A stretch of 64,000 nucleotides of DNA from an uncultured Pelagibacteraceae bacterium (GTDB lineage: Bacteria; Pseudomonadota; Alphaproteobacteria; Pelagibacterales; Pelagibacteraceae): positions 1-64,000 of the forward strand of contig CACNEM010000002.1 of NCBI GenBank assembly GCA_902619495.1. Direction: 5' to 3'. Below are positions 1 to 64,000 of the stretch, one piece after another. Within the stretch, counting starts at the first letter, position 1, and each line of letters opens with the position of its first letter. The notes beneath the pieces were generated by a model. The model ran no database searches and was not told the DNA's origin. It was given only the letters and a program-made list of their open reading frames with translations. The position numbers were made by a program, and so were the translations under genes.

Positions 1-441
1 ATTAGAAATTCAAACGGTTCGACCAAAACATCTGAATTAAGATTGAAAATGCAAAAGACTATGCAATCGAAATGTGCGGTTTTTAGGACAGAAAAAACTT
101 TAAAAGAAGGTGTAGAGCAAATAAGAGTACCCTACGACGGCATGCAAGATATTTCTGTCAAAGATAAATCTTTGTTGTTTAATACTGACTTAGTTGAAAC
201 TTTAGAATTTGATAATTTAATGAGTCAAGCTTTAACAACAATGGATTCAGCGTACAATCGAAAAGAGAGTAGGGGTGCTCATGCTAGGGAAGATTATACT
301 AAGAGAGACGACAAGAATTTTATGAAACACACTCTAGCTTGGCAAGAAGGTAAAAAAGTTAAAATAAAATATAGGGATGTACACTCAAGAACACTAACCA
401 ATGATGTTCAATACTTCCCTCCAAAGGAAAGAGTTTATTAA
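1..441 (+). CDS. sdhA: succinate dehydrogenase flavoprotein subunit, C-terminal part (truncated by window start)
   Basis: Open frame runs from base 1; C-terminal SdhA-like sequence ([25 protein letters not shown]); directly upstream of sdhB. Confidence 0.93.
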
Positions 442-443
442 GA

Positions 444-1220
444 ATGGCACAATTTAGCCTACCGCAAAATTCTAAAATAGAGGTAGGACAATATCATAAA
501 GATAAAACTAACTCACAAAATTTAAAAAAAGTAAATATTTATAGATGGGATCCATCAACTGGAAAAAACCCGAGAGTTGACACTTTTGAAGTTGATATGA
601 ACAACTGTGGTCCAAAAGTTTTAGATATCTTATTTAAAATAAAAAACGAAATTGATCCCTCTTTAACTTTTAGAAGATCCTGTGCACACGGCGTGTGCGG
701 GTCATGTGCTATGAATATTGATGGAGTGAACACATTAGCCTGCATAAAATCACATACAGATATAAGCGGAGATCTGAATGTTTATCCATTACCACATTTG
801 AAAGTTGTAAAAGATTTAATTGGAGATCTTACTACACTTTATAAACAATATGAGTCTATTCAACCTTGGTTAAAAGTAGATCAAACAGGTAAAGAAAAAA
901 CTGAGTTAAAACAAACTCAAAAAGACAGAGAAAAATTAGATGGGTATTATGAATGCATTCTGTGCGCATGTTGCTCAACTTCTTGCCCAAGTTATTGGTG
1001 GAATGGTGACAAATATTTGGGTCCAGCTGTTTTATTACAAGCCTATCGCTGGATTAATGACAGCAGAGATGGAGATAAAAAGGAAAGATTAAAGAAAGTT
1101 GCAGATGAATTAAAATTATATAGATGCCATACTATTATGAATTGCACAAATTCTTGCCCGAAGGGCCTTAATCCGGCAAAAGCTATAGGCTCTATTAAAA
1201 AAATGCTTGCAACAAGTTAA
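444..1220 (+). CDS. sdhB: succinate dehydrogenase iron-sulfur subunit
   Basis: 2Fe-2S motif [18 protein letters not shown] and CxxCxxC clusters ([29 protein letters not shown]). Confidence 0.97.
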
Positions 1221-1243
1221 AAGCTTATTTAATCACTTACTTC

Positions 1244-2737
1244 ATGAAAACAATTCATCATTTTATTGAGGGAAAAAGTTTTCCTGGAGGCTCTAAAAGA
1301 ATTGGAAAAGTTTTTAATCCAGCAACTGGAGAACAAAGTGCTGAAGTAAAATTAGCTTCTGCTAGCGATATTGACAAAGCGGTTGTCAGTGCAAAAAAAG
1401 CATTTATTTCATGGTCAAATACACCTCCTCTTCAAAGAGCGAGAGTCATGTTTAAATTTAAAGAATTAATTGAAAAAAATTCTGATGAACTTACTAAAAT
1501 TATTGTTTCAGAACATGGAAAAGTTTACGAAGATGCAAAAGGATCACTTACAAGAGGATTAGAAGTCGTAGAATACGCTTGCGGTATTCCTCAGCTACTT
1601 AAAGGTGAGTTTACGGAAAATGTTGGCACTAATGTGGATAGTTGGTCTTTAAGACAACCATTAGGAGTCTGCGCTGGAATTACTCCGTTTAATTTTCCTG
1701 CGATGGTACCCATGTGGATGTTTCCAATGGCAATTGCTTGTGGAAACACTTTCGTTCTTAAACCATCAGAAAAAGATCCCTCTTGTTCAATAAGACTTGC
1801 AGAGTTGATGAAAGAAGCTGGTTTACCAGATGGAGTTTTCAATGTAGTAAATGGAGACAAAGAGGCTGTGGATGCATTAATAAATAATAAAGATGTTGTA
1901 GCTATGAGTTTTGTAGGATCTACACCTATAGCAAAATATATATATGAAAACTGCGCTAAGAATGAAAAACGTGTTCAAGCTTTAGGGGGAGCAAAAAATC
2001 ACTGTGTAGTCATGCCTGACTGTGATTTGGATCAAGCAGTCAATGGGCTAATGGGAGCTGCTTACGGCTCTGCTGGTGAAAGATGTATGGCTCAGTCAGT
2101 AGCTGTAGCTGTAGGAGGAATAGGTGACAAATTAGTAAATTCATTAGCGAAAAAAGTTGAGATGCTAAAAGTTGGTCCTGGAATGGATAAACAATCTGAG
2201 ATGGGTCCACTAGTTACTAAAGATCATTTAGAAAAGGTAAAAGGCTATGTTGATATTGGTGAAAAAGAAGGGGCAAAATTAATTGTAGATGGAAGAAAAT
2301 TTAGAATTCAAGGATATGAAAACGGCTACTATATTGGAGGATGTTTATTTGATCACGTAAAAAAAGATATGCGTATATATAAAGAGGAAATTTTTGGTCC
2401 AGTACTTTCTGTAGTTCGTGCAAAAGATTTTAATGAAGCGCTAAAGTTAGTTAATGACCATGAATTTGGAAATGGTGTAAGTATTTTTACAAGAGATGGA
2501 GACACTGCTAGAACATTTTATAATAAAGCAAAAATAGGGATGGTAGGAATAAATATACCAATACCAGTTCCTATGGCTTTTCATAGCTTTGGTGGTTGGA
2601 AAAGGTCACTATTTGGAGACCAACATATGCATGGTCCTGAGGGGGTAAGATTTTATACAAAACTTAAGACTATCACTTCGAGATGGCCATCAGGCTTAAG
2701 AGGAGATCCAGAGTTTACAATGCCAACTATGAAATAA
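1244..2737 (+). CDS. mmsA: CoA-acylating methylmalonate-semialdehyde dehydrogenase
   Basis: Aldehyde dehydrogenase fold with MMSDH-type motifs ([35 protein letters not shown]). Confidence 0.92.
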
Positions 2738-2739
2738 AA

Positions 2740-3699
2740 ATGAAAAAAAAAATAACTTTAATTGGGGCTGGCCAGATTGGTGGAACACTTGCACACTTAA
2801 TCGCATTAAAAGAATTAGGAGATGTAGTTTTATTTGATGTTGCAGCTGGAATAGCAAAAGGAAAAGCTTTAGACATCGCTCAATCATCTCCGGTGAATGG
2901 TTTTAATGTTAAGTTGACTGGAACTGATAATTACGATGATACTAAAAATTCAGACGTAATTATTATAACTGCCGGAGTTCCAAGAAAACCAGGTATGACT
3001 AGAGATGATTTGCTTGGTATAAATTTAAAAATAATAAAAGAAGTAGCTCATGGAATAAAAAAAACATCTCCAAAAGCTTTTGTAATATGTATTACCAATC
3101 CATTGGACGTGATAGTGATGGCTTTACAAAAATATTCAGGACTTCCGAAGAATATGATAGTTGGAATGGCAGGAATTTTAGACTCCTCAAGATTTATATA
3201 TTTCTTATCACAAGAATTAAACATTCACCCTAAAAATATAAATTCCTTCGTGTTAGGAGGGCATGGAGATACCATGGTAGCAATGTTAGGTTCAACAGAA
3301 GTAAACGGAAAAAAGATAAATGAACTTGTAAAGGAAGGTAAAATTACTAAAGAAAGATTAAATGAAATTGTGGATAGAACAAAAAAAGGTGGAGCTGAAA
3401 TTGTAAAATACCTTGAAAAAGGTTCAGCATTTTATGCTCCAGCTGCTTCAGGCGTAGAAATGGCAGAAAGTTATTTAAAAAATTTAAAAAAACAATTACC
3501 TTGTGCTGCTTATATAAATGGTGAGTTTGGAGCTAAAGATATTTATGCAGGAGTTCCAGTTATAATTGGGTCATCTGGTGTAGAAAAAATCGTTGAATTA
3601 AATTTGTCTAAAGAAGAAAAAATTAATTTTAATAATTCTATAAAATCAGTACAAGAATTATTTGATGCAGCAAAAAAAATTGATCCAGAACTTAAATAA
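2740..3699 (+). CDS. mdh: malate dehydrogenase
   Basis: [43 protein letters not shown]; start at ATG 2740 rather than the longer ORF start at 2683, which overlaps mmsA. Confidence 0.96.
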
Positions 3700-5248
3700 A
3701 TTAAACAAAATAAAAAAATATTTTTTTTATATTTTAATTCTCTCATCAAGCGCTTTATTTTTTACATTTAGTTACGGTTATAAGGGGGTTTTTCCCATTG
3801 ACAGTTTTTTAATATATGATGCAGGTTATAAAATTTTTAATGGATATCATCCTTTTAAAGATTATTGGTCTATAACGGGACCAATATTAGATTATTTTCA
3901 ATTTTTTTTCTTTAAATTGTTCGGTATCAACTGGTTTAGCTATGTTTTGCATGCAGCAATAATAAACTTATTATTAACTATTTCAGTATTTTATTTTTTT
4001 TTAAAATTAGGCTTAAATAAAAACTATAGCATCCTATATTCTCTAAGTTCATCAATATTAGCTTACCCTAGTGTTGGGACTCCTTTTATGGATCACCATG
4101 CAGTAATTTTTTCTTTAATATCTTTAATATATTTGATTTTAGCTATTAAATTAGAAAAGAATATATATTGGTTTGTATTACCAGTTTTATTATTAATTTC
4201 ATTTCTTTCTAAACAAATTCCATCTTCTTATCTTTTGATTTTATTTTTTATAGCAATTTTTATACATTTTTTTCTGATTTCTGCGAGAAAAACAGATATC
4301 TTATTATATTTAAGCGCTAGTAGTATCTTATCTATAATTATAATTGCATTTGTATTTTATGCCAATCAAATACCATTCAAAAATTTTTTAATACAATATA
4401 TAAATTATCCTATTGGGATTGGAGAAACCAGAAGTTCTAATATTTCATTTAACTTCAATAATGTTATTTCACAATTTAAATTTATTCATTTTTCTATTTT
4501 GCCATTAATTTTTGTTTTATTTATAATATTAAAAAAAACGAAAAAAAGTTTTGAAATTAAAAAAGATATTTTAATTATCATTTTATCAATATCCTCAACT
4601 TTAATATTTATCTATTCTCAAATTTTAACAAAAAATCAAATTTTAATTTTTTTCCTAATTCCTTTTGTATTAGGAATGTCTCATTACTTTCTTAAAAAAT
4701 ATTATGAAAATAAAATAATTATTTCTTTTTTGATATTGGTTCTAATTTTTTCTACATCAAAATATCATTTGAGGTTTAATGTGGATAAAAAATTTATGGA
4801 ATTAAGTAATGTAGATTTAAACTTAGCTATAAATGCTGAGAGTTTAGATAATTCAATTAAGGGCTTAAAGTGGATTACTCCAAATTACCGCTCAGATCCA
4901 ATAATTGAAATTAATTTACTTTCAGAGTTAAAAAAATCAATTTTAGACGACGGTACAAAAAAAATAGTTATTACTGATTACCAAATTTTACCCTCCATTG
5001 TGAAAATAAATAATACATCTCCTAACAAATGGTTTGATTTTTTAAGCGTTCCTAAAGAAGGTGATATTTTTTATGAAATCTATAAAGATTTTTTTATCAG
5101 AAAGTTAAAAGAACAAAATATTGAAACAATTTATCTCACTGGAAATCATGAAGTTTTTTTAGTCAATATTCTAAAAAAGGGTTGTTACGAAAAAGAATTG
5201 ATAAATAAAATCTCATTTAAAATTAACATTAAAAAATGTTTAAGGTAA
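3662..5248 (+). CDS. multi-pass membrane protein, GT-C/ArnT-like glycosyltransferase-type hypothetical
   Basis: Long ORF with many hydrophobic segments and a GT-C-like early motif ([34 protein letters not shown]); start overlaps the 3' end of mdh. Confidence 0.6.
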
Positions 5249-5250
5249 CT

Positions 5251-6135
5251 TCACTTTATTTTTTTTACACTTCCTACATTATTCAAAATATTTTTATTAA
5301 TTTGAAAAAATATCTTAGAAATTAAAAAAATTAAATTTATTATCAAAAAAATTAAAATTAACAAAAGATTCAACGAGGTTCCGTTAAAAAAAATTAAAAA
5401 TAATAGTAATACAAAGAAGGTTCTTATAAATACTTCAAATGTAAAAACAGAAATAATATTTATCGAATGAAAAATTAAAAATTTTATATTTACTTTAGAA
5501 CTATCAAAATATCTTTTATTTTTTTCAATATCAAAACATATTATTTTTTTGTAATTTTTAATTACTCCACTTGAGTATGCTATAGATAAATTATTGTTTT
5601 TTAAAATATGTTTAAGAAGTTTATTGGAAAAAGAACTAAAATTTCCGAAGTTGATAAATTTTCCAGTGAGTAAAAAAGTTATTAATAGTCTAAAATAATT
5701 CAAAGTTTTAAAAATAATATTTTCTGTTCTTTGCTTTCGTGATGCGAAAATAAAACAATCTTCATTTTGAACTGCTAAAGTTGACAATATTTTTAATTTG
5801 TAAGGATTGTCTTCTCCATCAGAGTCCAAAACTGAGATAATACATTTATTATTTTTTCCTCTTAATCTTTTCTGCAGATATTTTAATCCTATAAATATTG
5901 ATTTTTGACTACCAACATTTTTTCTTAAATTCAATATTTTTAAACTTTTAATTTTATTAAATTTTTTTTTACTAAATTTATATTTAATATCAGAACAATC
6001 ATTAACAACTAAAACATTTATATTTTTAAAAGAGTTTGTATGAGTTTTATTTAGGGCAATTAAAACTTTATTTAGTGATTTCCAATCGTTATAAGTCGGA
6101 AGGATTATATAATTTTTATTCATATATTTGAACAT
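5251..6135 (-). CDS. family 2 glycosyltransferase with C-terminal TM segments (polyprenol-phosphate GT-like)
   Basis: GT2-like VLVVNDCSD and VLDSDGEDNP motifs; two hydrophobic C-terminal stretches. Confidence 0.7.
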   Translation of the reverse strand: MFKYMNKNYIILPTYNDWKSLNKVLIALNKTHTNSFKNINVLVVNDCSDIKYKFSKKKFNKIKSLKILNLRKNVGSQKSIFIGLKYLQKRLRGKNNKCIISVLDSDGEDNPYKLKILSTLAVQNEDCFIFASRKQRTENIIFKTLNYFRLLITFLLTGKFINFGNFSSFSNKLLKHILKNNNLSIAYSSGVIKNYKKIICFDIEKNKRYFDSSKVNIKFLIFHSINIISVFTFEVFIRTFFVLLLFLIFFNGTSLNLLLILIFLIINLIFLISKIFFQINKNILNNVGSVKKIK

Positions 6136-6198
6136 TTTAAATTTTATTTGCTTAAAAATATATAATATTTATAAATACCTAAAAATAAGTTTTAATTA

Positions 6199-7362
6199 AT
6201 GAATATTCACGAACATCAAGCTAAAGATATCCTACGAGAATATGGTTTGCCTGTATCAAAAGGAATAGTAATCCTTTCTCGAGATGAAATTAAGCAGAAA
6301 ATTTCAAAATTGAAAGACAAACCTTATGTGCTCAAAGCACAAATTCATGCAGGAGGAAGAGGTAAAGCTGGAGGTGTAAAACTAATTAAAAATTTTTCAG
6401 ATTTAGAGCAAGAAGCGAATAATATGTTTGGAAAAATTCTTAAAACACATCAAACAGGATCTCAGGGAAAAGAAGTAAAAAGATTATACATTGAAGAGGC
6501 TTCAGATATTTTAAACGAATTTTACTTATCCTGTTTAATAGATAGGGAGACATCAAAAATTGCTTTTATCAGTAGTACAGAAGGAGGTATGGATATTGAA
6601 AAAGTAGCAAGTGAAACCCCTGAAAAAATAATCACAAATAAATTATCTTTAAAAAAAGAAGGTCCAAATGAAAAAGACATTGAAAAAATAATTTCAATAT
6701 TCGAATTTTCAGACGAACAAAAAATAAAAGCTAAAGATTTAATTAAGTCTCTTTATAAAATTATCTTAGAAAAAGATGCAAACTTGATTGAAATAAATCC
6801 ACTAATACTTACCAAAAATAATAAAATAATTTGTCTTGATGCAAAAATGAATTTTGATGATAATGCAATTTTTAGACAGCCAGAAGTGTTAAAGTTAAGA
6901 GACTTAAACGAAGAAGATCCTGCTGAAATAGAGGCAAGTAAACATGATCTTGCTTATATTAAACTTGATGGGTCGATTGGATGTATGGTTAATGGCGCTG
7001 GGTTAGCAATGGCAACAATGGATATTATAAAATTATATGGTCAAGAACCTGCAAATTTTTTAGATGTTGGAGGGGGAGCAAGTAAAGAAAAGGTAACAGC
7101 AGCGTTTAAATTAATCTTAGCCGACAAAAATGTTAAAGGCGTATTAGTAAATATTTTTGGTGGGATAATGAGATGTGATATTCTTGCACAAGGGATATTA
7201 GAAGCTGTAAAAGAGATAAATTTGTCAGTACCACTAGTTGTAAGGTTAGCTGGTACTAATTTCAAAGAAGGTAAAGAAATTTTAGATAATTCAAATCTAA
7301 AAATACTTTCAGCATCAGATTTAAATGACGCAGCAAAAAAAATAGTAGAGGCAATTAAATAA
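6199..7362 (+). CDS. sucC: succinate-CoA ligase beta subunit
   Basis: MNIHEHQAKDILREYGLPV, AQIHAGGRGKAGGVKL, VNIFGGIMRCD. Confidence 0.98.
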   Translation: MNIHEHQAKDILREYGLPVSKGIVILSRDEIKQKISKLKDKPYVLKAQIHAGGRGKAGGVKLIKNFSDLEQEANNMFGKILKTHQTGSQGKEVKRLYIEEASDILNEFYLSCLIDRETSKIAFISSTEGGMDIEKVASETPEKIITNKLSLKKEGPNEKDIEKIISIFEFSDEQKIKAKDLIKSLYKIILEKDANLIEINPLILTKNNKIICLDAKMNFDDNAIFRQPEVLKLRDLNEEDPAEIEASKHDLAYIKLDGSIGCMVNGAGLAMATMDIIKLYGQEPANFLDVGGGASKEKVTAAFKLILADKNVKGVLVNIFGGIMRCDILAQGILEAVKEINLSVPLVVRLAGTNFKEGKEILDNSNLKILSASDLNDAAKKIVEAIK

Positions 7363-8238
7363 ATGTCGGTTTTAGTAGACAAAAATACTAAGGTTATCTG
7401 TCAGGGGTTTACTGGAAAACATGGCTCATTTCACTCAGAGCAGGCACTCAAATACGGAACAAAATTAGTTGGAGGAGTGACTCCTAAAAAAGGAGGACAA
7501 AAACATCTAAATCTTCCAGTATTTGATTCTGTTCAAGAAGCAAAAGATAAAACGTCTGCCAATGCAACAATGATATATGTTCCACCTAAATTTGCAGGAG
7601 CAGCAATTATAGAGGCGATAGAAGCAAACATTGAACTAATTGTTTGTATAACTGAGGGAATACCAGTTTTAGATATGCTAAAAGTAAAAAATATTTTGCA
7701 AAAAAGTAAATCAAGACTGATTGGACCAAATTGTCCCGGAATTATTACCCCTGATGAATGTAAAATTGGTATTATGCCTGGCAATATTCATAGAAAAGGT
7801 TCAGTTGGAATCATTTCTAGGTCGGGTACCTTAACATATGAAGCAGTAGCTCAAACATCAGTGAATGGAATGGGACAATCTACATGCATAGGAATCGGAG
7901 GTGACCCGATTAATGGTACAAATTTTATAGATTGTTTAGAGCTTTTTTTAAAAGATGATGATACTAAATCGATTGTTATGATAGGTGAAATTGGTGGATC
8001 TGCAGAGGAAGAGGCTGCAGAGTTTCTAAAAAAAGAGAAAATAAAGAAACCAATGGTCGGTTTCATTGCTGGACTTACTGCTCCGAAAGGAAGAAGAATG
8101 GGACATGCAGGTGCAATTATCTCAGGGGGGAAAGGAGGAGCAGAGGATAAAATTGAAGTAATGAAATCAGCAGGTATTACAATATCAAAGTCTCCAGCAG
8201 ATATTGGCAAAACTCTATATGATAAACTTAACAGTTGA
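7363..8238 (+). CDS. sucD: succinate-CoA ligase alpha subunit
   Basis: [53 protein letters not shown]. Confidence 0.98.
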
Positions 8239-8270
8239 TTTTTATCAATTTGTGTTAAAATAAATTATTA

Positions 8271-11156
8271 ATGTCTTCGTCAGATAATATAACTTTAAAA
8301 AAAACATCATTTTTGTCAGGAATTAATTCTGAATTTATAAATCAATTTTACTCAGATTACTTATCAGACCCATCTTCCCTTCCCGAGGGATGGAGAAAAT
8401 TTTTTGACGGATTGAGTGAAAATGAAAAACTTGTCTTAAATGATTTAAATGGACCTAGTTGGTCACCAAATAAAAAAATTAAGAGCGTTAACTTTTTAGA
8501 GTCTGAAACAGACAAGACTAATAAAAAAAATACAGATCTAGAGTCACAATCAATTAAAGAAGCGTCAAAAGACTCAGTGAGAGCTATCATGCTTATAAGA
8601 GCTTACAGAATAAGAGGTCATTTAATTGCTAACTTAGATCCTTTATCGATTCAAAAAAAAGAAGAACATCCCGAGCTTAAGCCTGAAACTTATGGATTTA
8701 CAAAAAAAGATTACACAAGGAAAATATTTTTAGACGGAGTTCTTGGGCTTCAATATGCAGATCTTAAACAAATTCTTCAAATTTTAAAAAAAACTTATTG
8801 TTCTACAATCGGTTACGAGTTTATGCACATGGGGGACCCTGACGAAAAAGCTTGGATAAGAGATAGAATTGAAGGACCAGAAAAAAATATATCTTTCACA
8901 GAAAACGGAAAAAAAGCAATTTTAAATAAAATTGTACAAGCAGAAGGATTTGAAAAATATTTACATGTTAAATTTGTTGGTACGAAAAGATTTGGTCTTG
9001 ATGGTGGAGAGTCTTTAATACCGGCTCTTGAGCAAATAATTAAGAGAGGCGGTAGTCTCGGAGCCAAAGAGATTAAAATCGGTATGCCTCACAGAGGAAG
9101 GTTAAATGTTTTAGCTAACGTTATGGGAAAACCCTTTAGAGCAATTTTTAGTGAATTTTTTGGAAAGACTGTAAATGCTAGTAAAGATTTTGAAGGTGAT
9201 GTTAAATATCATCTTGGAGCTTCTTCTAATAGAGAGTTTGATGGTAATTCAGTACATATTAGTTTAACAGATAATCCATCACATCTAGAAGCAGTTAATC
9301 CAGTGGTATTAGGTCAGGTGAGAGCTAAACAATTTTTTCACAAAGACAAAGAGAGAAAAAAAGTAATTCCAGTTTTAATGCATGGCGATGCTGCATTTGC
9401 TGGACAGGGTATTGTAGCTGAGTGTTTTGCAATGTCTGGTCTTCCAGGGCACAATATAGGTGGAACAATTCACATAATTGTAAATAATCAAATTGGTTTT
9501 ACCACTGCTCCAAGATTTGCTAGATCATCGCCATATCCCTCAGATGTAGCTAAAACTGCTCAAGCGCCAATTTTTCATGTTAATGGAGACGATCCTGAAG
9601 CTGTTGTACATTGTGCAAAAATTGCCACAGAATACAGACAAAAATTTAATAGAGATGTAGTCATTGATATGGTTTGTTATAGAAGATTTGGTCATAATGA
9701 AGGAGACGAACCATCCTTCACCCAGCCTATAATGTATAAGAAAATTAAATCACACCCTTCAACTTTAACTTTATATGGAAAAAAACTTTCTTCAGAGGGA
9801 TTAACTTCAATTGAGAACTTACAAAATGAAAAAATAAAATTTAAAACTTTTTTAGAAAAAGAATTTAATATATCAAAAAATTACAAATCAGAATTAAAGT
9901 GGTTTGATGGTGCTTGGTCAAGATTTAAACCTGGTTTAGGTAAAGATAAAAGAGGCATAAGTGGTGTTGATAAAGTAAAATTAATTAAAGTTGGAAAAAA
10001 AATTTTTAATATTCCATCAAATTTTTATGCTCATAAAACTCTTAAAAGAGTATTTGAACTAAGAAATAATATGCTAATAACAGGTAAACTCGACTGGTCT
10101 TCAGCTGAAAGTTTGGCTATCGGAACTTTATTGACGGAGGGCTTTTCGGTAAGATTGTCGGGGCAGGACTCAGGAAGAGGAACATTCAGTCAAAGGCATG
10201 CAATATTAAGAAATCAAGAAAATCACGATAGATATATTCCAGCTAATAATATTGAGAGAGGTCAAATGAAATTTGAAGTCATTGACAGCTTGCTATCTGA
10301 ACTTGCAGTCTTGGGATTTGAATTTGGCTATTCTCTGTCAGAGCCTGAGACTTTAGTCTTGTGGGAAGCCCAATTTGGAGATTTTGCAAATGGAGGTCAA
10401 GTTATAATAGATCAATTTATTACTTCTTCAGAGTCAAAATGGGGGAGAGCTAGTGGCTTAGTCATGCTGCTACCTCATGGATATGAAGGACAAGGTCCAG
10501 AGCACTCATCAGCTAGATTAGAGAGATTTCTCCAACTTTGTGCAGGTGAAAATATACAAGTCGTAAACTGCACAACACCCTCGAACTACTTTCATGTTTT
10601 AAGAAGGCAAATGCATAGAGAATTTAGAAAACCTTTAATTATTATGACTCCAAAATCTTTACTAAGGCATAAAAGATGTGTTTCAAGTCTTTCAGAATTT
10701 ACCTCAAAAAGTTCTTTTCACAGAGTTTTAGAGGATGATGGTTATAAAAAAGAGAAAAAATTAATTCAATTATTAGAGAATAAAAAAATAAAAAAAGTAG
10801 TTATGTGTTCAGGAAAAATTTATTACGATTTAATTGAAGCAAGGGAAAAAAGTAAAAATAAAGATATAGTTTTTGTAAGAATAGAACAATTATATCCTTT
10901 TCCAGTAAAAACTTTAGCTAATATTCTTAAGAGATACACAAAGGCTAAGTTTATATGGTGCCAGGAGGAACCAAAGAATATGGGTGCATGGAATACTGTA
11001 AGAAACTATATTGATAGAACTCTAGAAATGATTAATCTAAAAGATATCAACTTAAAATACGTAGGTAGAAAGGCATCTTCTTCTACTGCGACTGGAAATG
11101 CTAATAAACATCTTGCACAACAAAAAGAAATATTAGAAAAGATACTAATAGATTAA
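8271..11156 (+). CDS. sucA: 2-oxoglutarate dehydrogenase E1
   Basis: GMPHRGRLNVLANVMGKP, RRFGHNEGDEPSFTQP, LPHGYEGQGPEHSSARLERFLQLC. Confidence 0.98.
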   Translation: MSSSDNITLKKTSFLSGINSEFINQFYSDYLSDPSSLPEGWRKFFDGLSENEKLVLNDLNGPSWSPNKKIKSVNFLESETDKTNKKNTDLESQSIKEASKDSVRAIMLIRAYRIRGHLIANLDPLSIQKKEEHPELKPETYGFTKKDYTRKIFLDGVLGLQYADLKQILQILKKTYCSTIGYEFMHMGDPDEKAWIRDRIEGPEKNISFTENGKKAILNKIVQAEGFEKYLHVKFVGTKRFGLDGGESLIPALEQIIKRGGSLGAKEIKIGMPHRGRLNVLANVMGKPFRAIFSEFFGKTVNASKDFEGDVKYHLGASSNREFDGNSVHISLTDNPSHLEAVNPVVLGQVRAKQFFHKDKERKKVIPVLMHGDAAFAGQGIVAECFAMSGLPGHNIGGTIHIIVNNQIGFTTAPRFARSSPYPSDVAKTAQAPIFHVNGDDPEAVVHCAKIATEYRQKFNRDVVIDMVCYRRFGHNEGDEPSFTQPIMYKKIKSHPSTLTLYGKKLSSEGLTSIENLQNEKIKFKTFLEKEFNISKNYKSELKWFDGAWSRFKPGLGKDKRGISGVDKVKLIKVGKKIFNIPSNFYAHKTLKRVFELRNNMLITGKLDWSSAESLAIGTLLTEGFSVRLSGQDSGRGTFSQRHAILRNQENHDRYIPANNIERGQMKFEVIDSLLSELAVLGFEFGYSLSEPETLVLWEAQFGDFANGGQVIIDQFITSSESKWGRASGLVMLLPHGYEGQGPEHSSARLERFLQLCAGENIQVVNCTTPSNYFHVLRRQMHREFRKPLIIMTPKSLLRHKRCVSSLSEFTSKSSFHRVLEDDGYKKEKKLIQLLENKKIKKVVMCSGKIYYDLIEAREKSKNKDIVFVRIEQLYPFPVKTLANILKRYTKAKFIWCQEEPKNMGAWNTVRNYIDRTLEMINLKDINLKYVGRKASSSTATGNANKHLAQQKEILEKILID

Positions 11157-12500
11157 ATGTCAGAAAAAATTACAGTCCCTACCTTAGGCGAATCGGTAAC
11201 AGAAGCTACAGTATCTAAATGGCTTAAATCACAAGGAGATAAAGTTATAGCTGATGAACCAATAGTTGAGTTAGAAACAGATAAAGTAAATGTAGAGGTC
11301 CCAGCGCCATCAAATGGAGTTCTAGGCAGTATAGCAGTTAAAGAGGGAGAAACAGTGAATGTTGGGTCTTTGTTAGGTACTATAAGTGAAAGCTTAAATA
11401 AAGAAACTAGTAAATCTCAGGATATAAAAAAATATAATCCTCCAAAAAAAGAAGTTAATAAAGAATTTAAATTATTTGACGAAGATCAAACAAAATCAAC
11501 AACCAAAATCAAGAAGCAAGTAATTGAGGAACCTGTATTGAAACTGGAAGAAGAAAGTATTGATATAGATGAGGAACCATTAATATTAGACGAGGTTCAT
11601 AAAGAAAAAAAATTAGAGAAAAAAATAAATCAAGTTAAATCAGAAACTAAAATATCTCCAGCAGCGAGAAAAATGGCAAATGAAGCAAAAGTAAATATTA
11701 ATGAAATTCAAGGAACTGGCAAAAATGGAATAATTTTGAAAGAAGACATAATGAGTCTTATGGGATCTAAACCTTCCCCATCAGAAAGAAAAATAAAGCA
11801 TGGCCCAGAAGAAAGAGTCCGAATGACAAGGTTAAGGCAAACTATTGCTAAAAGACTTAAAGAAGCCCAGGAAAACGCAGCAATGCTTACAACATTTAAT
11901 GAAGTGGACATGAGTGAGATTATCTCAATGAGAAACCAGTATAAAGATGAATTTCAGAAGAAGTATGGAGTTAAACTTGGTTTTATGTCTTTCTTTGTAA
12001 AAGCATGTGTAATTGGTTTAAAAAATTATCCTGCGATAAATGCAGAAATTCAAGGAGACGAAATAGTATATAAAAATTATTACAATATAAGTATAGCAGT
12101 AGGCACTGACAGGGGACTTGTTGTACCAGTCTTAAGAGAAACAGATGTGATGTCTTTTGCGGATATTGAAAAAAACATCGGAGATTTAGGACAAAAGGCT
12201 AAGGATGGAAAAATCACTATTGAAGACTTACAAGGAGGTACTTTTACAATTACAAATGGAGGCATCTATGGATCTATGCTTTCCACACCAATTTTAAATC
12301 CACCTCAGTCAGCTGTGCTTGGTATGCATAATATAGTTCAAAGACCAGTTGTGGTAGATGGTGGTATTGAAGCAAGGCAGGTGATGTACTTAGCATTATC
12401 TTATGATCACAGGATTATCGATGGCAAAGAAGCAGTTTCTTTTCTTAAAATTGTGAAAGAGTCACTCGAACAACCTAAAAGACTATTTTTAAATATTTAA
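11157..12500 (+). CDS. sucB: dihydrolipoamide succinyltransferase (OGDH E2)
   Basis: Lipoyl motif [13 protein letters not shown]3-binding region ([10 protein letters not shown]), catalytic [13 protein letters not shown]. Confidence 0.97.
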
Positions 12501-12502
12501 CC

Positions 12503-13903
12503 ATGGAAAATTTCGATTTAATAGTAATTGGTGGAGGACCTGGAGGTTATGTTTGCGCAATTAGAGCTGCACAACTTGGATTGAAAACAGCTTGCGTAGA
12601 GTCAAGAGGTGCTTTAGGAGGCACGTGTTTAAATGTTGGCTGCATTCCTTCAAAAAGCTTATTAAACTTATCTGAAAATTTCCATAAAGCTAAAAAAAAT
12701 TTTAATCAACAAGGAATTGAAATTGAAGGGATCAAACTTAATATCGATAAGATGATGTCTAACAAAAATAAATCTATTCAAGTGCTTACAAAAGGCGTAG
12801 AATTTTTATTCAAAAAAAATAAAGTTTCATACATAAGAGGAAAAGGGGTACTATTTTCTAAGAATGATGTAATGGTTTATGAAAACAATAAAAAAACCAA
12901 CTATAAAACAAAAAATATTGTTATCGCTACAGGTTCAGAAGTAACTTCTATACCTGGAATAGAAATAGATGAAAAAAATATCATTTCTTCTACTGGAGCA
13001 TTATCACTGAAAAAAGTTCCAGAGAAATTAGCTGTAATAGGTGGTGGATATATAGGCCTTGAAATGGGTTCTGTTTGGTCCAGACTCGGCTCTGAAGTAA
13101 CTGTTATAGAATATCTTGATCATATTACGCCTGGAATGGATAGAGAAATATCAAATGAATTTAAAAAGATTTTAACTAAACAAGGAATAAATTTCAAAAT
13201 GGGAACAAAAGTAAACTCTGTAAAAAATAATGGTCTTAAAGTACTTATAAATTACACAGACATTAAAAGTTCAAAGGACGAAACAAAAGAATTTGACAAA
13301 GTATTAGTTTCAGTTGGCAGAAAACCTTATACAGAAGGTTTGAATTTAGCTAAAGTAGGCATTAAAAAAGATGCCAAAGGAAGAATCGAAGTTAATAAAA
13401 AATTACAAACTTCAATTAAAAATATTTATGCTATTGGCGATGTAATAAAAGGACCAATGTTAGCTCATAAGGCCGAGGAAGAAGGCATAGCAGTTGCTGA
13501 AATTCTAGCAGGGCAAGCAGGTCATGTAAATTATGATGTAATACCAGGAGTTATTTATACATCCCCCGAAGTAGCTACAGTTGGAAAGACTGAAGAGCAA
13601 TTAAAAGAATCTAATAGATCCTTTAAAGTTGGAAAATTCCCTTTTTTAGCAAACTCCAGAGCAAAGGTTAATAATGAGACAGAAGGGTTTGTAAAGATTT
13701 TAGCAGATAGTAAAACTGATAAAGTTTTAGGGGTACATATTATTGGCCCGCACTGTGGAGATATGATTGCGGAAATGGCATTAGCTATGGAATTTGGAGC
13801 AAGTGCTGAGGATATAGCTAGAACTTGCCACGCCCATCCTACGCATACTGAGGCAATAAAAGAAGCTGCATTAGCTGTTGATAAAAGACCAATTCATTTT
13901 TAA
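12503..13903 (+). CDS. lpdA: dihydrolipoyl dehydrogenase
   Basis: GGGPGGYVCAIRAAQLG, GGTCLNVGCIPSKSLL, CHAHPTHTEAIKEAAL. Confidence 0.98.
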   Translation: MENFDLIVIGGGPGGYVCAIRAAQLGLKTACVESRGALGGTCLNVGCIPSKSLLNLSENFHKAKKNFNQQGIEIEGIKLNIDKMMSNKNKSIQVLTKGVEFLFKKNKVSYIRGKGVLFSKNDVMVYENNKKTNYKTKNIVIATGSEVTSIPGIEIDEKNIISSTGALSLKKVPEKLAVIGGGYIGLEMGSVWSRLGSEVTVIEYLDHITPGMDREISNEFKKILTKQGINFKMGTKVNSVKNNGLKVLINYTDIKSSKDETKEFDKVLVSVGRKPYTEGLNLAKVGIKKDAKGRIEVNKKLQTSIKNIYAIGDVIKGPMLAHKAEEEGIAVAEILAGQAGHVNYDVIPGVIYTSPEVATVGKTEEQLKESNRSFKVGKFPFLANSRAKVNNETEGFVKILADSKTDKVLGVHIIGPHCGDMIAEMALAMEFGASAEDIARTCHAHPTHTEAIKEAALAVDKRPIHF

Positions 13904-13931
13904 TTAAGATAAATTCTAATACTATTGATTT

Positions 13932-15875
13932 ATGAAAGCACAAGTACTGTTGCCTAAGGTATTTAACTTTCCATTTACCTATAACTCAAAAAATGAGAGT
14001 AAAATTGGAAATTTGGTAGAGGTCCCTTTTGGTTCAAAGAGTGAAATTGGAGTGATTTGGAAAAATAATTTCTTAGAGCCAAAAGATATTAAGATTAAAG
14101 ATATTGCGAAGAAAACAGAATATTCAATTGATATAAAACTAATTAATTTTATTGAATGGTTTTCATCTTACAATATGGTTCCAATCGGTCTTGTGCTTAA
14201 AATGGTAATAGGAGGCACAAATAAATACATTAAAATCAAAGACAAGATTATAGAAGTAAAAAAAACAAAAAAAAAATCTTTTAAGTTAAATGCTGAACAA
14301 GTTGAGGCTCTTAAATTTCTTGAAAAGGTAAATGGTAAATTTGATGTGTCAGTATTACAAGGAACTACTGGATCAGGAAAAACTTTAGTTTATTTTGAAC
14401 GTATTAAGAAAATAATTGAAAAAAAAGAACAAGCTTTAGTTTTATTACCAGAAATTTTTTTAACAAATGATTTTAAATCAAGATTTGAAGATTTTTTTGG
14501 TTTTGAACCTGCAATCTGGCATTCAAAAATAACACCAAAACAAAAAAGAATTATTTGGAAAGGAATAATGAATAATAAGATAAGAATTTTAGTCGGAGCA
14601 AGATCAGCCTTGCTTTTGCCTTTTAAAAAACTTGGTATAATAATTGTCGATGAAGAACATGATACTTCCTATAAACAAGATGAGGGGGTAATTTATAATG
14701 CTAGAGATATGGCTATTTCCAGAGCAAATTTTGAAAAAATACCTATACACTTGGTTTCATCAGTTCCCTCAATAGAAACCTTTAATAATATTCAATTAAA
14801 AAAATATAGGCACATAAAAATAGTTAAAAGGTTTAATGACTACCCACTGCCTGAAACAAAAATAATTAATCTTAATCTGTCAAAAATAAAAAATAAATTT
14901 ATTGACCAAGAGACTGTAAACTTAGTTAATAATTTTCTTAATAATGGTGAACAAGTTTTATTTTTTTTAAATAGAAGAGGTTTTGCACCTTATCTAATTT
15001 GTAAAAAATGCGGAAATAAACAAACTTGTCCAAATTGTTCTTTGTATCTTACTTTTCATAAATTAAAAAATAAAGCCATTTGTCATCATTGTTCTTATGA
15101 AAAAAAAATAAAAACAAAATGTAAACTTAATGGTGATTGTGAATTTGTTATGTATGGTCCAGGAGTAGAAAAAATATACGATGAAGTAAAAGAATTATTC
15201 CCTAATAAAAAAACAAGTATTTTTTCAAGTGATTATTTATCAACAAAAGAAAAAACGAAAAATTTATTTAAAGCAATTAATGAAAAAAAAATTGATATTT
15301 TAGTTGGTACTCAAATGATTTCAAAAGGGTTTAATTTTCCAAAATTAAACTGTATCGTGGTGATCGATGCTGATTTTTCTGGAAGAGGATACGATTTAAG
15401 GACAACAGAAAAAAATATTCAATTATATCATCAGTTAAGTGGAAGAGCTGGTCGTTTCAGTTCTAAATCATTAATAATATATCAAACATTAACACCCAAT
15501 GACCTCACACTTAATGAATTGATAAAAAATAAATCGGAAGATCTACTTAAAAATGAATTATTATTAAGAGAGAAAAATAAACTACCTCCATACAAGAGAC
15601 TAATTGCAATAATAATTTCTTCAAAAAACAGGAGCTCCAGTCTGCAGGGTGCCAGAGAGATTAAAAGTAGATTAAAGCAAATAAATGATCTAGAGATTTT
15701 GGGGCCTGTAGACTCTCCTTTGCTCAAAATTAAAAAAAATTTTAGATCTCGGCTGTTAATTAGGTTTAATAATCAGAGCTTAATGCAAAAAAAAATCACT
15801 AATGTTCTAAATGGGCTTAAAATCTCATCTAAAATAAAACTTACGGTTGATGTTGATCCTATCAACTTTGCTTAA
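13932..15875 (+). CDS. priA: primosomal protein N' (replication restart helicase)
   Basis: Walker A GTTGSGKTLVY, DEEHD box, Zn-binding cysteines (CKKCGNKQTCPNCSLYLTFHK...CHHC). Confidence 0.95.
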   Translation: MKAQVLLPKVFNFPFTYNSKNESKIGNLVEVPFGSKSEIGVIWKNNFLEPKDIKIKDIAKKTEYSIDIKLINFIEWFSSYNMVPIGLVLKMVIGGTNKYIKIKDKIIEVKKTKKKSFKLNAEQVEALKFLEKVNGKFDVSVLQGTTGSGKTLVYFERIKKIIEKKEQALVLLPEIFLTNDFKSRFEDFFGFEPAIWHSKITPKQKRIIWKGIMNNKIRILVGARSALLLPFKKLGIIIVDEEHDTSYKQDEGVIYNARDMAISRANFEKIPIHLVSSVPSIETFNNIQLKKYRHIKIVKRFNDYPLPETKIINLNLSKIKNKFIDQETVNLVNNFLNNGEQVLFFLNRRGFAPYLICKKCGNKQTCPNCSLYLTFHKLKNKAICHHCSYEKKIKTKCKLNGDCEFVMYGPGVEKIYDEVKELFPNKKTSIFSSDYLSTKEKTKNLFKAINEKKIDILVGTQMISKGFNFPKLNCIVVIDADFSGRGYDLRTTEKNIQLYHQLSGRAGRFSSKSLIIYQTLTPNDLTLNELIKNKSEDLLKNELLLREKNKLPPYKRLIAIIISSKNRSSSLQGAREIKSRLKQINDLEILGPVDSPLLKIKKNFRSRLLIRFNNQSLMQKKITNVLNGLKISSKIKLTVDVDPINFA

Positions 15876-15957
15876 AATCAAAATTGGCAACTTGATCAAG
15901 TTATACTCTTATGGTACGACCTCAACATTATTTCACATTAAATTCTAAAATTTAAAA

Positions 15958-16515
15958 ATGAGTACAAATAAATCTTTCTCGACTGAAACTTCAGAAAGGT
16001 ATTCTCGCGCTTTATTTGAAGTCTCTATAGAGTCTAATGAATTAGATCAGTCGGAAGCTGCAATAAAAAATTTTCTTTTACTTTTAAACTCAAGTTTAGA
16101 TATTAAAAATTTTATTAAAGACCCAACACAAAATATTAGTCAACAAATCAAATTTATTAATATATTAGTGGATAAATTAGATTTTACGAAAAATTTAAAA
16201 AACTTTTTTTTATTGCTTATTGATAAAAGAAGAATTTTTTTTGTAAAAAAAATTTCTGAAAGTTTTTTAGAATTGTGCTTGAAAAAAAGAGGAGAAACAA
16301 AAGCATCGTTGATCTCATCAAAAGAATTATCTCAATTAGAATTAGAAAAAATAAGTAAAGAGCTATCTGAAATCATGGGAGCAACATTAAAATTTGATCT
16401 TAAAGTAGATAAAGAATTAATTGGTGGCTTAAAACTTCAATTAGGAAGTATTATGATTGATACCTCGATTAAAAATAAACTAAAAAAATACGAACAAATT
16501 ATGTTAGAAAAATAA
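15958..16515 (+). CDS. atpH: F1F0 ATP synthase subunit delta
   Basis: First gene of atp[15 protein letters not shown] start, C-terminal [25 protein letters not shown]. Confidence 0.93.
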
Positions 16516-16516
16516 A

Positions 16517-18045
16517 ATGACAATAAATCCATCAGAAGTAACAAAATTACTAAAAGAACAGATTAAGAATTTCGGAGAGAAAGCCGAAGTTTCTGAAGTA
16601 GGAAAAGTTTTGTCAGTCGGAGATGGAATTGCCCGGGTATATGGTCTTGACAATGTTCAAGCTGGAGAAATGGTCGAGTTTAATGATGGATCTAAGGGAA
16701 TGGCCCTGAATTTAGAAAATGACAATGTAGGTGTTGTAATTTTTGGTGATGATAGAAATATTAAAGAGGGCGATACTATTAAAAGAACTAATGCCATCGT
16801 AGATGTTCCAGTTGGAAAAGAACTTTTGGGGAGAGTTGTAGACGGTTTGGGAAATCCAATTGATGGAAAAGGTCCGCTTTCAGTCAAAAATAGAAAAAGA
16901 GTTGAAGTGAAAGCGCCTGGTATAATTCCAAGACAATCTGTTAATGAACCTATGCAAACAGGTCTTAAATCAATAGACTCACTAATACCTATAGGCAGAG
17001 GCCAAAGAGAATTAATAATTGGAGATAGACAAACTGGGAAGACAGCTGTAGCAATTGATGCGATAATCAATCAAAAAAAAATCAACGAGTCCTCTGATGA
17101 AAAGAAAAAACTATATTGTGTTTATGTAGCAATTGGTCAAAAACGTTCAACTGTAGCGCAAATAACCAAAACTTTAGAAGAGGCAGGAGCACTAAAATAT
17201 ACAACAATAGTTGCAGCCACGGCATCAGACTCCGCTCCTTTACAATTTTTAGCTCCATATACTGGGTGTACTATTGGAGAGTATTTTAGAGATAATGGTA
17301 TGCATGCATTGATAGTCTATGATGACTTGTCAAAGCAAGCTGTTGCTTATAGACAAATGTCGTTATTATTGAGACGACCACCAGGCAGAGAGGCATATCC
17401 AGGTGACGTATTTTATTTACATAGCAGACTATTAGAGCGGGCAGCAAAACTAAATGAAAAGAGCGGCGGAGGATCATTAACAGCTTTACCTATAATTGAA
17501 ACACAAGCAGGTGATGTTTCGGCATACATACCCACAAATGTAATTTCTATAACTGACGGACAGATATTTTTAGAAACTGAGTTATTCAACCAAGGAATTC
17601 GGCCTGCTGTGAACGTAGGTTTATCCGTATCTAGAGTAGGTTCTGCTGCTCAAACCAAAGCTATGAAAAAAGTGGCTGGATCGATAAAATTAGAATTAGC
17701 CCAATATAGAGAAATGGCTGCTTTTGCACAATTTGGATCAGATTTAGATGCTTCAACTCAACAATTATTAAATCGTGGCGCAAAACTAACTGAACTTTTA
17801 AAACAAGATCAGTACTCTCCGATGACAGTAGCCGAGCAAGTTGTGTCAGTATTTACTGGGGTCAAAGGTCATTTAGATAATATCGAATTAACTAAAATTA
17901 AAAAATTTGAAAGAGATATTTTTGAAAAAATAAAGTCCGAGAAACCCGAAATTATCGATAACATACAGACCTCTGGAAAACTTGAGGAAAGTACAGAAAA
18001 ACTTTTAAACCAAATTATTGAGGATTATAAAAAGAGAGAAAAATA

Positions 18046-18046
<1 letters not shown>
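16517..18046 (+). CDS. atpA: F1F0 ATP synthase subunit alpha
   Basis: [41 protein letters not shown]. Confidence 0.99.
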
Positions 18047-20344
<2,298 letters not shown>

Positions 20345-20345
<1 letters not shown>

Positions 20346-20731
20346 TGTCTGAAAAATTTTCAGTTGAAATAATATCACCTGACAAATCAATAATTAAAAC
20401 AAATGCTATTGAGGTTATCATTCCATCATATGAAGGCGAAATGGGAATTCTAAAAGATCACATTCCACTAATAACTTTCCTAAGGCCTGGATTCGTCAGA
20501 ATCAAATCTGAAATAGATAAAGAATTTTTTGTTGAAGATGGAACGGTAGAATTCGCTGAAAATAATCTTTTGATTTTGACTTCAACAGCAAAAGATCTGT
20601 CAGAAATGAAAAAAAGTTCGATAGACTCAATTATAACCGAGGCTGAAAAAAAAATTAGTGGAGACAATATCACAGATAAAGAAAAATATTTATTGTCTTA
20701 TAAGATAGACACTTTAAAAAAAATTAACTGA
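20345..20731 (+). CDS. atpC: F1F0 ATP synthase subunit epsilon
   Basis: Epsilon-like N-terminal domain (VEIISPDKSII...PSYEGEMGILKDHIPLIT); last gene of the atp cluster. Confidence 0.94.
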
Positions 20732-21194
20732 TCAACTTTTTTATATACTTTGATAATTCTAAATACATTTCTTTTTTGAATTCTACTATAACATAAGGTA
20801 GTTTTTCTGGCGAAATCCACTTCCACTCAATAAATTCAGGATTTTTAGTTTTTAGATTTATTTCTTTCTCCTCTCCGGTGAATCTTGCAATGAACCATTT
20901 TTGTCTCTGACCTCTAAACTTTCCTTTCCAAATAATCCCAATTAAACTAGAGGGAAGTTCATACTCAAAAAATCCCTCTATTTCTCTCAAAATTACTATG
21001 TTTTTTATACTTGTTTCTTCCAAAAGCTCTCTTTGCATTGCTGAAAGATAATCCTCTCCTTTATTGACGCCGCCTTGAGGCATTTGCCATTTGTCTATCG
21101 GATTATCTTTTCTTTTACCAACAAAAACTTTATTTTTTTTATTGAGTATTATAGCCCCTACACCTTTGCGCATAGGCAGTTTATCTTTTTCCAT
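20724..21194 (-). CDS. rppH: RNA pyrophosphohydrolase (Nudix)
   Basis: Nudix box GGVNKGEDYLSAMQRELLEETSI; WQMPQGG. Confidence 0.92.
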   Translation of the reverse strand: MEKDKLPMRKGVGAIILNKKNKVFVGKRKDNPIDKWQMPQGGVNKGEDYLSAMQRELLEETSIKNIVILREIEGFFEYELPSSLIGIIWKGKFRGQRQKWFIARFTGEEKEINLKTKNPEFIEWKWISPEKLPYVIVEFKKEMYLELSKYIKKLIS

Positions 21195-21195
21195 A

Positions 21196-22332
21196 TTAAG
21201 AACTAAAAAGTTTTATAGCGTAATTTAATTGATTATCATTATCAGTATTTATTAAGAAATCTTCACCTTCTTCTTCTACAAGTATATCCGGTGTAACACC
21301 TACCTCTGAAATTGACTTACCAGAGGGAAGATAATATTTTGAAATTGTTAGTCGCATACCACCTCCATTTTTTAAAGGTATTATTGACTGAACAGAACCT
21401 TTACCATAAGAATTTTCTCCTAAAATTATTGCTCTCTTATGATCCTTTAAAGCACCGGCAAAAATTTCTGATGCTGAAGCAGACCCATTATTTATCAAAA
21501 CCACTATTGGTTTGCCTTTAATTTCATCTCCTTTTCTCGCAAAAAACTTTCGTGTTTCAGAAATTTTTCTTCCTTTTGTTGATACTATTTCACCATCGTT
21601 TAAAAAAAAATCTGTGATATTTATTGCTTGTGTTAGTAATCCTCCAGGATTATTTCTAAGATCAAGCACATAGCCTTTTATTTTTGACTTTGTTTCTAAA
21701 TTTTTTACAGATTTTAAAAATTGTTTATCACTATTTTCGTTAAACGATTTTAATCTTATATAGCCTAAATTTTTTTCTTTTCCGATTATTTTAGAATTTA
21801 CAGAACGAACCTGAATTATTTTCCGCATAATTCTAAATTCTAGTGGTTTTTTTACGTTTTTTCTTCTAATAGTTAAATCAATTGAGGTTCCAACTGGGCC
21901 TCTCATTAATTTAACTGCTTCTAATAAAGATTTACCTTGAACTTGTTCGCTACCAATTTTAACTATGTAATCACCTGCTTTGATACCAGCTTTAGCAGCT
22001 GGTGTATCATCGATTGGAGATATAACTTTAACAACACCTGCTTCCATGCCTATTTCTATTCCCAAACCTCCAAATTCACCTTTAGTATCCGTTTGCATTT
22101 CTTTAAAGAGTTCAGGACTCATATAGGCCGAATATGGATCAAGGGATTGAAGCACCCCATTAATGGCAGAGTCCATCACTTCTGATTGATTTATTTCGTC
22201 AACATATTCTTTCTTGATATTTTCTAATACTTCGCTAAAGAGATCAATTTTTTCATAAAGATCATTTTTTGAGAAGGCTACTGATGACGAGTACATAAAA
22301 AAAAATAAACTAATAATTATTTTATTTTTCAT
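21196..22332 (-). CDS. ctpA: S41 C-terminal processing peptidase with PDZ domain
   Basis: Signal-like N-terminus; PDZ region (GIEIGMEAGVVKVISPIDDTPAAKAGIKAGDYI); NNGSASASEIFAGALKDHKRAIILGENSYGKGSVQ. Confidence 0.93.
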   Translation of the reverse strand: MKNKIIISLFFFMYSSSVAFSKNDLYEKIDLFSEVLENIKKEYVDEINQSEVMDSAINGVLQSLDPYSAYMSPELFKEMQTDTKGEFGGLGIEIGMEAGVVKVISPIDDTPAAKAGIKAGDYIVKIGSEQVQGKSLLEAVKLMRGPVGTSIDLTIRRKNVKKPLEFRIMRKIIQVRSVNSKIIGKEKNLGYIRLKSFNENSDKQFLKSVKNLETKSKIKGYVLDLRNNPGGLLTQAINITDFFLNDGEIVSTKGRKISETRKFFARKGDEIKGKPIVVLINNGSASASEIFAGALKDHKRAIILGENSYGKGSVQSIIPLKNGGGMRLTISKYYLPSGKSISEVGVTPDILVEEEGEDFLINTDNDNQLNYAIKLFSS

Positions 22333-22679
22333 ATTAAAGCCTTTTCTTTTGGAATTTCCTCAGACCACATTTTTTCTAAATCATAAAACTCTCTTTTTTC
22401 CGGGTGAAAAATATGAACTATTACATCTTGAGTATCAACTAATTTCCAATCATTGCTATCCTTCCCCTCAATACGACAATTGTCTATTCCTAATTTTTTT
22501 AATTGAGCTACAAGAATTTCAGATAATGCTTGTAAATGTCTAGAAGATGTCCCAGAAGCTATAACCATATAATCTGCAATGTACGATTTATTTTTTAGGT
22601 CAATGCAAGTTATATTTTGAGCTTTATTATCATCTAATATTTTTTCAATATTATTTTTAATATCAATAATTCCCATCAA
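22329..22679 (-). CDS. rsfS: ribosome silencing factor
   Basis: RsfS family motifs (YMVIASGTSSRHLQALSE, GKDSNDWKLVDTQDVIVHIF). Confidence 0.93.
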   Translation of the reverse strand: MMGIIDIKNNIEKILDDNKAQNITCIDLKNKSYIADYMVIASGTSSRHLQALSEILVAQLKKLGIDNCRIEGKDSNDWKLVDTQDVIVHIFHPEKREFYDLEKMWSEEIPKEKALI

Positions 22680-23218
22680 ATACTCAATTTTGTATGATTT
22701 TTTAGTTGCGTGGAAGATATAGAAATTGGTTTATTTTTTATAAAGATAATTTTATTTTTAAATTTTTTAACCACAATTGATTTCATTCCTTTTCTATCAT
22801 ATCCTTTTCTAGAAAAAACTATTAATTTTACTAATTTTACTATTTTTTTCCAGTTTTTCCACTTGTGAAATCGTATTAGATTATCAGAACCAATTAAAAA
22901 GTAGATATTTTTAATTTTCTTCTTTTTTATAAAATAATTTATTACATCAATAACTCTGATGGATTTAATAATATTATCTATATAAATTATTTTAATTTTC
23001 TTTTGAGCTTTGGTTAATTTTTTCGCAAATTTAATTCTTTCGGCTAAAGGATAAAAAGCTTTATTTTTGAAAGGATTTTTTTTTGTAACAACCCAATAAA
23101 TTTTACTCAATTTCAATTTATTTATAGCAATTTTTGATATACCTAAATGCCCTATATGAGCTGGATCAAAACTGCCACCTAATAAACCAACATTTTTTTT
23201 TTGGATAATTGCCATCAA
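22676..23218 (-). CDS. nadD: nicotinate-nucleotide adenylyltransferase
   Basis: GLLGGSFDPAHIGHL; C-terminal ISSTQLK. Confidence 0.92.
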   Translation of the reverse strand: MMAIIQKKNVGLLGGSFDPAHIGHLGISKIAINKLKLSKIYWVVTKKNPFKNKAFYPLAERIKFAKKLTKAQKKIKIIYIDNIIKSIRVIDVINYFIKKKKIKNIYFLIGSDNLIRFHKWKNWKKIVKLVKLIVFSRKGYDRKGMKSIVVKKFKNKIIFIKNKPISISSTQLKNHTKLSI

Positions 23219-24460
23219 TTATGGTCTAATAATGCCTTTTCCAGAGACAAGATATTTGTAAGATGTTAATTGATTTATTCCTACAGGACCTCTTGGTGGA
23301 AGTCTGTTAGTAGAGATCCCAATTTCTCCTCCAAAACCAAATTCTCCACCATCAGCAAATTGAGTTGAAACATTATGCATCGCAATTGAACTATTCACGC
23401 CATTTAAAAAAATCTCGGCATTTTTTTTGTTTTCAGTAATAATGCTGTCAGTATGCATTGTACCATATTTTAAAATATGTTCGACAGCATCATTTACATT
23501 TTTAACTGCCTTGATTGAAATAATTGCATCCAAATATTCTGTCTTCCAATCTTTTTCTATAATTTTTTTTAATTTCCCTTTAAAAAGCTTATTAACTTTT
23601 CTATCAGCTCTAACTTCACATCCTGAATTTAAAAGAGCATTGATTATTTCTTTAGCATGTGAGTTTAAAGCTTTTTCTTCAATCAGAAGAGTTTCAACTG
23701 CCCCGCAAATACTTGTCCTTCTCATTTTTGCGTTTATGATTAAATCTTTCGCCATTTTTATATTTGCAGTTTTATCAACATAAATATGGCACAGTCCTTC
23801 AAGATGGCCAATTACGTGTACATTGGAAAATTTCTGCACTTTAGCTACAAGCCCTTTTCCTCCTCTTGGAACAATTACATCAATATATGCGCTCATTTTT
23901 GATAATAGTTGATCTACTACTTTTCTATTTTTATTTTCAATGAATTGAACACAGTTTTGATTGATATTATTCTTTCTTAAATTATCTCTGAATAAATTAG
24001 CTAATAATCTGTTAGAATTAAAAGCTTCAGACCCACCTCTCAAAATAGAACAATTACCTGATTTTAAACACAATGCTGCTACATCAGCAGTCACATTAGG
24101 TCTGCTTTCATAAATTACACTTATAACACCTATTGGAGTTGTGACTTTTTTAATTGTCAAATTATTTGGTCTACGCCAAACCTCTAGAACTCTTCCAACC
24201 GGATCTTTAAACTTTGCTATTTCATTGATTGAATGTCTAATACCCTCAATTCTTTTTTTATTTAAAATAAGTCTGTCAACTAAATGCTTTCTTTTGACAT
24301 TTTTGACATCTTTTAAATTTTCTCTGATTATTTTATTAGTGTTTTTTAAAAGTGATTGATTATAATTTTCTAAAACCTTTTTTATTTTTTTATGTTTCAC
24401 ACTCTTTAAATCTTTAAAGGCTTTTTTTGCATTCTTTCCTATAGATTCTAAATAACTCAT
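23219..24460 (-). CDS. proA: glutamate-5-semialdehyde dehydrogenase
   Basis: GVISVIYESRPNVTADVAALCLKSGN, FGFGGEIGISTNRLPPRGPVG. Confidence 0.97.
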   Translation of the reverse strand: MSYLESIGKNAKKAFKDLKSVKHKKIKKVLENYNQSLLKNTNKIIRENLKDVKNVKRKHLVDRLILNKKRIEGIRHSINEIAKFKDPVGRVLEVWRRPNNLTIKKVTTPIGVISVIYESRPNVTADVAALCLKSGNCSILRGGSEAFNSNRLLANLFRDNLRKNNINQNCVQFIENKNRKVVDQLLSKMSAYIDVIVPRGGKGLVAKVQKFSNVHVIGHLEGLCHIYVDKTANIKMAKDLIINAKMRRTSICGAVETLLIEEKALNSHAKEIINALLNSGCEVRADRKVNKLFKGKLKKIIEKDWKTEYLDAIISIKAVKNVNDAVEHILKYGTMHTDSIITENKKNAEIFLNGVNSSIAMHNVSTQFADGGEFGFGGEIGISTNRLPPRGPVGINQLTSYKYLVSGKGIIRP

Positions 24461-25552
24461 TTATAATAATACCATATCATCTTTATGAATTACCTCAGAT
24501 TTGCTAAGATAACCAAGAATTATTTCTATCTCTTTACTTTGTTTACCTTTAATTTTATCTATTTCAGTCGAGCTGAATGAGGATAATCCTCTAGCCAGTT
24601 GAATATTATTCTGATCTAAAATTATTACGTTTTCTCCCTTTTTGAAACTTCCATTAATCTTGGTTATGCCGGCAGCAAGCAAGCTTTTACCATTTGATAA
24701 AGCTTTAGCTGCTCCACTATCAATGTATATAGTTCCATTATAACTAAGAGAACCAACGATCCATTTTTTTCTGGCATCTAAAGTAGAAATTTTTGGTAAG
24801 AAATGAGTATATTTTTTATTTTTAATTATGTTAAAGATTGGGTAATTCACTTTACCATTAGCAATAAACATGTGAGTACCAGAATTCATACAAATCTTAG
24901 CTGCGTCTAACTTTGTAGCAATTCCTCCTGAGCCAAATTTATTTTTCTTATTATCTATAAGCGATGTGATTTTCTCATTAATTGAATCTACCTCTCTTAT
25001 AATTTTTTTTCCTTTTGACTTGTCATATAGTCCATCAACATCAGAAAACAATATTAGAATGTCAGCGCCAATAATTTGAGCAACTCTAGCAGCCAATCTA
25101 TCATTATCTCCATATTTAATTTCACTCGTTGCTGTTGAATCATTTTCGTTTACTACAGGGATAGCTTTAAGTTTAAACAGATTGTCAAAAGTTCTTCTAA
25201 CATTAATAGCTCTCCTTCTTTGCTCTGTATCATCTGGACTAATTAAAATTTGACCAGTCTTAATCTTATATTTATCAAACAGCTTTTGAAATTCTCCTGC
25301 TAAATGAATTTGCCCAACAGCAGCAACAGCTTGGCTCATTTCTAATTTAATTTTCCTTTTTTTAACTTTGAGATATTTTTGGCCAAGAGCGATTGCTCCT
25401 GAAGAAACAATAACGAAGTTTTTTCCTTTTCCATATTTTTTTATATCTTTTATAAGAGAAGTTACCCACTTTTTTTTGAAAACGCCTTTACTGTCAACCA
25501 CAGTTGTAGATCCAAGTTTTAAAACTATTTTATTTGCATTTTTAATTAGCAT
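24461..25552 (-). CDS. proB: glutamate 5-kinase
   Basis: KLGSTTVVD, VVSSGAIALGQKYL, VNENDSTATSEIKYGDNDRLAARVA; C-terminal PUA-like region. Confidence 0.96.
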   Translation of the reverse strand: MLIKNANKIVLKLGSTTVVDSKGVFKKKWVTSLIKDIKKYGKGKNFVIVSSGAIALGQKYLKVKKRKIKLEMSQAVAAVGQIHLAGEFQKLFDKYKIKTGQILISPDDTEQRRRAINVRRTFDNLFKLKAIPVVNENDSTATSEIKYGDNDRLAARVAQIIGADILILFSDVDGLYDKSKGKKIIREVDSINEKITSLIDNKKNKFGSGGIATKLDAAKICMNSGTHMFIANGKVNYPIFNIIKNKKYTHFLPKISTLDARKKWIVGSLSYNGTIYIDSGAAKALSNGKSLLAAGITKINGSFKKGENVIILDQNNIQLARGLSSFSSTEIDKIKGKQSKEIEIILGYLSKSEVIHKDDMVLL

Positions 25553-26525
25553 ATTTAATTAATATTTTTTTTATCTTTTGAATATCTTTATTGGAATAAA
25601 CAGAAACAATTTCAAATTTAGCTTTAATTTTTTTTTTAAAATCATTTAACTTTTTATTTATCTCATTAACTTCCAACAAATCTGACTTATTAAAAAAAAT
25701 AATTTCTTTTTTTTTAATTAAATTTTTATCATAATTAGATAGTTCTAACTTAATTTTTTTATAAGAATTTAATAAATTATCATCTGAAAGGTCAATTAAG
25801 TGAAGTAAAATTTTACATCTTTCTATATGCCTTAAAAATTTATCTCCAAGACCAACACCTTTATGTGCACCTTCCACTAAACCTGGAATATCAGCTAAAG
25901 TTATCTCTTTACCTCCATAATAAGATACACCTAAGTTTGGATTAATTGTTGTAAAAGGATAATTTGCTATTTTTGGCTTAGCTCTTGTTAACGCTGCGAG
26001 TAAACTAGATTTTCCAGCATTAGGCTTGCCAATGATTCCAACATCGGCGATTACTTTTAATTGTAGCCAAATCCAAAATTCTTCACCTAATTTTCCATTT
26101 GTTTTTTTTCTTGGAGCTCTATTTGTTGAGCTTTTAAATCTAACATTTCCAAGACCACCTTTACCACCAGATGCTATTAGGTATTTTTCTTTATTTTTCG
26201 TAAAATCATAAATTAAAGTATTGTTATCCTCTTCATATACCTGAGTTCCTAAAGGAACTTTTAAAACTAAATCTTCTCCATTAGCTCCAGTTTTATTTCT
26301 TTTACTTCCATGCCTCCCATGTTGAGCTTTAAAGTGTTGTGCATATCTGAAATCAATTAATGTGTTAAGATTTCTATCAGATTGAATAATTATAGATCCA
26401 CCATCTCCACCATCACCACCGTCAGGCCCACCATACTCCACAAACTTTTCTCTTCTAAAGCTTGCTGAACCTGACCCACCATTTCCAGCTTTAATATAAA
26501 TTTTTGCTTGATCTAAAAATTTCAT
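25542..26525 (-). CDS. obgE: GTPase Obg
   Basis: Obg N-terminal Gly-rich domain; GKPNAGKSSLLAALTRAKPKIANYPFTT. Confidence 0.97.
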   Translation of the reverse strand: MKFLDQAKIYIKAGNGGSGSASFRREKFVEYGGPDGGDGGDGGSIIIQSDRNLNTLIDFRYAQHFKAQHGRHGSKRNKTGANGEDLVLKVPLGTQVYEEDNNTLIYDFTKNKEKYLIASGGKGGLGNVRFKSSTNRAPRKKTNGKLGEEFWIWLQLKVIADVGIIGKPNAGKSSLLAALTRAKPKIANYPFTTINPNLGVSYYGGKEITLADIPGLVEGAHKGVGLGDKFLRHIERCKILLHLIDLSDDNLLNSYKKIKLELSNYDKNLIKKKEIIFFNKSDLLEVNEINKKLNDFKKKIKAKFEIVSVYSNKDIQKIKKILIKYAN

Positions 26526-26565
26526 ACTTATTATAATATAAATAACTAAAGTTATTTATATAGAT

Positions 26566-26820
26566 TTAATTGGGGATTACAGAAACAAAAGTTCTGTTTA
26601 ACTTAGATTTTTTGAATTTTACTTTTCCTTTGACCAAAGAAAAAATCGAGTGGTCTTTGCCCATGCCGACATTATTGCCAGGATGAATTTTAGTTCCTCT
26701 TTGTCTTACGATGATATTCCCAGGTATTACGATTTGATCACCATATTTTTTGACCCCAAGTCGTCTACCCTTACTATCTCGGCCGTTTCTTGATGATCCG
26801 CCTGCTTTTTTTGTTGCCAT
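26566..26820 (-). CDS. rpmA: 50S ribosomal protein L27
   Basis: [29 protein letters not shown]. Confidence 0.98.
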
Positions 26821-26828
26821 TTAATTTC

Positions 26829-27236
26829 CTATTTCTTTGTTTCCTTTTTTATAACTTTTTTTTCCTCTTTTACAGGCCTCTTTTTTTCAACTTTCACAGC
26901 TTCGCCTATAACTTTACCACCTTTAGCTAAGATTTTTGTGATTTGTATCTTAGAATGACGTTGTCTATGACCATTTTTTTTTCTTGAGTGCTTTCTTCTT
27001 CTTTTATGAAAAACTAATATAGTACGATCTTTTACATTGTCTAAAAGCTTAGCTTCCACTGCAGCCCCTTCAACTTTAGGATTTCCAACTTCTGTACTTT
27101 TGTCATTGTTTACAAGTAAAACATTATCAAATCTTATTGTTTCACCAACTTTGGCATTGAGTTTTTCAATCTCTAATATTTTACTCGCAGATACTTTGTA
27201 CTGTTTCCCACCGGTTTCAATTATAGCAAATGACAT
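26829..27236 (-). CDS. rplU: 50S ribosomal protein L21 with Lys-rich C-terminal extension
   Basis: MSFAIIETGGKQYKVSA; RRRKHSRKKNGHRQRHSKIQI. Confidence 0.97.
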   Translation of the reverse strand: MSFAIIETGGKQYKVSASKILEIEKLNAKVGETIRFDNVLLVNNDKSTEVGNPKVEGAAVEAKLLDNVKDRTILVFHKRRRKHSRKKNGHRQRHSKIQITKILAKGGKVIGEAVKVEKKRPVKEEKKVIKKETKK

Positions 27237-27263
27237 ATAATCTCTTTTTTTTAATTTTCACGC

Positions 27264-27291
27264 AATATAACTCTAAGTGCTAGCAAGTCAA
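27264..27291 (-). promoter_or_regulatory. putative sigma70 promoter of the rplU operon
   Basis: Minus strand TTGACT - 16 nt - TATATT, about 28 nt upstream of rplU ATG. Confidence 0.55.
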
Positions 27292-27302
27292 GATTATTGA
27301 AG

Positions 27303-28061
27303 CTAAAATGAGTCCTTTAAATCTCGTAATTTTGAAAAAACTTCAATTTCAGATGAATCTTTTAGTCCTAAAGCTTGCTTAACATCAGGATCATTACATC
27401 TTAAGAAAATATTTGTTTTAATTTCTTGTTCTAAAGTAGAGGGGATAGTTGGTTGATTAGAATTTAATTTTTTTTGAATATCGATTTCTTTCTTTTTTAA
27501 TAAGTAGTTCCTAGAGTCATACGCAGAACAGAAATTTAGATTTGACTTTGTGTATTCGTGTCCACAATAAATTTTTGTATCAAGTGGGAGGCTTTTAATT
27601 TTTTTTAATGAATTATACATTTCTTCATAAGTCCCCTCAAAAACTCTACCACATCCTAGTGAAAATAATGTATCTCCGGTAAAAGCAATTTTATCTTTAT
27701 TAAAGAAATAAACAATATGACCTTTAGTATGACCTGGAGTAAAAATTACTTTAAATTCCAAATTACCAATCTTTTGTTTTTGATTATCCTTAAGAAAGAT
27801 ATCTATTCCTGGAATACGATCTTTATCTGAGTCTGAACCTAAAATTTTTGACTTATATTTTTTTTTTAGCTCTATGTTTGCTCCAACATGATCAACGTGA
27901 TGATGAGTATTTAAAATAAAATCTAACTTTTTGTATTTATTAATTGATTTATCACAAGCCTCAAATTCAGAGGGGTCTACTATTGATACAGTATTAGTTT
28001 CTTTTTCATGAATTATATAACTGTAATTGTCATTTAAACATGGAATAATTTCTACTATCAT
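27303..28061 (-). CDS. gloB: hydroxyacylglutathione hydrolase (glyoxalase II)
   Basis: THHHVDHVGAN, FTPGHTKGHIVYF, CGHEYT. Confidence 0.96.
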   Translation of the reverse strand: MIVEIIPCLNDNYSYIIHEKETNTVSIVDPSEFEACDKSINKYKKLDFILNTHHHVDHVGANIELKKKYKSKILGSDSDKDRIPGIDIFLKDNQKQKIGNLEFKVIFTPGHTKGHIVYFFNKDKIAFTGDTLFSLGCGRVFEGTYEEMYNSLKKIKSLPLDTKIYCGHEYTKSNLNFCSAYDSRNYLLKKKEIDIQKKLNSNQPTIPSTLEQEIKTNIFLRCNDPDVKQALGLKDSSEIEVFSKLRDLKDSF

Positions 28062-28682
28062 TTATCCTATTAAAAAAATCCCCAATTTTGAAAAAAGATT
28101 TTTTATTTCTAAATTATTTTTTTTTATTAATGAAGTTGAATCTTCATTAACTCCAATGACTTTTTTAATATTAATATTTTTTTCGTCACAAAACTTAAAT
28201 AAATCTTTAATTGTGCACATATGTAAATTAGGAGTGTTATACCAAGTATTCGGTAAAGTTTTTGTTACTGGCATTTCACCAAAAATTAAAAGTTTTATTC
28301 TCACTTTCCAGTACCCAAAATTTGGTATTGAAACAATAACTGATTTTCCTATTCTTAATAGATTTTTTAAAACTTCTTCTGGTTCATAAAAGGCTTGCAA
28401 CGTTTGGCTTAGGACAACATAGTCAAAAGATTGATCTGGAAATTGATGAAGTTCAGTTTCCGCATTCCCTTGTATAACTGGTAATCCCTTATGAATACAC
28501 TGTTGTACATTTTCTTGATTAAGTTCTAATCCACGAACTTCTATATTTTTTTCCTTTTTTAGGAAATTCATTAATGATCCATCTCCACAGCCAACGTCTA
28601 AAACTCTTGTATCATTAGGCAACAATTCAGCAATAACTTTAAATTCTTTTTTCATTTTTAAACTTTTCATACATCGAGTCAA
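28062..28682 (-). CDS. metW: MetW family protein; true start probably ATG at 28655 (MKKEFKV) or 28670
   Basis: VLDVGCGDGSLMNFLKKEKNIEVRGLELNQENVQQCIHKGLPVIQGNAE; partner of metX. Confidence 0.93.
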   Translation of the reverse strand: MTRCMKSLKMKKEFKVIAELLPNDTRVLDVGCGDGSLMNFLKKEKNIEVRGLELNQENVQQCIHKGLPVIQGNAETELHQFPDQSFDYVVLSQTLQAFYEPEEVLKNLLRIGKSVIVSIPNFGYWKVRIKLLIFGEMPVTKTLPNTWYNTPNLHMCTIKDLFKFCDEKNINIKKVIGVNEDSTSLIKKNNLEIKNLFSKLGIFLIG

Positions 28683-29778
28683 TAAAACCCTTTAGAGTTT
28701 TTAAAAATTCTGGTTCATTTAGTAAGAAGGAGTCATGACCTTTATCTGTAATGATTTCCGAATAAGAAACATCTGCACCAGATGCATTTAATGCAATCAC
28801 AATGTCTTTATTTTCTTTCGTTGTATAAAGCCAATCAGATGAAAATGATATCACTAAAAATTTTGTGTTTTGTTTTTTAAAGGCTTCGACTAGACCACCT
28901 TTGTATTGTTTAGAAAGATCAAAATAGTCCATTGCTCTGGTAATATAAAGTATCGAATTCGCATCAAATCTCTCTACAAAAGCATATCCTTGATGTCTAA
29001 GATAACTTTCAACTTGGAAATCTGCATTAAAACTAAATTCATAATCTGCTTTTTCTTGTAATTTTCTTCCAAATTTTTCCTGCATACCTTTTTCAGATAA
29101 ATAACTTATATGGCCAACCATTCTTGCAACAGCTAAACCATTTTTTGGTTGAACATTTTTGGATACATATTTTCCATTATCCCAAACAGGGTCAGCCATT
29201 ATTGCTTGCCGTGCCAATTCGTTTAATGCAATATTTTGGGCACTATGACTTGAACTACATGCAATTGGAATAGCCGAGAAAGCTTTTTCAGGAAATGTTG
29301 CGCAGAATTGCAATAACTGCATTCCTCCCATTGATCCACCAGTCGCACACAAAAGTTTTTTAATACCAAGGTGTTCAAGTAAAGACTCTTGTGCTCTTAC
29401 CATATCTCTTATTGTAATAACTGGGAAATCTAATCCGTAAGGCATCTTTGTATCTGGATTAATATTTTTTGGTCCAAAAGAGCCCATACATCCACCAATA
29501 ACATTTGCACAAATTACAAAATATTTATCTGTATCTATAGCTTTACCTGGACCAACCGCAGTAACCCACCACCCTTCTTTTTTTGTAATAGGATTGGTTC
29601 CAGTTACGAATTGATCCCCGGTTAATGCATGAAAAACTAAAATAGCATTATCTTTATTTCCATTCAATTTACCGTAAGTTTCGTATGCGAGTGGAAAATT
29701 ACTTATAGTCTTCCCGCAATCCAGCTTCAATGAACCAGGAACATCTAATTTCTTAATATTTTCAAGTTTTACATTCAT
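28639..29778 (-). CDS. metX: homoserine O-acetyltransferase
   Basis: ALTGDQFV, ATGGSMGGMQLLQFC, GHDSFLLNEPEFL; start corrected to ATG 29778 (MNVKLENIKK) because upstream codons of the called ORF lie in a terminator hairpin. Confidence 0.95.
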   Translation of the reverse strand: MNVKLENIKKLDVPGSLKLDCGKTISNFPLAYETYGKLNGNKDNAILVFHALTGDQFVTGTNPITKKEGWWVTAVGPGKAIDTDKYFVICANVIGGCMGSFGPKNINPDTKMPYGLDFPVITIRDMVRAQESLLEHLGIKKLLCATGGSMGGMQLLQFCATFPEKAFSAIPIACSSSHSAQNIALNELARQAIMADPVWDNGKYVSKNVQPKNGLAVARMVGHISYLSEKGMQEKFGRKLQEKADYEFSFNADFQVESYLRHQGYAFVERFDANSILYITRAMDYFDLSKQYKGGLVEAFKKQNTKFLVISFSSDWLYTTKENKDIVIALNASGADVSYSEIITDKGHDSFLLNEPEFLKTLKGFIDSMYEKFKNEKRI

Positions 29779-29780
29779 CC

Positions 29781-29806
29781 AAAAAAAAAGCCCAGCTAAA
29801 CTGGGC
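29781..29806 (-). terminator. intrinsic terminator of the SAM-II riboswitch expression platform
   Basis: Minus strand GCCCAG-TTTAG-CTGGGC followed by nine T. Confidence 0.85.
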
Positions 29807-29808
29807 AT

Positions 29809-29861
29809 CCCCTTTTTAGCTACATTTGTTATGCGCTTGCAATACGGTTAAATCAGCGCGA
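29809..29861 (-). ncRNA. SAM-II riboswitch aptamer
   Basis: Minus strand TCGCGCTGATTTAACCGTATTGCAAGCGCATAACAAATGTAGCTAAAAAGGGG, near-identical to the SAM-II (metX) aptamer as I recall it; P1 GCGCU/AGCGC; directly upstream of metX. Confidence 0.95.
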
Positions 29862-29865
29862 GATA

Positions 29866-29894
29866 TTTTTACTAAATCATCACAAACTTGTCAA
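29866..29894 (-). promoter_or_regulatory. putative promoter of the SAM-II/metXW transcript
   Basis: Minus strand TTGACA (29894-29889), 17 nt spacer, TAAAAA; predicted start near the aptamer 5' end. Confidence 0.55.
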
Positions 29895-29954
29895 TTTTAT
29901 ATAAGATAAAGACTTATAGAAAAACTCTAACAATTTAGATAATACTTTAATAAA

Positions 29955-31037
29955 ATGACATTTCCAAAACCATATAAGATAGTTGCTGAAAAATACGTAG
30001 CTGGAATGAGCTTATTTAAAAGCAAATTAGCTAAAATAAAATTATCTGCTAATGAATCAGCCCTAGGTCCTAGTCCAAAAGCAAAAAAAGAGTATTTAAA
30101 AGTATCTAAAAGTTTTGCACGATACCCAGACTCTGATGGAACGTTTTTAAGAAAAACTTTATCTAATAAATTTAAATTAGATAAAAATAGAATTATTTTA
30201 GGGTCAGGATCAGATCAAATTTTTGAACTGGTTTGCAAATCTTTTTTGAAGAAGGGTGATGAGGTAATTGTACCAAAATATAGTTTTATTATTTACAGGA
30301 TTTACAGCAAAATGAATGGAGCAAAAGTTATCTATTCTAAGGAAGATAATTTTACAGTTTCAGTCGAAGATATTTTAAAAAAAGTTACAAAAAGGACAAA
30401 AATTGTTTTTTTGGCTAACCCTAATAATCCTACAGGAACGTATGTTAAAAAAAGTGATTTACAGTTTTTACGGAAAAAATTAAGAAAAAATATTTTATTA
30501 GTTGTAGATGATGCCTATTTTGAGTATGTGAAACAAAAAGATTATCTTCCAGCTTTAAGAATATTTAAAAATAATAAAAACGTAGTAATGACAAGAACAT
30601 TTTCAAAAATTTATGGCTTAGCCGGATTACGTATAGGATGGGGATATGGATCAAAGGATATTATTTATGCACTTAATAAAATTAAACCACCATTTAACGT
30701 AAGTAGGCCAGCCTTGTTTGCTGCCTCTGCTGCAATTAAGGATAATGCTTGGCTAAACAAAGAAATAAAGCACGTAAATAAATGGAATAAAAAAATGTTT
30801 GATGAATTTAAAAGAATGAAAGTTGAAACTAATAAAAGCTATAGTAATTTTTTATTAGTCAATTTTGACAGAGTAAACATTAATTCATCTAAAGTTTTTA
30901 AACTTTTAGCTCAAACTGGAATTTTAGTACGTAAAATGGATGTATATGGTATTAAGAATTCGTTGAGAATTACAATTGGAAAAAGCGACGAAAATAGAAA
31001 ATTAATTTCTAAAATGAAAAAAATATTAAATGTTTAA
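29955..31037 (+). CDS. hisC: histidinol-phosphate aminotransferase-like (class I/II PLP)
   Basis: KLSANESALGPSPKA, LANPNNPTGTYV, TRTFSKIYGLAGLRIGWGYG; next to a prephenate dehydrogenase, so an aromatic aminotransferase role is possible. Confidence 0.88.
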   Translation: MTFPKPYKIVAEKYVAGMSLFKSKLAKIKLSANESALGPSPKAKKEYLKVSKSFARYPDSDGTFLRKTLSNKFKLDKNRIILGSGSDQIFELVCKSFLKKGDEVIVPKYSFIIYRIYSKMNGAKVIYSKEDNFTVSVEDILKKVTKRTKIVFLANPNNPTGTYVKKSDLQFLRKKLRKNILLVVDDAYFEYVKQKDYLPALRIFKNNKNVVMTRTFSKIYGLAGLRIGWGYGSKDIIYALNKIKPPFNVSRPALFAASAAIKDNAWLNKEIKHVNKWNKKMFDEFKRMKVETNKSYSNFLLVNFDRVNINSSKVFKLLAQTGILVRKMDVYGIKNSLRITIGKSDENRKLISKMKKILNV

Positions 31038-31926
31038 TAAGATTAGTATAATTGGATGTGGTTTAATTGGATCTTCTATCTTAAGAGCAATAGAAGAAAA
31101 AAAATTAGCGTCTAAAATAAGTGCTTATGATAAATCTAAGAGTGTAACAGACTATCTTAAAAAAAATTTTTCAGCAGAAATTTGTAAAAATATCTCTGAT
31201 GTAGTCAAAGGTTCAGATTTAATAATAATTGCATCTCCTTTGAGCAGCTACAAAGAAATACTTCTTTCTATTCAATCTAATTTGAAAGAAAATGTAATTT
31301 TGACGGATACAGGTTCTGCTAAAAAAGAAGTGAATAAAATTATTAGCAACTTAAATCTTAAAAATGTTAATTGGATAGCTTCACATCCTATAGCTGGAAC
31401 TGAATACAGCGGTCCAGAGGCTGGCTTTTCAAGTTTGTTTAAAAATAGATGGTGCATTATATCTGCTGATAGAAAGACCCCTTCGGATAAAATAAAAGCT
31501 TTGGAAGACTTTTGGATTAAGCTTGGTAGCAAGACAAAGTTAATGACATTTGAAGATCATGATTATGTCTTATCCTTGACAAGTCATTTACCTCATGCTG
31601 TAGCTTACAGTATTGTAAAAACAGCAATAAATAATGAAGATAAATTTAAAGATGACGTCATTCAATACAGCGCAGGTGGTCTTAGAGATTTTACAAGGAT
31701 AGCAGCATCTGACCCTTTAATGTGGAAAGATATTTTTATTGATAATAGCGAAAATATTTTAAAAGTTTTAGACAATTACTCAAAGAATCTTGATGAAATA
31801 AGAGATGCTATTCAAAATAAGGATAGTAAAAAACTTCTAGAAATTTTTTCTTCAACTAAAAAAGTAAGAAAGGAAATTATTGAAGCTGGTCAGGATACAG
31901 ATAAACCAGGTTTTGGAAGAAAATAA
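31030..31926 (+). CDS. tyrC: prephenate/arogenate dehydrogenase
   Basis: IIGCGLIGSSILRAIEEK, SHPIAGTEYSGPEAG, SLTSHLPHAVAYSI. Confidence 0.9.
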   Translation: MFNKISIIGCGLIGSSILRAIEEKKLASKISAYDKSKSVTDYLKKNFSAEICKNISDVVKGSDLIIIASPLSSYKEILLSIQSNLKENVILTDTGSAKKEVNKIISNLNLKNVNWIASHPIAGTEYSGPEAGFSSLFKNRWCIISADRKTPSDKIKALEDFWIKLGSKTKLMTFEDHDYVLSLTSHLPHAVAYSIVKTAINNEDKFKDDVIQYSAGGLRDFTRIAASDPLMWKDIFIDNSENILKVLDNYSKNLDEIRDAIQNKDSKKLLEIFSSTKKVRKEIIEAGQDTDKPGFGRK

Positions 31927-32634
31927 CTAAGAGAATTTTTTTATTTCATTGTAAATTCGATTTTCTATATCTTTAGTAAACTCTTCAGTATCTTTACCTG
32001 AAGTGATTGGTTCCAAAAAAGAAATGTGAATGTCCCCTGGATATTTTATAAAACTATTTTTCGGCCAAACTTTTCCAGTGTTAAGCGCTACAGGGATACA
32101 AGGTAAATTCAGAGATTTGTATATTCTACCAATTCCCTTTTTAAAGGGCGGCCGTTCATCAAGTTTTACTCTAGTTCCTTGAGGAAATATTAAAAGTGGT
32201 CTTTTACTTTTTTCAACTCTTTCTTTTACTTTACCAAAAAAGTTTAAATTTTCTTTTGTTGTAGTTTCTCTTACAATCGCTATTGAGCCTATTTTTCTTA
32301 AATACCATCCAAATAATGGAATATTAAGTAGCTCTTTTTTTAAAATAAAAATTGGACCATTTAAAGGAATCTGAAGAGCAAAAGTCTCAAACATTGACTG
32401 GTGTGCAGAAGCGACAAAATAATTATCTACTTTTTTTAGATTCGCTACCCCATGAAAAATTACCTTTGTATTTAAGATAATTCTTAAAATCAGTACTATA
32501 TATTTAGCAGACAACCTACCAAAAAAAATTGTGAACTTGCTTGGTAAAAATAAGGTTGGTATTGCTAAAATAAAAATTGTTATGAGACCAAAGTATAAAA
32601 AAATATTAAAAATTAATGATCTAATTAATTGCAT
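31927..32634 (-). CDS. plsC: 1-acyl-sn-glycerol-3-phosphate acyltransferase
   Basis: SAHQSMFET (HX4D-like variant), LLIFPQGTR, GIGRIYKSLNLPCIPVALNTG. Confidence 0.85.
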   Translation of the reverse strand: MQLIRSLIFNIFLYFGLITIFILAIPTLFLPSKFTIFFGRLSAKYIVLILRIILNTKVIFHGVANLKKVDNYFVASAHQSMFETFALQIPLNGPIFILKKELLNIPLFGWYLRKIGSIAIVRETTTKENLNFFGKVKERVEKSKRPLLIFPQGTRVKLDERPPFKKGIGRIYKSLNLPCIPVALNTGKVWPKNSFIKYPGDIHISFLEPITSGKDTEEFTKDIENRIYNEIKKFS

Positions 32635-33863
32635 TAAGAATTAATCAATTTTAGTAAATTTTGTTTCTTTCTTATATATCTCAGTTTATTTTTATTGATT
32701 AAAATTTCAGCGATTAATGGTCTTGTATTGTAATTTGAGGACAATGATGATCCGTATGCTCCAACATTAGTTATAGCTACAAATTCATTTTCAATTATTT
32801 TAGGATAGTTTTTATAAACTCCAAATTTACAAGTACTTTCGCATATTGGACCTACAAATTCTATTTTACCTCTCATTCTTGATGATTTTTTTGAAATGGG
32901 AATAATTTTATGAAAAGCTTCATACAAAGCTGGTCGCATAAAATCATTCATACCAGCATCAAGTATAATAAAGTTTTTATTAGCTCCTTTTTTAATAAAT
33001 TGTATTTTACTAATTAGTAGTCCAGTATTACCAATAATAGATCTTCCAGGTTCAAAGATTATTTTACAATTTAACTTTTTAGAAAAATTATGTACCAGTT
33101 TAGAATATTTACTTAAATTAATTGGTTTTTCTTTATCAGTATAATTAATACCGAAACCACCACCTAAATCAATATATTTTAAATTAAGTTTTAATTCTTT
33201 TATTAATTTACTCATTACATTTAGAGTTTTTCTAAAAGGTGTATCGTTCAATATTTGACTACCGATATGCACACTTAAAGCTTCTAATTTTATATTTTTA
33301 AAAGACTCAATTGTTTTAAGAAAAGCCTTAAAATTTTTAATTGATAAGCCAAATTTATTCTCTGCTTTTCCTGTTGATATATTTTTATGAGTTTTTGCAT
33401 CAACATTAGGATTTAACCTAAAACCGATTGAGACTTTTTTTCTTAATTTTTTTGCTAAATTATTTACTAATTTAGCTTCACTTTCAGACTCGCAATTGAT
33501 TAATAAAATTTTCTTGTTAATTGCAATTTTTAACTCATCTTCTGTTTTTCCAACTCCAGAAAAAACAATTTTGTTGGGTTTGATACCTGCCTTTAAAGCT
33601 TTTAATAATTCACCACCTGAAACCACATCAGCTCCAGCACCTAATTTACCAAGGATTCTTAGTATGTTTAAATTACTATTAGATTTTGCAGCAAAACAAA
33701 TTAAAGGATCAGTTTTTTTAAATGTATTAGCAAACTTTAAAAAATTGAATGCTATTTGATTTTCTGAATAAATATAAAAAGGTGTTTTATTTTTTTTTAA
33801 AATATTTTTGATTGACAGTTTTTCAACAAATAAATTTTTACCTACATATCTTAAATTTTGCAT
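32634..33863 (-). CDS. lysA: diaminopimelate decarboxylase
   Basis: FAAKSNSNLNIL, DLGGGFGINY, FEPGRSIIGNTG, GPICESTCKFG. Confidence 0.95.
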   Translation of the reverse strand: MQNLRYVGKNLFVEKLSIKNILKKNKTPFYIYSENQIAFNFLKFANTFKKTDPLICFAAKSNSNLNILRILGKLGAGADVVSGGELLKALKAGIKPNKIVFSGVGKTEDELKIAINKKILLINCESESEAKLVNNLAKKLRKKVSIGFRLNPNVDAKTHKNISTGKAENKFGLSIKNFKAFLKTIESFKNIKLEALSVHIGSQILNDTPFRKTLNVMSKLIKELKLNLKYIDLGGGFGINYTDKEKPINLSKYSKLVHNFSKKLNCKIIFEPGRSIIGNTGLLISKIQFIKKGANKNFIILDAGMNDFMRPALYEAFHKIIPISKKSSRMRGKIEFVGPICESTCKFGVYKNYPKIIENEFVAITNVGAYGSSLSSNYNTRPLIAEILINKNKLRYIRKKQNLLKLINS

Positions 33864-33867
33864 AAGA

Positions 33868-33978
33868 TTATGAAATTATATTGATCTGATTTATTTGACC
33901 TTGGTATTTAGGTTCAGATTTTTTTCCGCAACTAGTTAAAATAAAAAATATCAAGAAAAAAGCAGTTATAAGTTTCAT
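33868..33978 (-). CDS. 36-aa LptM/YifL-like lipoprotein (not in supplied ORF track)
   Basis: Own translation MKLITAFFLIFFILTSCGKKSEPKYQGQINQINIIS*; lipobox LTSC followed by GKK; ATGA overlap with argH stop; lies between argH and lysA. Confidence 0.75.
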   Translation of the reverse strand: MKLITAFFLIFFILTSCGKKSEPKYQGQINQINIIS

Positions 33979-35357
33979 TTAATATCCTTTTTATATTTTT
34001 TTATCATTGATTTAACATTAATTACAGATGTTCCTCCATGAGATTTTTTTGCATTCATAGAATTTTTTACATCAAATACTTTCAAAACACTTTTATCTAA
34101 ATCTTTATAAAATTTTTTGACTTCTTCTAAATTTAATTCAGACAACATCTTTTTGTTTTTTTCTGCGTAATTAACAAGTTTTGCTGAAATAGCATAAGAC
34201 TCTCTAAATGATAAATTTTTATTTTTAACAAGGTAGTCTGCAAAATCAGTTGCTGTTGTGTAACCTTGGTTAGCCATAAAAAGCATATTTGTTTTATTAG
34301 CATTTACAGAACTGATTAATTCAACACTCATAGTTAGAGTATCTTTCAAAGTATCGTAGCCACCAAAAACTAACTCTTTGTCATCCTGCATATCTTTAAA
34401 ATATGACATGGGAAGACCTTTCATTATTGTAAGCATTGCATTTAACTTTCCATAATTAATCCCAACTTTTCCTCTTATTAGTTCTGCAGGATCTGGATTC
34501 TTTTTTTGTGGCATAATTGATGATCCTGTAAGCATATTGTCTTTGAATGAAATTAAATTGAAGGCATCAGAATTATAAATAATAAAATCTTCAGCCAATC
34601 TAGACAAGTGCATCGCACACACAGCACACGCATACAAAAAATCGATTGCAAAATCTCTGTCGGATACAGAGTCTATAGAATTATCTGTAGGTTTTTTAAA
34701 ACCAAGTTTTTTTGCAGTATAAGTCCTATCTATCTTATAAGAAGTCCCTGAAAGTGCAGCGGATCCAAGTGGACACTCATTTAAAAGTTCAAGATTATTC
34801 TCAAATCTTTGTTTATCTCTTTTTAACATTTCATAGTATGACAACAAATAATGTGCGAATGAAATAGGTTGTGCATTTTTTAAATGTGTCAATCCAGGCA
34901 TAATCGTATCTGTATTTTTTTCAGCTTTTTTTATTAAATTTTTCATAATAACTGAAATGTCTTTTATAATTTCATTTGATGCTTTTTTTATCCATAATTT
35001 AAAATCAGTTACAACCTGATCATTTCTAGATCTAGCGGTATGCATAAATCCAGCTGAGGGACCAATGATTTCGAATAGAGCTTTTTCTATATTTAAATGA
35101 ATGTCCTCATATTTTTCTTTAAATTCAAAACTACCATTATCTATTTGGGCCTTGATCTTTTTAAGTCCATTTAAGATTTTGTTACCATCCTCGCTTTTAA
35201 TGATTTTTTGTTTCATTAGCATCTGTGTATGAACAATAGATGCAGCAATATCTTGTTCATAAAGTCTTTTATCAATATGAATTGAAGACCCAATCTTTAG
35301 AAAAGATTGAGACGTTTTGCTTTTAAATCTATTTGACCAAATTGTTTTATTTTTCAT
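33975..35357 (-). CDS. argH: argininosuccinate lyase
   Basis: MHTARSRNDQVVTDFKLW, GSSIMPQKKNPDPAELIRG. Confidence 0.97.
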   Translation of the reverse strand: MKNKTIWSNRFKSKTSQSFLKIGSSIHIDKRLYEQDIAASIVHTQMLMKQKIIKSEDGNKILNGLKKIKAQIDNGSFEFKEKYEDIHLNIEKALFEIIGPSAGFMHTARSRNDQVVTDFKLWIKKASNEIIKDISVIMKNLIKKAEKNTDTIMPGLTHLKNAQPISFAHYLLSYYEMLKRDKQRFENNLELLNECPLGSAALSGTSYKIDRTYTAKKLGFKKPTDNSIDSVSDRDFAIDFLYACAVCAMHLSRLAEDFIIYNSDAFNLISFKDNMLTGSSIMPQKKNPDPAELIRGKVGINYGKLNAMLTIMKGLPMSYFKDMQDDKELVFGGYDTLKDTLTMSVELISSVNANKTNMLFMANQGYTTATDFADYLVKNKNLSFRESYAISAKLVNYAEKNKKMLSELNLEEVKKFYKDLDKSVLKVFDVKNSMNAKKSHGGTSVINVKSMIKKYKKDIK

Positions 35358-35387
35358 TTTACTGTGTTATTTCTAATTTAAATTAAT

Positions 35388-35915
35388 ATGAAAATTAGTA
35401 AATCTTTTAAAATCTATATTCACATAATAGTTTTATCTCTCTTAAGCAATAATCTACTTGGGGCAGAAGATTTTTCAAAAAATGTTGTTATTCATGAAAA
35501 ACCAGTAACTATTAAAGAAATAAAATTTAAAGACTCTGATCTTCTGGATGTCGATTTAACTAACAAAAAAGGCAATATCATGATTATTAATTTTTGGGCA
35601 ACTTGGTGTGCTCCTTGTAAAAGAGAAATGCCTTCACTTGAAAAGCTTACTTTCAAATATCCTGAAATAAAAGTCTTTGCAGTTAATACTGAAAAACCAA
35701 ATAAAATAAGGACAAGAGACTTTTTTAGAAGTGTTGGAGTGACTACATTAAATACCTACTACGACCCAGATCTTAGCTTAGTTAAAACTTTTAAACTGAG
35801 AGGCCTTCCTACAAGCATACTGATAGATAAAAATGGAGAAGAATTTGGAAGAGTTATAGGCGAGGTAGATTTTGCTAGTGAGGATTTCTTAAATTTAATG
35901 AAGAAGTATATTTAG
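35388..35915 (+). CDS. TlpA-like thioredoxin-fold protein, exported
   Basis: Signal-like N-terminus; NFWATWCAPCKREMPSLEKL. Confidence 0.88.
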   Translation: MKISKSFKIYIHIIVLSLLSNNLLGAEDFSKNVVIHEKPVTIKEIKFKDSDLLDVDLTNKKGNIMIINFWATWCAPCKREMPSLEKLTFKYPEIKVFAVNTEKPNKIRTRDFFRSVGVTTLNTYYDPDLSLVKTFKLRGLPTSILIDKNGEEFGRVIGEVDFASEDFLNLMKKYI

Positions 35916-36112
35916 TCCTTAAAAAAATAAGCCAATAAAACCAAAACAATTATTGCAATAAATTGCAAAAGGACTCTAAGCTGCATTAGTTTATTGGAAT
36001 ATTTTTTACTAGTACTCCCACCTTTAAATAAAGTATAAATACCCATTATTAAAACAATGGCAACAGCACCCAATAAAGTGAAACCAATAAAATTAAATAA
36101 AAAATCAGACAT
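35912..36112 (-). CDS. HIG1-domain-like two-TM protein
   Basis: 66 aa, two TM segments, similar to the hypoxia-induced/HIG1 family. Confidence 0.7.
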   Translation of the reverse strand: MSDFLFNFIGFTLLGAVAIVLIMGIYTLFKGGSTSKKYSNKLMQLRVLLQFIAIIVLVLLAYFFKD

Positions 36113-36127
36113 TGATATTTTATCTAT

Positions 36128-36784
36128 ATGACCTTTTCGTTAAATACAATTATTTTAGAGCCGCTTTCGAGAGAAAAACCTAAAAACGCTGTAATACTTT
36201 GCCACGGATATGGAGGCGACGGTAAGGATATATCTATCCTTGCAAGTTATTGGAGAGCTCATTTGACAGAAACAATTTTTATTTGTCCTGACGCACCTGA
36301 AAAATGTGCAGCAAGTCCGACAGGATATCAATGGTTTGATTTAATGGATCAAAACCACGAACAAATTTTATCTAAGTCTCTAGTAGCTGAAAGTAAACTT
36401 AATAAACTAATAGATGAAGTTAAGAAAAAATATAATTTAAAAGCAAATGAAATTATCATTGGAGGTTTTAGTCAGGGTTGCATGATAACTTTGCAAACAG
36501 GAATTAAAAGAAAAGATACTATAAATTCTATTCTTGGTTACTCTGGAAGAATAATAAGCACAGATCACCTTTCTAAAAATATAATTTCTAGACCTAATAT
36601 AATCTTAATGCATGGAGATCTTGATCAAGTTGTTCCAATAGAATCACTGTTAGAGGCAAAAGAATTTTTTGGAAAAAATAATTATGAAATTGAAACAAAA
36701 ATATTTAAAAAATGTGAACATCGTATACCAACAGAGGGGTCAAGTTTGGGTCTTCAATTCATAAAAAAACATTTTAATTTATAA
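36128..36784 (+). CDS. phospholipase/carboxylesterase family alpha/beta hydrolase
   Basis: LCHGYGGDGKDI, GGFSQGCMITLQTG, MHGDLDQVVP. Confidence 0.9.
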   Translation: MTFSLNTIILEPLSREKPKNAVILCHGYGGDGKDISILASYWRAHLTETIFICPDAPEKCAASPTGYQWFDLMDQNHEQILSKSLVAESKLNKLIDEVKKKYNLKANEIIIGGFSQGCMITLQTGIKRKDTINSILGYSGRIISTDHLSKNIISRPNIILMHGDLDQVVPIESLLEAKEFFGKNNYEIETKIFKKCEHRIPTEGSSLGLQFIKKHFNL

Positions 36785-36845
36785 CTATTTTACCTGTAAC
36801 ATAATTATAACTTGATAAAATTTTTCTTATCAGTTAACTTTCAGT

Positions 36846-37415
36846 ATGATTATTTCTTCTGCAGATAAAGTCCCGTTAGAAAAATGCCCGGCATTAGTTC
36901 TTAATGCTGATTTTAGACCTTTGAGTTATTATCCGCTTTCTATTTGGTGTTGGCAAGATGCAGTTAAGTCAGTTTTTTTAGATAGGGTAAGTATTGTTTC
37001 GAATTACAAAAGAAAAATTAGAAGTCCATCATTTGAGATGAATCTGCCAAGTGTAATAGCTTTAAAAAATTTTATTCAACCATCGAAAAATCCAAACTTC
37101 ACAAGATTTAATGTTTTTTTGAGAGACAAGTTTACTTGCCAATATTGTGGAGATAAAAAAGATTTAACTTTTGACCACCTTCTTCCAAAATCTAAAGGCG
37201 GCCTTACAGACTGGAACAACGTAGTTACAGCTTGTTCAAGTTGTAACGTAAAAAAAGGTGGTAAACTTTATAAAGACTGTGATTTAAAATTAACCAATAA
37301 GCCTTACGCTCCTACTGTAGAAGATCTTCACAGAAATGGTAGAAATTTTCCGCCTAATTTTTTACACGAAAGTTGGATGGACTATCTTTATTGGGATATC
37401 GAATTAGAACCGTAA
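36846..37415 (+). CDS. HNH endonuclease
   Basis: FTCQYCGDKKDLTFDHLLPKSKGGLTDWNNVVTACSSCNVKKG. Confidence 0.9.
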   Translation: MIISSADKVPLEKCPALVLNADFRPLSYYPLSIWCWQDAVKSVFLDRVSIVSNYKRKIRSPSFEMNLPSVIALKNFIQPSKNPNFTRFNVFLRDKFTCQYCGDKKDLTFDHLLPKSKGGLTDWNNVVTACSSCNVKKGGKLYKDCDLKLTNKPYAPTVEDLHRNGRNFPPNFLHESWMDYLYWDIELEP

Positions 37416-37949
37416 TTAAATTTTTTCAGAAATTGTAATAGCTATTCTAGATGAGGTTTTGATAACTTTATCTAACACCCCGAATAAACCTTTTTTGGTT
37501 GCGCCATTGTCATAAGCTATATCTTTATGATCAAGTTCATCTTGTCTAAATTTCATAATTTTCTTTTTCAATTCCTCTTCATCTTTTCCAAGTTTATATG
37601 TTTGGTCTTTGTAATGACCGTCGATTACTTCTTCAACAGAAGCAGTACATAACATAGCTGCTCTCTCACCGAGCATCGCAGTTCCAAAACCTAGAGTAAC
37701 TCCCATTAAATCCCAGAGAGGTAAAAGTTTAGTTGGCTGAATGTTTCTCTTTTTAATTTCATTATCAAAGTATTCATAATGCTCCCTTTCATGCTCTTTC
37801 ATTTCTTCAATCTTTCTTTTTAAAGAAGCATTTTGTTTAAAAGTTTTTAGAGCAAGTAATTGACCTTCGTAAATTTTGATAGCACCACGTTCTCCGGCAT
37901 GATCTACTCTTATAATTTCTTCTAAAGTTTTTTTATTTGTTTTTTCCAT
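37416..37949 (-). CDS. coq7: 3-demethoxyubiquinol hydroxylase
   Basis: RVDHAGERGAIKIYEGQL, EHEREHY, FRQDELDHKDIA di-iron motifs. Confidence 0.93.
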   Translation of the reverse strand: MEKTNKKTLEEIIRVDHAGERGAIKIYEGQLLALKTFKQNASLKRKIEEMKEHEREHYEYFDNEIKKRNIQPTKLLPLWDLMGVTLGFGTAMLGERAAMLCTASVEEVIDGHYKDQTYKLGKDEEELKKKIMKFRQDELDHKDIAYDNGATKKGLFGVLDKVIKTSSRIAITISEKI

Positions 37950-38418
37950 AATTTTTAATTACCTTAATCATAATACCACTTAACAGTATCGATATAACTG
38001 TATTTATTGTAGCAAGGGAAAGTCCAAAAAACCTAAAAGTTACGTCTTTACAGCTTATCGGAGTTTTATTCTGAAGTTGTTTTAGCAAATCTTCTTTAGA
38101 AATATCTCCACCAGATGAACCCAAATCGCATACAAAAGACTCGTTAAAAAATCCTTGTTCAATCCCTACATGGTAAAAAGAAACTACTGAACCAAAAATA
38201 AAAAATAATAGCACAATACCAGCAATTATTTTTTCAAATTTATTAAGTATAAATATTAACGAAATAAGTATTAAAGAAGCTAAATAAGGTATCCTCTCAA
38301 TTAGGCATAAATTACAAGGTTCATGTCCTAATAAGTATTGAATGAAATAAGCTACAGCCAAAGATAAAAAACTAAAGGCTAATATACTGTTTAAAATTAA
38401 CTTGTTGTTACTCAACAT
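37933..38418 (-). CDS. DsbB-like disulfide bond formation protein (start set at MLSNNK, TAATG-coupled to upstream gene)
   Basis: GHEPCNLCLIERIPYL with four TM segments; start codon overlaps the stop of 38418..39032. Confidence 0.85.
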   Translation of the reverse strand: MLSNNKLILNSILAFSFLSLAVAYFIQYLLGHEPCNLCLIERIPYLASLILISLIFILNKFEKIIAGIVLLFFIFGSVVSFYHVGIEQGFFNESFVCDLGSSGGDISKEDLLKQLQNKTPISCKDVTFRFFGLSLATINTVISILLSGIMIKVIKNYGKNK

Positions 38419-39032
38419 TAGGTGAAAATTATATAAAGGACGACAGCTAAAACCACAATAAGAATTCCAGTTAAAGTAAACCATAGCGCACCTCTTTTCT
38501 CGATGAAATCACCAAATTTTTTACCAAAAAGAAATGTTAAATAAGAAACTAAGAAAAATCTTAGCCCCCTAGTAAATAAACATATAAAGAAAAATACTGG
38601 AAGATTATAGGCAATCACTCCACTCGTAATTGTAAAAACTTTAAAAGGAAGAGGGGTAAAGCCAGCTAAAAACATAATTCCAAGCCAAGCTAAAAATCCA
38701 CCTTTTGTAGACATCTTATCTTGCATCTCAAAAACTTTTTCCTCGTACCCATAAAATTCAATAATGACCATCGATGCATCTAAAAAGAAAACTCCTAACA
38801 TATATCCAAATAGCCCTCCTAATACTGATCCAGTTGTAGCTATAAGAAATATCTTCAGATAATCTTCTCTCTTTGCCACCACCATTGGAACAATCATTAA
38901 GTCAGGTGGAACTGGAAAAAAGAAACTTTCGATAAATGCCACAAAACCTAATAAAGGCTTTGAAAATTTATGTCTAGCAAGCTCAACGCATCTATCGTAT
39001 AATTTTTTTAAAATCATGAATTTAAAATGCAC
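38418..39032 (-). CDS. YqaA/DedA-like SNARE-associated family membrane protein
   Basis: FIESFFFPVPPDLMIVPMV, GSVLGGLFGYMLG, AGFTPLPFKVFTITSGV. Confidence 0.85.
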   Translation of the reverse strand: MHFKFMILKKLYDRCVELARHKFSKPLLGFVAFIESFFFPVPPDLMIVPMVVAKREDYLKIFLIATTGSVLGGLFGYMLGVFFLDASMVIIEFYGYEEKVFEMQDKMSTKGGFLAWLGIMFLAGFTPLPFKVFTITSGVIAYNLPVFFFICLFTRGLRFFLVSYLTFLFGKKFGDFIEKRGALWFTLTGILIVVLAVVLYIIFT

Positions 39033-39201
39033 AATCCTTAGGTATCTGGCAAGTTTAATATTATCTACAGTTGCTATTTATTCAATCGTTATAGTTGCAG
39101 GAATGTTTGGTGCTGATTACGGTTTTTCACCAGAGGGAACATTTATTATTTGGATTTTGATGGCTATTTTAATTAATCAAAGCGTAACGTGGAAAAAATA
39201 A
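39016..39201 (+). CDS. small two-TM hypothetical protein
   Basis: 61-aa ORF, hydrophobic; abuts the next CDS. Confidence 0.5.
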   Translation: MNLKCTILRYLASLILSTVAIYSIVIVAGMFGADYGFSPEGTFIIWILMAILINQSVTWKK

Positions 39202-40251
39202 ATGTCTAAGCCAGTAGATCTAAAAACTGTAAAAATTTTTGAGCCTTTAAAAACAAAACCATCTTTTGAAAACAAAATTTTTAATACATTAAATGCTGAT
39301 GAGGTTTACGATGTTTTATCTAGACATTCTAATGAAACGGTAACTTTATGGTTTAAATTGCAGCAATCATGGTGCAATAACGCTTATAGGACGTTTAAAG
39401 ATTATGATAGTTACTTAATTTTAGTTTATTTAATCAATACTGTATTTCAAAAATATTCAGATCGTTTTCAGTATTTGTCCTATACAGAATTTTATGAAAA
39501 AAATGAGCTTTTGATTGATAAAATTAACTTAATTGAAATTTCAAACGAATTAAATATTCCTAAGGAAACTATAAGGAGAAAAGTAAATTTTTTACAAAGC
39601 CAAAACATTATATTTAGAAAAGGAAAATCAATTTTCTTCAATAGAAAGATAACAGAACTTCAAAGACCAGCTAATTCAAAAAAATTTATGGCTAATTTTT
39701 TAGAAAAAACTAGTCACATTCTCTCAAAAGAATCTTGGTTTGGTAGAGCATTTTCAAAAGAGGAAATAGAAGCATTTATTGATAAATATTTTACAATATG
39801 CTGGCAACATTGGTTTAGAATGCAAATTCCTTTTTTAGTTAGACATAGATCCTTTTTTGGTGACTTAGAAACTTGGAATGTATGGGGTGCAATAGGTATC
39901 TCACAATTTACCGATTATTCAAAACAAGTAAAAAGCAGAGTTGTTGAAGATCCGAGAACTTACGCTGACCTATACTTGCACCTTTTAAGGCATACTCCTA
40001 AAAATGGAATTAACGCCTCTTCTATTTCAGAAATTTCAACAATCCCAAGAGCTACAGTAATTAGAAAATTAAAGTATCTTACAAAGGAAAAGTTAGTAAC
40101 GAAAAATAAAAAACTAGAATATATGCTTTTACCTTCTCCCAAAAATATTAAATCTTTCGAACAAAACTATATGCATAACCAAAAGCATAAAGCTGGTTTT
40201 GTAACTGTAATTTTCGACCTCATGAAAAACTCTTCATTCAAAGTAGAATAG
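39202..40251 (+). CDS. hypothetical protein with two winged-helix-like segments
   Basis: IPKETIRRKVNFLQSQNIIFRKGKSIFF and IPRATVIRKLKYLTKEKLVTKNKKLEYML. Confidence 0.65.
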   Translation: MSKPVDLKTVKIFEPLKTKPSFENKIFNTLNADEVYDVLSRHSNETVTLWFKLQQSWCNNAYRTFKDYDSYLILVYLINTVFQKYSDRFQYLSYTEFYEKNELLIDKINLIEISNELNIPKETIRRKVNFLQSQNIIFRKGKSIFFNRKITELQRPANSKKFMANFLEKTSHILSKESWFGRAFSKEEIEAFIDKYFTICWQHWFRMQIPFLVRHRSFFGDLETWNVWGAIGISQFTDYSKQVKSRVVEDPRTYADLYLHLLRHTPKNGINASSISEISTIPRATVIRKLKYLTKEKLVTKNKKLEYMLLPSPKNIKSFEQNYMHNQKHKAGFVTVIFDLMKNSSFKVE

Positions 40252-40265
40252 GAACTTACAAAATT

Positions 40266-41111
40266 ATGGAAATCGTAACTACAATAGCACCCGTTTGTCT
40301 TGCCGTAATAATGTTCGGTTTAGGTCTTGGCTTAACGATTGGAGATTTTACAAGAGTGCTTAAAAACCCAAGAGATTTCCTAGTAGGTTTTTTATGTCAG
40401 GTTATTTTGCTTCCAATAATTGCTTTTATTTTAATTAGTATTATTTCACTACCACCAGAAATAGCTCTAGGAGTAATGGTAATTGCTGCAGCACCAGGAG
40501 GAGTAACCTCAAATATTCTTACTAAGTTTGCCGATGGAGACGTTGCTTTATCAGTTAGTTTAACTGCAATTGTCAGTTTATTAAGTATTCTCATCGTTCC
40601 TTTGATAGTTTTTAATTCTGCCGAATTTTTAGGGATTGAAACAGCAAAAGATATATCAATGCTCAATATTGCAATGAAGATGTTCCTTGTAGTAACGGTT
40701 CCTGTTATTTTTGGAATGATTGTTAGAAGTTTAATGACTAATTTTATTATTTCTAAAACTCTTATTATTCAAAGATTATCAGTAATTTTATTCTTAATAG
40801 TATTTATTGCAATTTGGGTAGAGGAATGGGACAGAATTGTTTCTTATATTACAAGAGCAGGTTTAATAGCTTTCATTTTGAATATGACTATGATTTTTGT
40901 TGGATATTATGTTGCAAAATTTTGGACATCGGGTATCGCACAAAGAAAATGTATTTCATTAGAATGTGGCTTACAAAATGGAACTTTAGCAGTGTTTGTA
41001 ACTACACAATTATTTGATGATATTGTATTCATGGTACCAACAGCAGCGTATGCTTTAATAATGTTTTGTACCTCTATTATTTTTGTTCTCATAGTAAGAA
41101 AAATCAATTAG
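40266..41111 (+). CDS. bile acid:sodium symporter family protein
   Basis: PGGVTSNILTKFADGDVALSVSLTAIVSL, ECGLQNGTLAVFV. Confidence 0.9.
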   Translation: MEIVTTIAPVCLAVIMFGLGLGLTIGDFTRVLKNPRDFLVGFLCQVILLPIIAFILISIISLPPEIALGVMVIAAAPGGVTSNILTKFADGDVALSVSLTAIVSLLSILIVPLIVFNSAEFLGIETAKDISMLNIAMKMFLVVTVPVIFGMIVRSLMTNFIISKTLIIQRLSVILFLIVFIAIWVEEWDRIVSYITRAGLIAFILNMTMIFVGYYVAKFWTSGIAQRKCISLECGLQNGTLAVFVTTQLFDDIVFMVPTAAYALIMFCTSIIFVLIVRKIN

Positions 41112-41124
41112 ATTATCTAAAAAA

Positions 41125-41211
41125 GGGCGAATGGTGGAACTGGTAGACGCGCCGGACTCAAAATCCGGTGGTAGCAATACCTTGAGAGTTCGAGTCTCTC
41201 TTCGCCCACCA
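41125..41211 (+). tRNA. tRNA-Leu (anticodon CAA)
   Basis: Acceptor stem GGGCGAA/TTCGCCC, anticodon loop CTCAAAA, T-loop GTTCGAGTC, encoded CCA. Confidence 0.95.
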
Positions 41212-41215
41212 AGTT

Positions 41216-42892
41216 ATGGATATAAGTAAATTAAATAGCTTAGTTGAACTTTACTTTAAAAAGTCAGAAGAAGTTGAGGGTAAAAGACCATTTTTAAAAT
41301 GGCTTAAACCTGACAAACGAACTTATAATTGGGAAGATGTAACTGAAAGAATTTATAAACTTACCGCAAAAATTAAATCGTTAATAAAACAAGGTGATAG
41401 ATGTTTAATACTTTCTGAGAATAGACCATATTGGTTAATGACCGATATCGCTATTATGAATGCGGGTGGTATTTCAGTTCCTATTTTTACAACTTATTCT
41501 GCAAACGATTATGAATATATTTTAAATGATTGTAAGCCCTCATTGATATTTGTGTCAAATCAAGATCAATTCAATAAAATTAAAAACTTTATAAATAGCG
41601 ATGTTAAGAAAATAATATCTTTTGAAGAAATAGATACTGAAAGTTTAAAAATCAAAGAAATTCTAGATGAAGAAATAAATGAAAAAATAGTAAATAAAGA
41701 TTTAAAAAGAAGTTTGCCTGCTTGTATAATTTACACTTCAGGAACATCAGGAAATCCTAAAGGAGTTGTTTTAAGTCATGGTGGTATTCTGTCAAACTGT
41801 GAAGGAGCAGTTGAGTTACTAGAAATTTTAATTAAAAAAAAAGATCCAGTATTTTTGACTTGGTTACCTTTATCGCATTCTTATGAACACACAGTTCAAT
41901 TCATACAAATCATAGTTGGGGCAAAAGTTTTTTATGCCGAAAGTTTAGAAAAACTGATCTCCAATATGGGAGCAGCAAAACCTACAATCATGACAGCCGT
42001 TCCCAGATTCTATCAAAATCTTTTTACAAAAATAAATATGAATTTTGAGAAGCAATCTGGATTTAAAAGAAAAGTTATAAATCAAACTCTAAACCTAGGT
42101 AAAAAAATACTCAAAAAAGAAGAATTAAAATTAAGCGAAAAAATCACTAATTTTTTGTGTGAAAAATTAGTTAGAAAAAAAATTAGAAATCAGTTTGGAG
42201 GAAATCTTCAAGCCTTCGTATCTGGGGGTGGGGCTTTGGATCAAAATATTGGAGAATTTTTAAATGCAGTTGGTTTACCCACGCTGCAAGGATACGGCCT
42301 AACCGAGGCTTCTCCGGTCGTAAGCTGTAATTTACCAGATTTAGTCAAGGTCGAATCAGTAGGACCTCCGTTTAGGACCAATAAAGTCAAAATAGCAGAA
42401 GATGGAGAAATACTTATTAAGGGTGAAAACGTTATGTTGGGGTATTGGAATTTAAAAGAAGAAACAGAAAAAGTAATTAAAGATGGATGGCTTCATACAG
42501 GTGACATAGGTGAACTCGATAAAAATAATTATTTAAAAATTACAGATAGAAAAAAAGATATCATTGTAAATCTTGGTGGAGATAATATTTCTCCAAGCAA
42601 AGTGGAAAATATTTTATGTTTAAATGAAAATATTAAACAATCGTTTGTTTATGGAGACAAAAAAAATTATTTAGTTGCATTAATCGTAAGTGAAAAAGAA
42701 AATAGTAAAGAAAAAATTAAACTCATAATTGAAAATATAAATAAAAGTTTAACTTTAATTGAAAAAATTAAAAAATTTATCGTAATTAATGATGAATTTA
42801 CAATTGAAAACGGAATGCTTACACCAACTTTAAAGTTAAAAAGAAAAGAAATAATTAAAAATTATAAACAACAACTAGAAAATCTTTATTAA
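41216..42892 (+). CDS. long-chain acyl-CoA synthetase (AMP-forming)
   Basis: IIYTSGTSGNPKGVVLSHGG, GYGLTEASPVVS, GWLHTGDIGELD. Confidence 0.92.
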   Translation: MDISKLNSLVELYFKKSEEVEGKRPFLKWLKPDKRTYNWEDVTERIYKLTAKIKSLIKQGDRCLILSENRPYWLMTDIAIMNAGGISVPIFTTYSANDYEYILNDCKPSLIFVSNQDQFNKIKNFINSDVKKIISFEEIDTESLKIKEILDEEINEKIVNKDLKRSLPACIIYTSGTSGNPKGVVLSHGGILSNCEGAVELLEILIKKKDPVFLTWLPLSHSYEHTVQFIQIIVGAKVFYAESLEKLISNMGAAKPTIMTAVPRFYQNLFTKINMNFEKQSGFKRKVINQTLNLGKKILKKEELKLSEKITNFLCEKLVRKKIRNQFGGNLQAFVSGGGALDQNIGEFLNAVGLPTLQGYGLTEASPVVSCNLPDLVKVESVGPPFRTNKVKIAEDGEILIKGENVMLGYWNLKEETEKVIKDGWLHTGDIGELDKNNYLKITDRKKDIIVNLGGDNISPSKVENILCLNENIKQSFVYGDKKNYLVALIVSEKENSKEKIKLIIENINKSLTLIEKIKKFIVINDEFTIENGMLTPTLKLKRKEIIKNYKQQLENLY

Positions 42893-43022
42893 AAATTAAA
42901 TTAAAACTAATTTAATTTGCTTAAAAAAACATTGATATTACTAACTTTTTTTAATTTTTTTAAAAATTAAAAAAATAATTAAAAAATTAAATTTTGAATC
43001 AATTTTGTAAATTAATTTATGT

Positions 43023-43053
43023 TTGACATGAATTTTTAATTAATTAATGTAAT
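43023..43053 (+). promoter_or_regulatory. putative sigma70 promoter for the 22-aa basic micropeptide
   Basis: TTGACA 43023-43028, 19 nt spacer, TGTAAT 43048-43053; alternative -10 with shorter spacing possible. Confidence 0.45.
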
Positions 43054-43101
43054 TATTAACAAACGAATCATTAAGATTTGTTTACTAACAAGGGAGAAAA
43101 G

Positions 43102-43170
43102 ATGGCTAAAAGAAGAAAAAAAGCTAAAAAGAAAAAGAAAAAAGCAAAAAAGAGAAGAAGAAGAAGATAG
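43102..43170 (+). CDS. 22-aa protamine-like basic micropeptide (not in supplied ORF track)
   Basis: Own translation MAKRRKKAKKKKKKAKKRRRRR*; AGGGAG Shine-Dalgarno at 43091-43096; upstream TTGACA; strong terminator downstream. Confidence 0.75.
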   Translation: MAKRRKKAKKKKKKAKKRRRRR

Positions 43171-43184
43171 TTTTCTCTTTAACT

Positions 43185-43226
43185 AAACGCCCTTTTTATA
43201 ATTTAAAGTAAAAAGGGCGTTTTTTT
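43185..43226. terminator. intrinsic terminator between convergent genes
   Basis: AAACGCCCTTTTTA / TAAAAAGGGCGTTT perfect 14-bp stem, 10-nt loop, T tract on the plus strand. Confidence 0.85.
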
Positions 43227-43887
43227 ATTCTGTAGCTTCTAAAACTTTCGTTCTCCCTAACGCTTTATCCATTTTTTTTTGAACATCTTCAGGACTAATA
43301 TTTAAAACAGCTTCAAACTCTGATTTCAATCTTTCATAAGCTTTTTCAAAGAGTTGTCTTTCCGAGTAGGATTGATCTGCAATAATATCTGTGTTTTTAT
43401 TTAAATCCTTTACTACTTCAGCTAGCTCATAGATTTTCCCAGAATTAATTTTTTGATCATATTCTTGAGCCCTTCTACTCCACATTGTTCTTTTGATTTT
43501 AGGTTTAGTTTTTAAAATAGATATACATTTATTAATTTGATTAATTGATGATATAGGTCTTAGTTTTGATTGTTGATTAATAGGAACCGTTAAAGTCAAT
43601 TTTTCTTTCTCTACAAGAATTTTATAAAATTGAATATCAATATCACCAATAGTTGCTTTCTCTATTGATGTTATTTTTCCTACACCATGTTTTGGATAAA
43701 CGACATAATCTTTTAGATTATAAATTTTTTTCTCAGTAGGTTGTTTTTTTATTTTTTTTATCTCAGGTTTTTCATCAGATCCAGGTATAATGCTTTTCTT
43801 CTCGAGAGTTTTTGTTTGAGCTTTTGTTTTTTGTTTTTTTAGCTTTTTTGCTTTTTTTATTTTTTTTGATTTTTTCTTTTTTGGCAT
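43225..43887 (-). CDS. CarD-family transcriptional regulator with Lys-rich N-terminal tail
   Basis: YVVYPKHGVGKITSIE (CarD/RID-like), basic N-terminal tail MPKKKKSKKIKKAKKLKKQK. Confidence 0.9.
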   Translation of the reverse strand: MPKKKKSKKIKKAKKLKKQKTKAQTKTLEKKSIIPGSDEKPEIKKIKKQPTEKKIYNLKDYVVYPKHGVGKITSIEKATIGDIDIQFYKILVEKEKLTLTVPINQQSKLRPISSINQINKCISILKTKPKIKRTMWSRRAQEYDQKINSGKIYELAEVVKDLNKNTDIIADQSYSERQLFEKAYERLKSEFEAVLNISPEDVQKKMDKALGRTKVLEATE

Positions 43888-43912
43888 TCTATTTATTTAT
43901 TTTCCTATTTAT

Positions 43913-44254
43913 TTATTTTCCAGGTTTCTCAGAGAAGTGCATCTCATACTTATTTTTAAGATTTTTGAATTTTTCATGATCTTCCATAGGTTCTTTTTTT
44001 TTTGCAATATTAGGCCATAAAGCAGAAAATTTTTTATTTAGCAATAACCATTTTTCCTTATCCTCAACACTCTCGTCAGTATCGGCTTTTATAGCATCTA
44101 TTGGGCACTCAGGTTCACAAACACCGCAGTCAATACACTCGTCTGGATTTATTACAAGCATATTTTCACCTTCGTAAAAACAATCTACAGGGCATACCTC
44201 GACGCAATCTGTCAATTTACATTTTATACATTCATCTTTTACAATATACGTCAT
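43913..44254 (-). CDS. fdxA: 7Fe-type ferredoxin
   Basis: [33 protein letters not shown]. Confidence 0.95.
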
Positions 44255-44640
44255 TTAGAATTCAATAAGTTAAGTTTGATTTCAGCACATTCTTTATCAG
44301 GAAAATAAATTAAACCACATATTCTTCTCATTAAATTAGATTCATACTGGTCTATAGAGTTATCCGAAATAATTACTTTCCAAAGGTGTTCAATTATTTC
44401 TTTTTTTATATCCATAGAATTTTTTTTTAAAATATTCGTATAATTCAAAAGTTGGTTAGAATTATTTTCTATTTCTTCAGCTTTTTTTAAAATTTCATTA
44501 ATATTTTCTTTTTCTAAATAAGATTTAATAAAATTTCTTATAAGATCTTTTTCGTGATCTGAGTAAATCTCATCTATTTTAGCAGCGTGAACTAGTAGCG
44601 CAGCCATACCAATGACACTTTCTTTATCTAATTTATTCAT
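44251..44640 (-). CDS. TerB-like domain protein
   Basis: Helical 129 aa, [26 protein letters not shown] and [21 protein letters not shown] repeats typical of TerB-like proteins. Confidence 0.6.
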
Positions 44641-47106
44641 CTATTTTATGTTTAAAGAAAGTAACTTATTAAATGGATTTTCTTTTTTGTCAAATCGTAT
44701 TATTTTCTCTTTTCTCTTTTTTTCCCCTCTAAAAATATAAGTATCAGCCTCTTTATCCTTTTTATAATCCATGTAGGTCATTAATTTATAAAAATTTTCT
44801 TTTGAACATCCCAATAAGTTCATCATTTCAGAATTTACTTTAAATTTTTTATCTTTTGTATTTTCAATAATTTTTAAAAATAACTTTTCAAGAATGTCAA
44901 TTCTAACAAAAAAATCTCTAAATTTTTCAAAACCACATAGTAGTAGAAAGTTTTTATCGACTTTGAAATCTGATAAAAAATTTAGTCCAGATTTTGGTAT
45001 TTGATTGTTATCAGATAAATTATAGAATATTTTCCATAAACTTATTCTAAACTCTACTGCCTTAGGTTTTAACATTCTAGGTAAATAAATATGATACCTG
45101 CCAATCTTGATCCCCATGCCCCATAATTTTTTTCTTTCTTCTGCAGGTATTAGTTTAACGACTCTATCTACATCTTTTCTTTTGATGACACCGTTATTTT
45201 CATAAAGTTGAAATAGTAAACCCCTTAAGTATTGATTAGTTATTTTATGTTTTGTTAATTTAATGAGATCGCCTAGTAAATTATTGATATAGTCTTTTAA
45301 CCAATTGTTCAAAAATTTAATAAGTTTTAATTTCGAGTTTTCATTTAAGGAATCGTCTGCAATAATCTCAATTTCTGGAGTTAGGTAATCATTACCCTTT
45401 TTTAATCTGGCGATCGGATTATTTTTCCAAATAATCTTATTTTCAACATTAATTTCTATCTCTTTTTTATTTAAAATTTCATCAACTCTTTTTACCAATT
45501 CTTCTTCAACACCCTTTCTTGCAGCTTTTTTTATTGATTTGATATCTGTATCAAGAGTTTTAGATGTTACCTCTATAAGGAATTTTAATCCTTTTAGTTC
45601 ACCAATTAGTTGATCATCGATATGAATTTCATTTTGATCATTAATTTCTGTATTTAAAATTAAATCTTGTTTTAAGCTTCTAGAAAGAATACTTATCTTC
45701 TTATCAATAAAACTTTTTGTTAACTCATCATGTAATTTGTCTGATAGTTTATCCTCAATACTTTTGGTAAGTTGTATCCAATAATCTGAGTTTTCAACCC
45801 AATTTTTTTTATTAGCAACGTAAGACCATGTCCTTACATTCGACAATCGATGAGAAAGTAAATCTACATTTCCATGATCCTTTTCGAGCCCTTTGAGTTG
45901 TTCTTTCATAAATGTGCTAGGTATTCTTTTCTTTCTTGTTGATAAAAATTGAAATACCTTATCGACAACATTAATATGTTGCCCGTAAGCTTTTTTTTCA
46001 AAGTCTGGAATTTGACAACATTCCCAAAGTAATTCTAAATTTTTATGATAAATTATGTTGTTAGCTCCTTTTTTTAAAAAAAAACGTAGTACACTTTCAT
46101 CAAGAGAGTCATTAGTTCGTAAAAGATTTTTTTGATTTGGTTTTAATTCTAAAGATGCTATAAGTTTTTCAGGATTTTCAAAAACAAGATTAGAATTCCG
46201 CCAATAAATCATTTTAGTATCAGGTAGCTCATGTTTTTCAATTTTTTCAATTTCATCAGAATTTAAAGTTTCAGAGTCACCAGTGGTACCAAAACCACCA
46301 TCATTTTTAAATCTACCTGCTCGACCTGCGATTTGAGACATTTCAATTAAATTTAATCTTCTAGTTTTTTTTCCGTCAAATTTTTTCAAGTTTGAAAAAT
46401 AAATTTCATTTATATCCATATTCAATCCCATCCCAATTGCATCTGTTGCTATTAAATAATCTACATCTCCAGATTGGTATAAACCTACTTGGGAGTTTCT
46501 AGTTTTAGGACTCAGCGATCCCATTATTACCGCAGCACCACCTTTTTGTCTTCTGACAAGTTCTGCAATCGCATAAACCTCTTCTATTGAAAACGCTATA
46601 ATTGCGACTTTTCTATCTAATCTTGAAATTTTTTTAATCCCAGAATAACTTAACTTTGAATACCTTTCTTTTTTTTCAAATTCTACGTTATCAACCAGAT
46701 CACTAATAATTTTTTCCATCACTTGCGAACCTAAAAATATAGTTAATTCTGTTCCTCGGGAATGCAAAAGTCTTTCCGTAAAAATATGACCTCTCTCACG
46801 GTCAGCACACATTTGTATTTCATCTATAGCGACAAACTCAACTTTTTTATCTTTAGGCATAGACTCAACCGTGCATACAAAGTAATTCGCAGTGCTAGGG
46901 ATTATTTTTTCTTCGCCTGTTATCAAAGCAACTTTTTCAACTCCTACTTTCTGAACGCATTTATCATAAACCTCTCTGGCTAAAAGCCTTAACGGTAAAC
47001 CAAAAATACCACTTTTGTATTTAAGCATTTTTTCGATTGCCACGTAGGTTTTACCAGTATTAGTTGGTCCTAATAGAGCTATTATTTTCTTTAGAGGAGT
47101 ATTCAT
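44641..47106 (-). CDS. SUV3/MgpS-like superfamily 2 helicase
   Basis: LLGPTNTGKTYVAIEKML, DEIQM box, QIAGRAGRF. Confidence 0.9.
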   Translation of the reverse strand: MNTPLKKIIALLGPTNTGKTYVAIEKMLKYKSGIFGLPLRLLAREVYDKCVQKVGVEKVALITGEEKIIPSTANYFVCTVESMPKDKKVEFVAIDEIQMCADRERGHIFTERLLHSRGTELTIFLGSQVMEKIISDLVDNVEFEKKERYSKLSYSGIKKISRLDRKVAIIAFSIEEVYAIAELVRRQKGGAAVIMGSLSPKTRNSQVGLYQSGDVDYLIATDAIGMGLNMDINEIYFSNLKKFDGKKTRRLNLIEMSQIAGRAGRFKNDGGFGTTGDSETLNSDEIEKIEKHELPDTKMIYWRNSNLVFENPEKLIASLELKPNQKNLLRTNDSLDESVLRFFLKKGANNIIYHKNLELLWECCQIPDFEKKAYGQHINVVDKVFQFLSTRKKRIPSTFMKEQLKGLEKDHGNVDLLSHRLSNVRTWSYVANKKNWVENSDYWIQLTKSIEDKLSDKLHDELTKSFIDKKISILSRSLKQDLILNTEINDQNEIHIDDQLIGELKGLKFLIEVTSKTLDTDIKSIKKAARKGVEEELVKRVDEILNKKEIEINVENKIIWKNNPIARLKKGNDYLTPEIEIIADDSLNENSKLKLIKFLNNWLKDYINNLLGDLIKLTKHKITNQYLRGLLFQLYENNGVIKRKDVDRVVKLIPAEERKKLWGMGIKIGRYHIYLPRMLKPKAVEFRISLWKIFYNLSDNNQIPKSGLNFLSDFKVDKNFLLLCGFEKFRDFFVRIDILEKLFLKIIENTKDKKFKVNSEMMNLLGCSKENFYKLMTYMDYKKDKEADTYIFRGEKKRKEKIIRFDKKENPFNKLLSLNIK

Positions 47107-47165
47107 TTTTGTGTTAACTATTTTTTTTCACACTATATGTAGATCAAAGTTGAGAACAAAATAAG

Positions 47166-47194
47166 ATTAAAACATGACCGAATCGATTTGTCAA
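47166..47194 (-). promoter_or_regulatory. putative promoter for the helicase gene
   Basis: Minus strand TTGACA, 17 nt, TTTAAT. Confidence 0.5.
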
Positions 47195-47219
47195 ATGTTC
47201 CTATTTTTAAATAATTGAT

Positions 47220-47248
47220 TTGACTTCTATTAGGCAGTCCCCGTATAG
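47220..47248 (+). promoter_or_regulatory. putative promoter for the aminotransferase gene
   Basis: TTGACT, 17 nt, GTATAG (or TATAGG at 18). Confidence 0.4.
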
Positions 47249-47264
47249 GTAAATCAAAGTTAAA

Positions 47265-48503
47265 ATGTCATCTAAAGTAAAAAAAAATATTTTAAAATTA
47301 AAAGAGTCCTCAACTTTAGCGATCAACGAAAAATCAAAAGAATTGATTAAGTCTGGTAAAAAAATTTACAGATTTGGTTTTGGCCAATCACCGTTTCAAA
47401 TTCCAGAAAGAGTTGTTGATACGCTAAAACTTAATGCTCATAAAAAAGAGTACTTACCTATACAAGGTTTACCCGAATTAAGAGAGAAAATTTCTAATTA
47501 TTTATTTAAAAATACAGGTGTAAGATATTCAAAAGAAAATATTTTGATTACTCCTGGATCTAAAGAAGCTATGTTGTTGATGCACGTAACATTCAACGGA
47601 GAAATTTTAACCCCAGCCCCAAGCTGGGTGTCCTATGAACCACAAGCGCAAATTGGTTCAAATAAAGTTCATTGGCTAGAAACCTCTAGAGTGAACAACT
47701 GGTTTCCAACAGCAAGTGAACTTGAAAAGAAATTAAAGAAAATTGGAAAAAATAAAAATATTATTTTGATTTTAAACTCACCGAATAATCCTTCTGGTGC
47801 AATCTGTAAAAATTTGAAAGAGTTAGCTCAAGTAGCTAAAAAATATAAACTAATAATTTTATCAGATGAAATATATACAGATCTCTCATTTGATAATAGT
47901 TACAACTCTATCTCCGAATTCTACCCAGAAGCTACATTCATTAGCGGAGGATTAAGCAAGTGGTGCGGTGCAGGAGGTTGGAGACTTGGGTTTTTAGCAA
48001 TCCCTAATGGATCAAAACAATTTATGAATAGTTTAAAATCATTAGCAAGCGAGTCATATTCAACTGTAAACACACCTACTCAATTTGCTGCGGTTGAAGC
48101 ATATGAAGGTGACTATGAGCAGTACAAACTTAAAGTAAGATCTATACTTTATTCAGTTGGAAACTATGTTTATAATAATCTTAAATCAAATAAAGTTATA
48201 ATAAATCCACCTCAAGGAGCTTTTTATTTAATGCCTGAATTTAAAAATAAAAAATTTAAAACCTCAGCTCAATTATGCGATGTAATATTAAAAGAGACTG
48301 GTGTTGCAATGCTTCCCGGATCAGATTTTGGATTTAAACCCAAAAAAATGCTTACTAGATTAAGCTATACAGACTTTGATGGTGTAAACTTTTTTAAAAA
48401 TGTAAAAGACTATAACTCTATTAGTGAAGAAATGGTCAAGACCTATGCCCCAAATGTAGTTAAAGGCACCACTAAGCTCTCAAATTGGGCCAAAAATTTA
48501 TAA
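47265..48503 (+). CDS. class I/II PLP aminotransferase
   Basis: NSPNNPSGAICKN, SGGLSKWCGAGGWRLGF. Confidence 0.9.
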   Translation: MSSKVKKNILKLKESSTLAINEKSKELIKSGKKIYRFGFGQSPFQIPERVVDTLKLNAHKKEYLPIQGLPELREKISNYLFKNTGVRYSKENILITPGSKEAMLLMHVTFNGEILTPAPSWVSYEPQAQIGSNKVHWLETSRVNNWFPTASELEKKLKKIGKNKNIILILNSPNNPSGAICKNLKELAQVAKKYKLIILSDEIYTDLSFDNSYNSISEFYPEATFISGGLSKWCGAGGWRLGFLAIPNGSKQFMNSLKSLASESYSTVNTPTQFAAVEAYEGDYEQYKLKVRSILYSVGNYVYNNLKSNKVIINPPQGAFYLMPEFKNKKFKTSAQLCDVILKETGVAMLPGSDFGFKPKKMLTRLSYTDFDGVNFFKNVKDYNSISEEMVKTYAPNVVKGTTKLSNWAKNL

Positions 48504-48566
48504 GAATCTCTTTGACCTCAATTAAATATCGTAGTTAAATTAATTATAAATAAAAGAGGAGTACAC

Positions 48567-49571
48567 ATGAAAAAAATGATGTCATTGATTTCAGCGGTAC
48601 TAGTAATGTTTGCTTTTTCAAGCCCCATTACATCAATCGCTAAATCAGCAGAGTTCTTTACAATAGGAACAGGCGGACCTACTGGAGTTTATTTCCAAAC
48701 AGGTAACGCTATTTGTAAAATGTTACATAAATCAGCAATAAGTGCTGACCATGGTAGAAAAAAAGGTACAGCTAAAGCTTACAGATGTACTGCACCTTCA
48801 ACAGGTGGATCAAACTACAATATTGGACAAATCAAAGATGGTGAGTTTCAATTTGGTGTTGCTCAGTCAGACTGGCAGTATCATGCTTACAACGGTTCAA
48901 GCAAATGGGAAGGAAAACAGTTCAGCGACTTGAGAGCTGTATTTTCTGTTCACAACGAACCTTTCCAAATATGGGCAAGTAAAAAATCTGGAATTAAAAA
49001 TTTCAAAGGCCTAAAAGGAAAAACAGTAAACATTGGTAACCCGGGTTCTGGTCAAAGAGGAACAATGGAAGAATTAATGAAGGCTATGGGTGCAGATATG
49101 AGTATGTTCAAAGCAACTACTGAACTTACTTCTTCTGAGCAAGTAAAAGCTCTTTGTGACGGTAAAATAGATGCGTTTGGTTATTCTGTAGGATTTCCAA
49201 ATGGAGCTATGGAGCAAGCAGCTACTTGTAAAGCAAAAGCTAGCCCAATTAATTTAACAGGTGCACCAGTTCAAGGTTTAATTGATGGAGCAGACTATTA
49301 TGCTAAAGCAGTTATTCCAAAAGGAACTTACTCAAATCAGAAAAAAGACGCTACAACATTTGGTGTAAAAGCTACTGTTGTAACAAGTGCTAATGTTTCT
49401 GAAGAGCTTGTATACTTAGTAACAAAAGCGGTAATGGAAAACTTTGATGATTTCAGAGCTCAACATCCTGCTTTTGGACCATTGGAAAAGAAAAACATGA
49501 TAGCTGATGGTTTATCAGCTCCGTTACATCCAGGTGCAATTAAGTACTACAAAGAAGCTGGATTAATGTAA
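48567..49571 (+). CDS. TAXI-family TRAP transporter solute-binding protein
   Basis: FTIGTGGPTGVYFQTGNAICKML, signal peptide, upstream of fused TRAP permease. Confidence 0.93.
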   Translation: MKKMMSLISAVLVMFAFSSPITSIAKSAEFFTIGTGGPTGVYFQTGNAICKMLHKSAISADHGRKKGTAKAYRCTAPSTGGSNYNIGQIKDGEFQFGVAQSDWQYHAYNGSSKWEGKQFSDLRAVFSVHNEPFQIWASKKSGIKNFKGLKGKTVNIGNPGSGQRGTMEELMKAMGADMSMFKATTELTSSEQVKALCDGKIDAFGYSVGFPNGAMEQAATCKAKASPINLTGAPVQGLIDGADYYAKAVIPKGTYSNQKKDATTFGVKATVVTSANVSEELVYLVTKAVMENFDDFRAQHPAFGPLEKKNMIADGLSAPLHPGAIKYYKEAGLM

Positions 49572-49591
49572 TTCAACTTTATAGTTAAATT

Positions 49592-49626
49592 AAAAAAGGC
49601 CCAATATTTTTTGGGCCTTTTTTTTT
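49592..49626 (+). terminator. intrinsic terminator between TAXI SBP and TRAP permease
   Basis: AAAAAAGGCCCAA TATTTT TTGGGCC TTTTTTTTT. Confidence 0.88.
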
Positions 49627-49648
49627 AGAATAAGGTATCTTAGCTAAA

Positions 49649-51985
49649 ATGAATCAAAACATTCAAAGTAAGATAAAAGATAAAATACAAGAAGATATTT
49701 CTCCAACTCGAAATTTATCTGGCATTCATTTAAAAATAGTTTTTGGAATTGCCATTCTTTGGACATTTTTTCAACTTTGGTATGCCTCTCCTTTTCCTTT
49801 TTGGTTTAACTTTGGAATGTTCAAAGGTTTACCCGCAAGAGCTATTCATCTTGGTTTTGCTTTAACTTTAGCTTTTTTAATTTTTCCGGCAGTTAGAGGA
49901 AAAAAGATTTCAGTAATTGATATTATCATTAGTATTACAGGGGCATTAAGTTGCTTATATATCTATTTTTTTTATGATGATTTAGTAAATAGAGGCGGCA
50001 TCCTTTTAGTAAAAGAAATATTTGGTTTTAAAGTTCCAATTGAACTTATAATTGGGGCCATAGGTATATTAATTTTATTAGAGGCAACTAGACGAGCTAT
50101 AGGCTTGCCTTTAGTTATAATTGCAGTCTGTTTCCTTTTATTTTCTTATTTTGGAAAATATGCTCCTGATATTATTTCTCACGGCGGACTTTCTGTAAAA
50201 AGACTAGTAGGATTTCAATGGTTTGATCAAGAAGCAATATTTGGAATTCCAATAGGAGTTTCAGTTGATTTTATATTTTTATTCGTGCTCTTTGGAGCTT
50301 TGTTAGAAACTGCTGGTGGAGGAAAGTATTTTTTAGATTTAGCTTTTGCAATGGTTGGGAAAATGCGAGGAGGTCCAGCTAAAGCTGCAATTCTGGGATC
50401 TGGAATGACTGGTATGATTTCAGGTTCTTCGATTGCAAACACTGTAACAACTGGAACATTTACTATTCCCATAATGAAAAAAACAGGTTTCTCTCAAGAG
50501 AAAGCAGGAGCAATTGAAGTTTCTTCTTCTGTTAATGGACAAATAATGCCTCCAGTTATGGGAGCCGCAGCTTTTGTAATGGCAAGTTTTATAGGTGTTA
50601 CTTATTTTGAAGTTGTAAAACATGCTTTTTTACCAGCAATAATTTCCTATATCGCTTTATTTTACATCTCTCATTTAGAGGCCCTTAAATTAGGATTAAA
50701 AGGAATGGATGATGCTGATGTTCCTCATTTAAAGAAAACTTTTTTATCTGGTTTACATTTTTTAATACCCATTTTTGTTTTAATTTTTTTACTTGTTTAC
50801 ATGAGATATACAGCAGGTTTTTCAATCTTTTACGCAACGTTATCTTTAATATTAGTAAACTTAGTAAGTCGTATAATAAAAAATCCAGATTTAAAAACTG
50901 GTTTAATTGATTGGTATAATCAAACAATAGTTGGTCTTCAAAAAGGTGCTATTAATATGGTGGGAGTAGGGATTGCAATTGCTACAGCAGGAATAATCGT
51001 AGGGGCAGTAGGGTCAACAGGGTTGAGTACTAATTTAATTATAGTCATTGAAACGATAGCAAGAGACAATGTAATAATTTTAATATTATTAACAATTATT
51101 CTTTGTTTGCTACTTGGAATGGGTCTTCCAACTACTGCAAACTATGTAGTTGTAGCATCTTTAATGGCTACAGTTTTGGTTGATGTTGGCAATGCTTCAG
51201 GATTTATTTTTCCACTAATCGCAGTTCATTTGTTTGTATTTTATTTTGGTTTAATGGCAGATGTAACACCTCCAGTCGGTTTGGCCTCTTATGCAGCAGC
51301 CGCAATTTCTGGCGGTGACCCTTTAAGAACAGGACTTCAAGCTATTTGGTACAGTTTGAGAACTGGAATTTTACCGATTGTCTTTTTGTTTAATCACGAG
51401 CTGTTATTGATTGGAGTAGATAGTATCTGGCAAGCTTTATTAGTAATAGCTACTTCATTAATCGGAATTTTAGTGTTTACTGCTGCTACTCAACAATGGT
51501 TTATAAATAGGTTAAGATGGTATGAGATCATAGCTTTTTTAATAATATCTTTATCTTTTCTAGCTCCAGATTATGTTTTAGGTAAATTCTATCCTAAATT
51601 TAATGAGCAAAAACTTTCGGCGGAAAGTATTCAAAATTTATCTTTTGACCCTTCAAAAGAGGTTCATATTAAAGTAACTCGAGTTACTGAATATGGAGAA
51701 AGGTATAAATTATTTGTTATCGATAAAGGTAAATTTGAAAACAATTATAACTTAGAAGAATATGGTGTGACTTTAACAGACCTGAATGATCAATTAACTG
51801 TAGATAAATTAAACTGGAAAGGGGAAGCAAAAAAATCTGGTATTCAAATGGGCGATATTATAAGTAATTTTAAAATTGAAAACCCAGACAGGCCAAACAA
51901 AGCAATAATTTATCCTTTTGCACTACTGTTTTTATTATTTTTTGGATATATAAATTTTAGATCTGGAAAACTATCTCCAAATTAA
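49649..51985 (+). CDS. TRAP transporter fused permease (4TM+12TM), with C-terminal PDZ-like extension
   Basis: Many TM segments; GLPTTANYVVVASL, MADVTPPVGLASYAAAAISGGDP; C-terminal AKKSGIQMGDIIS. Confidence 0.93.
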   Translation: MNQNIQSKIKDKIQEDISPTRNLSGIHLKIVFGIAILWTFFQLWYASPFPFWFNFGMFKGLPARAIHLGFALTLAFLIFPAVRGKKISVIDIIISITGALSCLYIYFFYDDLVNRGGILLVKEIFGFKVPIELIIGAIGILILLEATRRAIGLPLVIIAVCFLLFSYFGKYAPDIISHGGLSVKRLVGFQWFDQEAIFGIPIGVSVDFIFLFVLFGALLETAGGGKYFLDLAFAMVGKMRGGPAKAAILGSGMTGMISGSSIANTVTTGTFTIPIMKKTGFSQEKAGAIEVSSSVNGQIMPPVMGAAAFVMASFIGVTYFEVVKHAFLPAIISYIALFYISHLEALKLGLKGMDDADVPHLKKTFLSGLHFLIPIFVLIFLLVYMRYTAGFSIFYATLSLILVNLVSRIIKNPDLKTGLIDWYNQTIVGLQKGAINMVGVGIAIATAGIIVGAVGSTGLSTNLIIVIETIARDNVIILILLTIILCLLLGMGLPTTANYVVVASLMATVLVDVGNASGFIFPLIAVHLFVFYFGLMADVTPPVGLASYAAAAISGGDPLRTGLQAIWYSLRTGILPIVFLFNHELLLIGVDSIWQALLVIATSLIGILVFTAATQQWFINRLRWYEIIAFLIISLSFLAPDYVLGKFYPKFNEQKLSAESIQNLSFDPSKEVHIKVTRVTEYGERYKLFVIDKGKFENNYNLEEYGVTLTDLNDQLTVDKLNWKGEAKKSGIQMGDIISNFKIENPDRPNKAIIYPFALLFLLFFGYINFRSGKLSPN

Positions 51986-52017
51986 AATTTACTAATTTTC
52001 TTACCTTTAAAATAAGA

Positions 52018-52074
52018 TTAATTAACTATTGCGTAAAGAACAGCTACAACTATTAAAATTTCCCAACCTGACAT
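52018..52074 (-). CDS. possible 18-aa membrane micropeptide
   Basis: Own translation MSGWEILIVVAVLYAIVN*; AGGGGG 7 nt upstream of ATG. Confidence 0.3.
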   Translation of the reverse strand: MSGWEILIVVAVLYAIVN

Positions 52075-52095
52075 TTAATTACCCCCTGTTATAAT
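52068..52095 (+). promoter_or_regulatory. putative sigma70 promoter
   Basis: CTGACA, 16 nt spacer, consensus TATAAT; 26 nt upstream of the 49-aa ORF. Confidence 0.5.
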
Positions 52096-52121
52096 GATTA
52101 ATAATTTTTTTTGTTAGAATT

Positions 52122-52271
52122 ATGATTAAGTGGTTGTATTTGTTGTTTTGTAAAGCTGGTATCCACAGATATGAAAAAATCGATATTAGTTATAGTTTTG
52201 GGGCAGGAGGCTCAACTGAGACGATAAAATGTAAGGATTGCGGAATTAAAAAAATTAGACGAAAAAATTGA
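52122..52271 (+). CDS. 49-aa putative zinc-ribbon-like small protein (not in supplied ORF track)
   Basis: Own translation MIKWLYLLFCKAGIHRYEKIDISYSFGAGGSTETIKCKDCGIKKIRRKN*; C-x4-H and CxxC pairs. Confidence 0.6.
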   Translation: MIKWLYLLFCKAGIHRYEKIDISYSFGAGGSTETIKCKDCGIKKIRRKN

Positions 52272-52329
52272 AATCAGCTAAGTAAGAAAACCGCAGTGAA
52301 ACTTACTTGAAAATAATTTAATTTAATCC

Positions 52330-53028
52330 ATGAAATTTTTTCTAAAAGTATTATTTTTAATATTAATTAACTTCTCATCATTAACAGCAGAAGTAAATTT
52401 TCAACAAAAAAAATTTTATTATGAAAACCTTGTTAAAAACTGGTCTAAAATATTTCCAGACAGCAACAGGAATGCTGCAGGTCCAAGGTTTTTCAAATAT
52501 TTAATAGATCAAGACTTAACTTATGAAGAGTTTAAAGAATATAATAAATTTTATTGTCCTGTTTCAGGTTCTTTAATCAATCCTGGAGAAAAACCTGACT
52601 ATATTTATGTTAAGGAGTTAAGAACGCAAAAAAATATTTGTGGAGAGCTTTATAGATGTTGTTGGCCATGTTCTTGTGATCTAATGAATTATACAAAAGT
52701 TAAAAAAATTAAACACAAGTTTAAAGATGGTTCTAAAAAAATTGATGTTTTACTAATTAACAATCCTTGTTCAAAAAAAGATTTTCCTAAGGAAGTAAAT
52801 AGAAACTATTTTTGTAAAAATCAAAGACTAAATGATGATGAAGTATTTATAGTCGACGGTAAACTTGCAATAGGTCTTTTCTATGAAGCCAAAAAATGCC
52901 AAAAAGCTGATATTAAAAAGATAGAAGCTAATGAAATTACAGGCAGATTTTGTGCTTTTAAAAACGATATTCCGTTAGAAGAAATGAATATTGGTATGGG
53001 TGATATTTTTATTAAGATGGCGAGATAG
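52330..53028 (+). CDS. exported Cys-rich hypothetical protein
   Basis: Signal peptide MKFFLKVLFLILINFSSLTAE; CGELYRCCWPCSCD; ten Cys in total. Confidence 0.65.
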   Translation: MKFFLKVLFLILINFSSLTAEVNFQQKKFYYENLVKNWSKIFPDSNRNAAGPRFFKYLIDQDLTYEEFKEYNKFYCPVSGSLINPGEKPDYIYVKELRTQKNICGELYRCCWPCSCDLMNYTKVKKIKHKFKDGSKKIDVLLINNPCSKKDFPKEVNRNYFCKNQRLNDDEVFIVDGKLAIGLFYEAKKCQKADIKKIEANEITGRFCAFKNDIPLEEMNIGMGDIFIKMAR

Positions 53029-54463
53029 TCATATTGCTTTGTTTGAAAATATAAGTCTTCCCTGTTTCTTTTATTTTATAATTATTTGTTTTTCCGTTTG
53101 TCCATTTAATTTGTACTTCAAAGTCTTTTTCACCATTTCTAATTCCATAATGGGCAACAGGTTCCATTTGGCATAGATATCCTGAACCAGAGTCTATTGT
53201 TTTAGAATGTTTTCTTAAATTAGATGTTAGTGTCACTGTTGCTCCTCTAGCTGGAGCCCCATTTTTATTCAAAGCTTTTATTCTTAAATAATTCTTATCT
53301 TTTTTTACGTTTGCTTTGTAAAGTGTAAGTATTTGATTTCCTGTTTCTCCGTGGGCGATCAATAATTCTAAAATTCCGTCTTTATCAATGTCCGCTACAG
53401 CAGCACCAGTTCCAAGACCATTTGCTTCAGAGTTAGAAGTGATGTCTATTTCCTCTAATTTCCCATTTTCCTTAATTTTAAATAATTTATTTGCTTCGCC
53501 TATATTATTAAGAAATATTTCATCATATCCATCATTATCAAAATCAGCTGAGATAACCGTTCGAATTTTAGATGGCCTTTTAAAATTGCTATCGGCAATG
53601 TCTTTAAAAGAGTTTTCTTTCTTTATAAAAATACGGTGTTCTCCATCCCAATTTCCACTAACAATATCTAATTGACCTCTGTACAAAATATCACTTAACG
53701 CAGTTCCTCTTCCATTTTCATAAGGATCTAAAACATTGTACCCTGATGCCACATCATAAAAAGTACCATCAACGTTTTTGTACAAAAAGTTAACACCTCT
53801 TTCATTAGCTGCGAAAATATCAATATTGTTTGATAATATATGTCCAGCAACAACTGCTCTTCCCCCAGTAATTTTATCCAAGCCGAACTCTGCTGCCCTA
53901 TCTTTTATTCTTCCCTTAAACTTTTCATAAAATCTTGTTGGGCCACCATAATTAGCAACATAAATACCATATTTTCCATTTCCGTTTCTATCAACACAAA
54001 CAACGGAACGACCAGCTGTAAAGTTTAAATCTTTTTGATTCTTCCTTTGTTCAAAAATATCAAAAAATTTTGTATTTTTTAGATCTATTAATCGGTCGGA
54101 ATATTTTTTTTCACCACTATAAGTATCAGTATTTAAAAAATAAATCTCTTCGTACCCATCAGAATCAATATCACAAGCAGCTACACCAATAGTAAAACTT
54201 CTTTTATCTGCAAATTTAGTATCATTTACAATATTAATTAGTTTATTATTTTTGTATGACAATCCTAAATTTTCACTTCCAAAGCCAGCTACTATAAATT
54301 CATAAGTGCCGTTGTTATCAACATCAGCTACAGAAATACCATATCTAAGACTTTCGTAGTTGTTATCTATTAAATCTGTAATATTTTTAAAAAAATTTGC
54401 GGATGCACTTTTAATTGAAATAAAAATAAATAAAATTGAAACGAGGACAGTTTTTGATTTCAT
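53012..54463 (-). CDS. exported FG-GAP/VCBS repeat protein (ASPIC/UnbV, CRTAC1-like)
   Basis: Signal peptide; repeated Asp-rich blocks (DVDNNGTYEF, DIDSDGYEEI, DFDNDGYDEI, DIDKDGILEL). Confidence 0.88.
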   Translation of the reverse strand: MKSKTVLVSILFIFISIKSASANFFKNITDLIDNNYESLRYGISVADVDNNGTYEFIVAGFGSENLGLSYKNNKLINIVNDTKFADKRSFTIGVAACDIDSDGYEEIYFLNTDTYSGEKKYSDRLIDLKNTKFFDIFEQRKNQKDLNFTAGRSVVCVDRNGNGKYGIYVANYGGPTRFYEKFKGRIKDRAAEFGLDKITGGRAVVAGHILSNNIDIFAANERGVNFLYKNVDGTFYDVASGYNVLDPYENGRGTALSDILYRGQLDIVSGNWDGEHRIFIKKENSFKDIADSNFKRPSKIRTVISADFDNDGYDEIFLNNIGEANKLFKIKENGKLEEIDITSNSEANGLGTGAAVADIDKDGILELLIAHGETGNQILTLYKANVKKDKNYLRIKALNKNGAPARGATVTLTSNLRKHSKTIDSGSGYLCQMEPVAHYGIRNGEKDFEVQIKWTNGKTNNYKIKETGKTYIFKQSNMTISPS

Positions 54464-54469
54464 TAAATA

Positions 54470-54862
54470 CTATTGTAGTATTTTCCAAGTACCACTTGCA
54501 GAGGCAACTATGTCGCTTGAATTAAAAATTTCACAAGAAATAAAAACCAGTGTTTTAGTTTTTTTTAATATTTTCACTTTCCCAATAAGTTTATCACCAA
54601 GTTGGCCTACTGAGATAAATTTCATATCCAAATTTATTGTTACACATCGCTTGTCCCCAGCAACTCTGTGAGCAGCCGTTCCCATACCAGTATCTGCTAT
54701 AGTGGAGAGAAAACCACCATGTGCAATTTTTCCAGTGTTTAAATGTATTTCTTTAACTTCTACTGTAAACTCATATTGAGTATCGCTAATTTTTTTTAGC
54801 TCTAACCCGCCAAGATGTTTCATAAACCCTTGATTAGACTCGTCCATACTTTTTTTTATCAT
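54470..54862 (-). CDS. PaaI-family hotdog thioesterase
   Basis: NTGKIAHGGFLSTIADTGMGTAAHR. Confidence 0.88.
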   Translation of the reverse strand: MIKKSMDESNQGFMKHLGGLELKKISDTQYEFTVEVKEIHLNTGKIAHGGFLSTIADTGMGTAAHRVAGDKRCVTINLDMKFISVGQLGDKLIGKVKILKKTKTLVFISCEIFNSSDIVASASGTWKILQ

Positions 54863-55733
54863 ATAACGGAGCTAATTGTGAAAAAATAACTGCAAATAAA
54901 ATAAGAATTATTCCTATAATTTTTATTTCGTTAAGAAACTGGCTTAAAATTATCCATCCGAAAATTGAAGCGAATACACCTTCAAGAGAAAATATAATAG
55001 CTACAGGCGCTGGAGAAAGATTTTGTTGTCCGTAAATTTGAAGAAGAAAGGCTACTCCACTCGAGAGAATTCCAGCGTATAACATCTCTTTTCCATCTAA
55101 AACCATATTTGAAAATTTAACGCTTTCAAAAACAAAAGCTGGGATCAGTGCAAATATAGATGCAATTAAGCATTGAAGACATGCAATAGTAATTGGATAA
55201 TTAAATATTCTCAAAAATTTTGAAATAAAAACTATATGGAACGCCCAAAATAATGCATTAAAAATTGCAATACTATCTCCTATTCTTACTTGAATATTAT
55301 CGAACTCAGTTAAAAGTATACCTCCAAATAAACAAATAATAATAGACAGCCAAACAGATTTATGAATATTTTTTGAAAAAAAGTAGTAAGCAACAAATGG
55401 AACTAAAATTACATAAAAAATTGTAAACACTGCTGTATTAGCTACATCTGTATAAATTAGGGCATACTGCTGTAAAACATTACCCATTGAAAGAAGAAAT
55501 CCAATGAGCAATAGATTTAAAATATTAATTTTTTTAAAAATTATTGAATTAACCTTTTTATATTCGAAAATAAATAAAAATGGGATTAGCGTAAGAAATC
55601 CAAGAAAGAGCCTGCCGAAAGTAAAAGTAAATGGTCCATTATAATCCATTCCCATATCTTGAGCGACGAAAGCTGAACCCCAAATTAAAGAACAACTGAT
55701 AGCACAAATAAGAGAGAAAACTTTTTTATTCAT
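54834..55733 (-). CDS. EamA/DMT-family transporter
   Basis: Ten-TM-like pattern; SLIWGSAFVAQ, SLEGVFASIFGWIIL. Confidence 0.88.
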   Translation of the reverse strand: MNKKVFSLICAISCSLIWGSAFVAQDMGMDYNGPFTFTFGRLFLGFLTLIPFLFIFEYKKVNSIIFKKINILNLLLIGFLLSMGNVLQQYALIYTDVANTAVFTIFYVILVPFVAYYFFSKNIHKSVWLSIIICLFGGILLTEFDNIQVRIGDSIAIFNALFWAFHIVFISKFLRIFNYPITIACLQCLIASIFALIPAFVFESVKFSNMVLDGKEMLYAGILSSGVAFLLQIYGQQNLSPAPVAIIFSLEGVFASIFGWIILSQFLNEIKIIGIILILFAVIFSQLAPLYDKKKYGRV

Positions 55734-55756
55734 GCCTTGTACTATTTTATAATTGA

Positions 55757-57016
55757 TTAAACGGCAAGTTTAAAAGCGAAGTCCTTGCCAAGACATTTCC
55801 CTAGATAAACGCAGAACCTAGCACCCTCCGCGCCGTCAATTATTCTATGATCGTATGAGAGTGAAATAGGTAAAATTTTTCTTGAAACAAACTTGTCATT
55901 AACTTTTACTAACCTGTCGAAACTTTTTCCGACTCCAAGTATTGCGACTTCAGGAGGATTTATAATTGGGGTAAAGAAAGTTCCTCCAATGCCACCCAAG
56001 CTTGATATCGTCATCGACCCGCCAAAAAATTCCTTTTTATCAATTTTTAAATCTCTACATAGTCTACTTGTTTTCCTTAAAGCACTTCCGATTTCTTTTA
56101 TGCTCATTTGATCAACATCTCTTATTTTAGGCACCATAAGACCGTGAGGAGTATCTACTGCAAAACCAACGTGAAAATATTTTTTATAAATGATTTTGTC
56201 GTTAACACTATCAATTGAAGCATTAAAATTTGGAAATTTCTTCAAAGCACTGACAAGTGCTTTTGCGATAAAAGCAAGAGGTGTCACTTTTATTTTCTCA
56301 CCAGTATAGTAATCATATAATGATGATCTAAATTGCTCCATTTCTGTTATATCAATTTCATCATGCTGTGTTACATGGGGAATTTCAGTCCAAGATCTTA
56401 CTAAGTGAGGACCAGATAATCTTTTAACTCTTGGTATATCTTTTAGTTCGATTTCACCAAACTCTTCGTGTGGGTACTCTTCTTTATGAACTTTCTTTTC
56501 TATTTTTCCACCGCTGACTGTAACCTGAGATCTTACAAAATTTTTTACATCTTCCTCGGAAACTCTACCACCTCTTTGAGAACCAGGTATTTCAACTACA
56601 TTGGCACCTAACTCTCTAGCAAATTTTCTAACTTTTGGACTAGCTGACTTACTACCTAATTGTGATGTAGGCGCTATAGGAATAATTTCCTTTGGTTTCT
56701 GGGGTTTGATCTCTTTTATTTCTGTCTTTTCTTCTTTTTTTTGCTCACTTACTGCTTCTTTTTTTTCCTCAGTAGCACTCTCTACATTCAGATTAAGAAT
56801 TAAGTCTCCTTTATTAACTTTATCGCCTACTTTAATATTTATTTTTTCAATAACTCCCTCGTGCGTTGATGGTACCTCAACACTCGATTTGTCACTTTCC
56901 AATGTAATAAGAGAATCATTTTTTTTTATTTGTTGACCCTCTTTGACTAGAACTTCAATAATCTCTACATCCTTGAAGTCACCCATATCTGGAACTAAAA
57001 TTTTTGTACTAGCCAT
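55757..57016 (-). CDS. aceF: pyruvate dehydrogenase E2 (dihydrolipoamide acetyltransferase)
   Basis: Single lipoyl motif ESDKSSVEVPS; catalytic [15 protein letters not shown]. Confidence 0.95.
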   Translation of the reverse strand: MASTKILVPDMGDFKDVEIIEVLVKEGQQIKKNDSLITLESDKSSVEVPSTHEGVIEKINIKVGDKVNKGDLILNLNVESATEEKKEAVSEQKKEEKTEIKEIKPQKPKEIIPIAPTSQLGSKSASPKVRKFARELGANVVEIPGSQRGGRVSEEDVKNFVRSQVTVSGGKIEKKVHKEEYPHEEFGEIELKDIPRVKRLSGPHLVRSWTEIPHVTQHDEIDITEMEQFRSSLYDYYTGEKIKVTPLAFIAKALVSALKKFPNFNASIDSVNDKIIYKKYFHVGFAVDTPHGLMVPKIRDVDQMSIKEIGSALRKTSRLCRDLKIDKKEFFGGSMTISSLGGIGGTFFTPIINPPEVAILGVGKSFDRLVKVNDKFVSRKILPISLSYDHRIIDGAEGARFCVYLGKCLGKDFAFKLAV

Positions 57017-57018
57017 AT

Positions 57019-60000
57019 TTATAAATTAGATGGAAAATCTCTATCTTTATCAATCTTAAATTTTTTAATCGCTTTCTCAGCTTTTTTAGTTTCAATTAAT
57101 TGCTCTTTTGCTAGGGCACTTAAAGTATAAGCAACTATGTGTTCTTTATCGACTTCAAAAAATTTTCTTAGATTTTTTCTTGTATCACTTCTTCCATAAC
57201 CATCTGTGCCTAAAGAGTAAAACGGTTTTTCAACATATGGTCTTATTTGATCAGAAAATGATCTTGTATAATCGGATGCAGCAACAATTGGCCCATCTCT
57301 TTTTGATAAACATTTTTGTACATAAGATTTTTTTCTTTTTTCATCTGGATTAAGAAGATTCCATCTTTCTGTCTCCATTCCATCTCTTCTTAGTTCGTTA
57401 AAACTTGTAACGCTCCAAACATCAGAGTCTATACCGAAATCTTTGGATAGAATTTCTGCTGCAGCAATTATTTCTCTTAAAATTGTTCCTGATCCTAAAA
57501 GCTGCACTTTAGTTTTATTCTTATTATTATTTTCTTTAAATAAATACATTCCCTTTAAAATTCCTTCATCGGAGTCTTTTGGTTTTTCTGGGTGAGAATA
57601 ATTTTCATTCATTGCTGTAATGTAATAGAAAATGTTTTCTTTTTTCTCATGCATTCTTTTTAGTCCATCTCTCAATATTACAGCCATTTCATAAGCAAAC
57701 GTAGGATCATAACTTATACAATTTGGAATATTTGATGCTAATAAATGACTATGACCATCTTGGTGTTGAAGGCCTTCACCTGCTAAAGTCGTTCTGCCAG
57801 CAGTAGCTCCGATTAAAAAACCTCTTGCTTGTGAGTCTCCTGCAGCCCAGGCTAAGTCACCAACTCTCTGAAAACCAAACATAGAGTAAAAGATATATAT
57901 TGGTATCATTTCTAAATCATGATTTGTGTAAGATGTACCAGCTGCAATCCAAGATGACATTGCTCCTGACTCATTTATTCCCTCTTCTAATACTTGGCCA
58001 CTTTTATCTTCCCTATAAGAACTTAACTGCTCTGAGTCTACCGGCTCATATTTTTGACCTTCATGCGCATATATTCCTATCTTTTGGAAAAATCCCTCCA
58101 TACCAAATGTCCTTGCTTCGTCTGGAATAATAGGAACTAATCTTGGTGATATATTTTTATCTCTAAGTAAAGCTGTGAGCATTCTAACCAATGCCATAGT
58201 AGTTGACATTTCTTTATCTCCTGTAGATTTCATAAAATTATCGAAAATTTCTTTAGGTGGAGCTTTAATTTGTTTTGCAAATGATGATCTTTCTGGAATA
58301 AAACCACCAAGCTTTAACCTTTGATCTTTTAGATATTTCATTTCTTCAGAGTTCTCATCTGGTTTGTAATATTCGATATTTTTTACCTGCTTATCAGTAA
58401 GAGGAACACCAAATCTATCTCTATAATAAAGTAAATCCTCCTCATCTAATTTTTTTTGTTGGTGGGTTGTATTTATACTTTCACCAGATTTTCCCATACC
58501 ATAACCTTTAATTGTTTTTGCAAGAATAACAGTTGGAGAACCAGTGTGCTGCATTGCTGAATGGTATGCAGCGTAAACCTTATGAGGATCGTGGCCTCCT
58601 CTATTTAATCTCCAAATGTCTTTATCCGTCATAGTAGATACCATTTCTTTTAATTCAGGATACTTACCAAAGAATTTTTCCCGAACATATAAACCATCCT
58701 TTGCTTTAAAGGCTTGGTACTCTCCATCAACACATTCATTCATTCTTTTCACAAGAAGGCCAGACTTATCTTTCATCAAAAGTTTATCCCAATAAGATCC
58801 CCAAATAACTTTGATCACATTCCAGCCCGTTCCTCTAAAACTTCCTTCGAGCTCTTGAATAATTTTTCCATTACCTCTAACAGGCCCATCGAGTCTTTGA
58901 AGGTTACAATTAATTACAAATATTAAATTATCTAATTTTTCTCTTGCAGCTAAACCGATTGCTCCCATAGACTCCGGCTCATCCATTTCTCCATCTCCTA
59001 AGAATACCCAAATTTTTCTACCCTCATCTTTGACTAAACCTCTATTGATTAGATATTTTAAGAACCGAGCTTGATAAATTGCCATGATAGGACCAAGACC
59101 CATCGACACTGTTGGAAACTGCCAAAAGTCGGGCATTAACCAAGGGTGAGGATAAGATGATAGACCATCTTTACCAACCTCTTGTCTAAATCCATCTAAT
59201 TGTTTTGCAGAGAGTCGTCCTTCCAAAAAAGCTCTTGCGTACATACCTGGTGCAGAGTGACCTTGAAAATATACTAAGTCTCCACCAAATTTATTATTTT
59301 TTGCTCTCCAAAAATGATTCATACCAACATCATACAATGTTGCTGCTGACGCAAAAGTTCCAATGTGTCCGCCTAGTTCAGAACTTTTTTTATTAGCTTT
59401 TACAACCATGGCAGCGGCATTCCATCTAATAATTGCTCTTAATTTTTTTTCAATATTTTGATCACCCGGGGATTTAGCTTCTGCCTCGGGTGGAATAGTA
59501 TTTATATATGGCGTTGTTCTTGTATCAGGTAAAACTAATCCAGATTTATAAGCTTGATCAATTACTTTATTTAACAGATAGCTTGCTCTTGGTGCTCCAT
59601 CAGACTCAATTACAGAGTTTAATGACTCTATCCATTCATTCGTTTCAACTGGATCAATGTCATCCTTTGAAGCCGGTTCTGCAAAAACTTTTTTAACTTG
59701 TTTTACAGGATTTAAGTTACCATTAGATTTTGGTTGCTCTTTAGCTACCTCCTCTTTCACAGCTTCTTTTCTTATTTTTTGTTTTGGTGAAGAAGGTGCT
59801 TGACCATTTTCAATAGTTGCTAATAAGCTTCCCTCAGATACTTTATCTCCTATTTTTACTTTTAAATCTTTGATTAGGCCAGCTGAAGGAGATGGAATTT
59901 CTACACTAGATTTATCACTTTCAATGGTAACTATAGGATCATTTTTATTTATTTGATCGCCAGGTTTGACTAAAATTTCTATTACTTCAACGTCTTTAAA

Positions 60001-60036
60001 ATCACCTATATCTGGAACTGAAATATTCTGAGCCAT
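57019..60036 (-). CDS. aceE: pyruvate dehydrogenase E1 (homodimeric AceE type) with N-terminal lipoyl domain
   Basis: AceE motifs (GGHIGTFASAATLYDVGMNHFWRA, GDGEMDEPESMGAIGLAAREKLDNLIFVINCNLQRLDGPVRG) preceded by MAQNISVPDIGDFKDVEV...ESDKSSVEIPS; start set to MAQN at 60036. Confidence 0.95.
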   Translation of the reverse strand: MAQNISVPDIGDFKDVEVIEILVKPGDQINKNDPIVTIESDKSSVEIPSPSAGLIKDLKVKIGDKVSEGSLLATIENGQAPSSPKQKIRKEAVKEEVAKEQPKSNGNLNPVKQVKKVFAEPASKDDIDPVETNEWIESLNSVIESDGAPRASYLLNKVIDQAYKSGLVLPDTRTTPYINTIPPEAEAKSPGDQNIEKKLRAIIRWNAAAMVVKANKKSSELGGHIGTFASAATLYDVGMNHFWRAKNNKFGGDLVYFQGHSAPGMYARAFLEGRLSAKQLDGFRQEVGKDGLSSYPHPWLMPDFWQFPTVSMGLGPIMAIYQARFLKYLINRGLVKDEGRKIWVFLGDGEMDEPESMGAIGLAAREKLDNLIFVINCNLQRLDGPVRGNGKIIQELEGSFRGTGWNVIKVIWGSYWDKLLMKDKSGLLVKRMNECVDGEYQAFKAKDGLYVREKFFGKYPELKEMVSTMTDKDIWRLNRGGHDPHKVYAAYHSAMQHTGSPTVILAKTIKGYGMGKSGESINTTHQQKKLDEEDLLYYRDRFGVPLTDKQVKNIEYYKPDENSEEMKYLKDQRLKLGGFIPERSSFAKQIKAPPKEIFDNFMKSTGDKEMSTTMALVRMLTALLRDKNISPRLVPIIPDEARTFGMEGFFQKIGIYAHEGQKYEPVDSEQLSSYREDKSGQVLEEGINESGAMSSWIAAGTSYTNHDLEMIPIYIFYSMFGFQRVGDLAWAAGDSQARGFLIGATAGRTTLAGEGLQHQDGHSHLLASNIPNCISYDPTFAYEMAVILRDGLKRMHEKKENIFYYITAMNENYSHPEKPKDSDEGILKGMYLFKENNNKNKTKVQLLGSGTILREIIAAAEILSKDFGIDSDVWSVTSFNELRRDGMETERWNLLNPDEKRKKSYVQKCLSKRDGPIVAASDYTRSFSDQIRPYVEKPFYSLGTDGYGRSDTRKNLRKFFEVDKEHIVAYTLSALAKEQLIETKKAEKAIKKFKIDKDRDFPSNL

Positions 60037-60093
60037 AACTCTATTATAAACTGGTTGGAACATATAAAAAAGTTATTGAATAATAAACTAGAA

Positions 60094-60123
60094 AGAATAG
60101 CGCTCATAAGTTGAATAGTTCAA
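60094..60123 (-). promoter_or_regulatory. putative aceE promoter with upstream phased A-tracts
   Basis: Minus strand TTGAAC, 18 nt, TATTCT; A-tracts immediately upstream. Confidence 0.45.
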
Positions 60124-60303
60124 TTTTTGACACATTTTTTGCCACTTTTTGTCATGTCTGAATGCTTCTATTAAGTATGAAATGGTTAATTAATTTTTTG
60201 TTCAAAAAGAAGGAAATTAGAGGCAATCAAGGTCATATTGTTCAGAAATTTCTTCTAAAAAAATATATATTAAAATAATTTCATAAAAGCTAAGTTAGTT
60301 CTT

Positions 60304-62232
60304 ATGAATAAACCTCTCTGGCAACCTTCTAAGAAGTTAAAAGAGGACTCTATCTTACAAGATTTTTGTCATTATATAAATTTCAAATCCTCAAGCAATT
60401 TTAAAGAATTGTGGCAATGGTCAGTAAAAAATCCAGAAGAGTTCTGGTCAAAGTTTTGGGATTACTCAAAAATTATAGGAGACAAAGGATCAGTAATAAT
60501 TCAAAAAGATAAAGTTTTTAACAAATCAAAATTTTTTCCAGACTCAAAACTAAATTATGCAGAAAATATTCTTAAGAAAAAATCAAATGATATCGCTATA
60601 AACTTTTTGTCTGAAAAAGGTTTTGAAGAATATATAACTTGGAATAATTTATATGAAAAGGTTTGTAAACTTTCTAATTATCTTAAAAAGCTGAGTTTAA
60701 AAAAAGGTGATAGAGTTGCTGCGTATGTACCGAACAAAATAGAAACCATAATCAGTTTTTTAGCCTGTGCTAAAAATGGGATTATATGGTCATCGTGTTC
60801 CCCAGATTTTGGAGTTCAAGGTGTGGTTGATAGATTTAAACAAATTGAGCCAAAAGTTTTAATTACAAGTGATTATTATTTTTATAATGGAAAAAAAATT
60901 AATATTTTAGATAAAGTTGATGAAGTGATTAAACAAATCCCATCGATTGAAAAAGTAATAGTTTATAGTTATTACAAAAATGAAAAAGAAAACTTAAAAA
61001 ATTTTATCGATTTTGAAGATGCTTTAAATATTGAGTCAGATGAAACTTTTGAAAGGTTTGAATTTAATCATCCTATTTATATTCTTTTCTCTAGTGGAAC
61101 CACCGGAAAACCAAAATGTATTACACACGGATCAGGAAATGTATTAATTGAACATAACAAAGAGTTTATGCTTCATTGCGATATTAGAGAAAATGAGAAA
61201 CTATTTTATTACACAACAACAGGCTGGATGATGTGGAATTGGCTAGTTGGAGGATTAGCAATAGGATCATCAATTTTTCTTTATGATGGAGCTCCTATTT
61301 ATCCTAAGATAGACGTACTTCTTGAATACTGTCAAAATAAAAAAATTAATCTATTTGGTGTAAGCGCGAAATATATAGATCATCTAAAGAATGAAAAGTA
61401 TAATAGTAAAAATTTAGATTTAAAATCTATTAAAATTATAACCTCAACTGGTTCTCCTTTAGCAGAAGAGAGTTTTAAATATGTATACGATAATATTAAG
61501 AAAGATGTCCACCTCGCTTCAATTGCTGGAGGAACAGATTTAGTTGGATGTTTAGTGCTTGGAAATCTTTTTTCAAATGTTCATAAAGGGGAAATTCAAG
61601 GACAAAGTTTGGGGATCGATATAGATGTTTTCACCGATGATGGGAAAAGTACCGAGGATGGAGAAAAAGGAGAACTAGTTGTTAAAAAACCTTTTCCTTC
61701 TATGCCAATTAAGTTTTGGGGAGATAACGATGGTCAAAAATATCACAAAGCTTACTTCACAAGATTTGAAAACATTTGGCACCACGGAGACTTTATTGAG
61801 AGAACTGATAAAAATGGATTTATTATGCGTGGTAGATCTGATGCTACATTAAACCCTGGAGGAGTAAGAATTGGAACTTCTGAAATCTACCAACAAGTTG
61901 AGGATATAGATTTTATCACTGAAGGACTAGTTGTTGGTCAAGACTTTAATGATGATGTAAGGATTATTTTGTTCATTACAACTAAAAATGATCAGGAAAT
62001 AGATGATGAAAAAATAAAATTTATAAAATCTAAGATAAGAAAAAACTGTTCTCCCAAGCACGTTCCTGCAATAATCATTAAAGTTCCAGAAATTCCAAGG
62101 ACAAAAAGTGGAAAGATTGTAGAGTTAGCAGTAAGACAAATAATAAATGGTGAAAAAATCAATAATAAAGAGGCGATTGCTAACCCTGAGTCTCTTCAAT
62201 TTTTTGAGAAACTGCCGCAGTTAAAATTGTAG
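60304..62232 (+). CDS. acetoacetyl-CoA synthetase
   Basis: FSSGTTGKPKCITHGSGNVLIEHNKE, GWMMWNWLVGGLA, MRGRSDATLNPGGVRIGTSEIY. Confidence 0.95.
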   Translation: MNKPLWQPSKKLKEDSILQDFCHYINFKSSSNFKELWQWSVKNPEEFWSKFWDYSKIIGDKGSVIIQKDKVFNKSKFFPDSKLNYAENILKKKSNDIAINFLSEKGFEEYITWNNLYEKVCKLSNYLKKLSLKKGDRVAAYVPNKIETIISFLACAKNGIIWSSCSPDFGVQGVVDRFKQIEPKVLITSDYYFYNGKKINILDKVDEVIKQIPSIEKVIVYSYYKNEKENLKNFIDFEDALNIESDETFERFEFNHPIYILFSSGTTGKPKCITHGSGNVLIEHNKEFMLHCDIRENEKLFYYTTTGWMMWNWLVGGLAIGSSIFLYDGAPIYPKIDVLLEYCQNKKINLFGVSAKYIDHLKNEKYNSKNLDLKSIKIITSTGSPLAEESFKYVYDNIKKDVHLASIAGGTDLVGCLVLGNLFSNVHKGEIQGQSLGIDIDVFTDDGKSTEDGEKGELVVKKPFPSMPIKFWGDNDGQKYHKAYFTRFENIWHHGDFIERTDKNGFIMRGRSDATLNPGGVRIGTSEIYQQVEDIDFITEGLVVGQDFNDDVRIILFITTKNDQEIDDEKIKFIKSKIRKNCSPKHVPAIIIKVPEIPRTKSGKIVELAVRQIINGEKINNKEAIANPESLQFFEKLPQLKL

Positions 62233-62286
62233 CGCGTCAGTTTTAATTATTATCTTAAAGCTTAAAAACAATTAATTTTAGTTCAA

Positions 62287-62330
62287 GTCTTGACTTTAGT
62301 CCCTAAGTTTAGTCCATCTAAAGTCAAGAC
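62287..62330. repeat. 13-bp perfect inverted repeat between convergent genes
   Basis: GTCTTGACTTTAG ... CTAAAGTCAAGAC with 18-nt spacer; TTTAGTCC repeated at 62295 and 62308. Confidence 0.8.
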
Positions 62331-62332
62331 CA

Positions 62333-63226
62333 TCAAAAATATTCTGCACAATTTTTGTGTAGCATTGAGTGAAGCTCTATAAGTTTTTCAAAGCTTTTAT
62401 TATAACCACCACCAAGCACACCACATAATGGAATATTTTTTGAATAAAAGTTTTCAATAACTATTTGATCTCTTTTATTAATACCTTCATCAGTTATTTT
62501 TAGTTTACCAAGTCTATCCTCATGATGAATGTCAACTCCTGCTACATAGAAAACAAAATCATAAGTGTTATTGTTCAGCTCTTTAAGATTTTTGTTTAAA
62601 ATGTTAATGTATTCATTATCCTCCATATTATCGTAAAGCTCGATATCTATATCGCTTTTAGATTTTTTTGCGGGATAATTTGAAGCACAATGCATACTAA
62701 AAGTTAAAACATCTTTATCGTTTTGAAATATTTCTGAATTCCCATTACCTTGATGCACATCTAGATCTAATATTAAGATTTTTTTTGAGTATCCTTTGTT
62801 TTTCAAATAATTTGCTGCAACAGCAGTGTCATTAAAAACACAATATCCTGCCCCGAAATCAAAAGTGGCATGATGACTGCCGCCGGCAGTGTTGCAAGCA
62901 AGTCTTGACTCTAACGCAAGTTTGCTCGCCAGAACTGTTCCTCCTGTAGCAACAAAAGATCTTCTCACTACACTATCGTTAATTGGAAAACCAATCTTTT
63001 TCTGCGCTTTAATATCAAGGGTTTTATTTTTAATATCATTAATATACTTTAAAGAATGAGAGGTTTTCATTGTTTCTACAGAACATTCTTTTGGAATATG
63101 AAATTTATTTACAACTTTTTTTTCTAATAAATGATTTGCCAATGCACCAAATTTTTTTATAGGAAATTTGTTATCATCATTTATTTTTGCGACATAATCA
63201 GGATGATTTACTATAGGTAATTCCAT
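62333..63226 (-). CDS. histone deacetylase/acetylpolyamine amidohydrolase family protein
   Basis: GGSHHATFDFGAGYCVFNDTAVAA, LDLDVHQGNGNSEIF. Confidence 0.93.
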   Translation of the reverse strand: MELPIVNHPDYVAKINDDNKFPIKKFGALANHLLEKKVVNKFHIPKECSVETMKTSHSLKYINDIKNKTLDIKAQKKIGFPINDSVVRRSFVATGGTVLASKLALESRLACNTAGGSHHATFDFGAGYCVFNDTAVAANYLKNKGYSKKILILDLDVHQGNGNSEIFQNDKDVLTFSMHCASNYPAKKSKSDIDIELYDNMEDNEYINILNKNLKELNNNTYDFVFYVAGVDIHHEDRLGKLKITDEGINKRDQIVIENFYSKNIPLCGVLGGGYNKSFEKLIELHSMLHKNCAEYF

Positions 63227-63240
63227 TAAAAGATAATATT

Positions 63241-63990
63241 TTATCTTTCAATACACATTGCAATACCCATTCCACCACCGATACAAAGAGTCGCTAAACC
63301 TTTATTTACGTCTCTTTTAATCATTTCATGAATGAGAGTAACAAGAATCCTGGTTCCAGAAGCTCCAATTGGGTGGCCTAAAGCTATTGCACCTCCATTA
63401 ACATTTACTTTTTCTTCTGGTATAGAGAGCGTTTTTAAAACAGCTAAACTTTGAGCGGCAAATGCCTCATTAATTTCAAAAAGATCAACATCTTTTACAG
63501 ACCAACCTGCTAAGTCTAATGCTTTTTTTGATGAAGGGATAGGTCCTGTTCCCATTAAAGCTGGATCAACACCACAGCTAGCCCAAGATTTTATAGAAAC
63601 AAGTTTTTTAACATCATGTTTCTTTGCTTCTTCACCGATCATAAGAGTTACAGCAGCAGCACCATCATTAATTCCAGATGAATTACCAGCTGTCACTGTA
63701 CCATCATTTTTAAAAACAGGCTTTAATCTTGATAACACCTCCAAACTAACCGCCTCTCGTGGATGCTCATCTTTGTTAAAGTCAATCTCCGAATTTTTTG
63801 ATTTAATCTTAAAATTAATAATTTCGTCTTTGAATTTATTCTGCTTTTGAGCATTAATAGCTTTCTCTTGAGAATTTAAAGCAAATTTATCTTGTTCTTC
63901 TCTAGTAACTTGAAATTTTTCAGCGACATTTTCTGCTGTATTACCCATATGATAACCATGAAAAGCATCCCAAAGCCCGTCCTTAATCAT
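63241..63990 (-). CDS. acetyl-CoA acetyltransferase, C-terminal part (continues beyond window end)
   Basis: [57 protein letters not shown]. Confidence 0.95.
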
Positions 63991-64000
63991 AGTATCAATT

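Follow-up and report, generated by a model that had tools for sequence, protein, structure and literature searches.

A conserved Lys/Arg-rich micropeptide gene convergent to CarD in SAR11 bacteria, with H1-like character and an invariant GANTC site in its leader

A 22-aa ORF in which Lys and Arg make up 18 of the 22 residues lies convergent to the gene of a CarD-type transcription factor in a 64,000-nt stretch of SAR11 (Pelagibacterales) DNA (the window), drawn from a genome assembled into 23 contigs (870 kb, 77% complete). On comparative evidence, this ORF is a real, conserved gene. SAR11 cells, which rank among the most abundant on Earth, carry almost no dispensable DNA; despite this streamlining, the micropeptide gene has been kept at nearly every locus examined. 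It has apparently been overlooked so far: a literature search covering few subscription journals found no paper on it, and proteins of this kind would tend to slip past gene callers and trypsin-based proteomics. Meyer 2009 (PMC2704228) mentions unannotated coding regions given in a supplement, among which the gene may be listed. Our full model, in which the gene would specify an H1-like nucleoid polycation under GcrA/CcrM methylation control, stands evenly poised between right and wrong in our judgement, because charge alone cannot select DNA over RNA or polyphosphate.

An earlier note on this DNA had described a TTGACA element, a hairpin leader, AGGGAG, the ORF and a terminator between a fadD-like gene and CarD, and direct reading found all of these parts in place (Table 1). 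Two details needed adjustment. The dedicated promoter that it claimed has a perfect -35 element but no consensus -10 within the unit, where a promoter scan returned 0 sigma70-type sites; and the T tail of the terminator runs into the CarD stop codon (43225-43227). The terminator stem, described with 14 bp, has 15 pairs by our count (43185-43222; 0.1 terminators expected in shuffles). For the whole 206-nt unit, the folding energy is -39.1 kcal/mol (z = -3.9). Only a tRNA reached an Rfam gathering score in the window, the terminator giving weak, chance-level matches. A tRNA gene at 41125-41208 (+) directly precedes the fadD-like gene. At the level of sequence, every part listed (-35 element, GANTC site, hairpin, Shine-Dalgarno, ORF and terminator) was shown to be conserved across the SAR11 order.

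Table 1. The micropeptide unit and its neighbours in the window.
Feature	Position	Strand	Supporting observation
Acyl-CoA-synthetase-like (fadD-like) gene, 5' neighbour of the unit	41216-42892	+	
-35 element TTGACA	43023-43028	+	TTGAC 37-42 nt 5' of CGAATC in 176/180 distinct leaders, two families
Candidate weak -10, TAATGT	43045-43050	+	Placed by spacing only; TAAAGT or similar in relatives
Leader hairpin AAACGAATC-ATTAA-GATTTGTTT, inverted repeat	43061-43083	+	Fold; same-position hairpin in nearly all leaders
CGAATCA, GANTC site opening the leader hairpin	43064-43070	+	CGAATC in 207/207 leaders
Shine-Dalgarno AGGGAG	43091-43096	+	GGGAG in 204/209 orthologs
Micropeptide gene, MAKRRKKAKKKKKKAKKRRRRR (ATG at 43102, TAG ending at 43170)	43102-43170	+	Direct reading; syntenic orthologs in 210 loci, 19-99 aa
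Intrinsic terminator	43185-43226	+	Terminator-like hairpin and T tail 3' of the stop in 189/189 distinct downstream sequences
CarD/CdnL-type transcription factor with Lys-rich N-terminal tail, convergent conserved neighbour	43225-43887	-	Pfam CarD_TRCF_RID and CarD_C above cut-off

Since a low-complexity peptide of 22 aa cannot be searched for by similarity, we used CarD as an anchor, which gave a match in 116 of the 147 genomes of the window's family. At 89 of the 90 loci fetched, covering 11 genera of this family, an open ORF of the M[AP]-K-[KR]-R-K type ran convergent to CarD, a result that bears out the short-ORF search for CarD synteny suggested in the earlier note. The syntenic ORF was likewise convergent to CarD in 14 of 16 sister-family loci, the other two being cut at contig ends. 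The sole exception within the window's family (L078, on G006:C5) has its frame displaced by one base within a homopolymer close to the C-terminus and reads into IVEFSLNTLLITK; the shift is either a homopolymer error or real. Altogether the ORF was open at 210 loci (family loci, the 16 sister-family loci and the named GTDB contigs, which partly duplicate these genomes), with 92 distinct peptides and 127 distinct ORF sequences among them, and this number of syntenic orthologs rules out a chance ORF.

The pattern of change among the orthologs would suit a translated sequence. Their lengths differ by whole codons only, in frame; third codon positions are more variable than first; identical micropeptides are encoded by different DNA; and TAG and TAA serve about equally as stop codons. 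Between genera, identity over the first 27 nt of the ORF averages 83%, as compared with about 50% for the flanks, and the Shine-Dalgarno element, reduced to GGAG in the five orthologs without GGGAG, mostly lies 5-6 nt before the ATG. A short transcript unit with a conserved hairpin and terminator, and with one covarying pair in the leader, might instead yield a functional small RNA in which the ORF is incidental, but an ORF that stays open at 210 loci with in-frame length changes only (L078 being the one frameshifted exception), a universal Shine-Dalgarno element, the excess of third-position changes and the use of the same leader motif by the sister family for a protein of 76-99 aa make this highly improbable. 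A broken ORF beside a retained promoter and terminator had been named in the earlier note as the sign of an sRNA, and the opposite was observed. Its proposal of a real function is in keeping with what we found, namely a self-contained gene that is conserved in its syntenic place next to CarD and for which a function is likely.

A degenerate pattern built on codons 1-10 matched 52 of the 147 family genomes, whereas its reversed control matched 0. Across GTDB, the pattern scan gave at least 118 stretches and, among the matches listed, all but six were from SAR11; the six others (L141, L152, L168, L209, L233 and L246) are N-termini of longer unrelated proteins and were rejected as orthologs. Viral carriage was also rejected, as the five matches, which had no CarD alongside, were either a 15-aa ORF or the N-termini of other proteins. 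In 24 loci of other alphaproteobacterial families, no comparable Lys/Arg ORF convergent to CarD was seen. Second MPKKRK-type starts occur elsewhere in the genome in three cases (G051:C1:34865, G093:C4:82690 and G087:C1:65244), and are possibly paralogs or the starts of other Lys-rich proteins. A 9.6-kb contig of MED817 (G030:C6; L173/L193) carries CarD and the micropeptide twice in inverted order, which is probably an assembly palindrome.

The longer orthologs bear on what the peptide may be. At the same place and behind the same leader motif, the sister family has a gene whose product, 76-99 aa long, is histone-H1/AlgP-tail sequence of the KKAAPKKRKAAKRKPA type (for example MEELKVIFAKARKKAKKKAAPKKKRKAAKRKPAKKKAAPKKKK...), with a Lys+Arg fraction of 0.53-0.61 and KKAAPKK/KPAKKK repeats. 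This Lys/Ala/Pro-type composition and the style of the repeats are those of the H1/AlgP/Hc2 tails (PMC9239181, PMC2848022). Peptide length falls along a CarD tree rooted with the sister family (a quick tree with many weak forks), from 20-58 aa in the early-splitting genera g5, g7, g9 and g12 of the window's family to 19-35 aa, mostly 20-25, in the large clade that includes the window. A low-complexity, Lys/Ala-rich tail, often with Pro, is found in the sister-family orthologs and in g12, and the 22-aa form of the window keeps the Lys/Arg part only. The simplest reading is that the micropeptide would be a shrunken H1-like tail, a protamine-sized stub, although repeats can also grow; the in-frame gain and loss of repeats characteristic of H1-like proteins spans 19-99 aa over the 210 loci. 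The peptides being of low complexity, the homology of short and long forms is drawn from synteny and shared regulatory parts and not from alignment, and because no micropeptide form matched a Pfam or NCBIfam model above cut-off, we call it H1-like in kind and not a family member. Such a peptide would work as H1 tails and protamines do, and the nucleoid-packing, protamine-like role suggested earlier would fit the H1-like longer orthologs.

HU-family proteins were present in all 21 genomes tested, so the micropeptide would not be the sole nucleoid protein. A poly(Lys/Arg) chain can be expected to bind not only DNA but also RNA, ribosomes or polyphosphate. It is conceivable, if rather doubtful, that the translated polycation targets one of these, for example as a tiny ribosome-associated protein or an organiser of polyphosphate or granules: charge by itself specifies no polyanion, AlgP organises polyphosphate granules (PMC9239181), Hc2 binds RNA (PMC2848022), and the shortest micropeptides are without the Ala/Pro spacing of H1 tails. 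However, the long orthologs resemble DNA-condensing H1 tails, the gene is linked to CarD and not to ribosomal genes, and the promoter motif is of a cell-cycle/chromosome type.

The CarD proteins of the order (L001-L106) themselves carry an N-terminal tail of 45-144 aa that is 30-50% Lys/Arg (43730-43887 (-) in the window); it is long, with KKKVAKK-type repeats, in the sister family, where the micropeptide is also longest. Taken with the convergent synteny throughout the order, this would fit a partnership in which micropeptide and Lys-rich tail jointly neutralise promoter DNA or the transcription complexes of rRNA genes. We regard the partnership as quite improbable: synteny can be inertia in streamlined genomes, and similar CarD tails are also carried by a small number of alphaproteobacterial families outside the order (f32, f88 and f111) that have no such gene beside CarD.

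The hairpin leader, treated as generic in the earlier note, is indeed present. It also contains a GANTC site that does not vary and whose spacing from the -35 element is fixed. The word CGAATC was unchanged in every leader long enough to contain it, in both families, the next base being A in 206 and G in one. Its distance from TTGAC, mostly 39-41 nt, places it at about +4 to +10 of a start deduced from the -35 element. CGAATC is a GANTC site, and its complement (TGATTCG in the window) fits YGAKTCG in all 207 leaders, within -40 to +40 of the start as given by the -35 spacing. In Caulobacter, GcrA has been proposed to activate promoters with methylated YGAKTCG, for which sites counted if they lay between -40 and +40 relative to the start and could act from both sides of the promoter; in a study on Brevundimonas, plain GANTC was recovered but not the extended motif (PMC7987155). 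In Pelagibacter, GANTC is methylated almost genome-wide, and this methylation tracks replication and is linked to the cell cycle (PMC9516812). GcrA was present in 21 of 21 family genomes and a RAMA-type (CcrM-like) methylase in 18 of the 21, including all 10 of the best genomes; no RAMA methylase turned up in the 77%-complete genome to which the window belongs. In both RAMA loci read (n = 2), rnhB lies directly before the methylase gene, and in two genomes YGAKTCG was absent from the leader of ccrM itself.

At the position of CGAATC, which forms the 5' arm, a hairpin with a variable loop folds in nearly all leaders, and one covarying pair (UA/AU/GU) was found in the leader stem of the genera with the long form, where the stem is shifted downstream. 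Both observations would suit a reading, compatible with an H1-like peptide, in which CGAATC is simply the arm of an RNA hairpin acting in mRNA stability or autoregulation and is unrelated to GANTC methylation or GcrA. The hairpin alone could account for part of the CGAATC conservation, but in the genera with the stem shifted 3' the CGA is unpaired yet unchanged, which argues that CGAATC is kept as a DNA word for its own sake. With the distance to the -35 element fixed and YGAKTCG matched by all 207 sites, we hold the hairpin-only reading to be possible but on the unlikely side. In 60 genomes, about 50 of the 55 matches to the combined TTGAC-CGAATC pattern fell at the micropeptide gene; the reversed control gave matches too, so the pattern lacks specificity by itself. 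A general role of the CGAATC hairpin as a SAR11 leader was discarded, the word pair occurring twice in the window's genome with the other copy inside a coding gene. In the sister-family leaders (L091-L106), AACCTCTAACTAAACCC faces GGGGGGAG about 40-10 nt before the ATG, a possible anti-SD/SD pairing able to control translation.

According to the full model, the monocistronic gene would give rise to a minimal, histone-H1-tail-like polycation. Its promoter, with a strong -35 and a weak -10, would be activated by GcrA-sigma70 once the GANTC site at about +5 is methylated by CcrM, and this methylation-dependent activation would tie peptide dosage to the passage of the replication fork. The mRNA, which has the hairpin at its 5' end, is probably stabilised or tuned by it. 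The translated peptide would bind DNA by its charge and help to compact or bridge the nucleoid alongside HU. A more pointed version, in which a free-standing H1 tail has eroded to ~20 residues in the most abundant clade of ocean bacteria and is switched by the methylated promoter GANTC, such that fork passage sets nucleoid compaction, appears unlikely to us. If it were true, few nucleoid proteins known would be as small as the micropeptide, and its gene would be a SAR11 GcrA/CcrM target with a site conserved order-wide. Were the GANTC reading to hold, it would supply a concrete promoter for probing methylation-based cell-cycle control in an organism in which CtrA is reportedly missing (PMC2877005). 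The gene would also show how small an intrinsically disordered, H1-like chromatin protein can become under continued selection; its forms of 99 down to 19 aa offer a natural experiment on how short a DNA-condensing tail may be.

Hc1/Hc2 of Chlamydia, BpH1 of Bordetella and the C-terminal tails of AlgP/PhaF in Pseudomonas are likewise low-complexity Lys/Ala/Pro polycations that vary in size by in-frame repeat units and have no apparent folded domain, and they resemble the long orthologs of the SAR11 order, which read KKAAPKKRKAAKRKPAKKK. In contrast to these, the peptides of the window's clade have 19-25 aa, no Pro, hardly any Ala and a poly-Arg C-terminus, and the SAR11 gene is a single conserved locus beside CarD with a GANTC promoter. 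Protamines and synthetic poly-Lys or poly-Arg share with the micropeptide a short, almost pure Lys/Arg sequence and, by analogy, a charge density that would be enough for DNA condensation; the SAR11 peptide differs from protamines in being bacterial and not from sperm and in having no Cys, and no homology is implied. The sigma70 promoters of the Caulobacter GcrA/CcrM system offer the closest regulatory likeness, with YGAKTCG (GANTC) near the start, no consensus -10, and GcrA and CcrM-type genes that are also present in SAR11-family genomes, whereas the SAR11 site, relative to its deduced start, would fall within the mRNA, at its presumed 5' end, and also serves as one arm of a hairpin.
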